Source of the DNA: Paramacrobiotus metropolitanus
Taxonomy: Eukaryota; Tardigrada; Eutardigrada; Parachela; Macrobiotidae
Reading direction: 5' to 3'
Length of the DNA: 64,000 nt
NCBI RefSeq assembly: GCF_019649055.1
Contig: NW_026570339.1
Coordinates: 310,001 to 374,000 of the forward strand
In this document: positions 1 through 64,000 of the stretch, in pieces
Position numbering within the stretch: the stretch's first letter is position 1
Layout of the letters: each line of letters begins with the position of its first letter
The notes under the pieces: model-generated
The model's input: only the letters and a program-made list of their open reading frames with translations
What the model was told of the DNA's origin: nothing
Database searches by the model: none
Position numbers and translations under genes: made by a program

Positions 1-1935
1 TCTAACCTACGAAATGCGCATCCAATAAGTCACCATTTATTAACACCAAAACATCCAACCTACAGAGAAAAATAATCTGCCAAGCATAAAATAATTATTT
101 TGATTGGGACGTTTGCACTTTGCATCCCAATTAAGCCAACTGATCAACAGCGTGTTTCACAAACGCCTAATTAACGCACTCGTCCGAATTTGCCATTCCC
201 TGCAGATGGATCTACTGGCCAGGGTAGTAAGTACAGAGTAGCAATAAAACTGCGAAGCTGACAATTACGCAAACACAGAGAAACACACGGACACCATAAT
301 ACTAATCAAATAGTGAATTAATATCGTTATGGCGGTTATCCGATCGGCGACGCTGCCTGCGCAGCGCAAGCACGTGCCCAGCCTGAGTTCTGCTGTACTT
401 TGTGTTACACCATCGAAGAATTTCATTCTGCAGCACTCCGCTCCGCAGTGCCAGCATTGTTTTGCCCTGTCTTGCCAGGTGTCTGGCACTGCGCCGTCAG
501 CATTTCAATCACAATCAGCCGCTTCGCAACGCCAACGCCAGTTCAGGTCTACTTCTACCCGTATCATCCACATCAATGCAACACTTTCGCAGCACGTCCA
601 CAACGGAGCACAATCGCTAAGCAGCGCGCTCCCTGCACAGTATTAGACGCCTTCCCATGCAACCATTAACTCACCGTAATCGGGAACTAAATAACCATTT
701 TTAACCAGAGACAACACTGGGTATAGCAACCCACTACAGCGCTGGCCAAATCTTATTCTTGGGCTGCCACTGACACTGCACACGCCATCCTCGCACGCCT
801 CTTACCTTTTTCACCAGCACAGCGGCCTTCAAGGGCTGCCTGTTGACGCCATAACAAGATAGCAAAACACAATTAATGATCAGCACTGCACTTGGATCTT
901 GGCCAATGTGGATCGCTCTTCAATCATGCAGAAGGGACCTCGTTGGCCAGCCCCGCGTCACAATCACGTTGCATCCCCCAAAACACGTCCAAGGTCCACG
1001 AAACGACAAATAAAGTCAGAAAAGTGAGTGGCGAGAATAAAACCATCCATCAGCAGCCATAAACAAGAGATTTTACAGTAATAAACAGGAGTGAATGCCA
1101 TTCACTGAATGGCATGTAACGAAGCAGCGTGGCATCATAATAATAAACTGAGCAGATTCTAAAAATTCGAATGCCACACTGACACAGCTTATCTCCGCTG
1201 GCACTGCCAGAATTCAAATCACAGAAATGTTGCCAATCAGCGTATGAAATATGAATGATAACGCTGCGATTACAGCCAAACGCAATGGACGCTAAATGCG
1301 ATGAACAAGCGCGACGGCGGCATGATTCACCTGCACGTGGCACGCCGACAGGAGCGCAAGCCGCCACGGCAAGCGCCGCCACCCGGTGGGCGGCGGCGCT
1401 TACGACTGGCCTACGGCTGCTGCTTCCACTTCCGGTTCCGCCGTGCAACTGCAACATCATGCTCACGAATTTTGTCTTTTGGATCTGTTCCTGTTCTTGC
1501 AGCTGCTTGTATACACTGCACAGACGTACAATATTTGTTATACTTAACTACATCATATTCTCAACACGGAATGAGGTTCTTTAATCAGCCAAATGATCAC
1601 ATCACACGAAAACGGAAAATATTGAAGAAGTGCAGAGACATTAAAGAGATCAATCATATTCGTTGCTAATTTGCACCGAGCGCGAAGCGCGAGGTGCTGC
1701 AATAAGTCTTCGTCAAGAGCATAAAATTTGTCTGACGCCACGAAGAGCGTACGTCACGCTTTTCCAATTCCACAACCCCAATACCATTTCCCAGTGGTAT
1801 TGGCGCTCGCGCTTGTGCAATAATGTGGTTCACGACCACCGCTAGTAAGTACACTTCTTTAAAAGCTGGCAAATGCCAGCTTCACAACAACGGCAGTACA
1901 GCACAGGGTAACGAGGCCAGAAACTAGATTGCGGT
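1..1935. other. Spacer without recognisable gene
   Basis: No open frame on either strand resembles a known protein or has a consistent exon pattern. The longest frames (about 120-140 codons near 1050-1670) overlap each other on opposite strands and are low-complexity or histidine/serine-rich, as expected by chance. Nothing regulatory could be assigned. Confidence 0.6.
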
Positions 1936-2742
1936 TTATGCAAGTCGGGAATCTACGTCTTCTTCCGCTCCAGCTCCAGTAGGATTCCCACTGGACAGAG
2001 ATTCCACACAGCGCAGCAGATCCAACAATTCGGATGAGGAGGACAACGTTGCAGGGACAGCTGCGAACCTGCGCACAGACGCTGCGCTGCTGCTGCTGTT
2101 CACAATGACACTCACTTCCAACGCTTCGGAAATTCGGATCTGGCGGTCGATAAATAAATACCCCGGAGTGCGCGACACTTTGTACAAGATTACGCAGGCA
2201 TCAGTACAATCCTGTTTCCATCCACGCGTTGATAAGATGCGCGATACGTGGTCAGACGCCAGCACTCGTTGCAGATCGTGCAAGTTCTCCACACGAGACT
2301 CGTCGCTTTCCATCTCCGCTTCTGTAAATTCTCGCTCCTGTGCGCCGTGGCAGTGATTCGCCGTGGCAGTGGCAGGGGGTGCCTTCGTGGTTTTCCTCCG
2401 CAAATGTTTCTGGACGGAGACAGGGTTGCCAGTTTCGCTGAGCACTGCAGCGTTTCGAGGGAATATGGTGGGTATGGCGTCCTTCGTCAGTTTGGGCCGC
2501 TCGCGTTTGTACTCCAGAGTCGTTCCGTCCGGTTTCCTCAGGATGTCCGTACGAATGATATAGCGCGCCTCGAAATGCTGCTCGCATAAACACGACGCAT
2601 AAGAAGGAGAGAAATTCCGTCGGGATACAGCACGTGTCCACGCAGCTCTTCGCTCAGCGTCTTTGGGGAACAGAAATCGCGAAAGGCTTTTCGAGCATCC
2701 AGCCCGCCCCGAATCACACCCAGGCGCTACACAGTCGGGCAT
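1936..2742 (-). CDS. THAP-domain zinc-finger protein
   Basis: A single-exon frame of 268 codons, taking the ATG at 2740-2742 as start because the zinc finger begins straight after it (MPDCVAPGCDSG). Residues 1-90 form a THAP domain, a C2CH zinc-binding DNA-binding module. It shows C-x4-C at the N-terminus, the central CLCEQHF supplying the second Cys and the His, and a closing DAIPTIFP box matching the family AVPTIF motif. The remaining 180 residues are hydrophilic, with an acidic/serine stretch near the C-terminus and no recognised domain. THAP proteins are either sequence-specific transcription factors or remnants of P-element-type transposases. No transposase core is visible, so a host regulator or domesticated fragment is likelier. 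A further in-frame non-ATG extension of eight codons upstream is unlikely to be used. Confidence 0.75.
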   Translation of the reverse strand: MPDCVAPGCDSGRAGCSKSLSRFLFPKDAERRAAWTRAVSRRNFSPSYASCLCEQHFEARYIIRTDILRKPDGTTLEYKRERPKLTKDAIPTIFPRNAAVLSETGNPVSVQKHLRRKTTKAPPATATANHCHGAQEREFTEAEMESDESRVENLHDLQRVLASDHVSRILSTRGWKQDCTDACVILYKVSRTPGYLFIDRQIRISEALEVSVIVNSSSSAASVRRFAAVPATLSSSSELLDLLRCVESLSSGNPTGAGAEEDVDSRLA

Positions 2743-3699
2743 CTTCTTAACAAAATAATTCAGCACATAAAAATAAGATTTAGATGGTTTTGAGCGATGT
2801 AATAAGCCAATAATTATAACATAAAGGAAAACAAGGGCGAAACAGAAACTGGTGCTGTTGCGTGAAGTCTGATAAATGCAAATGCTGACTGGCAGTGACT
2901 GCTGACAAGTGAGTATGGACGGATCTTCTCAACTGATCGTAATAGGTACCTGTGTACTTAATTACGAGTATCAATAACGAATAATTATTATTATTCTTAT
3001 TACTTTTGATTTCGTTTGTATTTAATTTTGTATTGTGTACAGTATTTCAGCTAATGTTAAGCTAAAAAATGTACGAGTAAATGTTTTAATTCCGCTGTTG
3101 ATCATGTAATTTATTACTGTATCTACTCTGATGTACTGACTACTGACACTCTGTCTGACAGTATTGTACATGAACAACGCGTACAATTACCAGAAACTGG
3201 TAATACATATACTATAATATTATGTTGTTTTTTACCTACAGCTTGATTAGCTTCTTCGTCCAAAATTCCAAATCCTTTGAAGAGTTTTTGCGCAAATTTT
3301 CTGGTCGCATTATGACGAGGTAAGTACAAAGTACTTTGCTACTTAAGGAGCATCATTTTATTGCGTATTTTGTAGTCCTAATTACTCGCTATGTGTCGGA
3401 TTCATTTGCAGACTTCCGGTGCATCGTGCGGTGTCAACGTCATTGTTAAGCTGCTGGTTGCCTGTATCAAGAAGGTGTACGACTGACGATAGAATTAACG
3501 ACGGGGCACAATTAACGAACGTTTAAACGGCAGCATCCGTCGTTATTGACGAAACGAAGGGGGTATCGTTCCGTTAATAGCGAGTAGTAACGAGGACATT
3601 TTGTTAATATTTCGTAAGTAACTTCAAAATAAATCCGAAATAATTTCGCTCGCAATAACGGTCAACGCGGATGGCGGAATCAACTACCCGTAGAGTGTA
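2743..3699. other. Spacer, AT-rich, no gene seen
   Basis: AT-rich DNA with no coding pattern on either strand. A 68-codon minus-strand frame near 3123-3329 has no supporting homology or splice context that I recognise. Confidence 0.5.
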
Positions 3700-4031
3700 C
3701 ATGATTTATATGACGCGGCAGCGCGGCCAGTGTACTGCCGAGCGTCTGCACCGTCGCATGATCGCAGGAGTTGGGTTAGAGATCTAAGTAAGGATATCGC
3801 TCGATCCTTCCGGCGGAGCGCACAATGGGACTGGCCTAGAACTCGGCCTTGGTGCAGTCGGGGCAGATGATGTTCTCCTTGTCGGTGATAAAGCCCTTGC
3901 CCACCAGCGACTGCTGACCGGCACAGCGAGTGCGTGGCGGAGAGCTGGGCGTAGCAGGTGGTGTACTAAGCTATTAAAGGGTTGTCCTCCTTCACCGGAA
4001 CTGCTGGTCGGCAGCGTGGTGGTGTTGGTTA
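3700..4031 (-). pseudogene. Decayed copy of the Limpet terminal LIM exon and 3' flank
   Basis: From about 3838 the sequence follows the last exon of the LIM gene at 20835-21184. The stop codon context and the stretches encoding the last LIM finger match closely. An internal block of roughly 90 bp, present in the intact exon, is missing after 3920, and further indels break the frame. The upstream 3700-3830 stretch also matches the 3' flank of the intact gene (20695-20820), including the GCGGCCAGTGT and GCAGGAG blocks. The copy therefore came from genomic duplication including flank rather than from a spliced transcript. It cannot encode a LIM finger. Confidence 0.8.
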
Positions 4032-4267
4032 ATGGATGTTTAGCGGTTTCTTATGCGAGAAACAGAGCCATCGTGCAGAATACACTCAGTGCAGTGTGCC
4101 TTGCAGAGAGCGTACGATCCAAGAGCATGTACGTACTCGTATTTATAGAATGTGAATTGTCAAGAATTTGAAACGCGTTTAATAAGCAGTTATTGCTGGC
4201 ATCCTGCAGCAGGATATTTAGCACACCAAAACATGCTGTTCAGTGTAGTAGCTGGCCGCTGGGTTCA

Positions 4268-4322
4268 CGTTGTGGTGGTTCTAGTTACCACAACTTAAAA
4301 AAACACGAGTATTAATTTTGGC
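4268..4322 (+). repeat. Dispersed repeat, GTGGTGG...AAAAAAAC type
   Basis: Shares a GTTGTGGTGGTTC core followed by a complementary CCACAA and an A-rich run with stretches near 13040-13075 and 15838-15865, and inverted near 10050-10080. Probably fragments of one short interspersed repeat family. The match is short, so the assignment is tentative. Confidence 0.35.
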
Positions 4323-4402
4323 CAGGCAACGTTTTCTCTGATCTCAGTCTTTCAGTCTGAGGTTTCTCCGTTTTTTATCTCGCTTTCTCCACTTCGCTTC
4401 CC

Positions 4403-4476
4403 TTCACTTTACTTCAGTTCACTTGCTCAGAATTCTGCGCAGAATTCTGAGGAAGTGAACTGAAGTAACGTGAAGG
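4403..4476. repeat. Near-perfect inverted repeat (hairpin)
   Basis: Two arms meet at GCGC around 4439-4442 with essentially no loop. The inner 29 nt of each arm pair with one mismatch (left TACTTCAGTTCACTTG, right its complement). Imperfect pairing continues outward to CCTTCAC / GTGAAGG. It could be the fold-back core of a short inverted-repeat element. Confidence 0.75.
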
Positions 4477-6059
4477 TCAAGGTCAAGGTCTTGCATGCAA
4501 GATCCGAAAATGCGAAAAGCAACAATTTCTTGACCTTTATTAGAACGGTTTTTGTTGATCTGGTATATGCTCGCGATCGCTCACGACGTGAACAGGGCGA
4601 GCATAGTATAAATACCAAATTAGCGCCTCCCGATCTCGAGATCGCGAATAACGCCATGGATTCCGCAGTTGGTACTTGGTAGCTTCGTGGGATTCCTTCA
4701 TCCTCGATCCGCGCACTGCTAACCGTGCAACAAAAGCAGCAGCACGATAGCGAAGTCGCTACAACTTCACTGTCGATATGTTGTTTTTGCTGCCCATCTA
4801 TGAGCATCAAGCATCACCGCCCTGATTCTGGGATATGTGTGGAGAGTCCTCGTTTTTTGACGATTTGCGGATACATTAACAAGTGCAGTGGGCAGTACTG
4901 TAGTTATTATGGCATATGACGCCACATGCTTCTTTAAAACATAATTACTGATTGTTATTTTTCTTAATTCTTCTTACTTATTTTATTTATTTAACTGTCG
5001 GCTGTCATGGATATTATTAAGGATGACCATTTCCTCAGCGGTATGCATGTCCCACGGGACCCGCACCTTGCGGCTTGCATGGCTTGGATGGACGGACATG
5101 GCAGATGAAGCTGAACCTGGGACGAGTTAACAGTGTGTATAGACAGTATATATCGTAAGATTTCACTGAACATACAAGTATGTGCAGCATCAATTAAGGA
5201 ACACTCAGGGAACAAGATCTTAGATCCTGTTCCTTGATTGTACAGATCCTGACTGACCGCTCGTGACTGCGCTATAGCTAGTAAGAACCGGTCTTTCTGC
5301 AAACGACGCTAGATTGCTAGGCAACTAGCTTCCGTAAACTGCATAAACACGGAAAGTTAATATTCAGGTTAGTAAGTAACTTAGTACATAATATCATACA
5401 CCGGAAACAACGCGAATTCCTTATCGTTGTTCGGCTGGTAACCATCCATCCATTACTGCAGTACGGATATTCCTGAAACACTTGGCTTTATGGGCCTTAT
5501 CATCCTTAACAGAAAATGGGTGTTGCCGCTGCGTTCTAAAAGTTTTGGAGTTTTTCAGTAGAATTCAGTGATGTTTTTAATAAGCGTCTAATCGGTACTG
5601 TCAATGCTTGTTGCCTTGACGATTCAAATTTGACAGCATTAATAAAATACATTCATTACATTGTATATTTATGCAACAACAACAACATATAAACATGCAA
5701 CTAACGTCAATATTTTTATTGCATATTGAACAAATATTTTTATTGCATATTGAACAATAATTTTTTTATTGCATTTATTTTGTTTATTGATGATTACAAA
5801 GTGTTCGATACTTCGATCAAATTGCTAAACTTACAGTAACTTGCTTCAGCACGATATGAATACCCCATAGTACTTGTATCATTATTATCGTTAATAAGGT
5901 GGAGAAGCGTTCTTGATTAAATTGTGCAGTTGGATTTCGTCTTAACCGTGTCCGTGCAGTAGTTGTCCGTGCGCACGGATATTTCAGCAAGCGGCATTTT
6001 ATATGTACTAACAGGAATCTGTCGGAAAACGGATTAAATGTCGACTGCGTTGGGCGTCG
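4477..6059. other. Spacer, no gene seen
   Basis: No convincing coding sequence. A second imperfect inverted repeat lies at about 4728-4793 (GCAGCAGCACGATAGCGAAG against its degenerate complement). An AT-rich direct repeat of TATTTTTATTGCATATTGAA units lies near 5708-5775. The remainder is AT-rich and featureless. Confidence 0.5.
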
Positions 6060-7202
6060 ATGGCACTATCCTGTCTCCTTGTCCTGTGGGTATATATTTT
6101 GCCGCCTTCTTCCGTCGGGATCGCGATGGCTTGCTCGATCCCGACGCACATGGCACGCAACCATGCCAGATGTAAGTGCATGAGCGAATGCGTCGTCATT
6201 GTTGGGTTAATGCAATTGCAGCACGAGCACGAGTATTATCTGCTGCATATTGAGGTTATTGTTTCAACATGCAGTGCGCGACAATTTCGACTACGCCGTG
6301 CGCCACCGCCACGGCGACGTGATCAACTTGGTATCGGTGGAAGCAGCGTTCTCCGCCCAACGGCCCCAACGGCCCCAACCCAACCAGCCCGTCGTCACCC
6401 GCGTGCGGCCAGTTTTCGGCAGCTCCTTCACCTTGGCCTGCCCGGTGGCGCACCCCGACTGGATCGACCCGGACGACCCGGCGACCTTTCCCCTGTGGCA
6501 GCACCAGACCCTGGGCGCGCTCCAACACAACCGCCCGACCTTCAACCCCTGCCCCGAGCCCTGCTTCGTCTGCCGCTGCGGCCACGACACTTCCACGCCG
6601 CCGGTGTCCAGCTTCCACCAGCAGATCGTCAGCGTGGCCGGCCGCTCGTCCATGTATTACGAGCTGCGAATAAGCAACACGTTGTCGCGCTTTGCCGGCC
6701 GCTACACCTGCACGGAGCGGCCGCCGCGAGGCAGCGATCACATAAATGACACGGCCGCAACGGTGGAGCACTTCCTGGTCAGTCCCCTTTACCGCGCCAG
6801 CGACATCTTCGTCCCGGCCATGCGCGACGCCAGTGCTCCGCCCGGCGGAAGCGCCGAGTTCTACTGCAACACGCGCCTGGAGGAGCTGCAGGAGTCGCCG
6901 GAGGGCTACAAGCGGCGCTTCATCTGGTACCACGAACGCGGCGTGCTGCGGGCGCCGGACAATCACCCGGCCAAAGCCTATGAGATCGGCGCCGGCGCCG
7001 ACGGTCTGGGCAGTGCTTTCCGCATCCACACCCAGCGAATAAATAATTATAATTACACCGACGGCGTCGGCTGCTGCCCCTCGCGGCTGCAGATCGTGAC
7101 GGTCAGCGCGGCGACGCTGGCCGCTACGAGTGCTGGTTCAAGGCCGATCCCGACCTCCACGAATGGCTGGTGCAGGCCGCCTATCTGTCATTCACCAATT
7201 GA
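6060..7202 (+). CDS. Secreted two-Ig-domain protein, frame broken near the 3' end
   Basis: Exon 1 is 6060-6171, starting MALSCLLVLWVYILPP, a classic signal peptide, and ends in phase 1 at a GTAAGT donor. Exon 2 starts at 6275 after ATGCAG, restoring phase. It encodes two Ig-like domains: the first has FTLACPV paired with RFAGRYTCTE, the second AEFYCNT with a downstream YECW. N-glycosylation sequons such as NDT are present. Near 7108-7112 a single missing base shifts the frame. Reading past it in the other frame gives GRYECWFKADP and a stop at 7200-7202, which matches the ending of the minus-strand paralogue at 17651. Without the correction the frame runs on to 7230 with unrelated sequence. 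Either a very recent pseudogene or an assembly indel. Likely extracellular, function unknown. Confidence 0.7.
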
Positions 7203-7985
7203 TCACGTCCCCATTACCAGGCTGTGTTAGCCCGTCCGTCCGTCCGTTAGTCATACAAATGTACTTCCATTCAGTAACAAAATTAAGCGCACAATTAAGG
7301 CGGCGCTCCGGCAGTTCTTAACTTATTTTGATTTGTGCACCGGATGCCAGATGACTTCCGGTTGCAACATTACAGTAATCTTCATGAAATTAAAAATTGT
7401 TGTCCACTTGCTGCGTGACCGGTCAGATTCTTCAACCTATCCGCGTTTTGGTTACTGTATCTTGTTACGGCGTCGTGGATCTTGTGCATAGGGATGCTGG
7501 AGGTAGAAAACTCGTTGAAGACCGATCCGTATTCAGTGCGCGCTAATTGTGGATCTGCGTCTCCTTCTTCTCCATCTTCTTCCCGCCGAAAATCAGTCAG
7601 ATCATAAAGTACGGATCTGTACGGCATCAACACGCATCATGTGTAACAATAGCCAATATGCCGGCATGGGCTTACAACACAAAACGGCTACCGGCACAGG
7701 CTTTCCACATGTACGTTGCGATATTACGGTACTGCACGGTTACGGAGACCTCGGTGATTACATACTTATCTTGAATTACAGTATGTGCTTGTACTTTCTT
7801 AAGCGGCATATACGGTATTATCGCTTTTCCTGCAATAGATAGTCTTCGTCGCTCGTCGAACCCAACAAATTATTCGAAGAGTCTGTTAGGCTTTAACAGC
7901 GATTTCTCTGACTTACAGTATTCGCCATACAGCAGTAACATAAACTTTAACCATCAAATTAGTATCGTTCATTGTAATAACGCAT
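7203..7985. other. Spacer, no gene seen
   Basis: Contains only short overlapping frames on both strands with no recognisable similarity. It may include the 3' UTR of the Ig-like gene, but no clear AATAAA follows the stop codon closely. Confidence 0.5.
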
Positions 7986-8264
7986 AAATGCACGCTGATT
8001 ACTGGATGCAGATTCATGATCAGCCTACAGAATACATAATGTGCCTTCGCAAATAAGTAGGTAGATATGTAGTAGAAAGCTTCTGTAATACGTAGAAAGC
8101 AGTACATAAGGCAGAGAAAACAGTGAATTCAGATAAGCTAAACAAGTACTGTACACCGGATCCAAAATAGAGGTAGAGATGCAAAATAGAGGTTAATACA
8201 CAAGTTATTCAAATATGTATTTGTGGCACAATGAAGTTTGAAGAGGTTCGGTATAAATATTGTA

Positions 8265-8272
8265 TATGTATC
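8265..8272. repeat. Target-site duplication, left copy
   Basis: TATGTATC directly abuts the element's CAGGGCC terminus and is repeated at 9449-9456. The related unoccupied sequence near 20596 has only one copy. Confidence 0.85.
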
Positions 8273-8545
8273 CAGGGCCGTCGTTAGACCCCTATCCAAT
8301 TTTCAAAACACTACTCCTCCTACGGTTTCCATCCGATAATTTTTCTGAATACACCATTGAACTCAGCGTAAAATTCTGAACAAGATGATTGAGGCCGATT
8401 TTGAAATTCAATTTCCCTGGATCGACTACCACGGGCGGTTGCCCTGTGCGACAGACATGTTTTTGGGGCTTTCCCCTGGCCCCCTAAACATATTTTGGCA
8501 CTAAAAACACGTCTTTAGCTTGTTTTTACTCGTTTTCATCAAATT
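8273..8545 (+). repeat. Left terminal inverted repeat
   Basis: Pairs with 9170-9448. Matching blocks include ACGGTTTCCATCCGATAATT, GAACAAGATGATTGAGGCCG and CATGTTTTTGGGGCTTTCCC. The inner limit, near TTTTTACTCGTTTTCAT, is approximate. Confidence 0.85.
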
Positions 8546-8733
8546 TAAATGGTTTTGAGCGATTTTATTTTTGCTGTGCCAAACAGGGCCAACTTTCTAA
8601 CCAGTTTCACCAAGTATGCAATCGCTCCGGGCTACCAAAACGAAGCTCTACTTGTTTTTTGTGCCGTCTTTTTGCTTGATCACCAGCTCGTGTAGCCGTT
8701 TCTCTTTGTAGAATAATATTTTACAAAGCGCCA

Positions 8734-9024
8734 ATGTTAGGTAAAGAAATGAAGGTGTTGAAATATTTTGTTTTTCTAGCAAGCGTCAGCTCAGTATGCG
8801 CACCTCGACATAAAAAAAAACATGAAAGTCGTTACAACTTTAAAAAGTTAAGAACGTCGACCGAAGACAAATTCTGTTTTACCGACTTTATTCGTGATGA
8901 TCTTTCGCGGTCTTTTAACGACATGTCGATCTGCTCGGAGAAGGAAGGGGGTATTTTACCAAAAATAAATGTTTACGATCACATTAAAACGGACTGGAAA
9001 TTGCACAATATTACGGTATTGTAA
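8734..9024 (+). CDS. Small ORF inside the hAT-like element
   Basis: A 96-codon frame lying wholly between the terminal repeats. It starts MLGKEMKVLKYFVFLASVSS, giving a hydrophobic signal-like segment at residues 7-22, then a basic KKKHESR patch and an acidic, aspartate-rich remainder. A second open stretch in another frame (about 9002-9139) encodes more acidic sequence ending DDDIYDVES and could be a second exon or a frameshifted continuation. No transposase, zinc finger or nuclease motif is visible. It may be a captured host fragment or chance. Expression is doubtful. Confidence 0.3.
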   Translation: MLGKEMKVLKYFVFLASVSSVCAPRHKKKHESRYNFKKLRTSTEDKFCFTDFIRDDLSRSFNDMSICSEKEGGILPKINVYDHIKTDWKLHNITVL

Positions 9025-9169
9025 ATCTTTTAACGATGTGCCGGAAAACGATCGATTGGAGCAAGAATCGGATAACGACTGGCCTTTTAATACTTTCCTT
9101 CCAGCGAATGATGATGATATTTACGATGTAGAATCATGAAAAAATTTAAATCACTCAATATTAGTTAAA

Positions 9170-9448
9170 GTTCATGAAAAACGAGTTAAAACAAGCTAAA
9201 AACGTGTTTTTTAGTGTCAAAATATGTTTAGGGGGGCCAGGGGGGAAAGCCCCAAAAACATGTCTGTCGCACAGGGCAACCGCCCGTTGTAGTCGATCCA
9301 GGGGAAATTCGAATTTCAAAAATCGGCCTCAATCATCTTGTTCAGAATTTTACGCTGAGTTCAATGGTGTATTCAGAAAAATTATCGGATGGAAACTGTA
9401 GGAGGAGTAGCGTTTTGAAAATTGGATAGGGGTCTAACGACGGCCCTG
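9170..9448 (-). repeat. Right terminal inverted repeat
   Basis: Reverse complement of the left repeat, ending exactly at CGACGGCCCTG before the second target-site copy. It shows a G-run variant (GGGGGGCCAGGGGGGAAAG) relative to the left arm. Confidence 0.85.
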
Positions 9449-9456
9449 TATGTATC
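9449..9456. repeat. Target-site duplication, right copy
   Basis: TATGTATC, continuing into CATCGAGTGCATAA, which matches the unoccupied related site at 20600-20613. Confidence 0.85.
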
Positions 9457-9840
9457 CATCGAGTGCATAATTATTTATATCCAGCGGGGGCAGGCGAATG
9501 CGCCACAAGATGACGCGTTAAAGGCCTTTAGTTACGGCCATCGGAATTCGGATGACGGGACGCCGGGACCAGAGTGTGAGTAATGCTGCAGCGGCGGCCA
9601 GTGTTCTGTCGGTAGTATATATATGGCGTTTGCACGGCAGCAGGAGCTGAATTAAAGATATAATAATGACATCCGTGCGTCGCTATCACCTCTGCAGTTA
9701 TTCAACAATTACGGAAATACAAGCACTGTTAATATGATTCTGTAAATATACGTCCCGGTCGATGGTGACCATTGACCACGATTATGTATATCATATATGT
9801 GCCGGCGGTGATCTTTGGCCAAGCACGGAGTTGTTGAATA

Positions 9841-10712
9841 ACTGAGCATTAATCGTATCTGTACAGCCACCGATAACTTTCCCAGCGGAGGGCAAGTGGT
9901 AAACTGTCTGACTCGGAGACAGGATTGGGAGCAGGCGGATCCGGTGTACTGGGTGTGAAAATAGCACCCGCTGTTTCTAGAAACAGCGAAACTGTCAATC
10001 GATAGCTGAGCGACAGAACATGGCTCATCCAGCAGAACATTTTTTAGATTAAGTCAGATCGAACCGCCGCAATCCCCATGGAATCTGTTGCTATAATTGT
10101 CCCTTCTGAACGAATGAACCAATTCCGCTAAACGGAAAAGAACGCATTTCTTGTTGCACGATCTATAAATATACATATATACATGTGAACAAAATGTCTA
10201 AAGATCATGATAACCGGAAGCCAGATTTAAGCGTAACCAATCAACTAGTGACAGACTTCCCAGTGCTAATCTGAAACCCGAACAGGGGTTGTTTGGGCCT
10301 GTCAAACTACCCTGTTCGGGACCAGAAACCAAGTCCGAGGTGCCATTGTGCGGGCCAGAGAGCTCAGGCCTACCGGCATACGGGCGGAAGGCCTATTTGT
10401 AGACCCACTCTGAGCAAGTTCTGGTTCCGCCTGGGCCTATCTAAACACGATATGTAACAGCATTCAGGCCCAGTCCATACATTAACTGACTTTGGTTTGC
10501 AGTAGCTTTTTTATTTTATATTTACTTAAACCAACGCCTTAACACGACTTAGCTTTATTATTCAGTGATATACAATTAGTATGCTTTATTAACATTTATA
10601 TAACATAATGATCATGTAGCGCATCACATGCACTGATCACAGGGCTGCGTTAAGCACGTCATAAACATGTAAAAAACAAGATGCACAGCGTATATATGTG
10701 TACAATCATTTC
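9841..10712. other. Spacer with repeat fragments
   Basis: No gene. Around 9965-10085 the minus strand resembles 13005-13120 (GCTGGATGAGC.ATGTT and TCTGTCGCTCAG blocks). Around 10395-10430 the block CACTCTGAGCAAGTTCT resembles 12875-12891. These suggest a rearranged interspersed repeat. An A-box-like GGCAAGTGGTAAACTG occurs near 9890, but no clear B box or cloverleaf follows, so no tRNA is called. Confidence 0.4.
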
Positions 10713-10915
10713 TCAGTATTTCGGCTCAATAATTTCGTAATTAACATTCGCATCAGCTCTCTTCGAAGGCGCCTCCGACCCGATGGCATACAGTTTTTCT
10801 CGCAACTTCTTGTTGGAAATATTCGGCAGCTTCAATGGGTTCATGCGCGTGCTGGCTGTGGGCAGGCGTTCTTGAATAATGTTCATCGGGAAATGGGGAA
10901 TTTCTGAGAAAAATC
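10713..10915 (-). CDS. Candidate C-terminal coding exon, unrecognised protein
   Basis: An open stretch following a good acceptor (ATAATTGCAG, exon from 10915) and running to a stop at 10713-10715. The encoded tail is hydrophilic and compositionally protein-like: residues include FPMNIIQERLPTAS, MNPLKLPNISNKKL and a closing YEIIEPKY. Third positions are GC-richer than the flanking DNA, and this contrast is the main support. Upstream exons on the minus strand could not be identified within the following 1 kb. I do not recognise the family. It could be the last exon of a gene with a long intron or a decayed relic. Confidence 0.4.
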
Positions 10916-11780
10916 CTGCAATTATTATACTTATTAATCCACTCATTAGTCAATAAAATAATCATTTTAACACTTAAAATCAATAATTTATTGCAGTTTG
11001 AAAATAACAAAAATGGACTACAAACAAATAGGACTTTTTCCACAAATTGCAATTCTCACACACGCGAAAAAAATTATCCACAATAAGCTGCGACAATAAT
11101 TAATTAAAAAATAAAACAACAGCAGTACGTAGTTAAGTACGCGTTGTAGTTACGTGTCCCATCAGTATAAATTTAGTATAAATAGTTCCCATCAGTATTT
11201 AGTATAAATAGTTTCCCAGTGCAAATAAACTATGCGCGTATTTCTGCTGTTTGCATATACTGATAATATTACCGTATTCACTATTCAAAGTACTTTTAAC
11301 GCTACGCACGCACCTGCACGGGATCATCCTGTTCTAATTTGTATTAATTTCCACATCTTTCGGAACATTTCTGCTTGATCCTAAGCCGTAGAAGGTTTCG
11401 ACAAGGCGGTTTCTCAGTGGAAAAGAGGTTTTTGACGATCAGAGAACCGACGCAAGTCGAGAGCTGGCAAACTACACGAACCGTTGGAACAGTAAAGGCT
11501 GAACTGCACGAAATTACAGCGTCAAGACAGCGCTCTTAACAAATTCCCAGAAGCAGTCGTTACAAGTTTGAAATGCACAAAAATGCCTTCGTGATTACAA
11601 CAATTAAGTAGAACATGAACAAAATAAAATCAAAGTAGAAGAAGAGCTGTTTATTGTTTAAAAGTTTGCAATAGCCAGAAGCCAACAATGTCAGTACTTA
11701 TAAGTCTTTGACAGTGATGTACTTACTTTTATTTTTCCTCACCAAAGCATTTACAGTAACTTAGAAGGCAATCACTCTTA
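10916..11780. other. AT-rich spacer, no gene seen
   Basis: AT-rich DNA, possibly an intron of the candidate gene ending at 10713. A tandem duplication of about 20 bp (CCCATCAGTATAAATTTAG and CCCATCAGTATTTAGTATA) occurs around 11158-11213. Confidence 0.45.
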
Positions 11781-12260
11781 TTAAGCATCAATCGAGAGGG
11801 GCGGCCTAATTACAGAGAAAATTTGATCTAAATTTGCTCCCAATGGCGCTGTCCCCATGATCGATGCCGCATTTCCTCGTTGAATTTCAATGCTGATCCG
11901 TTGGCGAAGGTATTCCGTGGCACGTTTTTCGCCAGTTTCTTGTTGTATGAGCTGTCCAAATTCCGTTATCGTGCGGGCAGCTTCCGGTCCGGGCGGCCCG
12001 AGCGTTTCAAAACCCAGAGGACGGAACCAGTACTCTTGGCCGATATCGCGATATTTCTCGATCTTGCCCTGTTCGGCCTGTGCTGCTGCTGCTCCCGCTC
12101 GTGCGGATGTCGCAATAATATGCGATATGGCCATTGTGTTGACGCAAGTAGCATCCCATGCCAGCATTCGTCCTCTATCCCATGGTGTCAAGGTAACTCC
12201 GTCTGGTCGCTTACTGTCTGTTGGAAAGATACCTTGCGGTTCCAGCACAGTGATGTGCAA
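11781..12260 (-). pseudogene. Retroelement C-terminal fragment (KRPDG...PW...WD type)
   Basis: A 159-codon frame with the pattern SKRPDGVTLTPWDRGRMLAW followed by DATCVNT, then RPLGFETLGPPGPEA, and finally ATEYLRQRISIEIQRGNAAS. This succession is one I associate with C-terminal regions of reverse-transcriptase-encoding elements in invertebrate genomes. KRPDG and WDAT resemble the paired acidic motifs of a PD-(D/E)XK nuclease fold, but that is my inference. No reverse transcriptase fingers or palm are present in the upstream sequence (12260-12400), so this is a truncated fragment rather than a working element. It is open throughout, which implies fairly recent insertion or some constraint. Confidence 0.5.
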
Positions 12261-12547
12261 TAAGTACAGTATGGTGCATCTAGAGCAACGGCAGTACCGC
12301 CTCCAAGCGCGGGAAAAGCGAACTACCCCGGCTGGCAGTTTCCAAATGGTCCAGCAAATTGTTTCAGTAAATTGTATTACAATTTACAATAATATTTCTT
12401 TAATTACCTGCATGATTAATTTTGTTGATGTAGTAGTAGTTTTCAACTTTGGATTTATAGAACAATGCTCATAAATTCCTTTCAAATAATATAATATAGA
12501 TATTATTATATGCAGTGACTGCAGCGCGTTGTGTCAGTTTAAAGCAG

Positions 12548-12645
12548 TTATGAATTATTATTATATTTTATTATAATGTAATAATAATTCATAATAGAGC
12601 TCCGCAATAATAAGTAATAATATTATTATTACTTATTATTACTAG
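12548..12645. repeat. Two adjacent AT-rich palindromes
   Basis: The first, about 12548-12594, pairs TTATGAATTATTATTA with TAATAATAATTCATAA. The second, about 12607-12643, pairs AATAATAAGTAATAAT with its complement. A weaker GAGCTC / AGGCTCT pair flanks the second. These would extrude as cruciforms. Confidence 0.65.
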
Positions 12646-12829
12646 GCTCTATTCGGACCGGATATACGACATTTTACGTACGTAATACAATATGTACATT
12701 GCATACATGTACATACTGCCGGTCAGTTATCATGGCTTCTGAATCAACAGGAATTTTGTAGCTGACATCGCTAGATTTTGTTCGCTACCTGAATTAAAAA
12801 TATCCAGATAAAGAAAACTTTATTTGTGG

Positions 12830-13140
12830 GCCAGAACTATGATTTTTTTGGGCCAGAATATTTCAGCACCACTCTGGGCAAGTTCTTCCCACGAAACTGA
12901 ACCAGATCTGGCCCACAATAGGTTGGCCCGGAAATGCCATTGTCCTGGAACAGAAAATGTTCCGGATAGGCCAGCATGTTTCGTGCCCCGAACGGGCTTG
13001 ATTTCGTTTCTAGAAATTGCACTGGGAATTGATACGGATTGTGGTGGTTTCGAGCAACCACAAGCTAAAAAAACTTGCTGGATGAGCGATGTTAATTCTG
13101 TCGCTCAGTTGTCGCTTCGCAGTTATAATAGCTTGGAACT
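12830..13140 (+). repeat. Interspersed repeat copy
   Basis: Carries CACTCTGGGCAAGTTCT (compare 10398-10414), then CCCGAACGGG, GGATTGTGGTGGTTTCGAGC and GCTGGATGAGCGATGTT, which recur in part near 10000-10080 (inverted), 15838-15900 and 4273-4300. GTGGTTTCGAGCAACCAC resembles a tRNA T-arm, so a tRNA-derived short interspersed element is possible, but no poly-A tail or clean boundary is seen. Confidence 0.4.
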
Positions 13141-13343
13141 GTGAAGTTTCACTGTTCATGCAGTGGAACTTCCTTCTTACAGTTAGTCACCGCGCGCAAA
13201 AATGCAATTTTTTCTGTTTTTCTTCCGTCTCTTTGTAAATCTTTTCACCGGAGCGCATGCTCGACCTATGAGCACGGCCGCTAACGCGACCGACCCAGTT
13301 CATCTTGGCGCTTATTATTCTTCTGCATGCAGTCTCCTGATTA

Positions 13344-13416
13344 TGGACATGCTTGCCGGTGTGACAAGAACCAGGAACCAGGAATTCCTGGTTCTTTGTC
13401 AAATTGGCAAGCATGT
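13344..13416. repeat. Inverted repeat around a GGAATTCC centre
   Basis: GGACATGCTTGCC and GACAAGAACCAGGA on the left pair with TCCTGGTTCTTTGTC and GGCAAGCATGTCC on the right, with small internal mismatches. A following GTCATGTTCGAACATGAC (13431-13448) is a second perfect palindrome. Confidence 0.75.
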
Positions 13417-13573
13417 CCATCACATTGGCTGTCATGTTCGAACATGACAACCACTTACTCCTCACTCTGACCCGTAAGCAGGAAAAGGACGGCGAAGTGG
13501 ACCGGGGACTTATAACAGTAAATCCAAAGTCGACCTCACTGTACTTTTCCTGCTTACACCGCCGCTGTTTCAA

Positions 13574-15026
13574 TTAGCCTTATTGCGGGTGTTTTGAGCA
13601 CCGTGGCTCTATCGAAATGTGTTCAACGATGGAGAAATCGTGACTGATGCTTGATCAGGTACAGCAATAAATTCTCATACGTTAAGATTAAGTGATATAA
13701 TAGCCAGGTGTATGCATGGAAAACACGGGTACGAGCGACCTTTCGTGGTCCGAACAGCATCACAGGCTTTCAGGGACTTGCATACGGTCATAAGCGAAAG
13801 CGGATCTTTCTTTTAATACGGTATATACTGTATTTGTACGCACTTTGCATGTTACAATTTGTATGCCCACAGAGTAAAATGCAACGTTTGAATATACAAC
13901 GGTTAAATTGTTGTCACACGTCCTGACAAAAACGCTCCCACCAATCACGAACATACGCATCATCCGGTTTGCCATCCTTTTGCGCAGGTTAACAGCGAGA
14001 ACAGTTTCTGACAAAACCGTTAAAATCATCCAAAGACGTAAGTAAAATTCGGTTCACGCTCAGCGATACCAGTTTATAGCAGTTTACCATTTAATCATCC
14101 AGTTTATTCGCTGAATGTTTTATTTATTATTGAAATGTGTTTCCAGTAACGCGATAACAGTATTATATTAAGGGTCAGTTACTTTTAAACAAAACAATAT
14201 TTTCCACGGTACCAACAGAAGCGGCATTTCCTCTTCGTTGAACTGTAAAATAATTTAACGGTGATCAAAAGCAGTTATTTCTCGAACAGGCCGGTAATGC
14301 TGAATAATACTGTTCGCCGGCAGTCATTACGTAGAATATAAGGTCACGGAAAGGGACATTTTCGACTTTGCTACACTATATACATATCTGATATTATTGG
14401 TATATTTTACCGCTTTCTTTTTGCCTTCGTTAATGTGAGCTCATACGGAACGATCTACCGCGCGCGGCTTGTAAAGTGCTGACGAATACGCATATAAAAT
14501 TTACATATATAATAATTATGATAACTGCAGATGTCAGTCACGTACACGTGACGTATAATATCCGTCTGATACACATGTATATGCTACGTAGCATATACAT
14601 GTGTATCAGACGGATACTAAATAGTTTTCTTGTGCAGTTGGCGGTTAGCCATCCTATTTCAGTGGCAAATCTGTGATCAAAAGCGACGAAATGATAACTC
14701 TGCATCCTTCGTAATCAACGATCGATCTAGCTCGATACCAGTTCTAATTCAGATATATAATAGAATTGTTCTGCTGTGGCATGTATCTAAACGCAATGAC
14801 TATGCGATACATAAATGATAAAACAATAAAGATAAATGTTTCGCTTTATAGTGTTTCTGGCAAGCTGTCGTTCGTGTGGATTAGGATGTTGTATACTCCT
14901 TAAATCGGTAGGTACTCTTTGCTAGACAGTAAATAAATAATGCAACACTTTGCAGACCGACTGACCGATTTTCCCGTTCTTTACATTTATTAGTATATAT
15001 TTCGATGGCATATTTTTGTATTAATT
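13574..15026. other. Spacer, no gene seen
   Basis: AT-rich with only short unrelated frames. It contains the 58-bp perfect palindrome at 14559-14616, listed separately. Confidence 0.5.
14559..14616. repeat. 58-bp perfect palindrome
   Basis: Each 29-nt half (TATCCGTCTGATACACATGT then ATATGCTAC) is the exact reverse complement of the other, with no spacer at the centre (CTAC|GTAG). A perfect spacer-free palindrome of this length is unlikely by chance and tends to be unstable, so it is probably young or maintained. Confidence 0.9.
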
Positions 15027-15080
15027 TTATGACAGCTTCACCCTTACAAACCCGGCCCGCTTGTTGGATGGCTGCATCAT

Positions 15081-15803
15081 GCATTTTGAGCAGCGGAGCG
15101 CAAACTTCTCCTCGTAGCAGCGGCCGCAGTAGATCTCATTGTCCTTGGGCACGAAGGAGCCCGTGCCGATGGCGTGCTTGCAGGAGACGCAGACGAAGCA
15201 CTTCTCGTGCCACTGACGCCCCTTGTACTCCAGCTTCTTCGTGCCGGCCTGCATAGACAGTTAAAACGTGCAACAATATAGCCGCACTTTTTGCAAAGGT
15301 CACCCATTAAATACACCTGGAATATCTCGCCGCAGCCGTCGCACTTCTGGCCGAAGGAGGTCTCGTAGCAGTTGCCGCAGTGACTGCTTCTCTACGCCGG
15401 CACGCGTTCATTCGCAGTCACTATTGCCTATTGGTGATTCTCTACAGAGATACGGTTAGTTCGTTCGCCAATAAATTCTTTAATTGTGTTACTATTAATA
15501 ATTTCTACTCCTTCATATATATCTGGATGCTTTTCCAGCAGCTCACAATATTAATGTCAGCATACAGCGTAAATTAAAACTATTTTGGCAGCACGCAGTG
15601 ATGCATGTGCATGTGATAGATGATACCGGTAAGTTGCTATGAATTATGATTACTGTAGTTAAATATATTGTATGACGTCAGTGAGCAGCACTACTCTAGT
15701 TACAGATAGCTGTGCCTTAGAAATGGAAAATTAGTACCGACCTTGAAGTAGACCTCGTGGCCCATGCGCGGGCACTTGCAGTTGGCGCAGAACTCTTCCA
15801 CTC
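15081..15803 (-). pseudogene. Decayed partial copy of the Limpet-like gene
   Basis: Three separated blocks follow the intact gene in order on the minus strand. 15740-15803 matches the first coding exon (the CPRMGHEVY part of the PET domain, donor region included). 15317-15380 matches the end of exon 5. 15081-15252 matches exon 6 nearly completely. The small intron between the last two (15253-15316) also aligns, so this is a genomic duplicate. The GC donor of exon 6 is lost: the copy reads KCMMQPSN in place of a splice site. Exons 2 to 4 are missing. Not functional as a PET-LIM protein. Confidence 0.85.
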
Positions 15804-15834
15804 AGTAAAACATGTCAAAAATTAGAAAGTTCCA

Positions 15835-15925
15835 GACAGATTGTGGTGGTCCAAAAAAACAACCAATGAGCGACGTTTTGTCGCTTAGTCATGCAACATC
15901 GCTCAGTCTGGCTCCGTTAAAAGGA
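15835..15925 (+). repeat. Interspersed repeat fragment
   Basis: AGATTGTGGTGGTCC, an A-run and ATGAGCGACGTT...TCGCTTAGT resemble the element at 12830-13140. Truncated and diverged. Confidence 0.35.
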
Positions 15926-16090
15926 GCTCTCACTCGTGCACTTCCTCGCAGTCATTTAATTTCATTTTTCTCATTGATTAGCTGTTCATTTTTAAGATGC
16001 AAAAATTTTTGACCACTCTTTTGGCTTTTACGCTATTAAATTTTATGTTTCCCTTAGCAATGGGTCCTCCAGTTTTGACGGCCTGACAAC

Positions 16091-16267
16091 AATGTCCGTG
16101 CCGATTAACAGTGGTCCGCTGCCGCCGTATCTGCAGTACTGTACACCAACAGAGCACGATGCGCTCGTCATCTGTTTCCTGCAAAGTGTCTTAAAAAACC
16201 AGGAGGAGAACCGACAAAAGCAGGAGGACTGGAGGACAGCTACAAAATATCATTCGGCTTTAATGTA
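16091..16267 (+). CDS. Candidate small coding exon
   Basis: A 58-codon open stretch from an ATG, encoding MSVPINSGPLPPYLQYCTPT and then a charged helical tail rich in Q, E and K (NQEENRQKQEDW). Codon use looks protein-like, but the end runs directly into the left arm of the inverted repeat at 16237-16318. The coding sequence may therefore be interrupted by that structure or partly an illusion. No family is recognised. Confidence 0.25.
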
Positions 16268-16318
16268 GCTTCACAATGGAGCTACATTAAAGCCGAATGA
16301 TAGTTTGTAGCTGTGCGC
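16237..16318. repeat. Inverted repeat with 36-nt arms
   Basis: CATTCGGCTTTAATGTAGCT and its complement AGCTACATTAAAGCCGAATG lie around an 8-9-nt loop. Pairing extends to ACAGCTACAAA / TTTGTAGCTGT with one or two mismatches. A second pair, GGATTTGGGTTTGGC (16359-16373) and GCCAAACCCAAATCC (16417-16431), follows within 100 bp. Confidence 0.85.
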
Positions 16319-16322
16319 TTCA

Positions 16323-16553
16323 ATGGAGCGCTCCAATGGAGCGGTGTTTGGCTTGTCTGGATTTGGGTTTGGCATCTTGGGTACCTTGGCGTATTACCGC
16401 CACGGTTTCCACTACGCCAAACCCAAATCCGGCATCATCGAAAGGTGCAGAAGCCGCCGGCAACAGACGGTAAAGAAAACGGTTTTGTACATTACTTGTT
16501 TGTTTTCGACATGTACTAATTTTTCCTCTTTCCACAGGCTACCAGACTACTAA
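16323..16553 (+). CDS. Candidate small membrane-protein ORF
   Basis: A 76-codon frame starting MERSNGAVFGLSGFGFGILG with one hydrophobic, glycine-rich segment (residues 8-22), followed by basic and aromatic residues (YYRHGFHYAKPKSGIIERC). A possible donor (ACGGTAAAG) lies near 16468 and an acceptor (TTCCACAG) near 16538, so the true product may be spliced. The glycine-rich repeat also creates the second local inverted repeat, which weakens the coding case. Unrecognised. Confidence 0.25.
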   Translation: MERSNGAVFGLSGFGFGILGTLAYYRHGFHYAKPKSGIIERCRSRRQQTVKKTVLYITCLFSTCTNFSSFHRLPDY

Positions 16554-17501
16554 TCATCACTGGATTCCCCCAGGACCCGCACTTCGGTTTGGACGGATGA
16601 AAGACTGGATGCGAAATTCTAGATGCAAACAGCCAGTCTTACAAATCATGACGATTTATCTTTATATGACTTTGCTTTACCGCATTTAATTAAAATAGAT
16701 TACGCCTCTGAAAATCAAAAGTTTTTACAAGGCCGGGAAAATGCGGAAGGTGGAAACATTTACTGTAACACACTGCAAATCCGACATGTTCACATTTTGA
16801 TTTAAATTTTGAAAACGAATTTTGCAGTTATTCTAGCCAACATCTTCTCCTAGACCTTTCGCCATTTCTCCTTATCCCATGGCTTAAAAAATCGGTAAAT
16901 TCATGTAGTTCGGTTCAAAGATTTGCCCTTTTCGTTAGTAATTTCATAGCATATACACTTATACAGTCCGTAAATTTTTCCGTAGAATACGGAATAGTAA
17001 TACGGTATCTACATTCGAGATCTCTATTATTACAAAAAAAGGGATACACGAACCCAGCTTTCCCGTACAGAATCAGCAAAAACCGTTTCCATTATCTGAG
17101 CACAGTCCAGAGCACACAGTCCGCTAGGTGAACGAGTGACCGAACTACCGTTACTGTCCAGAGCACACAGCCCGCTTGGTGATGGAATGACCGAACTACC
17201 ATCAGCATCTATTGCAAGCGTTCTTTACGTTGAAATTTTCTACTTCGTAGACTCAGAGTCGGGATGGAAAATTTAACAAAGATTCCCTTCTGAGTCGAAG
17301 TGAATGCATATGAGTGCACAAAAGCCGTAAATTCACTTATTATCCTATATACGTTTTAGAGCTACTTTCGGACCGTTTTGTTTTGCTGAAGGAAGTAAGA
17401 TGTTAACTAAACAGCTGATCGAAATCATTTGAATAAACCGGCCGTAGACTGGGGACCACAAGAAACGCGGAGGCGAAGCCGAGGCTGTTTCTTGTATATA
17501 C

Positions 17502-17553
<52 letters not shown>

Positions 17554-17650
17554 TGTATGCAGAATAGTGGACATGATAAACTGATAAGGCGTGTACCATA
17601 CTAAGACAGTTACTGTTACGAATGCCGGTACAATATTATACACGTAAAAC
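16554..17650. other. Spacer with a TA microsatellite
   Basis: No gene. Two near-identical 40-bp blocks (GTCCAGAGCACACAGTCCGC and GTCCAGAGCACACAGCCCGC) lie at about 17105 and 17157. A (TA)n tract of about 42 bp runs from 17510 to 17551. The 3' flank of the Ig-like minus gene lies at the end. Confidence 0.55.
17510..17551. repeat. (TA)n microsatellite
   Basis: About 21 uninterrupted TA dinucleotides, preceded by related ACATATACATA. It explains the YIYIYI and ICICIY runs in spurious frames here. Confidence 0.95.
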
Positions 17651-18445
17651 TTAAACGAAAGAAAGTGTGGCATCTTGGGAGAACCAGTCCTGGCTGGTGG
17701 GGTCAGCCCTCGCCCAGCACTCCACGCGACCGCCTGCATGCTGTGCGCCCCGGTGGACCGTCAGAGTGAGATCAGACTGGCAGTAGCGGCTACCGGTGCC
17801 GGCTGGCTGGACGTTGATGGCACTGCTGTTAGCCGCAAGCGTGCGCTCTTCATTCATTTGGCAGCCGGTGATACTGCGCAGATAATGGTCCTGCGGCATC
17901 GCTTCACTCATCAGTGTACCGGCATACATCCAAGTAAAATGCTGCTGTGGCTCGGCACTACAGGCAAACTGCAGGGAGCATGTAAAGGTCACGGGCGTGA
18001 AGCGGGGCACGGTAAGGGACGGCAGGGGCTGCCGGAAGACCTCGCCGACCGCTCGGGGCTGCGGTAGCAAGAGGTACTCTTTCTGCAAGCACCACGCATC
18101 GCCACAGCGCTGCAGACACTCGATCCGGCCCGTAGCTGCGTAGGAGATATTGCGAAGGAGGAGGAATACGAGGTCACTGCTGCGGGCGTGAGAGTAGTGC
18201 AGTGGACCGATGGAGGTCGCGCTCTGCTTGGGATCCACCAAGTGGTCGTTGTGTTTCCACACGTAGTCGGTATCCGCGGACATGCCCAGCACACAGGGCA
18301 GGCTGCTGGTATCGCCGATAAATGGCCGCTGGACAGAAGCATGGGGGTCGGCCGCTACCGGAGTTAACTGCGGTAGTTTGATCCTGTGACGCGTACGGTT
18401 TCTTACGGCAGACACGAATGCGCGCAGCACTGAAATCAACAACAT
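17651..18445 (-). CDS. Secreted two-Ig-domain protein, intact paralogue
   Basis: Read from the ATG at 18443-18445 this gives 264 residues with a short hydrophobic leader (MLLISVLRAFVSA). It has two Ig-like domains: SSLPCVL with GRIECLQRC, then FTCSLQFACSA with GRVECWARADP. NIS and NSS sequons fit secretion. A better model may be spliced: an acceptor GATTTCAG lies at 18430, with the exon starting TG in phase 1, exactly as in the plus-strand paralogue at 6275. A possible signal exon at 18991-19081 (MDARRIALLLLLSC, ending in phase 1 at GTATGA) would join it. The ending ECW.(R/K)ADP...W..Q(D/A)A.LSF is shared with the 6060 gene, so the two form a family. Function unknown; cell-surface recognition or matrix binding are possibilities. 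Confidence 0.7.
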   Translation of the reverse strand: MLLISVLRAFVSAVRNRTRHRIKLPQLTPVAADPHASVQRPFIGDTSSLPCVLGMSADTDYVWKHNDHLVDPKQSATSIGPLHYSHARSSDLVFLLLRNISYAATGRIECLQRCGDAWCLQKEYLLLPQPRAVGEVFRQPLPSLTVPRFTPVTFTCSLQFACSAEPQQHFTWMYAGTLMSEAMPQDHYLRSITGCQMNEERTLAANSSAINVQPAGTGSRYCQSDLTLTVHRGAQHAGGRVECWARADPTSQDWFSQDATLSFV

Positions 18446-18485
18446 TAATAAAAAGCAATTCCGTAAATAACCAAACAAACAACAA

Positions 18486-20834
18486 TTAAAGTCACATAAT
18501 TACTTTCACCTACACACCATCTCTGGTTATTATATATATGAATACTAACAATCGACAATTTATCTGTGCCAGGATTTCGGCCCCTTTCCTTCCCGGCAAA
18601 TGATCTCAGCTTCTACTCGTCCAAATTAATTAATTTAAAATGCAACAGAAGCCTCTCAATTTTTATATAATTATGCCAGTAACATTTACCTCTTGACCTT
18701 TAGCTAATTTTATTTTTTTGAGATCCAGTGGTCAGTCATCAGCTTATTACCATGGACGCCATAAGAAAACAGAATAGAACAGCGATAGAATAAACAAGGA
18801 TCTAACTGCGCAACAAAATATCCCAGCTCCGCACTTTTCGCACGACCTACTGGATTCTTTATGTTAACATTTTAAATGCGAGTCTGGTGTCAACTGCAGT
18901 CTGCCACTACGTAGTGCTACCAACCAGTAACGTTTCCGCATTTTTCCAGCTCTTTAAGGAGAATTTCTGCTTGTGCTACAATGTTCATACGCCCAGTACT
19001 CGGTTTGGAAGGGCAAGTTTCGTTAAGAATAATATGATCACAAGACAGAAGCAGCAGTAGTGCTATGCGTCTCGCGTCCATACTGGCTTTTTTTTCGATG
19101 GAAAACTGCAAAACACAGATGTGCAACAACATGTCCACCCTGTACAGATACGTGTGACGCATAAACGCAACAATTTTAAGGTCATTACGAAAGACCTCAT
19201 GATGCGACGAAGTGTGATCTTAACAAGAAGAACAATTCCACAAAGTATAACATTTATATAGCAACACAAATAACATAGTTCCAAAGAGAATATCAGAATT
19301 ACGAGTACATCATGTAATGCGACCAGTTATTATCGTCTTCGGTGTCGGTGACGAAACGCTAAAACTACTGATACCGCGGGCGTCAGGCACCGTAGTCATG
19401 CGGGTAATTTTTTAACCTACCTTGAGCAGGAATCAAAGATAGATCAAGGGGAGTTGCTTCAACGATATGGATGTTTTTAAGTCAGCTGATTTATTTTTAG
19501 CAAGTATATAATAATTATAATATCTGGCAAGCTTCATAGAACTGCTTTCACGTTACTAAGGTGACTGCGCATTAAATAATATGGTAATTATTAAATCTTC
19601 TAAAAACGAGACGTTTTTATGGGTTACACAAATAAACAGTGGTTAAATGCTAAATCACGCAGTACATTATTATTTTCAGCACATCTACACTTCATTCAGC
19701 CTCCTCCCGAAGCAAAAGGTTTAAAAAGTGGTTATATAACAACATCGTATACGCGACGAGCAAAACTGCGTACTAAAATTATATTAAGTACTAATATATA
19801 TTATACAATAGTACTACTCAGTACTCACGTACCCAGCACCGTACTAGTATCGCATACGTTCCATATCGATTACTAATTAGCACCGGCTGTTAAAACCGAC
19901 AAAATGTAGTAAGTACTGTGGTGTTAACATAATGTTTCAGACAGCAAATGGGGTTACTGCGGCTTTTAATTTGCGGGTGAAGCTCTGAAGTTCATCCAGA
20001 TATGGTTCGCTACATTTCTGATTTAGGGATGTATCCACATCAATAAGCCGATAAAGTCTTGATATCATCAGCAGGTGATTGTGGGAAATGCGCTAGTTTA
20101 AAATGGGTAAGAACAACATACTTACATATCTAGGATCATCGGAGCATATTGAACACAGTTTTTTTTTTGTGAACGTGCAGCCACTTGATGGAAAAAAAGC
20201 AGTGTGCTTTCCAAATGTGAGCCACTTTGACAACTTCGTAAGGCAAAGGCTTCTATAATCATGACGATAATAACTTTAAGGCAAATAAGTCTGCCAAGGA
20301 GCTTTTCTCTGTTTGGTTCGGTACGTTTCCTTTATTCTAATGCACAATTGCAAGTAAGTAAATGCACGCTGATTACTGGATGCAGATTCAATCTACACAA
20401 TATTAAGGCGCCTGTGTAAATCTGTAGCTAGGCAAGCAAGTATCATAATAATATCTATTTAACAGAGACCGCGCTCAAGGCGGACATAATAAAAAACGCA
20501 GATAGGCTAATTAAATATTGATGCAGAACAGGTTAGTACGAATAGTTTTGGCACATTGTAGTTTGAAGAGGTTCAGATTAGGATATTGTCTATATATGTA
20601 TCCATCGAGTGCATAAGTATATCCAGCGGGAGCAGGCGCATGCGCCCCAAGGTGACGCGTTGATTGCCTTTACGGATGGCGGGACTAGAGTGTGATTAAT
20701 GCTGCAGCGGCGGCCAGTGTGTTGCCGGTAGTATGACGATTGCACGGCCGCAGGAGTCGGGTTAAAGATATAATAATGACATCATTCCTTCCGGTGCCGG
20801 TTACATTCCGGTGGAGCGATGGACGCGGACCGGC
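18486..20834. other. Spacer, includes 3' flank of the Limpet gene
   Basis: Apart from the possible signal exon at 18991-19081 (minus) no gene is visible. From 20360 on, the DNA is the 3' flank or UTR of the LIM gene and is the source of the related segments near 3.7 and 8-9.7 kb. Confidence 0.5.
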
Positions 20835-23247
20835 CTAGAACTTGGTCTTGGCGCAGTCGGGGCAGATGATGTTCTCCTCGTCGGTGATGAAGCCCTTGCC
20901 GACCAGCGACTGCTGGCACAGCGAGCAGAGGAAGCACTCGTTGTGCCAGTGCCGGTTCTCGAAGGAGATGAACTTGGTGCTGCCGCCGGCCTGCCCGATG
21001 ATGGGCTGCTGGCAGGCCGTGCAGCGCTTGGCGAAGAGCTGCGCGTAGCAGGTCGCGCAGTACGGCTTGTCCTCCTTCACCGTGAACTTCTGGCCGGCCA
21101 GCGTCGTGTTGCAGTTGCTGCACAGGAAGCACTCCTTGTGGTACGGCGCGTTCTTGTACGTGATGCCGTTCGTCGCTATCACCTCTGCAATCAATTACAC
21201 GGACACGATTACTGTATGTCTCTGTAAATGTACGCCCCGGCCGATGATGACCTTTGACCAAACTTAAACCGTTTATTACATTACTGTATATGCATACTAT
21301 TATACATACGGCGGTGACCTTTATAATTAATTAAACCGCGGCAGTATGTTCATATATAAACGGTGACCTTTTAACCAAATACACCGCTGAACGCTGAGTA
21401 AGTACTTGCCTGAGCATTTTGAGCAGCGGAGCGCAAACTTCTCCTCGTAACAGCGGCCGCAGTAGATCTCATTGTCCTTGGGCACGAAGGAGCCCGTCCC
21501 GATGGCGTGCTTGCAGGAGACGCAGACGAAGCACTTCTCGTGCCACTGACGCCCCTTGTACTCCAGCTTCTTCGTGCCGGCCTGTGGGAACAGTTAAGCG
21601 TGCTTCAATACAGTCGCACTTTTGGCAAAGGTCACCAATTAAAAGTTGAGCGTACCCGGAATATCTCGCCGCAGCCGTCGCACTTCTGGCCGAAGGAGGT
21701 GTCGTAGCAGTTGCCGCAGTAGATCTTCTCGTCCTTCGTGCCGAAGGCCTTGTCCACCAGACTCATCTTGCACAGCGCGCACAGAAAGCAGGCCTCGTGC
21801 CAGTGGCGCTCCTTGTAGGCCAGGTCGCGGCCCTCGATGCCGATGGGCTTGTGGCAGTCGGAGCAGGTGTTGGCGAAGTTGTCTTCGTAGCACTTGAGGC
21901 ACACCGGGTTGCCGTCGCGCAGCACGTAGCGCTTGCCGGTCAGCGGCTGCACGCAGCTGCTGCAGGTGAAGTGGTTGGCGTGCCAGTCGCGGTTCATCGC
22001 CTGTGCATCCATATATGTATTAGCATTTTATCAGCACTGTCACTACAGATAGGAAAGGTCACCTTACCCGTGTGTATTCCCCGGCAAAGATCAGCTCCTC
22101 GCAGGCGGCGCACCGCGGCTTGGCCTGCTCGGCGAAATGCCGCTCACAGAAGATTTTGGCAGCTGCGTAGAAAACGACAGGCATTGGATGCAGCAAAGGT
22201 CACTTTTTATATGTGTACATATATTGGCCTTTCGTACGCATCGTTGTTTATACACAGTACCGTATTCGTATATACAGGTGCGATACATGTTTATATATAA
22301 ATACATATTGCGTAATTGTGGATGTACCGTTGTTCTCGTCGGTGGGCGGGCCGACGCAGTAGACCAGCTCGACGAGGAGCTCGTTGCAGGTGGAGCAGAC
22401 GAAGCAGCCGGGATGGTAGTAGGCCGTCTCGCCGCACTTGGGCGCCACCACCACCACCGAGCCCTTGTGGATGACGCCCTTGCAGTGCCGGCACGTGCTG
22501 GTGTCCGGCAGGATGTCGCGCACGTAGCCGCGGTCCAGGCAGTGCTCGTTGCGCGTCTGCACGAACTCCTCGTAGGACTTTTTGTGGCTCTCGTCGATGA
22601 AGTGGCACTCCTCCAGGCTAAAGTCCTGTTGGACGCAGTTAAGTGTATCGTCAGTCTACGTTGTTAAAGGGCAATCAACAACTGCCCACCTGGGGCGGGA
22701 ACTGCTGGATGAGCTGCTGGTGCCAGTAGACCTCGCCCGGACTGTTCTTCATGGGCTTCTTCTCGTCGGGGATGGACTTGAAGAACTCCTCGATCTTCTC
22801 GCGCGGCAGGCCCACCGGCGCCCAGATGTACTTGGCCGGCACGTAGTTGGACTTGGCCGTCGACACCATGCGCATCGCGTCCGGCAGCTTGATCGGCACG
22901 CGCTCGTTCACCGCCAACGAGCCTGTATAACAATATACCCGTAACCCGGTATATTCGAGCATATATGTATGTATAGTAAGCATAACATTTTGCAAGAATA
23001 TTCCAAGCAGAAGCGTGACTGGCATATGACGTCAGCAAGCAGCGGAAGTTGCAACCTCGAAAGCACAGTAAGCAGAGTTGTGTATATGTAGCGCATAAAG
23101 AAGCTGACCTTGGATGTAGACCTCGTGGCCCATGCGCGGGCACTTGCAGTTGGCGCAGAACTTCTTCCACTCCTGCGGCTGGTAGCCCGGGCACTTGTCG
23201 CCGCAGGCGATGCACGGCTGTCCCACGTCCACCACGTCCGCCGTCAT
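20835..23247 (-). CDS. Lmpt: Limpet-like PET plus six-LIM domain protein
   Basis: Seven coding exons: 23247-23109, 22922-22690, 22625-22328, 22162-22068, 22000-21656, 21581-21410 and 21184-20835. All phases agree and total 1632 nt, giving 543 aa. The ATG is chosen because an in-frame TGA lies just upstream. Residues 1-140 form a PET domain ([27 protein letters not shown]). Six LIM zinc fingers follow, opening CRHC, CAAC, CSDC, CDGC, CSKC and CTAC, with the final CPDC near the C-terminus. This order matches Drosophila Limpet and the related Testin/FHL family, adaptor proteins at muscle and actin-linked junctions. The intron after exon 6 uses a GC donor (CAG|GCAAGT). Three decayed partial copies lie upstream in the window (3.7, 8-9.8 and 15.1-15.8 kb). 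Additional 5' exons or isoforms are possible. Confidence 0.93.
21185..21409 (-). other. GC-AG intron in the Limpet-like gene
   Basis: The donor reads CTCAG|GCAAGT, otherwise a perfect consensus, and the acceptor is TGATTGCAG. Only this junction restores frame (TGC TCA G + AG GTG), giving the expected LIM linker [13 protein letters not shown]. Confidence 0.85.
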
Positions 23248-26200
23248 TCTCGCCCGGATTCAGGTGCAATCAACAAAATGTATATATTATCCACGATAAT
23301 CCACTCCCCTCGCTAAATGCAACCTAAACGAAAACAGCCAGGGTTGATCATGGCATGTACATGTACAGCGTCGCCCCTAAATAAATAATTAATATAAAGC
23401 GGAACCGAGCCTGCTGGCTGTAAATAGCAGATTAGTAATCAGTGATAATTCGTAAGTGTGGTAAAACAAGTCCGGCAGCAGAAAATTCTTATCCAGCACG
23501 CTAAAAATGGGAGCAGCCCTGGCCTTCCCGGAAACGATTTGGAGAATGTGCAGTTACGTAAAGGAGCCAACGGTCAACGCACTGGGCGTGGCACCAGGCT
23601 CGTGATCAACGTAACGCACTACTACTGTTTTAGCAGACGCCTTGATGGAGACGACTAAGAAGTGCAGCTTACTCTCGTGAACGTTAATTAAATCTCCACT
23701 GCAATTACCGGTGAGAATCGCGACGGGAAGAACAGTAAGACAGCAACGCGCAAGTCTGCACACAGCCAACAAGGATGGAAAAAAGAAAACTCTACTGTCT
23801 GGCTATATAAGCTAGCAGAAGGTTGAACGTTTAGCGCAGCGCTGGGAATGCGACATCTGCCGCCAACGTATATCCCGGACCTTCTCTTCCGATCGCATCC
23901 GCCCACAGCTGATCAATGGGCCGACTTTCTCATTTCCGGCTGTCTACATCGGCTAGTGCTGCAGCCAGAGCAGCGCTGCCACGAAAGCAGCCACTTTTAT
24001 TGCAGCACTTTACGCGAAGGTACCAGTGCTGTAGTTGTCTATATGCCGTATGTTATTAAGTATACACTGCATATACAGCATAGTTAAACTATGGCATAAG
24101 CAGCGCATTGATAAATTAAATAAACGGAAGCCAGCTCAGCGGAACCGGCGTCGCCCACGCCGCATCCGCATCGAGATATCTGCGTATGTATATAGCTTCA
24201 TAGTGCAATATGCGCAAAACACGAAGGCCCGTGATTTATTCGGCAAATGTGCATGGCGTGCCGCGAAGTGCGTCAAGAATTTAATGATCGCAGCGTCTTA
24301 GCCGTTAAGACGGCCGTTGCATGCGGACTGCCACTGCCCAGCTAGGCGCTTGCCAGTAAATCATCATGTAGGCAAATTGTTATTCTCTCCTCCGATGTGT
24401 GTATTATGCTGTAACACAGCGCACCCTGCCTGCCTCGGCATCTTGGCGTGCAGCGCCTTCTGCTGCGTTGGCACAGCTGCCACCGGAAGTGCATGTGTAC
24501 ATTAGGCGTCCTCTTAGATCACACGCAAAGGCCGGCCATGCGCATCGCACTCGATCAGCGCATATACAGACACACTGCCCGTTCAGCAGGAACCGCGAAA
24601 GGTCACGGCCAGCGTGCTCCCTCCGGGACTTCCGCTGGCGGCCACTTGTGCGCCCATGTACAGGCAATAAAAAGCAAAATCAAGCCGATGAATTATTCAT
24701 CGTGCACTCTACATTAATGCGCCTTCCTCGGCACTATTGATCCGACTGTATATTATATGTACACAAATGCTTTCAAGGTCGGGCCTATATCTGCTCCCGT
24801 GGCCGGGGCAGGTCACCAGGGACGCGCCGGCAGCGGCCCGACGGGACCCGGGCGCACGGCTCAGTAATGCAGCGTTTGACCCGGCTAATGCGGCATCGCT
24901 GCGCCCAACGCCAGCGCCGAACGCGGGCCGGCATATGCATCCGTTCGGACGCTGCGCGGATGTCTTTTTAATTGGCCTGTCTTCCGTTTGTTCCTTTTTT
25001 TTCTCTTCCCGGCATCTGCTCTGCTGGAAGACGCAGGCAGGGAAGCGGAAAGCAAGGGTCGACAATCAACCGGCGACATATGTAGGCGCAGGCTGGGAAT
25101 TGTCGTCAGTCGTCTCGGCAGTTGCTCCCTTCGGTCGTGTACATTGCACTGCGCCACGATCCGGCACGTCGCATCTCTCTGTCTACCCATCATTATCAGG
25201 AGGGCGCAGCCGTACACTTGAACAATTAATTCGCCCATTATCCTATCACTGATGGCGATCGGGATCCTCTCCCGTCGGTCGCCCTAATGAGCCGGCACAA
25301 CAACGACAGCGCCGCTGCAATCAGCCGCGATTCAGCTGTATATACGACATATATATGCACATCGCCGCCGGTTATTAGACATCCCAGCTCCCCATCCCGA
25401 ATGCTCCTCGAGCACGTACTCGCCGTAAACGGCACAATTGCTTTTTAATCGACTGGCCAGCCTCATCAAGTCGCGCCACTCAAAAAACACACAGCTCCAA
25501 TTCTCTAAACGGCAGTTAGCGCGATTGTTATGCGTCGACGCAGTTTGCAATTTGACGGCGCAGCTAGACGTCAACCGGTAGCGTTGCGCTCTGTATGCTC
25601 AAAACACTGCCTAATGCTGATGTTGATGTTGCCGGCGATTTCTGCTGAACAAAAGCAGCGTCGTTGCTACCGGAACAAAAGCGGGGAGCGACTGTTTGAC
25701 CTTGTAACACACTGCTGCCGAGTAACGGCGACCCAGCGGAAATCGCGCCGGCATCAGCTGATTTTCTGCATTCGGCTGTTGTCAGCAGTTCGCAACGCTA
25801 CAAGTCAACGCCAGTATAAGGAACAAATTAATTTTCGGTAACTTTGGCTTTTCTTTAATTCACAATCACAACTGCGCTCACGGGGAGGTAGAAGAGCGGC
25901 CGTAGGATAATAAGGCGCACGGTTATTCCCACGCTTTGCCACAGTGGGAATGCAGCGCGCTTTCGCTACTCACGTCAATAATTATTATGAAATTATTAAT
26001 CATCTGCCGGTTGTCTGAACGATGTGGATAGTAGCAATAAGTGTGCTTTGAAAATTTTGGATGCTTTCCAATTTTTGCCATAAACAGCGCTGAGCGCATT
26101 TTGGTTTACAAACACAGCGTTTTCAGCTGATAAGAGCGCTGAAGTGGACGATAAACTATTACGTGCACGGATTGCCGGTAGCCGTTCGAATAAGCAAACT

Positions 26201-29200
26201 GAACTTAGTGAGCAGAAAACATTTTAAGAATTCAATGTAAAGAAGCAGTATTATATTGCTGATAATAAAATAAAACATTTTTAATACAGAACTCCTTTGC
26301 TTGTTGCGCAAAATCGGCGTGTGTTTAATTTTTCTGTCTGTATTGCTTTTTATCCGAATAATTTCGTAGAAAACGACACATCGTGAAAGTAATATCCAAT
26401 AAATGGATGAAAACAAATAGGCCACCAGTTAAACGGTGCTGCTGCCACATTTAAACATTAATAAAGTCTTTGCGGTCATCAAGCCCTGCCGCGCTGTCCT
26501 CCATAAATGCATTAATGCTGCCTCGCGGCGGGCGCAAATGCGTTTTAATAAAGTAACGATTATAACCCGATTGATACGTGTGACCACTCAGCAATGTAAT
26601 CAACGGGAGGCTGCACCTTCCGGCATTCCACTAACACAACGACTTATGCCACTAAAAATTCCAAATAAACACATATTTACCGATTGAATTGTTTGCGGCA
26701 GTGGAATACACGAGTCCTGCTGAATCAGCCTCGGTCTGTTGTTGATCGTTCCCAGCCGGAACGACGTCATTAGTTACTGTCGTACTTAACCCCGAATTGT
26801 TCCTCGTTTATTGACCAAATTAAAGCATTCCGGAAATTAAATTACAATGTAATTGGGATAACCTGGGAATTTAAATTACAGTGGAATAACGCTTCTGTTA
26901 TTAATGCACTGTAATTTATATCCTCGGAATTTCGCTGTAATTAATTGTCGGTGCCTGTAGCATTATTTGAAGAAACAATGACGAAATGTTCGTGGAGAAG
27001 TGATTGCAGTCGTGAGTCAGAGCAGCTGACAAGATGTCAACAAATAGGTTTGTTTGAATTAAAAGCACCCGGCCAACATTCGGCAATAAACGTTGCGCGT
27101 CTAAACACGCCTATCGTCGTATATTTCTGCGGGTTGCTGCTGCCACTGTATGTATATCTGAGAATTCCTCTTCCTCGATCGGAAGATCGACAGCTACTCG
27201 GACTGCCGCAGCAAATAATGCTCTCCCACAGTGGATTATATATAATATACAGCGGACTGTCTTCCCTGCATATTATACTTCTATGCAAAGTATACACAGT
27301 TCAATTATGTACACATATCGAATTATCGCCAAACATGCAGCACGTCAGGCCGGCTGTACAGTGTATACTATATCTATATTTAGCGGCATATCACTGGTTA
27401 TGCATTTATGTCTCGCGATGACGTCGCCCTCAGCAGCAGAACGGCAGAAAGCAGCCACGGCTAGGAATGGTCAAAAAAGGAACAGCTGCTTTGCTTCTGC
27501 ATTAAACCTCCTCTAACCGTTAGCAGCGGAAGTTGTGTCAACGCTCGGCGGCCGAGCCGAGCCGGTCCCGGCGGAAGTGCACTGCATACTGCACAGGCAT
27601 CATAACATTAGCGCATATATAATGCCAGCCAGCTGCAGCCAGCGGACGGCGCTTCTGCTTTACTGGCTGATCATCATCAGCAGCAGCATTTCTTAATTCT
27701 TACTCATAAGTCAGAAATGCGGCGCAGTGTTTGCTGAATATACTCGTAATATTCCATCTATCGGCCGGCGTTTACTGAGTTTACTCATGCTGCCATTTGG
27801 GCTGCAAGCTGCTAATATCACGCCGACTCATAGAAGTCGAACAAAAATACACCAGCCCAAAACAGAAGGCTGGCTCGAGCAGTGCAATACCCGAATGATG
27901 ATTATTCCGCTGGCATCTGACGAGCCTTTCTTTGCACTGGACTATCCGATCCCGCGGGGAGCTTCGGGAATTCCACAACATACACTACATACATGTCCGC
28001 AACACGCGTCGATTGTGACTCGCATTTATTAGCTGCTCTCGATAATTACGCGCTATTTTGTCAGTCAGGCAGTTGGCCACAAGACTGTTTACAAAGGAAC
28101 AATTAGAAGCGATCACGCGAGGTGCGTAACGGCGTCGAAGCAGCACTTCCGGTGTACAGGTGACTGTCGTCTGCGGCCGCGTATATATAAATTATATCAT
28201 AGCCGTATATATATGTACAGATACCGTGAATGATAGGGCTATTAGCAGCAGCATTTACGGTTAGCTTAACATATAAGGTGCGAGACAAACAAACACAACA
28301 CGCCAACGTTGGCTTGACTTACTTGTTTGGCGGTGGCGTCCGGCCGAACTGCAAGTGAAGGCAGTTAACGCTGATGCGAAGCGGACCTGATGTATAACAG
28401 TAATATTACAGAAGCGGCAGCGAGGGTTAGGCGAGCGAACAGAGCGGCGAAGAGATAGCGATTATCCGATCCGGCAGGTCGAATATTAGACACTTGATTG
28501 TTGCTGTGCCGGTTAACGCTAAGTTGCTAACGCTAAAATATTACTGTTAATGCAGTGATTGCACCAGTGTATCTGTACAATACGCGTTCGGCTGTTCTAG
28601 ATCGCGGCGACGCGTTCTTCGGGCTGACTGAACTGGCAAGTCAACTTGTAGGCGTGCTACAGGCCGCGCCGGTAGGCCCATCTCCATCTGCAGCGAATTC
28701 TTCATTCTTTGGCCGGAAATCTAACTGTAAGCAGCGCCAGCGCACCGGAAAAGAAAGAACGAATTCCGTACGGCGCAGCGCGCACAAGTATCAGTGTGCA
28801 AGTACTTATCGTTAGTACGTGACAGGCTCGGCCCGTCAAGTGCTGTGTACCGATACGTACATGACCGAAATTGCCTTACATCTCCGCGCAGGGTTTTGTA
28901 CGGGTCTCGTACAGACGAACGAACACGAGCACGAATCTGTACTGTACTGTACGTCGCTGTTGTAGTTCAAGAAACCGTAAAAACTATTATTAATTTTTTA
29001 AATACAACTCATGGCGCAGTCAGAATAAAAATACGAACATCTGCCTGTATACTGCAGCAGTACGCTCCACGTATCTGTAGCCGGGAGCTTACTGGAAGAG
29101 TCTTGTTAATACAGTAATTAAAATCGTACTGGGTGCTACTTTATTCTGTTTTGTACAGCTGAGAACGCATGGTTGTAATTGTCGGCAAGGCGCGGTTGTA

Positions 29201-32200
29201 TAACATGCAGTACTGTACAAAGTCAATACCGGAAATGCGGATAAATATTTTACAATTACCGACAAGGAATTAGATTGATTTTGCCACATTTCGTACAAGC
29301 TGAATCTGTATATATCCGATCCGGGCCGGCTGGAGCGGCCGGCATGGCCTATTTGTAGCTCGTATCTTTCTTGATGCAAAAGAAACCTAGAGACCGCGTG
29401 AGAACGCAGGGCAGCGCGCAAGTATTTTACAGGAAGCTGCACCGGCTGCTAGTAATGCGAAGGTGTTGGTCATGAGCTGGAGGTGCTGTTGCGGTCACGG
29501 CGGTGCCAGCTAGCGTCGCCCCGCCGAACGGACGAGGGGCCGAGGATCGAGCCAGGCGGCAGCGAGTTCCGCGGCCAGACCGTAGTCTAGCTGAATCGAG
29601 GCACTTGCAAAGGCCTTCGGTGAATGGACGGAAGGATATGCGCCAAAAGTTGGACTCGTGCTGCCAGTTGTACACGCCGGTCCGTTCGTTAAGTTCGGCC
29701 GGCGAGAAATCCAAAGGGCTGTACATGTACATGTAACGGTCCCGAATCTAGACGCCTATGTACAGCTGGCTACTCTGGCACCTGCGCAGCCGCAAGTTGT
29801 TCCGCTGCCCCGCGCCAGCCCGAGCGGTGGTGATGGCTGCGAATTATACAGCAGACTGGACAAGCAGAGCACTCGATGCATACAATGTCATATGCTGCTG
29901 ATATGCATATTGCATGCGTATTCATTGTACGAGGGATCGAGTACATATATATATGTACAGATAGAGGGACCGCGCAGCGACGGCTCAGTTTCCTAGGAGA
30001 GCGGACCTAGCCTCGGAGACCACAGCTGCAGTCGCACATCTCTCCATCGAACTGCGCCCTGAGTACCACCGGAAGCAGCTCGCAACATTGTTTCTCTAGC
30101 CGCAGCCAATCTGTTGTCATGGTTGCTTAGATGCTTTTCCGCAGTGAACACTTAATGCACGCGCAGTGCATGGAGCACCCGATCGCGAGGGCCGACCCTA
30201 CTTGCACATATATGCTGACTTCGTTTCACTATTACGACCGTTCTATAAAAAACTTCAGGGACAGCCGGAATATACAGATAGTGCTATATGGAGCTGCTCG
30301 CTGGCTACGTTCTTCAGCTGGCGGACAATTCGTTCTTCGCTCTTACCTTGACGTCCGCGCGAAGACTCACAAGTCCAAGGCGCACCGGAAGTCTAAGGTC
30401 TGGCTTTGGTATATAGTAATCTCTACCATATACGACAGATAATACTAATAATGTGCAAGAGCCTTTTGGGCAGCGGTCGACCGGTGTTTCTCAGCAACAC
30501 CAGCCAACAGATTGGTCCATACGTCCAAACGTTGCAGTGAGGGCGATATTAGCATTCCGAGATTTCCAGGCTAATATTTCGTCGACTGCGTATACACAGG
30601 CACTTGAGGCTCTGCACGGTTAACTGGGAAAGGCACATCGACAATAAATGCCAAATAAGGAAAGCGTGCGCGCATTATTACGATGAAAATAATGTACCAT
30701 CATAATGGAATTGATTAAGGCTGTCGGGATGTGAAGACGAAGAGCGACAGGATTAGGAAGCACAGTAATTACTGCTGCTAATCTTAATGGGTGTTCAGGC
30801 AGACAAAACGAAGGAAGACACGACCAGCCCATACCCATGCAATTCAGTAATTAATACGGATATACACGCAGCAACGACTGGCACGCGTTTTGCAGCTGCA
30901 GACTCCTATCCCGATCCCTATTGACTAGCACCTCCCGGATGTACACGTAACCGGGCGAAATATAAGGCGGCGTGCTGTGCGATTAGCCAACGCTGAGCTG
31001 TGCATGTATAGTATCCAGGACTATCCACGTTAAGACTAAGCGGTGTATTGAACCGTTATGTAAGCCCATAACAAATTATACGGGTGGGATCTTGTACTTA
31101 TACTTATGCAGTATGTAACTATGTATACCGCGGATATACAAGTACTTATACTGTCGACAGGAGTATGCAATACAATAATATCACTTGTTATAATTAAATA
31201 ATTATTACAGTAATGTGTCTTATACAAACGAAGTGTATGGTATAAACCGGCCTGCACGCATGCCAAGCTGTCACAATGTATCTGTGACTGTAGTTGCATT
31301 TTCGCGGCAGTACATACAGTACAGATGCAGCACGTGCACATGTTCCCGTGAAATCAATACACGGCATTGTGCTCTTCCCGGTGCATCCCACGTGCCAGTG
31401 CTTGTGTGTATGTGCAGTACAATACTACACAGTTCACAGACAGCGAAGCATCGCGGGATACCACTCATCGTCCTGCAGACAGCGCCGCTATAAATGCTTA
31501 ATGGGAATAGCCCGAATGGGCATACCGTGTGCGGACGTATGCGACCGTTGTTTGTTCTTATACAATGCATAATAATTATAACTCTAGACACACCCGTAGG
31601 CTGCACACGTATCTAAAAATGTCGACATGACTTATGAATAATAGGTATATGCTTTATTCTTGTATATATTCAGCGGTGCACATCTAACTTGTAACTTGTA
31701 AGTGGACTTAATTCCTACGTAATTGGGAATTCTGAGTGTGTCGTGTGCGGTCAAATAAATAAACAGACCGGAAGCGATCGCCACCGGTGTCCGTGTATTG
31801 TACTTCCACTAATATTCCATGCAGTACGGCCAAAATTAAACATCATATACGCAGAATTTTATTATTGTAAGTTACCGAGCAGCAAAATTAGGAATGATAT
31901 TAAATTTTCCATCACGAAATGCAGTGCAGGAAATATATAATATTACGACGATCGCTATATTCTACAGCGGATGCGGGCTGGAAAATTTGACAATCGGAAA
32001 CTGTACATACAACACCGCTCCCGCATTATCCGGCACGTTGACAAATAAACGAGTGTCTATCACTACTAGGCGGTTTATACTGTACTGTAAAATACTGTAT
32101 AGAAAGTATCACTAAAGGCGATTGGGCCGGGGTCGTCCGCACCGAATATGTACGCGACGTTGAACGTCGATCACTGAATGCAATCCGATGCGATCGCGTC

Positions 32201-33226
32201 GTGGTGACCTTTGCTCGCTGAACGGGAGATTCCTGTGGATGATAAGGAGCGATCTGCGCCTTGTCAGTTGTCGCTACCACGTCTGTACAGTGCACAGTAT
32301 ATGCCCCGTACTATTGTAGCTAGCGCAAACGCTACTCGGTAGTCATGGGCAGAAGATCCAACAGTGCCACTGCCTGCTGGTCCCTCTTACTACACCAACG
32401 CAACATTCATATTTCACACGCTGCAGCACTGCAGGTGCACGTTTTGTCGCTATAATATAAGTACGAAGACACTCTAGTCGTCGCTTCCTAGTTCCTGCCG
32501 CTGTCTGTGGATATCTAGTTAAATTCTGTGGGAGGATAATATTCTTAGCTATCCGAAAATCGTCTTTACCTTTTGCGAACTAACAGCAAACGCTAAACTA
32601 TACACCTGGCTCGACTGCTTTGACGTTGAACAATCATCTGCTTGCACACGATCGTCGCGGTTGCGCAATCCCGACCGCAAGTAAATTCAGTCCTACTGCA
32701 CCCGGATTCCGCTGCACACGCGCGGTTTTTCGTCAAAGGAGGCCAGGATCAAGGATCTATCGCACGATTGTACCTGCTGCAGTCTGCAGACAGGAACTAC
32801 AAGTACTACACGCTGTACAGTACGCTAGCCTCCGGCCTCCGTGAACGCTATTGATCCCTGTGATTAATTTTGTGCGTGACCTTATCAGTACACCGCATCG
32901 TCACCGCCGCTTACTCATGCTCCTTGGTGCAGAAAACACGCCGATCAAAACTAAACACATTTCTCGGTGAAGCTCACCCGGCTTGTGATGCTTACGTATA
33001 AACATATTATTTTACCGTGGACCAATTATCAACGATGCCGGTAAAAAGCGCCTGCTTTATCTGTCTTACGGATAATCAAAATTTTTGTCTAAATTATTTT
33101 GCTACCACGCCACGGGAAACTTTATTGGGAATCAGCTGATGTTCACGGACGAATTAAGGAGAACGCTGGCACACTACATTTTGGATAGCAAAACACACAG
33201 GCGCGTTCCTACGCCAGCCGGGCTGA
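23248..33226. other. 10-kb region without a convincing gene
   Basis: No frame resembles a known protein and no consistent exon chain was found on either strand. The DNA is less AT-rich than other spacers and carries many short YR-rich tracts such as GTACATGTAC and TATATATG. On the minus strand at about 28322 a good donor (CAAACAA|GTAAGT) closes a GC-rich stretch, which could be a non-coding first exon of the Limpet gene 5 kb downstream. Large introns and regulatory DNA of that gene are a reasonable reading. Confidence 0.45.
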
Positions 33227-34480
33227 ATGGATCCCGTTCTGGCTGATTTTGTGGCGGGTACTCTGGGCGGTTGCGCTGGAGTCATCGTCGGATACGTAGG
33301 TTTATAATACTATGCATTTTCATTGCTTAATACGCTTTAATTTTGTTACGCTGTTGGACACTATGTACCAGAAACGGAAAACATGCTATACTTGTATATC
33401 ATATTAAAGGAACCATAATGTTATTAAAACTAATTAATAAAAGGCCGCTATATGTTGTCGTGACCGACTCAGTGCGAAATGAATCTTACGGCTTGAAGTT
33501 AACATAATAACTCTAGCAAATATATTTATTGAATACATATCTGTACAGCCGCTGGACACGGTGAAGGTGCGGCTGCAGACGCAGAGCGCGGCGGCGCCCC
33601 TGTACAAGGGCACCTACCACTGCCTCTCGACCATCGTGCGCAACGAGTCGGCCTGGGGTCTGTACAAGGGCATGAGCAGTCCGTTGTGCGGCGTCGCCGT
33701 CATCAACGCCATCGTCTTCGGCGTCTACGGCAACGCCATGCGCTACCTGAACAACAACGCTTCGCTGACCAACCACTTCCTGGCCGGCATGCTGGCCGGC
33801 GGCGTGCAGTCCCTCATCTCCTGCCCCATGGAGCTGGCCAAGACCAAGATCCAGATCCAGGGCATCCTCGGTCAGGACCCTTAATCAACCGGCAACATTC
33901 AGTTAAGCTTAGGATAACCATGTACTTATATACAGGCCCCGACCCCATGGAGGCCATCAAGAGCGGCTTCGCGGCGCACCAGAAGCCGCCGCTTTATAAG
34001 TCGCCCTCCGACTGCCTGTGGCAGCTGTACCGCCAGCGCGGCCTGCGCGCCGTCTACCGCGGCTTCAACGCCACGCTCAGCCGCGAGCTGCCCGGCTTCG
34101 GCACCTACTTCTTCGCCTACGAGTACCTGGTGCGCCTGATGACCCCGCCCTCCGAGGAGCCCGGCGGCCCACCCGGCGAGATCGGCATCGGCCGGCTGCT
34201 GCTGGCCGGCGGCCTGAGCGGCATCATCTCCTGGCTGGTCAGCTTCCCGCAGGACGTCGTCAAGTCCCGCTTCCAGGCCGACGACCAGTACCGCAGCGCC
34301 ACGCACTGCGCCCTCCTCAGCTACCGCGAGGAGGGCCTCCGCGTCTTCGGCCGCGGCCTGTGGTCCACGGTGCTGCGCGCCTTCCCCACCAACGCCGCCA
34401 CCTTGACCGTCGTCACGCTCTTCCTGCGCTACGTCAGCCAGCTCAACGACGATAAACACCTGCAGGAGATATTCCTCTGA
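33227..34480 (+). CDS. SLC25A29: Mitochondrial carrier, SLC25A29-like
   Basis: Three exons, 33227-33295, 33549-33870 and 33936-34480, with phases 0 and 1 agreeing, give 311 aa, a normal carrier length. Three tandem repeats each carry the signature: GYPLDTVKVRLQTQ, CPMELAKTKIQIQ and SFPQDVVKSRFQAD. The start MDPVLADFVAGTLGGCAG and the closing LLSYREEGLRVF...LRAFPTNAATLTVVT closely follow the SLC25A29 (CACL, basic amino acid or carnitine/acylcarnitine-type) subgroup as I know it. Expected role: solute exchange across the mitochondrial inner membrane through six transmembrane helices; the exact substrate cannot be read from sequence. Exons are very GC-rich. From 17 bp after the stop the downstream DNA belongs to a repeated module shared with the F-box locus. 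Confidence 0.92.
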
Positions 34481-34496
34481 CGAAGTACTGAATTCA

Positions 34497-35272
34497 CGCT
34501 GGTGACCTTTGCTGTCGCACTGATGCATTGTGATACTGGTGATAAATAAAATACGCTGAGTAACATATGACAGTTGCACTTTTGGTAATGTATCGACAAC
34601 TGTTCAATGAAATCTTTAGCGCTCAACAGCTTTTAATTCTTGTACCGTTTACAATTGTGACTTGGAGCAGTTTTGGATGCTGTAAATACATAACTGTTAC
34701 GCAAATTAAAATTGTAGAATGACCATGTCTGCGATAATAGAAATTGTGTACTTCGACGGGGAAAGTAAGTATGCATGTACAGAGTCAGACAGTACAGTAA
34801 TCGCTTGATTTCGATCGATAGGAATCCGTGCATACTTCACATTATTTTGTATACGTTCCGGTTGCGTGCTTGGGACTGAAGCGCATTTAATCATCGATTC
34901 ATCACATCAGATTTTCGTGGAACGTCATAATGGCAGTTAATTTCTTGTTACCTAGTATAAATCCCTTCATAAATTCATTTGCTTTTAATTTCATCCAACA
35001 TTTGGTGGAAACAAGCAAAGTGAAACTTTTAAAACGATGATTTCGCACCGTTTCCGGTTGGTAAAGAAATGGCACCCTCCTGGTGTGGCAGCGTTATTTG
35101 ACTTGACTAGGAAATTTCTGGCAGGTCGTTTCCTTACTGCTAGTGCATTAATGCACTGGCATGCACGCACGATCCTACCACATTCGTGTTATTTACAATT
35201 TTATATACAGTACTGCAATTTTTTGTCTACAATGGATAGCACGTAGTCCGTAGATGATAAAATATGTTATTA
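34497..35272. repeat. Duplicated module X, copy 1 (SLC25A29 3' flank)
   Basis: Matches 43994-44714 and 45722-46443 along nearly its whole length (blocks CTGATGCATTGTGATACTGG, AATGTATCGACAAC, CACCGTTTCCGGTTGGTAAA). Its second half also matches 37701-38105. Similarity is high but with many indels between copy 1 and the 44/46-kb pair. Confidence 0.85.
34545..34550 (+). promoter_or_regulatory. Likely poly(A) signal of the carrier gene
   Basis: AATAAA 65 nt after the stop codon of the SLC25A29-like gene, within the duplicated module. Confidence 0.6.
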
Positions 35273-36163
35273 TGTTATGTTATATGTTACGATAAAGTAT
35301 GCTCTGTTATTTTTGACAAAGGCATTGTTACGCCTCTGAAATACTCGTATATATATCCCGGGTTCTTCACAATGTGTGTGACTTTTTACTACTTTATTCA
35401 GGCAATAGCCAATTAATATAACAAAAAGCCAGCGCTGATGTACACTAATTAAAGATTTCGAATGTGTGTAATTTGATTACTGAGCAATTACGGAGTTTTA
35501 GAACAACACTTGACATTTGAAGGAAATACTACAACCGATTATCAGACATCGATGCTGTTCTTTTTCCCAGTTTCTATCATGGACGAAAGTACGGAGTACA
35601 AAATCGTGGGCAGGGTGAGTTTCTCGTTTAGCAATGGAACGAGAGGCAAGGTTTTTCTATGAGAAAATTAAGTTAAAAGTATCTCTAATTATATTAAAGC
35701 GCCTGAAAGTCTGTCTGGCAGATTATATGTACACTAATTACTATAGTAGGCCTACAATTAAAAACCGTTACTGGCCTTACAGTATCATTCGCAATGAATT
35801 CTCTATTTTGCTGATTTCCTTAGGCCCCTGTGGATGCGGTGGGCGCGATGCCGCCGTATGAGGCGCTGTTGGCCGAGGCCAGTCAAATCAGCTATCACAA
35901 CACTGTCGTTGTCCGCAGCCGCGACGACACTTGGTGGTTGGGATACATTCAGGATATTGACGGTGAGCAAGCCTTTATTCATTTCAACTGCACACTAGTC
36001 GCGGCTCACTGGGTGCACATGAGCGCCGTCTGGCCTCTGCCGTACTACTGGGACACCGAGCTGGCCAGTAAAGGTCACCACAACATTCCGGTGTTCGCGG
36101 CACTGCGTGATGACGATGACGGACCGTTCCGTTTCCGGCCAGCCGTTCTGCTGGACGTATTGT
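34841..36163 (+). repeat. Segmental duplication, copy 1
   Basis: Near-identical to 37701-39003, starting at ATTATTTTGTATACGTTCCG and ending abruptly at CTGGACGTATTG inside exon 2 of the F-box-type gene. Differences are mainly small indels in non-coding DNA. In the exon 2 part I see one substitution (ACTTGG versus ACGTGG). Confidence 0.92.
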
Positions 36164-36276
36164 GGTTTGTAGATGTTGTTCCTGGATCTCATTATTTAGT
36201 ATCGGTGTGTGTTTGTCGTACCGCTGTGATGGTTGTGTTTTGCACTACATGTTTTGCTTTCTCTGCGGGTGAATAA
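35579..36276 (+). pseudogene. Truncated copy of the F-box-type gene 5' end
   Basis: Exon 1 (35579-35614, MDESTEYKIVGR) and the start of exon 2 (from 35824) are essentially identical to the full gene at 38418, up to the residues PAVLLDVL. The duplication then ends and the frame runs 38 codons into foreign sequence to a stop at 36276 (162 aa in all). The Tudor-like N-terminal region is kept, but the rest of exon 2, the F-box and the C-terminal region are gone. If transcribed it could make a truncated protein that competes with the full one, but a dead duplicate is the simpler reading. Confidence 0.75.
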
Positions 36277-36329
36277 CAAAACGGCACAAGTTTATTTCAT
36301 TTTTCCATTAATCTTCATTAATCCTAACA

Positions 36330-37320
36330 TTCCTCGATATTCTTTTAAAGAAGGAGGATCGACTCCAAATAAATTCCCGTTTGACTTATAGAGAGGTGTG
36401 ACAGTTTGTTAAATTGCAGCTACCAGAAAAATTTGCCCACTGGCTGCATCAGCACTTTAAATTCTTCGAGAAATCGACAAAGCAAAATACTGCACAATTT
36501 GTTAAATCCCATTCTACGTATCCTTCACCTGCTCATATCTTCGTTGAACTGCTCTTGATCCTCCGGAATGGCGCCATGCGTCTTCGAAACGGTGCCTCAA
36601 TGTATTCGTTTGATGGATAAGCAGGATCTCCGTATAAAATAAACTTTTCCCAATTTCCACCATTTTCTCCGGAGTTTATCCATTAGGCCACTATCGGCGA
36701 GAATTCCTGCATCATGTCTTCTTCCTGGCCACGGACCGTCTAAATTCACGATCATGCCATTTGGAGCAACGACAGACTGGAAAATCATGCTGTGCATGCG
36801 ATAGTGTGCATTCCAGACTACGCTGCCCTCAGAAGGCCTACCTCGGTCGCACAGTGCCATCGATATAGCCCCAAACGTTATCCAGGGGCCTTGGCAAGGG
36901 CTGCATCAGCAAAGCCCTGCAAATCATCTCGTGTAAAAGCCTTCACGTCAGGGTATTCAAGAGATGAATGAAGTGGCAATAGATATGCTCAATAACCCAG
37001 TGAAAGGCCATACAAAGTTCCGTTATGGATCTGTGGAAGATTATTGTCAGATCTGTATGCGACACGGATATGCTAGTCGCAGAGAAAATGCAGAGCTTCA
37101 GTTCCTTCGTAAATCGACCCGGATTCAGTACGCACCACATCCGGGATGAGCAGCTCCTTGCGCAATAATTCGATATCCTCGCGTTGGAATCTGAACCAGT
37201 CGACACACTGCTGATCAGGGATGTCTTGAAGAGCGAATTTCTTTCTGGCAGCCTTTTGCTCCTAAGATTTTCTTGGTTGTGGAACGCCAGAAAAAGCGCG
37301 ATCTCTTCAGGTTCGAACAT
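36330..37320 (-). mobile_element. PIF/Harbinger transposase relic (DDE_Tnp_4 type)
   Basis: Read on the minus strand with several frameshifts, the fragments line up in transposase order. The N-terminal part has LFLAFHNQ and then TKELKLCIF. Next comes ITELCMAFHWVIEHIYCHFI, resembling the family's helix-turn-helix region. The catalytic core has MHSMIFQSVVAPNGMIVNLD and GRRHDAGILADSGLMDKL. The C-terminal part has GDPAYP, EAPFRR and TNCHTSL. Multiple stops and shifts make it inactive. It sits exactly between the two copies of the 1.3-kb duplication. Confidence 0.75.
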
Positions 37321-37700
37321 CCACGGCGATGATAGTTTGTAAAATTTTATTGAACGAATGGGCCATTATTATAACAAATTTATTGTGGAATATCAGGACT
37401 GTTGGGTAACTGCAGGTAATACTGGCAGGTTATAATTTTAAAAAATTTTGTGGCATAGAAGGAGTAATTATGATTTTCGTCTGGTGGTATTTATACCAAT
37501 TTATGATGATTTACCGTGCATATTCGTGAGAATCAGTGACACAATATTTTTGAATTTTTCTGGCTGATATTTCAGTGTTATTGTACGTCACTGCAGCTGT
37601 AAGGCATCTGAAGTGTTTCCGGTCCGCCGACGTGCGGCCTATGTTACGGCGTACGGTCTACTGAACGAAAGTGAAAAACACGTGCAATCTGAAATAGGCT

Positions 37701-39003
37701 ATTATTTTGTATACGTTCCGGTTGCGTGCTTGGGACTGAAGCGCATTTAATCATCGATTCATCACATCGATTTTCGTGGAACGTCATAATGGCAGTTAAT
37801 TTCTTGTTACCTAGTATAAATCCTTCATAAATTCATTTGCTTTTAATTTCATCCAACATTTGGTGAAACAAGCAAAGTGAAACTTTAAAACGATGATTTC
37901 GCACCGTTTCCGGTTGGTAAAAATGGCACCCTCCTGGTGTGTTATTTGACTTGACTAGAGATTTCTGGCAGGTCGTTTCCTTACTGCTAGTGCATTAATG
38001 CACTGGCATGCACACCTGATCCTACCACATTCGTGTTATTTACAATTTTATATACAGTACTGCAATTTTTTTGTCACAATGGATAGCACGTAGTCCGTAG
38101 ATGATAAAATATGTTATTATGTTATGTTATATGTTACGATAAAGTATGCTCTGTTATTTTTTGACAAAGGCATTGTTACGCCTCTGAAATACTCGTATAT
38201 ATCCGGGTTCTTCACAATGTGTGTGACTTTTTACTACTTTATTCAGGCAATAGCCAATTAATATAACAAAAGCCAGCGCTGATGTACACTAATTAAAGAT
38301 TTCGAATGTGGTAATTTGCTGAGCAATTACGGAGTTTTAGAACAACACTTGACATTTGAAGGAAATACTACAACCGATTATCAGACATCGATGCTGTTCT
38401 TTTTCCCAGTTTCTATCATGGACGAAAGTACGGAGTACAAAATCGTGGGCAGGGTGAGTTTCTCGTTTAGCAATGGAACGAGAGGCAAGGTTTTTCTATG
38501 AGAAAATTAAGTTAAAAGTATCTCTAATTATATTAAAGCGCCTGAAAGTCTGTCTGGCAGATTATATGTACACTAATTACTATAGTAGGCCTACAATTAA
38601 AAACCGTTACTGGCCTTACAGTATCATTCGCAATGAATTCTCTATTTTGCTGATTTCCTTAGGCCCCTGTGGATGCGGTGGGCGCGATGCCGCCGTATGA
38701 GGCGCTGTTGGCCGAGGCCAGTCAAATCAGCTATCACAACACTGTCGTTGTCCGCAGCCGCGACGACACGTGGTGGTTGGGATACATTCAGGATATTGAC
38801 GGTGAGCAAGCCTTTATTCATTTCAACTGCACACTAGTCGCGGCTCACTGGGTGCACATGAGCGCCGTCTGGCCTCTGCCGTACTACTGGGACACCGAGC
38901 TGGCCAGTAAAGGTCACCACAACATTCCGGTGTTCGCGGCACTGCGTGATGACGATGACGGACCGTTCCGTTTCCGGCCAGCCGTTCTGCTGGACGTATT
39001 GTT
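37701..39003 (+). repeat. Segmental duplication, copy 2
   Basis: Partner of 34841-36163. This copy is continuous with the full-length gene and is presumably the parent. It has small deletions in non-coding DNA relative to copy 1 (for example loss of GGCAGC near 37940). Confidence 0.92.
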
Positions 39004-42000
39004 TGGCTGTCAGTGGGGCTGTCAAATGTTTTGCATCACAACGCGTACGGGGACTGGCGTTGCCCACAGCAACGTTCCTCCACGCACAGCCGGTTTGGAG
39101 GTGGTCCACGTGCGCCAAGTGGCCAGTGAGCTGCCGCCATCTGGTCCACCGCTGCTGGAACGCCGCAGCGGTGTGTTCTACACCAAGCACTTTGTCCCAT
39201 TCGGCCGTGCCCAAAGCCTTCTGTGCGAGCCTTCCGATAAACACCGCATCGTTAGACATATATACGAGGCTATCCGAGCCAAGCTGGGCTTAACCGCCAA
39301 TATGTACGCACCGGACTGTTGCCGGTTTCATCTGCGCATCGAAGAGGACGGTTGCATGTTTGTCTTCGTCAGTCTCGCAACGGATGTCGATCCGGACGCG
39401 CAGCCGACGCAGACGCAGACGCACTGGCTGGCCGGCAGCCTGGCGACAATCCTGGAAACACATCTGGCCAGCCGCGCTCATCTACCGCCTATCCACAAGG
39501 ACCACAACCAAGCGGCAACTGCAAATCGTCAAGTCTTCTGTGAAATCGGTTAGCATCTTTACCGCCTTCCGGAATGTGAAAGGCAGGAGGTCATGCAGCA
39601 ATAGCGGTAACAATTTAATGATAACAGGACACGTAAGCGAAGACGATGAATCCGGGTCAGGAAAAACTTTAGGTAGGAACCAGACAGGAGTAACTCTCCA
39701 GGAACATAATGCAAGTCAGATGGTACTGGCTTACCGGCTTTTCGGTGAAACAGGTCTCGCGGCGATGTCTCCGGCAAGGTTTGCGCACAAGTGTGTGCGG
39801 TAAAATGCGGGGCAGCGGGCGAAACCTCCTGACGACTTTGAAAAATACGTTGTGGGTGTTTGAAGGTTTGACGGGATTCCGCCAAGTGGGCATAAGCCAT
39901 AAAACCGCGTCCACAAGGCTGAGCGAGTGATGCAAAACAGGTAGAATACTGGCAATAACTACGGTGGCTGGATCCAAAAGGAAGTCCGCATTCATCTTCG
40001 TGTTACAGGCAGTTGTTCTTTCCATATAATAAATGGTGCATTTGACGTGTTGCCGATTGATGCGATCAACTTCTTCTTACTAGCTGGTCCAACAAAATCA
40101 CCAGATACATACCCGACACTTGCATAAACCGATGCAGACATGATGAATTATTATAGTTATACCTCAAAACAACTGCAAGCTGATAGCAAAAAGACGCTAG
40201 AATCATGATGGCGCGTAAATGCGAAAGGTCACGACAGAACTACACAAAAAATACCGGTATGCATTCAGTATACAAAATACCGGTAAAAAAATTTTACGAA
40301 GCAAGTGACACATGTTAGCGCTTAGCATTTCCCAATTTATACCAATTCACACACACATAACTGTAACAGAGACCACTAGAAAGGGGGCGTGTCGTGTGTC
40401 GCAATACCCGGATTCCTGCGTCCCTCTGAATCCAATCCATATCGCTTATGCTAATACTACAGATTACAGAGTAGTACTAATATTAAATAATATTAATCCA
40501 TCCGACACTACTGTAAAAATTAGGAACTGAACAGGATAGCTGCCCTAGGTCTAGGTCTGGACCTGTAATGCTTCGTTTTCGTCGCTCGCTGAGTCTGTTT
40601 CGGTCCCTTCGTAATAAGTATACGAGTAATCCAGTTAAATTATACAGTCAAACTAAAGTAAAACTTGTCGCCAGATCTGTTAACACCTGCAAGCTATCGT
40701 GGCGCATAACAACAGATTATGTCAAAACACTGCGTCGCAACGGCCAACGGGGTGGGGTGTCTACAGATAACGTCCGCGAAAAAACCGGGTGCACGAAATA
40801 ATAAACAAAAAGGAGTGCGTACAGTAAAACGAGATGCAGAAAGGGATGCCTGTAGCATCACCCTATTTACTTTTTACTTGGTGTAGCAAATTTGGCATAT
40901 TAAACTTATTACTGGCATACTTTAAGTAATTTACTCATCTTAGTGTATATCTGTAAGCCGCATCAAAAACGACTGTTTTTCTAACCGACTGAAATCTGAA
41001 CGTTTGTCGAGAGCCGTTAATGAGTTAATTACGGTCTTCTAAAGTGAAATATTTGTTAGTTTTATATAGAAGTACTACTGCTTCTGTGCGTGACTGTGTC
41101 CGAAAGTCTGAAACTATCAAGCGAAGAAACCTTGCAGCAAAACTATAGCGGCCGGTTACTACTTAGTAGTTACTAGCCTCGCAGTGCTCCTGTATTTTTT
41201 CAGTAATAAAGTGTTGTCGTTCCGAGTTTTGCGCGCAGCAAAAGCGTACAGACAATTTTCTAACGTACATGTTTTAATGTCCGTTCCCGGCAAGTTTACA
41301 GAAGCGCTTCGGTACAGTTAGTCTAGGCTATTTAGTATGTTCAGTTTGCTGGTTGTCGCAGCAGTGTGAATGTCGGTCTTCCTTAATTCAGGTGTACCAG
41401 AGGATGCAGTGACGTGGCCGGCCCGCATCCGGGATTTGACGCCTTCCCTGCTGAGCGACATCTTGTCGCATTTGGACTTGCATTCACGCATGAAAGCCAA
41501 ACGGTAGGTACGATGGATCTCTGCCCGCACTAATTGTTTTTCGAAAAACAGAAGCAATAATGTGTCCAAGGGTCGGTAGCGGTCTTGCGAAGTGGAATTG
41601 TACAGTCCAAGGCCAGTCTGTAGCAGTTGGGATGTCTATCCACAGTCGTTGCGAGGGGAACGTACTGGTACTGGCGCCCCACGGTCCCATGACTCCCACC
41701 CTTCGCGGAGGCAGAAAACGGGAAAACGGCGCGCCCGGAGGTGTTGCACTAACGCAGGCGCAGAAAAGAGCGAAAATGCGAAAATGGGCCGGGCGCAAGA
41801 GGGCACCGAAAATAAAATGTGGTGAAAACGCGTAGCGAAGTGGCTTTGTTGAGCCCGTTTACTACGTCTTTCTCCAAGGCCGGTTTTAGGCCGTTTTCCA
41901 ACTGGCGCAGCGGGCGCACGGACGCGCAGCCGTGCACCCTTCCCCTCCCTCCAAGTCCGCGGCCGCGACGGCCCTGGATGCATGCCATAACGTACAGTGG

Positions 42001-43097
42001 TACACTAAAGGTCATCGTCAGACAACCGCAAACTGTGTTGCATTGGTTTCTTCGATCGTAGGGTGTGTGCCCTCTGGCAGTTGCTGTTGAGCAGCTGTGG
42101 AATGACGGAACACGTCAGCATCTCTTTCGAAAGCTGCTGGCACCTCCAAGCCGACGGCGATTACTGCCTGCTCCAGACGGACAACGACAACTGCTTCCGC
42201 GCGGCCTCACTGCTCAGCCGCTCCATCAGCACAACGACCATCAGCCTCACTCTCCTGACACTTTTCCCCCCGCATGACTCTGCATTTTTGAGGCCGCTGT
42301 TGCGTGCCATGGAAATTAGGCTGCCTTTACTGGTGCTCAAGGACCACGTTATAATTAACGGTGAAGCAAGGGGATTTCAACGACACAAACGGTCGCGTTT
42401 AAAGCACGCCGAGTCAAATATTATAACGCTGTACAAGCACAATGCCAACTTTGTTTGCCTGCACAACTGGAAAGTGTCGCAGCTTTTCGGTCAGCAAATG
42501 CACGAAGTCTTTGTGGGCAATATTTACTACAAACCTCAAGCCGGCGTGACCACTTGTTCCCTGCCGGCGCATGAACGGGAGTGGATGGTGCCCCTCGCAT
42601 GCCAGTCGCAGGCACCGCAGCTGGCCGTCGACCAACTGCAGATCACCATTCCCAAGCTGCTCCTGCCCTGCAGCCGCAAGATGCGCATGACCAGTCGCTT
42701 CATGTGCGCCTTAAACGACAACTTCCCGCCGGTCACGCCGGACATGCTGGCAAAGGTCACGGCCGTTCATGCGCGCTGGCTGCGCACTCTGACCTATCCT
42801 GAGGATTGGCAGCGTATTCGCGACTACCTCTTACTGTAAGTTATACGTATCCCGGTATATACGCGTCATAATACCAATACAAGTACAGTCAGCCTTGGAG
42901 AGCATTAACGGCTAGGCTACTCTTCCACTTCCAACGCTTTGATTTCCAATTTGATTTTTTCCCTGTTCTGCAGGTACAGCGGATTTCGTTCGGACGGAAG
43001 CCCAACAGTGTGGGACGGCATCGATCTGCGGCGTATGGATGTTTCCACATGGAGCAAAATGGCCATATACGGAATTAACGAGGTGTTTCGAGTGTGA
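38418..43097 (+). CDS. F-box protein with Tudor-like N-terminal region
   Basis: Five exons: 38418-38453, 38663-39548, 41392-41503, 42062-42835 and 42974-43097. Phases agree at every junction and total 1932 nt, 643 aa. Residues 20-75 (VVVRSRDDTWWLGYIQDIDG, then FIHFNCT and WVHMSAVWP) resemble a Tudor or chromo-barrel fold. Residues about 319-352 form an F-box (LTPSLLSDILSHLDLHSRMK, then VCALWQLLL), which normally binds Skp1 in an SCF ubiquitin ligase. The last 290 residues are unrecognised and probably bind the substrate. Intron 2 (1.84 kb) is much longer than the others and contains transposon-like debris. I know no named family with this layout. Expansion within this lineage is inferred from the local duplicates. 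Codons are less GC-biased than in the housekeeping neighbours. Confidence 0.75.
39549..41391. other. Long second intron of the F-box gene
   Basis: Donor G|GTTAGC, acceptor TTAATTCAG. The spacer holds short open stretches on the minus strand, for example about 50 codons ending near 39990 that begin MSASVYASVGYVSGDFVGP. These look protein-like but were not identified. A separate nested gene or an old insertion is possible. Confidence 0.5.
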
Positions 43098-44717
43098 TCT
43101 GTGAAGCCATGCCAGTGCATCGATATCGATGCTGATCTCGTGAAACATAACAGACCGACCATCCGGAATTCCTGATTATTATTGGTTGCTGCCGCTGGAC
43201 AGGGGACACAATCGATCAAGAGATTGCAGATAACGGGAGACGGCAAGCATTACAACAACTAGACGGGGCTTATCGCTGTCGACGGTCTAACTTTAATTTC
43301 CTAAGGACAAAAGCGGCTTTGCATTTCCTGGGAATTATCGTCATTCAGTTTATCTGTTAGTTTTCCTTCCTTGCATTGCTGCGCTGGATCTGGAGTTTGA
43401 CGTGTTGTAGCCAAACTCCATTAACGGAGATCTCTTACCTGATTATTGGAACATTTTGTGGGATCTGTTCAGTAAATTTTATTATCCTTTCTGTAATCGG
43501 TTGTACTAACGAGTTATGATAAACTCAGTGTACTGTACGAGTATTGTGTACTTTGGCTACAATAATAAACTACTCGTACTGTACTAGTTTATGCGCTAAT
43601 ACTTCCTGGGCCAGTCATTTTGCAGATAACATGAATCGACGGAAGCGTAGCGAGGGTCTTCTATGTTCAGCGCTAATGAAAAATGTGGTGTCTGACTGGC
43701 TGTACATGTACGTATACGTCGGTCGCTGCCACCAAATGCACATACAGTATACACGGTGACGTTTGTTACCGGAGGCACACATGTACATGCACGGTGGCCG
43801 TGTATACTCACGCAGCGAGTCCCGCTACATGACATTATACGAGTAGCTATGCACAGTGAGGAAACCACTTCATGTCACTAATACGAGTGTGGTCAAAAGG
43901 TTATCGTTTTTGGTCAAGTTGGCAGCTGCAGGGCACGGACGTTTTTGCTTTTTGCCAATCCCAATCGCGAGCGATGGTTTTCATTACCATTATCAGAGTG
44001 ACCTTTGCTGCCACACTGATGCATTGTGATACTGGTGATATAATTATACGTCAGTTGCACTTTTGATGTAGCTCGGTAATGTATCGACAACAGTAATGTC
44101 TAATGAAAGCTTTAACGCTCAACAGCTGTTACTTCCTGTACTATTTACAGTTGGGACTTGGAGCCGTTTTCGGATGCTGTAAATACAAAATTATTACACA
44201 AATTAAAATTAAATTGTGTAATGACCAAGTCTACGATATTAGAAAATGCCAATGGCGTAATCAGTTGCTGTAATGATTAAATCGGTAGGTATCTGTACAT
44301 ACAAAGTACATAAGTACACTACGTCACATTCGCATACGCATTCTGTGCTTGACGGTGGCGCATTTAATCATCCACAAACTCATGAAACGTCATAATGGCA
44401 GTTGAGTTCTTCCTACCTAGTAAAAGCTCCTTCAAAAATTTGTTTGCTTTTTATTTCATCAAACATTTGGTAGAAACAAACAAAGTGAAACTTTTAAAAC
44501 GATGATTTCGCACCGTTTCCGGTTGGTAAAGAAATGGCACCCTCCTGGTGTGGCAGCGTTATTTGACTTGACTAGGAAAATTTCTGGCAGGTTTCCATAA
44601 ATCGTTTTCCTTACTGCTGCATTAATGCACTGGCATGCACGCACGATCCTACAACATTTGTGATATTTACAATTTTACATACTGCAATTTTTTGTCTGCA
44701 TTGATAGCACGTAGATT
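42990..44717 (+). repeat. Tandem duplication, unit A
   Basis: Repeated head to tail as 44718-46443 at an offset of about 1728 bp. The two units are almost identical, with single-base differences such as GAAGCC versus GAACC near 43110/44838 and TTTATTA versus TTTTATTA. It begins within the last F-box exon and ends in TAGCACGTAG. Confidence 0.95.
43564..43569 (+). promoter_or_regulatory. Possible poly(A) signal of the F-box gene
   Basis: AATAAA about 470 nt past the stop codon, inside tandem unit A and repeated in unit B near 45292. Confidence 0.4.
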
Positions 44718-46443
44718 TCGGACGGAAGCCCAACAGTGTGGGACGGCATCGATCTGCGGCGTATGGATGTTTCCACATGGAGCAAAATGGCCATATACGG
44801 AATTAACGAGGTGTTTCGAGTGTGATCTGTGAACCATGCCAGTGCATCGATATCGATGCTGATCTCGTGAAACATAACAGACCGACCATCCGGAATTCCT
44901 GATTATTATTGGTTGCTGCCGCTGGACAGGGACACAATCGATCAAGAGATTGCAGATAACGGGAGACGGCAAGCATTACAACAACTAGACGGGGCTTATC
45001 GCTGTCGACGGTCTAACTTTAATTTCCTAAGGACAAAAGCGGCTTTGCATTTCCTGGGAATTATCGTCATTCAGTTTATCTGTTAGTTTTCCTTCCTTGC
45101 ATTGCTGCGCTGGATCTGGAGTTTGACGTGTTGTAGCCAAACTCCATTAACGGAGATCTCTTACCTGATTATTGGAACATTTTGTGGGATCTGTTCAGTA
45201 AATTTTTATTATCCTTTCTGTAATCGGTTGTACTAACGAGTTATGATAAACTCAGTGTACTGTACGAGTATTGTGTACTTTGGCTACAATAATAAACTAC
45301 TCGTACTGTACTAGTTTATGCGCTAATACTTCCTGGGCCAGTCATTTTGCAGATAACATGAATCGACGGAAGCGTAGCGAGGGTCTTCTATGTTCAGCGC
45401 TAATGAAAAATGTGGTGTCTGACTGGCTGTACATGTACGTATACGTCGGTCGCTGCCACCAAATGCACATACAGTATACACGGTGACGTTTGTTACCGGA
45501 GGCACACATGTACATGCACGGTGGCCGTGTATACTCACGCAGCGAGTCCCGCTACATGACATTATACGAGTAGCTATGCACAGTGAGGAAACCACTTCAT
45601 GTCACTAATACGAGTGTGGTCAAAAGGTTATCGTTTTTGGTCAAGTTGGCAGCTGCAGGGCACGGACGTTTTTGCTTTTTGCCAATCCCAATCGCGAGCG
45701 ATGGTTTTCATTACCATTATCAGAGTGACCTTTGCTGCCACACTGATGCATTGTGATACTGGTGATATAATTATACGTCAGTTGCACTTTTGATGTAGCT
45801 CGGTAATGTATCGACAACAGTAATGTCTAATGAAAGCTTTAACGCTCAACAGCTGTTACTTCCTGTACTATTTACAGTTGGGACTTGGAGCCGTTTTCGG
45901 ATGCTGTAAATACAAAATTATTACACAAATTAAAATTAAATTGTGTAATGACCAAGTCTACGATATTAGAAAATGCCAATGGCGTAATCAGTTGCTGTAA
46001 TGATTAAATCGGTAGGTATCTGTACATACAAAGTACATAAGTACACTACGTCACATTCGCATACGCATTCTGTGCTTGACGGTGGCGCATTTAATCATCC
46101 ACAAACTCATGAAACGTCATAATGGCAGTTGAGTTCTTCCTACCTAGTAAAAGCTCCTTCAAAAATTTGTTTGCTTTTTATTTCATCAAACATTTGGTAG
46201 AAACAAACAAAGTGAAACTTTTAAAACGATGATTTCGCACCGTTTCCGGTTGGTAAAGAAATGGCACCCTCCTGGTGTGGCAGCGTTATTTGACTTGACT
46301 AGGAAAATTTCTGGCAGGTTTCCATAAATCGTTTTCCTTACTGCTGCATTAATGCACTGGCATGCACGCACGATCCTACAACATTTGTGATATTTACAAT
46401 TTTACATACTGCAATTTTTTTGTCTGCATTGGATAGCACGTAG
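44718..46443 (+). repeat. Tandem duplication, unit B
   Basis: Second unit, ending at GGATAGCACGTAGATGATAA. That ending agrees with the single-copy junction at 35232-35257 and at 38083-38107, which shows that unit B's right edge is the original one and that the A/B junction is new. Confidence 0.95.
44719..44825 (+). pseudogene. Duplicated last-exon fragment of the F-box gene
   Basis: Repeats codons for SDGSPTVWDGIDLRR through the stop with no change to the frame, but lacks the acceptor and first 17 nt of the real exon at 42974. It cannot be spliced on by the normal signal. Confidence 0.85.
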
Positions 46444-47040
46444 ATGATAAAATATGTTATCCATATTTCACCGTGAAATTGCGAATATTATTGCACTTGC
46501 TGTTATTTTGGAAAGTGTTCGGTGTTCACGCAGCTGCCACCCAGTCCATATTGACAAGCGATGCGTCAGCGCACTCAGCACTGCACAGTGCGGCTCACCA
46601 TCGGCAGAGTGACTGCAGTGCACCTACACTGCCGTGTATTGATGCGCATTGCGGTGTACGGCGCGTCGGCGACACGGCGATAGCGATTTTTCATTTCTGG
46701 TAAAACCTGATTAGATTTGTTGGCGCGTATGGAGAAGAACAGTGTGGAAATGGAGTGATGTGTTTTGATATTTATCCGCTGACTAGTGTTGGCCGTATGA
46801 ATACAGACATGCCGCGTACGGCCTGGTGAAGTGTCTTCTGGGCAGGTGAGTGCAGCGTCCGCCGCCACTCAACAGCCAACGACGAGCTGATTCGCTGACG
46901 GCGCTAACGACGTGGCGACCCGCAGCAGCCACTGTGTGGTGTACGAGTGACGAACTGCAGCTTGCAGCTGGTGTTGCTGCCCTGCCACGTCGCGGCCAAC
47001 GCGTGTGTTGGCAACTTGGCGCAGATCATTGTTGAGCGTG
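46444..47040. other. Spacer upstream of vigilin
   Basis: A 76-codon plus-strand frame at 46476-46703 begins with a hydrophobic leader (LLHLLLFWKVFGVHAAA) but then becomes Ala/Ser/His-rich. Without homology or splice support I do not call it a gene. The region probably includes the vigilin promoter. Confidence 0.4.
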
Positions 47041-47200
47041 TTGACTGCGTTGCAGGCCGTCTTATTCTTCCTTTCCGTGTTCGTTCCGACTAATCAGTGG
47101 TTCTCGGGACCCTTCTGCCCCCACTGAGCCCCCATCGCCTCACCCTGGACCTTGACGAGCCCTGTTCTCCCCCACTGGACTCCCTGGAAACAGTACTCTA
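47041..47200 (+). promoter_or_regulatory. Probable vigilin 5' UTR exon
   Basis: A pyrimidine-rich stretch (CTTATTCTTCCTTTCC near 47061) and several CCCC-rich blocks end at an excellent donor, CTCTA|GTAAGT, at 47200. The stretch could be a non-coding first exon spliced to the exon carrying the vigilin ATG at 48799. The 5' end and acceptor are not determined. Confidence 0.4.
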
Positions 47201-48798
47201 GTAAGTCCCCCTTCTATCATCATTTTTCTCTTTTTTTATTGATACTTTGGGCCTCTTTGGCTTTTCAAATTGTAATTATTACTCTTGGCGATTTTCGGGT
47301 GGTTTTTCAACGTTTTTAAATATTGGCATAATGTTTGCAATTGCGGCGCAGTTTTACTTCCATGTTTTCTGGATTTTTTGAGGAAAGCAGCGCAGATATT
47401 TGCTAAAGTTAATTATTATTAATAATATTGAGCTAATATCGGGATTTTCAGCTGGCGATGTGTTCCAAATTCTGCCCAGTTTTGACTATTCTGTGATGAT
47501 TTCTGCGCATTCGTTTCCGCACTTTTTGGCGGTTCTTATCGGTTTAGTGACGTTTTGTAGTCCGGGCCGGTTAAAAGTTTTCTGTTTAATAAACTGAACT
47601 AAATAAAGCAAGAGTAATTAAGTCTGATTCGAAATGAAATGCGGATTTAAATTTAAAAATGGTTCGTGATCTAATTTTAAGAAAGAGCGGTTTTTTCAGT
47701 TTTCGATTTTCCGTAATTGACTTTTATTTGTATGCATTAATCCTGTCGTTCAGATTTCACCACCGACATAGTTTCGTAATTATTCCTTGAGAAAAGATAA
47801 GCGTTTTCCCTGTCGTTTTCCCGCTGGCAGCGCGCTTCAGTCGTAATTGTACAGTAACATTGAACAATCAGCGAGATAACTGATATCTGATAAGGATAAG
47901 CGTGTAGCAATTCAGCAAAATGCGCCGATGGATGCCGATAGATAGGCCAGCCACGCCGTTATTGGCTGTTTTGCCGCTTTCTCGCGGAACGGTAGCTCAT
48001 ATTTCCGGTGACTGTTTAAAGTTCAGTCCGGCTTTTTTAATTGTAAAAAGTTGACTTTTGTTGTCACGCTCATGGTGAGCAGCCAAGGAAAAAATAAATA
48101 AATAATTCCAGCTTTCTGGCTTTATGTGGACATCATTTCTTAAAAATCTGTGATTGCAATGTGAATTTTATTCCACTGAATCCTGATTAATTTTCGGGTT
48201 GGCTGGTTCTTGTGAAAGGCTGAATAGTCGGCGTGCAATGCGGTAAATCGGCTGCAAAAAAAGGCCGCAGAGAAAAAGTAGGGCACAGTGTTGACGATCG
48301 GCGCTTTAAGCAGCAGGCCGGCAAAGAAGCAGCGCAGCAGTGCGGCAGTGCATCTGCAGTTAGCCGAGCCGGTTTGGCGAGTGGCCTTGAGCGATAACTG
48401 CCGACTGCAGTGTACACTTGTCAAGGAAGAGTCAGCGCGAGCGACCAAGCGATCGTGAACGAGGCGATGATCGGCAGTCAGATGGGAAGGAAGGTTATTA
48501 GCCGCGCTAGCTGAACATTTACCGTAATTAAATAAACACATTGGTCTGTGCAGCATAAGTGCATGCTGAGCGCTGTATCGCATAATTTCGTCATTTTTAA
48601 TGGGGAATATTCTGTTATTGATAATGTGGCGTGTGTTTGGCAGAGTACTGGGTTGGCCGCTCTGTCGATTGGATTGAGTTTGGAACAGACTTGGAAACGT
48701 GTGCACCTGTTGCTACTTGCGAGCAGTCAGTCAGTCGATTGGATTAGACGAGAGATTACTGCGTGTTGAGCTCGATTAATTTTAATCCGTGCTGAACG

Positions 48799-51700
48799 AT
48801 GTACAACGGCGACAGCGCGATGCAGGCCAGCGGAAGCGGCAACGGCCAGCCGCCGCAGGCGCAGGAGAGCGGTCTCAACTACAGCGAGGCCTTCCCGGCG
48901 CTGCCCGACAAGGTGCCCGAGGGGCCCAAGAGCGTGGCGCCCTCGCCGTGGGGCGCGCGGAGCACCTCGCACAGCGCCCGCATGGCCATGACGCAGAGCA
49001 GTCAGACGTCGGAGGTGAGCGCTGATTGGGGATCTCTTTGCTTGTGTTGACGACTGACGCGGTCTGTTTATTCGCAGAGACTGACCATCCCGTACGAGGA
49101 GCGACGCTTCAAAGGAGGAGAGGAGGTGCGCTTCGGCAAGGACGGGGAGAGCGAGAAGAGCGTCTGCTACGCCATCAGTCAGGACACAGGTGAGACTGCT
49201 GTCGGGTGTTGGTGTTGTGGAAGAGGCTGACAGTGTGTGTGTTAATAGGCGCCCAGATCGTCCTGACGCAGAGCAAGGACCGCAGTCTGACGCTGCTCAT
49301 CAGCGGCAAGCGCGAGGACGTGAAGCGCGCCCGCAACGCCGCGCTGCAGCGCCTGCAGACGCAGGCCAGCGACTCGCTGGACATCCCCAAGGAGTACCAC
49401 CGCTTCATCCTGGGCGCCAAGGGCAAGACCAAGGAGGACCTCGAGGTCTCCACCGCCACCAAGATCACCGTGCCGCGCATGGACGACGCCAACAACTTCG
49501 TCAAGATCACCGGTCCCAAGGAGGTAAAACGGTTGAACTGTCTTAAATCAACTTGTTGGCACGATGCTTTGTTATAAACAGGGAATCGTCATCGCCCGCG
49601 AGAAGATCATGCAGATCTACGAGGAGCAGTCCAAGCGCGCCGCCGAGCGATTGAACATCCCGCGCATCTTCCACCCCTTCATCTGCGGCCCCAACAACGC
49701 CTACCTGGACCGGCTGCGCCAAAAGTCCGGCGTCAGCATCAACGTGCCGCCGCCCAGCGCCATGAAGGACGAGATCAGCATCAGCGGCGAGCGCGAACCC
49801 GTGGCCTTCGTCAAGAACGAACTGCTGCGGATGACCAGCGAACTGGTAAGACTGTCCGCGGTTGGCGTCATTTCTCGGGCTGGATTCTAACCGCTGCCTG
49901 TCTATATAGTCTAACACCACGAAGGAGATCACGGTGGAGGTGCCGCGCGCCCAACACCGCTACGTCCAGGGACCCCGCGGCAACCACCTGCACGAGATCC
50001 TGGAGAAGACCGGCGTCTGGGTGGAGCTGCCTTTCCAGGACACCGACAGCGACTCGGTGCATTTGCGCGGCAATCCCGCCAACTTCGGGGAGGCGCTGAA
50101 GATGGTCTTCAACAAGGTGAGCTTAAATTCGTGCTTGCTAAGGAATTGCGTTGAATGGGAGTGTCCGTGTACAGGCTAACAGCGTGGTGAAGGTGGAGCT
50201 GAAGGCGCCCAGCTGGATCCACAAGTACATGATCGGCAAGGGCGGCGAGAAGGTGCGCGAACTGGGCAACCGCTTCCCCGAGGTGCACGTCAACTTCGTC
50301 GTCGAGGAGGACAAGATCGTCATCGAGGGGCCGCCGCGCGACGTCGAGGAGGTGCGCAAGATCCTGGAGGCCGAGTCCAAGACCCTGGTCAGCACGCTGG
50401 CCGTCAGCGAGGTGAAGGTGGACGACAAGTACATGAAGCACATCATCGGCAAGAGCGGCAGCAACGGTAAGCAGCGTTTTTCTTGTTTTGCTTAACACGT
50501 TTGCTGAAGGGAGCGTTGTCGGCAGTGTCCCGCCTGAAGGACGAGCTGGGCGTGCAGATCCGCTCATCGGACGCCAACCGGCCCAACGTGCTGGTGATCG
50601 AGGGCCCCAAGAACTCGGTGGCGGAGGCGGTGAAGGCGCTGCAGGAGCGGCTGAGCAAGATGGAGAACGAGCGCTCCAAGGACATCATCATCGACCGCGC
50701 GCTGCACAAACTGATCATCGGGCAGAAGGGCGAGCGCATCCGCGAGATCCGCGACAAGTTCAAGGAGACCAACGTGGCCTTCCCCGAGTCCAAGGAGAAC
50801 AGCGACGTGGTGACGATCCGCGGGCCGAAGGAGGAGGTGGACAAGTGCTACAAGCACCTGGAGAAGCTGGTTAAAGACCTGGTAAGGGTCAGGGAAGACG
50901 GCGGCGTGGTTTGGTTGTAATGACGGTGTTGGGTTATCCAGGCGGCCAGCAACTTCCGGCTGGAGGTGCCCATCTTCAAGGACATGCACCGCACCATCAT
51001 CGGCAAGGGCGGCGCCACCATCCGCAAGATCCGCGACGAGACCGACACCAAGATCGACCTGCCGGCGGAGAACGCCGACTCGGACGTGATCACCATCACC
51101 GGCAAGAAGGAGAACGCCGAGAAGGCCAAGGAGATGATCCTCAAGATCCAGAACGAACTGGTGAGTGGGTGGCGTCTGATTGTCGAGGCGTGGGTGGTGA
51201 TGACTGTGATTGCGTGGGACAGGCCAACGCCGTGGAGGTGAAGGTGAGCATCCCCAGCAAGCTGCACCCCAACCTCATCGGCGCCAAGGGCCGCACCATC
51301 AGCGGCGTCATCCAGGAGTGCGGCAACGTGCAGATCACGCTGCCGCAGTCCGGCTCCGGCCTGGACGAGATCACGATCCGCGGCCCCAAGGCCGACGCCG
51401 AGAAGGCCAAACAGCTGCTGGAGAAGATCGCGCACGACCGCGAACTGTCCAGCTTCACGGCCGAGATCCCCGCCAAGCAGGAGTACCACAAGTACATTGT
51501 CGGCGCCAACCGCGGCAATATCAACCGCGTAAGAATTGACTGCAGTCAAAGTGTGAAGCTATTGATTTCTTGGTTGTTTAATGATTTTGGATTTATTTTG
51601 CCTGGTATTTTCGGCCTTGTTTTGCACGTTCTTCCGTCCTGATTTCTTTTCTTTCGTTCAGTTACGCGAGCGCTACAACGTGCGCATCGCCATCCCGAGT

Positions 51701-53785
51701 TCCGTCCAGGAGGAGAAGGATACCATTGTCGTTATTGGGCGTAAGGAAGATGTTGAGAAGGCCAAGGTGGACATTGAACGCACGCTGCAGGAATTGGTGA
51801 GAAAAGCCGGGCCATTTTTGCTGTTTACGTTTTTTTCTTGATTGTTTTGGTTCTGTTGATTAGTACATTAATTACTGGTTTCTGAATATTAGTTTTCCAG
51901 AATTGAATTTCCTTATTTTTAATAGAAGGGATTTGAATGAACGGTTGTAATTATTACTTTTAATGCTCCTAAATCTAAATTGCTGATGGAATGATTTGTT
52001 TGCAGCACAACACTGTGGACGACTCGGTGGATATCCCGGTGAAGTACCACAAGAACTTCACCGCGCGGCGCGCCGAAGAGATCCGGCACATCCAGGAGGA
52101 GACGGGCAACGTGAGCATCACGTTCCCGCGCATGGGCGAGGAGAACGAGAAGGTGCTGCTGCGCGGGCCCCAGGAGGCGGTGGACGCGGCCAAGCGGATG
52201 CTGCTGCAGCGCGTCGCCGACTGGGTGAGTTGCTTCCGTTGTTAATGTCTGTTGCGCATTGACTGATACCTACTGGTCGTCCACAGGAGTCCTACATCAC
52301 CATCGAGGTGGACATTCCCCCGCAGTACTACGGCAACATCATGGGCCCCAAGGGCGCGCGCGTCATGGACGTGTCCGACGAGTTCGACGTGCACATCAAG
52401 TTCCCCGAGCGCAAGGACAACCGCGCCAACAACAATAACAACGCCGCCCACGTCAACGGCGAGCAGCCGGCGCCTGCCGAGGGCACCAACGGGGAAGCGC
52501 CCAAGGAGGTCATCACCGTCACGGGCCGTCCGGAGGACTGCGAGGCCGCCAAACAGGCGCTCCTGGTAAGCAGTCTTTGCTTATTTCAACGCGGGATGGT
52601 GTTGAAGGATGCGAATAACATTGTGTCTGGTTGGACAGGATCTGGTGCCGGTGGTGGAGGAGATGCCCGTCCCCTTCGAGTACCACAGCAGCATCATCGG
52701 GAAGGCGGGCGCCAGCATCCGCAAGCTGATGGACGAGTTCAAGGTCAACATCAACATCCCCAACTCGGCCGAGCAGAGCGACGTCATCAAGATCCGCGGA
52801 CTGCGCCGTAACGTGGATGAAGCCAAGGAAGGGCTGGCGGCGCGCGTCAAGGAGCTGGACAAGCTCAAGGAGGAGCGGGTGTGAAGCGGTGCTTGTTGTA
52901 ATGTCGATGCAGAGGATTAATTCTAGTTGGTTGTGTTGCAGGCGCTGCGCAACTTCCGCGTGGAGATGCGCGTGGAGCCCAAGTACCACTTCCAGCTGAT
53001 CGGCCAGCGCGGCGTGGAGGTGAACAAGCTGCGCAACGAGTTCCAGGTGGAGCTGCAGTTCCCGCGCAGTGACGCGGCCGCCGAGGACGCCGACAAGATC
53101 GTCATCGTCGGCCTGGAGTCGCAGGCGCAGGCGGCGCGCGACAAGATCCAGGCCATCATCGAGGCCGAGGTGAGGGAGGCGTTGTTGATTGCTGGCGCAG
53201 AGGTAGACTGTAATGGCGTTGGTTGTGGTCGTGTAGAAGAGCAAGTCGCGCGTGGAGGTGCCGCTGGACAGCCGCATCCACGCCCGCATCATCGGCGGCA
53301 AGGGCGCCGCGCTGAAGCGCCTGGAGGACCGCTTCAAGGTCAAGATCAACTTCCCGCGCCGCGACGACGAGGACGCCAACGTGGTGACGGTGGTGGGCGA
53401 CGAGGAGAACGTGTACGACTGCGAGGCGGAGCTGAAGCGCCTGGAGGACATCTACGTGAGTCCCCTGGCTTGTTTTCGTTGAGAACGTGGCTAATTCGTG
53501 TTTATGTCGTTACAGCTGGACGATGTGGTGGAGAACGAGACCCTGCGCGCCTACCACTCCCCGGCCACGGCCGCCGGCCGCCAGGACGCCCGCCAGAACC
53601 ACAACGGCGCGGCGACGGCCGCCGGACAGTCCGGCTCCGGGTTCGTGGTGAAGGGCGCGCCCTGGGAGCAGAACCTGGAGGAGTTCCCCACGCTGAACCG
53701 CCAGAGCAGCGACGCGGGCAGCGGCAACTCCGTCCCGGCCGCCTCCGCCGCCGTCAGCAACTCGCGCTGGGGCGCCCCGCGCTGA
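48799..53785 (+). CDS. HDLBP: Vigilin, multi-KH-domain RNA-binding protein
   Basis: Sixteen coding exons: 48799-49014, 49078-49189, 49249-49523, 49582-49845, 49910-50116, 50175-50466, 50526-50881, 50942-51160, 51223-51528, 51662-51796, 52006-52224, 52287-52565, 52639-52878, 52942-53169, 53237-53455 and 53516-53785. The total is 3837 nt, 1278 aa, close to human vigilin (about 1270). The N-terminus has YSEAFPALPDKVPEG and the C-terminus NLEEFPTL, both family landmarks. KH loops read in order: LGAKGK, CGPNNA, QGPRGN, IGKGGE, IGKSGS, IGQKGE, IGKGGA, IGAKGR, VGANRG, TARRAE, MGPKGA, IGKAGA, IGQRGV, IGGKGA. A degenerate KH precedes them. Vigilin binds many mRNAs and tRNA at the ER and on polysomes. 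Several GXXG loops are altered, so those domains are probably structural. One insert (KDNRANNNNN to about residue 945) is asparagine/alanine-rich. Confidence 0.96.
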
Positions 53786-54257
53786 GCCTGAGGCTGAGCG
53801 GACCGGCCCGGCCCGCCTTCGTCCCGCTTGCCGTCCTCATGATCCGCCTCAGGCGTGCGACGAGGGATCCCTTCCCTCGACGAACCTTACAAGCCCCTTT
53901 CTAACCTCGCTCACCGTCAGAAACAGAATCAGCCGCGTCGCGTGTTAATCGTAGTTGTGCCTTGACGGCGCTGAACAGACTAAACAGAACAGATCAGATA
54001 GATGTTGTACGTGTTGCTTTGTTGTTGTGTTGCCATTGCAGTTGTCGTACAGATACTGGTATAGCAGCGCCGATTGACTAATCGTCAGTTGGATTGTGTT
54101 GTCTTAGGTGATGATTGTAGACTGTGTCGGAACGATAGATTGTTTGATTACAGTACAGTACTTTGATAGATAGACGCTGCAGATGCTGTTGTGGTCCATA
54201 ATTGTGTTTGTTTCGCTCTGCTTTTCACTAATGCGCCTCAAGTGCCTTTATTGCCAT

Positions 54258-54289
54258 AATAAATAACGATTAATTACTGTACCAATAAA
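54258..54289 (+). promoter_or_regulatory. Vigilin poly(A) signals
   Basis: AATAAA at 54258-54263 and again at 54284-54289, about 470-500 nt after the stop, with no other gene between. They define a 3' UTR of roughly 0.5 kb. Confidence 0.7.
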
Positions 54290-54862
54290 GTTATAAACCT
54301 GCTATGTTGAATGATGTACGGATGTGCTGTATATGTGTGATTGATTCTGTTTCCGGCAAAAATATGCATCTGCATCTCCACAGATATGATACCGCGAAGA
54401 ATTTTAGTTTCCATTCCTATTTAAGAAAATTATGTATGGAAGAAAAAAAATAAACAGTTAAAATGATAAAAAAATGACTATATTAATAAGAAAACACGTC
54501 TTATTTGTTTCAGGTTTTCTTACACTTCTACTCTTTTCCTTTTACATATAATTAATTTTATCAACTAGCATCTTTAAGACTGTACTTACTGGACAGGAGA
54601 CATGTTCGAACTGCCGACCTTCGTCATTTTAAAGGGTGTTACTGTGCAAGCCGGCGCCGCTGCACTTTGAAATATGTATCCAGATGACCTTAATGTTGCT
54701 TGGCCCACGCCGGCGGCTGCCTACGACGCGTACATCAACGGTCGCTTAGTCTTTTGTGGTGTGGCTGATCAGTAATTAGGCTGGAGCCGAGTGCTTCAGT
54801 CGCCGGTGCAGCCAAGCCCGACGTTTTAATTCGGTGTGGCCCGCGTCGACTGGGCGGCACAG

Positions 54863-56597
54863 GCGCCCCTCCTCGGGCGGCTGCAGCACTTCGCCGAGTT
54901 CTGCAGCGGCGTGTTCACGGCCACGGTGGCCGAGATGAAGCGCAGGTATCCGGCCAAGACGCAGCAGCCGGCCTTCGTCAGTGCCGTGGCCATGAAGAGC
55001 TTCTTCCGCATCTTCGCGCTGGAGGACACGCAGGACACCTTCCTCGAGCTGCTGGACGAGGCCGGGGCGCTGCTGGAGGTCATGGGCATGACGAATCTCG
55101 TTTCCGGTCAGTCGCGCTCTCGTCGTTACAAAATATCCACTGCTTCCGGTTGCGTAGCAACGCTTTGATTTTACAGATCTCCTAAGCGGGCATCTCTACG
55201 AACAAATGCTCGCTCCCGGCAAACTGACGGCCGCCGGAAACGGCGGTTCCGTGGGCTTGGGTGGACTGGCCGACCTGTTCTTGTCGGCGCCAGCGCTGCG
55301 GTCAGCCACCTCCACCACGACGGCAGTCAGTGCGGCCGGCGAACAGGAAGCCGAAGAGGAGGAAATGGATAACTCGGCGGCCTTCGTCTCTAACGAACAG
55401 GTAGAGAATAATAAAAATATAACTAAGTAAAACAACTGACCTGACGCGTGTTTCCGGTGGCAGTTCGAGGGCATCATGGAGCTGTACGACAGCATGTTCC
55501 GCGACGACGAGACCCGCAACGCCACCGCGGCCAAGCTGGAGCTGGCCGGGCGCGTCTTCCTGCAGGGCTGGTACGAGTCGATGCGGCGCTTCGGACGCGA
55601 ACGCGGCAAACTGGCGCCGAAGCCCTTCACGCCGGCCGACTTCGCCAACTACATGGAGGCCATCGAGGTGCCCTTCTCCAACATCATCGACTTCGCCTAC
55701 CCGCTCAACAACGAGCGCGCCTGCGACGGGCCACCGGAAGTGACGCTGGTGGCCGTGTTGTCCCGTTCGCGCAACGCGGCGCTGCGGCGGGCCATCCGCC
55801 AGACGTGGGCGGTGCCGACCGCGCTGGGCGGCGGTCTGAAGGTGGTCTTCCTGATGAGTGACCGCGAGACGGAGCGGCCGGCGCTGCGACAGGAGAGCGA
55901 AGAGTTCCGCGACATCGTGACGGTGGATGTCCCAGAGACGTACGACTACCTCCCGCGGCGGGTGCTGGCGCTGCTGGACTGGGCCAGCCGTTACTGCGCG
56001 GCGGCGGCGTATGTCTTTAAAACGACCGAGCAGGTCTATCTCAACGCCACCCTCCTGCGGGAGCAGGTATTCCTGATGCTTTTATATTATATAGTGCCCA
56101 ATTTGACACCGCTGCCTTTGCAGGTGGATTTCGCCAAAAAAGCCGGTGCGGCGGAATCGGCGGACGCGCCGGTGCAGATCGTGGGCAACCTGGTGAAGAA
56201 CGCCTCGGTGGAGCGGAATCCGCTGTTCCTGCAGCACCTCTTCTACGACGAGTACCCCTTCGACAGCCTCCCGACCCACCTGCGCGGCTTCGGCTACCTG
56301 CTGAGCCGGGACTTCGCCAAGCAAGCCGTCGCCGTGGCCAAGGACTTCCCGCTGATGCGCACCGACGACCTCCTCGTCAGCGCCATCCTCGCCAACAAGC
56401 TAAAGGTCGCGCCGCACGCCTTCCAGAAGGGACAGCGCGTCTACGCCCTCGGCCGCGGTCAGCTGACCCAGCCGGATACCCGAAAGGTCAAGGAAGAAGT
56501 GTGCCGGGAGAAGCGCGATACGCTGGTGTTCGGCGGGAAACTGGACGCGCCGGAAATGCTGCTGTTGCATGAGTATCTGCTGTCCTGTCCGGCCTAG
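54863..56597 (+). CDS. GT31-like (beta-1,3-galactosyltransferase-type) protein lacking DxD, with N-terminal helical region
   Basis: Clear exons are about 54863-55106, 55177-55400, 55464-56066 and 56124-56597, with consistent phases. The 5' end is unresolved: an acceptor (GGCACAG) lies at 54862 and a possible first exon ending ACATCAACG lies at 54741. The first 210 residues are helical and charged, with an acidic run (EQEAEEEEMD) and no recognised domain. The GT31 part then follows: VTLVAVLSRSRNAALRRAIR QTWA, VVFLMSD, DIVTVDVPETYDYLPRRVLA, YVFKTTEQVYLN, then YPFDSLPTHLRGFGYLLSRD and MRTDDLLVSAIL. In active members the KTTEQVYLN position normally reads K.DDDVF.N, so the metal-binding DxD is missing. 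No signal anchor is seen, perhaps because the first exon is unknown. It may be a non-catalytic relative. Confidence 0.75.
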
Positions 56598-56916
56598 TTA
56601 TAACGCATGTATATACGGCGTTTATACCGGTTGTTCACGCTGTGCCCTATTGTTTCCAGGAGATTAATATTAATTTCCTAATCATTCGTTATTCATGACA
56701 AATTTACTGTTCAGCAATAATTCGGATAAAAGTAGTCGAAACATCAGAACGAACATTGTACAATATTGAGCATATAAGCAGTGGACCAGTGGTATTCAAC
56801 AACATTAACAAAATCAAACGGAAAGCACCGACTGGCACCGGCAGTGCCGGTTTTTTAACTCAACTTCCGGCAGTATCACAGTCACAGTATTAGGCCGTAG
56901 GAAACTGGCCCTCCCT

Positions 56917-58171
56917 TCAACGGCGGTTGCGTGGCTTGAGTTTATCGGTGAGCGGGTCCATTTCGTCGTTGAAGGCCTCCCAGTAGGGCGGCAGCGTGCG
57001 GTTCTCGTGGATGTACAGCAGCAACTCCTTGTGCGTGGTCAGCCGTTGGCCCGGCGTGTAAAGGTCATCGGGGGAGTGGACCGGCACGCCGCCGTGGCGC
57101 TCGTAGGAGTGGATGGCCAGCGAGTTGGTCCAGTTGATTTTCTGGTGCTGGTGGAAATAGACGGCGAGGTTGTAGGGGTGCGGGTTGTTGCAGACGTGGT
57201 TGGCCACGTAGGTCTCCTCGCGGTACAGCACCGAGAGGTACTTGCTGACGAAGGCCTGGTTGAAGTTCCAGTCCTTCACGTAGATGTCCTGGTAGCTGCG
57301 GCGCCAGGCGTACAACAGAGCGGCGTCCGGCCACCCCGCGATGAAGCCGATGTTGTAGCCGTCCTCGTCGCCGTAGCACGTGATGGCGCGCCAGCGCCGC
57401 AGGATGTCGCGGATGCGGCCGCCGCGCACGAAGAACACGTCGAAGTCCACGGCCACGCCGCCGTACTCCAGCAACACGTCCAGCTTGACCATGTCCGCGG
57501 CGTGCTCCTTCCAGCCCAACTCCTTCGGCTTCCCCATGCGCTGACCGGCCGCCGTCGGCGCCGAGCGCGGCCGGTGCTGGATGTGACCTTTCTTTGTCAA
57601 CATGTCCCAGTACATACCTAATAATTAAACGCGTCAGTTACATTTACTGAAATTAAATAAGATGATGAATCCAAAGGAAATTAAGTAAATAAACTGAGAA
57701 TGTAATAAAATAAAAGTAAATTAAGTCAAATAAAAATAAAATAATTATATAATAAGAAGTGTCTGTAAAGTATCGAAGGATTTGGCTAGACTGACCTATT
57801 GGCTCAAAGTCGCCGTGGACGAAAATCCCGTCCGGCTGCAAGCGCTGCACCGCCGACATAACACTGAGATAATCCAGGAAGCGGAACGTCAGGTTGCCGT
57901 CGTCCGGCCGGAAACGCACGTAATGCACGTACAACGGTCGCAAGTCTGGCCCGTCGGCTCGTGCCACGCGGCCGGAGTGTGCCGGCGCATGGGCAGCCAC
58001 CCGGGCGGCCGCTTCGTGGAGATCCGCGGCGTAGACGGTGGTCGGCGCGGCGTTGTAGCGGTAGAGCAGCAGCACGAAGGTCAGCGACAGCACGCTGACC
58101 AGCGCTATGATGGCCCGCCCACCGGGCCGCGCCCACAGCCAGGACGACACGCCCGACACCCAGCGCCACAT
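56917..58171 (-). CDS. GT32-type glycosyltransferase, type II membrane protein
   Basis: Two exons, 58171-57796 and 57617-56917 (phase 1 junction), give 358 aa. Residues 1-18 are cytosolic and residues about 19-38 form a signal anchor (AIIALVSVLSLTFVLLLY). A short stem and the catalytic domain follow. The motif KLDVLLEYGGVAVDFDVFFV is the Gly_transf_sug (alpha-1,4-GlcNAc or galactosyltransferase-like) DxD region, with DFD intact. Further conserved points are GYNIGFIAGWPDAALL, DWNFNQAF, a lone cysteine in NHVCNN, and an NWTNSL sequon. Expected in the Golgi, adding a sugar to glycans or glycolipids; donor and acceptor cannot be told. It lies tail to tail, 320 bp from the GT31-like gene. Confidence 0.85.
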
Positions 58172-59110
58172 CCTGCTTCCGGTCGCTCGCTAAAGCTGCT
58201 GTTCGGCTCACATTCTTTGCGCTTAATACTGCACTGTGACGTGTCACATATATAAGAATCAGTTGTACATTTCAGTAAGGTTAAAAATGAACAATCTGAA
58301 TATCCGGGAACGACTGCAGCTGTCATTAAAGACAAGGAAGAACAGGAAATTCAGGGTGAAATTGATGGGCAAGTAGCAGTGGACTGTGTCGTAATTGATT
58401 GGAGCGGGTTGTTGGAGTGGCGTTTGAGGCCGTTAAGACTGAGCGAGCTGTTTGAGTGAATATTTCATAATTTCGGTGTGAGTGCCGCAGCGCCGAACAC
58501 TCCGGCTTATCTTATCACAGCTGCGATAACTCCCTCCTTTAGCTTACAATGGCCGACATTGTTGACTCAATAACAGCCATTTTCACGCTGTGCCGCCTGC
58601 TGCACAACTGCAATCATCGCGACGGAGCGCATACGCAGTACTCACAGCGAGCATGCTGGACTGGAACGACGGATTTATTTATTCGCAGCTTAATTCAACA
58701 ATTACCAATGCCAATCCAACATTAAACAGAACGCACACAGAACAGACACCCATTATACTGTTATAACCTAATCAACTAACCCTGTTTTCCAGGTAGAAGG
58801 AAGCTACGGCTACTGAATAAAACAAAACACTTGCAAAAATATGCTCGTATTAAAATGAATGCGATAGGACACGCAAGCAGAAAAGAGGCGAGTAGTACAA
58901 ATGCGATGAAGACGTGAAAAGAGACGAGTGATGTGGAGAGTGAGAAGACAAGAATTAGTCAACGCGACCGCCAATTAGCCAACCAAGTTGAACCACAGCT
59001 GGCCCCGCAATGCAGACAAACAGACAGAAACAGACAGACAAACGGGACAGACAACACCAGCCCCCTGGACAGGGACAGCCACCCGCGGGGCAGGACGGGG
59101 CGAGGCTCGC
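58172..59110. other. Spacer and SERBP1 3' UTR
   Basis: No gene. On the minus strand an AATAAATAAAT run at 58672-58682 could end the SERBP1 transcript. The stretch at 58172-58300 would be the 5' flank of the glycosyltransferase gene. Confidence 0.5.
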
Positions 59111-62100
59111 TCATTCTTTGGTTGCCGCCGCGCCCCCGCCCCCGCCGGCGCCCTTGCCGCCCAGCGCCGGGAAGTCCAGCGGGTCCTCGATGCGCGGCGC
59201 CGCCGCCGACGACTGCGGACCGCCGCGCCCTCCGCGGTACCCTCCGCGGCCGCCCTCGTAACCGCCCCGGCCCCCCTCGTAGCCCCCGCGGCCCTCGTAC
59301 CCTCCGCGGCCTCCTTCGTACCCGCCGCGACCGCCTTCGTAGCCTCCGCGGCCCTCGTAGCCGCCCCGGCCGCCTTCGTAGCCACCACGACCGCCGCGCC
59401 TGTGTGAAACATAAAGAGCGTGTAAATAAACACAAAGCCTTCCTCCGCTCAAGGACACTCACCCGCGACCGCCGCCGCCCCGTCCGAAGCCGCGTCCGGC
59501 GCCCCCGCGCTCGCTGCTGCCGCGGAAGGCCTTGGTGTTGGCGTCCGACACGTGCATTCCCGAGTAGATGCCGCTGAGCAGCTCCTGCTCCAGACTGCTC
59601 TCCTCCGCGCGGTTACCGCGCTCCTTGCCGCGCTCTTCCTCCTGCAAACAGACAAGCATTCTCTGTCACCACCCATCCCTGCATAGCGTACTAGACACTA
59701 CACAATAAAATGCGGTTCAACTAAGAATACAACCAAGTCCGTCACGAAAGCCAGCTTTATCAATATACTATTTGTTATTTGACATCTACAAGCAACTTTA
59801 CAATTATTTATTATAACACCATGTGCAAAATACAATAATATTACATGGTACTACATGCACTTCTATCGGGTGTGAAAAGCCAAGAAGTGTCAGTGCACTG
59901 TGGTCTTACTCACCTCGGCGGCGTCGTGCTTGTGGGCCTCGTGCAGCACGGTGGCGCTCTTGACCCAGGAGGAGTCCTCGCCCTCGCCCGGCTTGCGAAT
60001 GTTGTACTGCGGCTTGCTCTTGCGCTCCGCCTCCTGCTGGCGCCGGTACTCCTCCAGCGTCATCTGCGCCTCCTCGCGGCGCCGCTCCTCCTGCTGGCGC
60101 TGGTAGGCCTCCTCCTCCTCCGCGCTGCGCTTCGGCTCGTACGCCTCCTGCTCGCCGCCTTCCGCTAATTAATTAAACAGTTTTTATAGACAGCCGCTAC
60201 AGCACTCTGCACAGCCAATCATGCCCATTCCCCCACCTTCGCCTTCGAGCTCCTCGGGAGCCGCGGTCTCCTCCGCGTTGGGCTCGTAGCCGTCCAGCTG
60301 CGTGCCCCAGTTGTGACTGCCGGCGCCTTCGCGCTTCTCCACCGCCTTCACGCCACTACGCAATGCAACAAACACATAATAATGAACAAAATAATGAAAT
60401 GAATTATTTCCGTAACAGGCCCTTTACTATGACAGTTAACAGGCCGTGGTATGCGCAACACAATGTAACAACTACTAATTTTAAAATTAAAAAAATATCT
60501 TAAAATTTACCTAAGTAGAGTTACTAATAAAACAAAAAATAAATTAATAGTACAGTTCTAATGCTAAAATGATGAATACTTACGCCTTCTCGGTGCCCGA
60601 ATGGCGGTCGTACAGACGCTTGCCGCGGTTGTCGTAGGCCTGGCCAGTGCCTGTTCCTTCGTGGCTGAAACGGTCCTCGCGCGGTCCTCCTCGGTAGCCG
60701 CCGCGGTAACCCCCGCGACCGCCGCCCCGACTGAAGGAGCGGCTGCTGTCGCCGCCCTCACCGGCGCTGACACGCCCACTCTGGTCGCCGGTGTCCCGTG
60801 GACTGTTCAAATAAAACAACATCAGGACGCGTTGACGAAGATGAAGAAACTACAATAAAGTCTGTGTGCTTACGTGTAACCGGCAGCGTTTTCACCCTGC
60901 TGCTCGCCACCCTCCTGCTGCTCGTAGTCGCGGCGTCCGTAGCCGGGTCGGCCGAACTGTCGCGGCGGTCGATCGGAGCGCTCCTGGTTCTGCTGATCGT
61001 AGCCGCCGTTGCCACCGAACTCTCCCTGGCGCTCCTGACGCGGCCCACGCGGCGGACGCGGTCCTCGCTCTTCGCCGCCGCTGCGGGGTCCGCCGAAGTC
61101 GCGTTTGCCGAAGCCGCGTTCGCCGCCCTCGCGCTGGCCTCCTTCGTTGCCGCGTTCCGCCCGCTCCCCGCCAAAGTTGCGACCGCCCCCGAAAGGCGCT
61201 CGTTCCCCGCCGCCTCCCTGGCGCTCACGATCGCCGCGCTGCTGACGCTCTGCAATACAGCAATAATATTAAAAAAATAAATTTCAATTTATGCACAAAA
61301 TAAGGGATACAATATCCTATCGAACCTGAAAAAACCACGGCAATATCATGCCCAAGTCATTTTTTCCGACATGAATACCTCCATTCATCTTGCGCAGCGA
61401 ATTATAGCATTATAATAGAAGATGGTGTGAATTCAAGATTTTAATAAGGAAATGTCGCCCACTGCTTTTCCCCAAACACTGCCTTGAAATTGTCCACAAG
61501 GCAGAATGGATTATTTTTAATTTTATAGAGTTTTTATTAAACGGTGCTTGTCTTTGCTAATGCTGAATAAACCCATCGATTCGGGAAAAAAAAACTCGGA
61601 ATAAATCTAAATAAGGCTAGAGAAAAATCTATTCAGAATAAAATAATAACCAATAATTAAATTAACACGGTCAGCCTTCTACTGACTACTGGCAATAATT
61701 ACAAGATCTCAATCTCAACAGCAGCACTACTGCGCGTTAAAATTACACAACGAAGAACACGGAGGTGATGCAAAGCCTGCGGCTGCGCGCAGCACGAAGC
61801 CTACATGCACAGCCCGGTGTGTGCATTCAGATGCAGATTAAACCACGACAATATTCACAATAAGCCGCAATTTGTCACGCGCACCACCTGCCTGGGTAAA
61901 AGGCCTCTCTAATTTTATCCAGCCACAACGGCACTTACCGGCGGGGTGTCGCTGCTGGTCCTGCAGGACGCCGCCCTGGCCCTGTCCCTGGTTGTTGTTG
62001 TTGACGCGCGGTCCACCGGGTCCGCCGGCGCGCTGTCCCTGCCCCTGTCCCGGGCCGCCCGCTCCCGCCGCCACCGGGCCCTTGCCGGCGCCGCCCACCG

Positions 62101-62914
62101 CCGCGCTCCCGGCCTTCTTGGCCTGACTGCCGCCACTGACCCCTTGGCCGCCCGTCGCGGGGCCCTTCCCGGCGCCCGCCTGCTGGCTCTTGCCGGCCGA
62201 TGCGGCCGCCTTCCCTCCCTTCTCGCCGGCGGCGCCGCTCGCGGCCTTCCCCGCCTTCCCCTTGGCCGCCGCTTGCTCCACCAGGTTCTCGTTGTTCTCG
62301 TTCTCGTCTTCGTCGAAGAACAACGCGTACCTGCCAAACACACATGCCCAGTCAGCACAAATTTTGAATTAAACTGAATTTAATATCGTACATAAATAAA
62401 TTATAAACACCAATTTTAGAAATCCTTATTAAAGCTGTCAATAACACTGAACGATTTCAATGAAACAGAAAACATTCCGTATATCCTGCTAAAGAATTAA
62501 CGAAATTTATGCTAATATCATTTAGCTACTACGAAATTAATTTTTATTTTAAATTTTAATTATTCAGTCATTGCAGAAAAAAACTGGTTCTTCGTAAACA
62601 AAAGGCAATTACAAATGATTACCAACAACTTATTGCTTCGCTCTGACACAGATATGCTTCTGAGGAACTCTTAACAAACTTTAAAGAGTAGGAAAAGATT
62701 TCAACAGCGCAACTTTTCGCTGTGAAGTGCAGACATTCAAAATATTTTGCATAAAATCTGGAGAGCTCCATGCGCAAATGCAACCCAAGCAGTACCCACG
62801 ACTACCCTGTACCGACACACGCAAACCAAACGAGTAAATACAGAAATCCCAGGCTGTGCGCCAACAGGACGAAGCTCACCGGTTCTCCACTTTCACGCCG
62901 TACATATCGTCCAT
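59111..62914 (-). CDS. SERBP1: SERBP1/HABP4 family RNA-binding protein
   Basis: Exons: 62914-62880, 62330-61939, 61249-60874, 60802-60584, 60355-60237, 60164-59914, 59641-59463 and 59399-59111. All phases agree; the total is 1860 nt, 619 aa. The 35-nt first exon encodes MDDMYGVKVENR, whose phase-2 end joins YALFFDEDENENNENL, the usual family start. Landmarks follow: RLYDRHSG, VKAVEKREGAGSHNWGTQ, AQMTLEEYRRQQE, YNIRKPGEGEDSSWVKS, and a terminal RGG region ending DPLDFPALGGKG. A Lys/Ala/Gly-rich region (residues about 35-140) and a large Arg/Gly exon (60874-61249) make it longer than vertebrate SERBP1 (about 400 aa). Family members bind mRNA and sit on idle ribosomes with eEF2, stabilising them during translation shutdown. 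The C-terminus has about ten GGYEG(G)RG repeats. Confidence 0.92.
59230..59399 (-). repeat. Coding tandem repeat, GGYEGGRG / GGYEGRG units
   Basis: About eight to ten near-identical 21-24-bp units in the last SERBP1 exon, alternating two versions that differ by one glycine. They make a Tyr-containing RGG array, the kind of low-complexity RNA-binding and condensate-forming tail that is often arginine-methylated. Confidence 0.9.
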
Positions 62915-64000
62915 TGCAGCGAAAGAATGTCAATCACGATGCTGAAAAAACAAATCTCACGGTCCGGAAAGCGGACAGCTTCTGGGCAATCACAGTACAA
63001 ACAGCGCAGACGCGTTCGGGTTTGGAAGAACTCGGGAAAAGCGCGTTCAGTGCCGTATTCTCTCCGCACTTCCCATTCTCAACAAGATGGATCAGGTGTT
63101 GCAAAATGACTACAGCCTCATCCAGGTGAGACGGTCTGCAAATTCAGGATAAAAGAAGAAAGCGACTGTCAGATGAAGATCTCGTTTCCATTGAATGAGA
63201 GAAAAACAAACAGGCTGAAATTTAGAGACGCCGCTATCACTCACCACAATAATAATTACGGTGTCGATTACGAAAGAATATGCCGTAACATCCAGCCATT
63301 CATTCCACCGAAATTTCCATCCGTCATTCTCATAACATCTGCGATTGGCATGTTCGAGCTTAATTATGCGCGCATCACCACTGCCCTGTACCGGTACAAG
63401 CTATGTGCACTAATTCGAACTGGGAAACATTGGCATCCCACAGCCGGCAGTCTGGCTGCAGCAGGCTTACGATTGGTAAGCTGAACGGCACAAATTCGCA
63501 TGGAAGGCCGGAAGCTACACCAATTTGCGCAATCCTACCGGAAAATAAAATTAATGGCATTGTACATTCATTACATTGTACAACCGTAACAACACTATTT
63601 CAATTACCGACTTAAAGATAATTATTTGTTTGTAATGTTTTGTGACATTTAAGTTATTTTGAATCGATATTCAGGATTCAGTCAAAATATTGACCAAATT
63701 TGTAAGTATTTCTAAACTAAAGATGCTGATTACGTGTAGTACAGTTATCATTGTTGGCCGGTGAATTTATTGTGCCCAGCAGCTGATTGTTGTTTTTAAC
63801 TTTTTGGTAATCCACCGTAATTATGTACATTGTACAGCCCCGGTACAAGCGGAGATTAAGTACTTCTGGTGCTGTTCGTCACTTTACATTAATGCTTAAT
63901 GATAACTGGTATAGGCCGCCACAGAATTCTGTCTAGAATTTTGTCGGTTAATATATAATAGTAAGTAAATATGTATATAAATTTAATATGTATGTCGGCA
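62915..64000. other. SERBP1 upstream region, no gene confirmed
   Basis: Probably promoter and 5' UTR of SERBP1 on the minus strand. On the plus strand a stretch at 63081-63119 (MDQVLQNDYSLIQ followed by GTGAGA) looks like a first coding exon ending at a donor. A divergent gene could start here and run beyond the window, but no second exon was found before 64000. Confidence 0.35.

Follow-up and report, generated by a model that had tools for sequence, protein, structure and literature searches.

Gene model and splice borders

Within the window (the whole 64,000-nt stretch of DNA that was analysed), five candidate exons at 38418-43097 on the + strand join into one open frame of 643 codons plus a stop, as read from the joined-exon translation. 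The model and its immediate surroundings comprise the following features.

38418..38453, + strand: exon 1, 12 codons (MDESTEYKIVGR); its ATG has A at -3 and G at +4
38663..39548, + strand: exon 2, 886 nt; residues 13-307 plus base 1 of codon 308
39549..41391, + strand: putative intron 2, 1843 nt; weak donor (TCG/GTTAGC), good acceptor; three AATAAA
41370..41372, + strand: in-frame ATG just 5' of exon 3; a separate F-box gene might start here if 39549/41392 is unspliced
41392..41503, + strand: exon 3, first two thirds of the predicted F-box; acceptor in the top 1.2% of window AGs
41504..42061, + strand: intron 3, which splits the predicted F-box
42062..42835, + strand: exon 4, end of the predicted F-box and most of an unclassified C-terminal region
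42974..43097, + strand: exon 5, including the stop codon; acceptor 6.49, in the top 0.06% of AGs
43564..43569, + strand: AATAAA, a possible polyadenylation signal 467 nt past the stop

The exons measure 36, 886, 112, 774 and 124 nt, and the introns between them 209, 1843, 558 and 138 nt. Every intron begins with GT and ends with AG. When the eight inner borders were shifted by -1, 0 or +1, the only listed combination that kept both GT-AG and a single open frame was the model given here. This agrees with the sequence-only reading, which had described the five-exon model as phase-perfect: GT-AG holds everywhere, and all 643 codons are in phase. Scored with a generic donor matrix, the donors of introns 1 to 4 reach 6.02, -0.51, 3.69 and 2.73. 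Introns 1 and 4 have good splice borders, and the exon 1 donor (AGG/GTGAGT) stands in the top 0.3% among window GTs. A search for RNA families gave none reaching the gathering score.

Codon use in the exons

We scored codon use as log-odds, with a training set of peptides picked by eye from genes nearby: vigilin-like KH repeats, a mitochondrial carrier, an FHL-type LIM protein, a galactosyltransferase and a DXD glycosyltransferase. All of these training genes contain one or more ORFs that match a Pfam family, the match of the DXD glycosyltransferase reaching only 20.7 bits, under its cut-off of 23. THAP, FHL-type LIM and galactosyltransferase are Pfam matches among the other ORFs of the window, a gene content that points to an animal. 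As a control, 3000 noncoding draws were length-matched to each of exons 2 to 5.

For exons 2 and 4 a coding role is very likely, because not one of the 3000 draws scored as well as either. Exons 3 and 5 are less clear: 105 and 249 draws of 3000, respectively, did as well. Codon use in the exons is less biased than in the neighbours: conserved neighbouring genes, each scored with its own gene left out of training, range from +0.65 to +1.2, and the exons here from -0.67 to -0.29. Such lower bias would be expected of a gene that evolves fast, is weakly expressed or is decaying.

F-box and C-terminal region

The one recognizable domain lies across exons 3 and 4.

41433..42098, + strand: predicted F-box (PF00646), residues 322-357, interrupted by intron 3

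On the full 643-aa protein the PF00646 match scores 18.4 bits (E 0.0021), below the Pfam cut-off of 20.5, and a 343-aa version starting at ATG 41370 scores 19.9 bits, also below it. An isolated 61-aa slice rises above the cut-off, with 23.1 bits and E 6.6e-5, and the reversed copy of that slice gives no PF00646 match. Neither exon 3 alone nor exon 4 alone matches an F-box in Pfam. The splice 41503/42062 is thus supported by the domain itself, since the F-box emerges solely when the two exons are joined. Judged by these profile matches, the predicted F-box is real, as had been claimed from the sequence.

After the F-box come about 285 residues that we leave unclassified. Pfam, at E values up to 10, places no family in exon 4 or in a C-terminal 275-aa slice (whose first letter was mistyped), and on the full protein it returns nothing except F-box models. 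The known F-box substrate domains (WD40, LRR, FBA, FTH and kelch) have no Pfam match in the C-terminal part. AlphaFold2, run on exon 4 alone without an alignment, gave a mean pLDDT of 33.1, with no residue at or above 70.

N-terminal region

The sequence-only reading had placed a Tudor-like region ahead of the F-box. Profile comparison points to a short stretch of exon 2.

38741..38833, + strand: putative strand pattern of Tudor/Agenet/SH3 type at residues 39-69 of the joined protein, from hhalign against controls

An hhalign comparison of exon 2 with a profile built from three FMRP/FXR sequences gave a score of 24.2, and none of 200 shuffles did as well. A 75-aa slice was compared with 150 ORF segments sampled from 373 in the window; no control segment was as good against the FMRP/FXR profile, and one was as good against a PHF1/PHF19/MTF2 Tudor profile. 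Thus the Tudor-like call stands to the extent that the slice beats 150/150 and 149/150 controls on two profiles, but no Pfam family agrees with it, and hhalign's own probability for the Tudor-type matches is about 3-5%. The Pfam search (E up to 10) found no Tudor, Agenet or SH3 family in the whole protein, exon 2 or the slices; its single line for one N-terminal slice was Ta0938, at E 0.21. The three chains returned by a PDB sequence search with the N-terminal region are SH3 domains of a single actin-binding protein, and their E values of 0.6-0.7 are chance level. AlphaFold2 on exon 2 alone, again without an alignment, reached a mean pLDDT of 37.1 and no residue of at least 70. In all, a small barrel in the N-terminal region is plausible, and its identification as Tudor-like is weak.

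An FMRP-like N-terminus, with Agenet, Agenet and KH0 in order, is striking by eye. We rejected this candidate: the KH0 slice was matched by 63 of 100 shuffles, and the FMRP-specific Pfam models Tudor_FRX1, Agenet and KH_9 gave no match to exon 2 in a search where an FMRP control matched.

Are exons 1-2 and 3-5 one gene?

The model is weakest where exon 2 is joined to exon 3, a join that we infer. The exon 2 donor at 39549 scores -0.51, and about 11% of window GTs score as well. For comparison, 14 introns inferred in neighbouring genes have donors from -0.43 to 7.07, although they were picked by the same scoring, so that their scores are biased upward; donor 39549 falls slightly under the lowest of them. 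Their lengths run from 57 to 473 nt, which makes intron 2 about four times as long as the longest. Intron 3 is likewise longer than all 14. The exact phase of the exon 2/3 join is weak evidence, because a phase-1 donor at least as good lies within the last 63 nt of 70 of the 477 window ORFs of at least 60 aa. The fused protein claimed from the sequence therefore keeps its exact phase and its predicted F-box, but it hinges on one poor donor before an unusually long intron. We give exons 1-5 about an even chance of being one gene.

It is possible instead that two genes lie side by side, namely an uncharacterized protein of 308 aa (exons 1-2, with the ORF ending at TAG 39551-39553) and an ordinary F-box protein. 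The latter would start at ATG 41370, giving 343 aa, or from a short first exon somewhere in 39.6-41.4 kb; either start would put the F-box near the N-terminus, as is common. This is a serious contender, although we place its chance clearly below even. Besides the weak donor and the outlying intron, it is favoured by the stop codon right at the supposed donor and by the end of exon 2, where the last 33 codons carry no coding signal (652 of 3000 noncoding draws are as good, and an alternative frame outscores their own). The ATG at 41370 is in frame. Nor is it hard to find a first exon that would serve the F-box part alone, because 11 of the 20 donors in 39554-41351 that are at least as good as 39549 have an open in-phase ATG within 300 nt; the best of these pairs ATG 39618 with donor 39673, at a score of 2.82.

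Several observations argue for the single gene. The acceptor at 41392, from its rank among window AGs, implies an upstream exon, and a start at ATG 41370 would have no need of it. In a six-frame codon scan, exon 2 is the sole long coding-like frame upstream of this acceptor, and the 150-nt windows contained in 39550-41349 all stay at or below -0.88 in each of the six frames. Nor are polyadenylation signals enriched: the three AATAAA in 39554-41391 are no denser than AATAAA elsewhere in the window's noncoding DNA (1.43 per kb).

A single gene could also be built if exon 2 ended early, at the internal donor 38802 (ACG/GTGAGC); only a short N-terminal part would then precede the F-box, and this form may be an alternative isoform. 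Donor 38802 scores 4.86, far above 39549, and has the phase 1 that exon 3 requires. However, the frame remains open beyond it, and within exon 2 the stretch 39002-39349 scores -0.482 in frame, above the remaining five frames. We consider this version improbable.

Local duplications

Two partial copies flank the gene.

34841..36163, + strand: incomplete copy of 37701-39002 on the upstream side, 97.7%; covers the 5' flank, exon 1 and 340 nt at the start of exon 2, beyond which the DNA is different
44717..46445, + strand: head-to-tail copy of 42989-44716; end of exon 5 and 3' flank only

The coding part of the upstream copy differs by one substitution in 376 nt, which is synonymous (ACT/ACG). The downstream tandem copy has no substitutions and five single-base indels over 1726 aligned nt. 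An older repeat, at 77-83%, occurs both ahead of exon 1 and beyond exon 5. When the joined protein was searched against the window by tblastn, the matches in the correct frame were the gene itself, the upstream exon 1-2 fragment and the downstream exon 5 fragment; within the window there was no second F-box and no further copy below E 0.7. The surrounding duplications had been taken to suggest an expanding family. That suggestion finds no support in the window, since the duplications are partial gene fragments, neither of which carries an F-box. What they record is rearrangement at the locus rather than growth of a family. Partial copies are also seen for another gene of the window, for example at 15081-15381 versus 21414-21720 (91%).

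The least probable reading is a decaying locus, in which both ends of the gene lie in partial copies produced by local duplication and the central copy is itself disused, or part of the pattern is an assembly error: partial copies on both sides, codon scores between those of noncoding DNA and conserved genes, and a 3' tandem copy whose indels without substitutions resemble consensus errors would fit it, but the central gene has no premature stop, its GT-AG borders are intact and the coding signal in exons 2 and 4 is clear.

Interpretation

The locus is probably an ordinary lineage-specific F-box gene. Our preferred reading, held tentatively and at just short of even chance, is an F-box gene for an SCF substrate receptor that includes exons 1-2 with their putative small barrel. 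In SCF ligases the F-box is the contact with Skp1, and the substrate is held elsewhere in the same protein. Here the F-box at residues 322-357 would bind Skp1, and substrate binding would fall mainly to the C-terminal ~285 residues, the arrangement of other lineage-specific F-box families. Exons 1-2, if they belong to the same protein, would add a Tudor/Agenet/SH3-like barrel that may serve as a second docking surface.

It is tempting to go further and see a true Tudor/Agenet-like reader joined to an F-box and a new C-terminal substrate domain, that is, an SCF receptor guided by a partner that carries methylation or some other modification, in an architecture unnamed so far. We regard this stronger version as unlikely. 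If the fusion is true, the gene would be a further F-box protein with a second, N-terminal recognition module, beside Caenorhabditis F-box A2 and KDM2/FBXL19. If it is false, an ordinary F-box gene stands next to an orphan gene, and the case illustrates how easily phase-matched joins are over-read in adjacent open frames.

Comparison with known systems

Prokaryote and virus contigs were each scanned with patterns from exon 2 and from exon 4; the four scans gave 5, 4, 3 and 27 matching stretches and confirmed no relative; the collections scanned were prokaryotic and viral only, so this carries little weight for an animal gene. Among the matches listed in a literature search on F-box fusions with Tudor/Agenet or on lineage-specific expansion, no title named the present fusion, and a search on tardigrade F-box gene family expansion found nothing; both covered few subscription papers.

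The closest known systems share some parts of the predicted protein and differ in others. Like the FMRP/FXR N-terminus (tandem Agenet/Tudor plus KH0), the protein has a segment, residues 39-69, that weakly resembles both Agenet repeats; unlike it, the KH0-like part here is without signal (63/100 shuffles as good). KDM2A, KDM2B and FBXL19 carry PHD and leucine-rich repeats, in addition to other modules. Their CxxC and other modules were not found here by Pfam. FBXL19/KDM2 proteins combine an F-box with chromatin-linked modules, CxxC included, and the likeness lies in an F-box protein that may bear a chromatin-type module (PMC3685328).

The Caenorhabditis F-box A2 proteins consist of a captured N-terminal HTH, an F-box and a C-terminal FTH (PMC12062965). 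Unlike in those proteins, there is no HTH or FTH family match here, and the N-terminal part looks strand-rich. The overall plan is alike: an extra N-terminal module, an F-box and a lineage-restricted C-terminal substrate region (PMC12062965). A module placed before the F-box has precedents (PMC12062965, PMC3685328).

Donor-like sites and repeats around the F-box gene model

Exon 2 of the F-box gene model contains three inner donor-like sites that score above 0 (38802, 39126 and 39171), all in the same phase as the model's donor at 39549. The model itself is flanked by a diverged repeat, with copies lying 5' of exon 1 and 3' of exon 5.

Diverged repeat, from within-window sequence comparison, and neighboring ORFs
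34502-35270, repeat copy
37774-38117, repeat copy
43998-44714, repeat copy
45725-46460, repeat copy
36943-37365, ORFs that overlap one another, lying between the 5' pair of copies

The repeat unit reaches ∼770 nt, and upstream and downstream copies, four in the window, share 77-83% identity. They are read as relics, either of a mobile element or of a former tandem array. Among the ORFs, one on the minus strand (37073-37261) resembles a transposase start when judged by eye; a Pfam search of it returned no match.

Other repeated sequences in the window

FHL-type LIM gene region, its copies and self-complementary stretches
20595-21720, minus strand, FHL-type LIM gene region
3715-3930, 9449-9778 and 15081-15381, partial, diverged copies of its pieces
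4401-4476, 13343-13420, 14556-14619 and 16236-16314, self-complementary stretches

The partial copies are 74-91% identical to the LIM gene region, and the ORF at the third (15080-15391) had no Pfam match. The self-complementary stretches, of 64-79 nt, each match their own reverse complement at 84-97% identity and are perhaps small hairpin elements.
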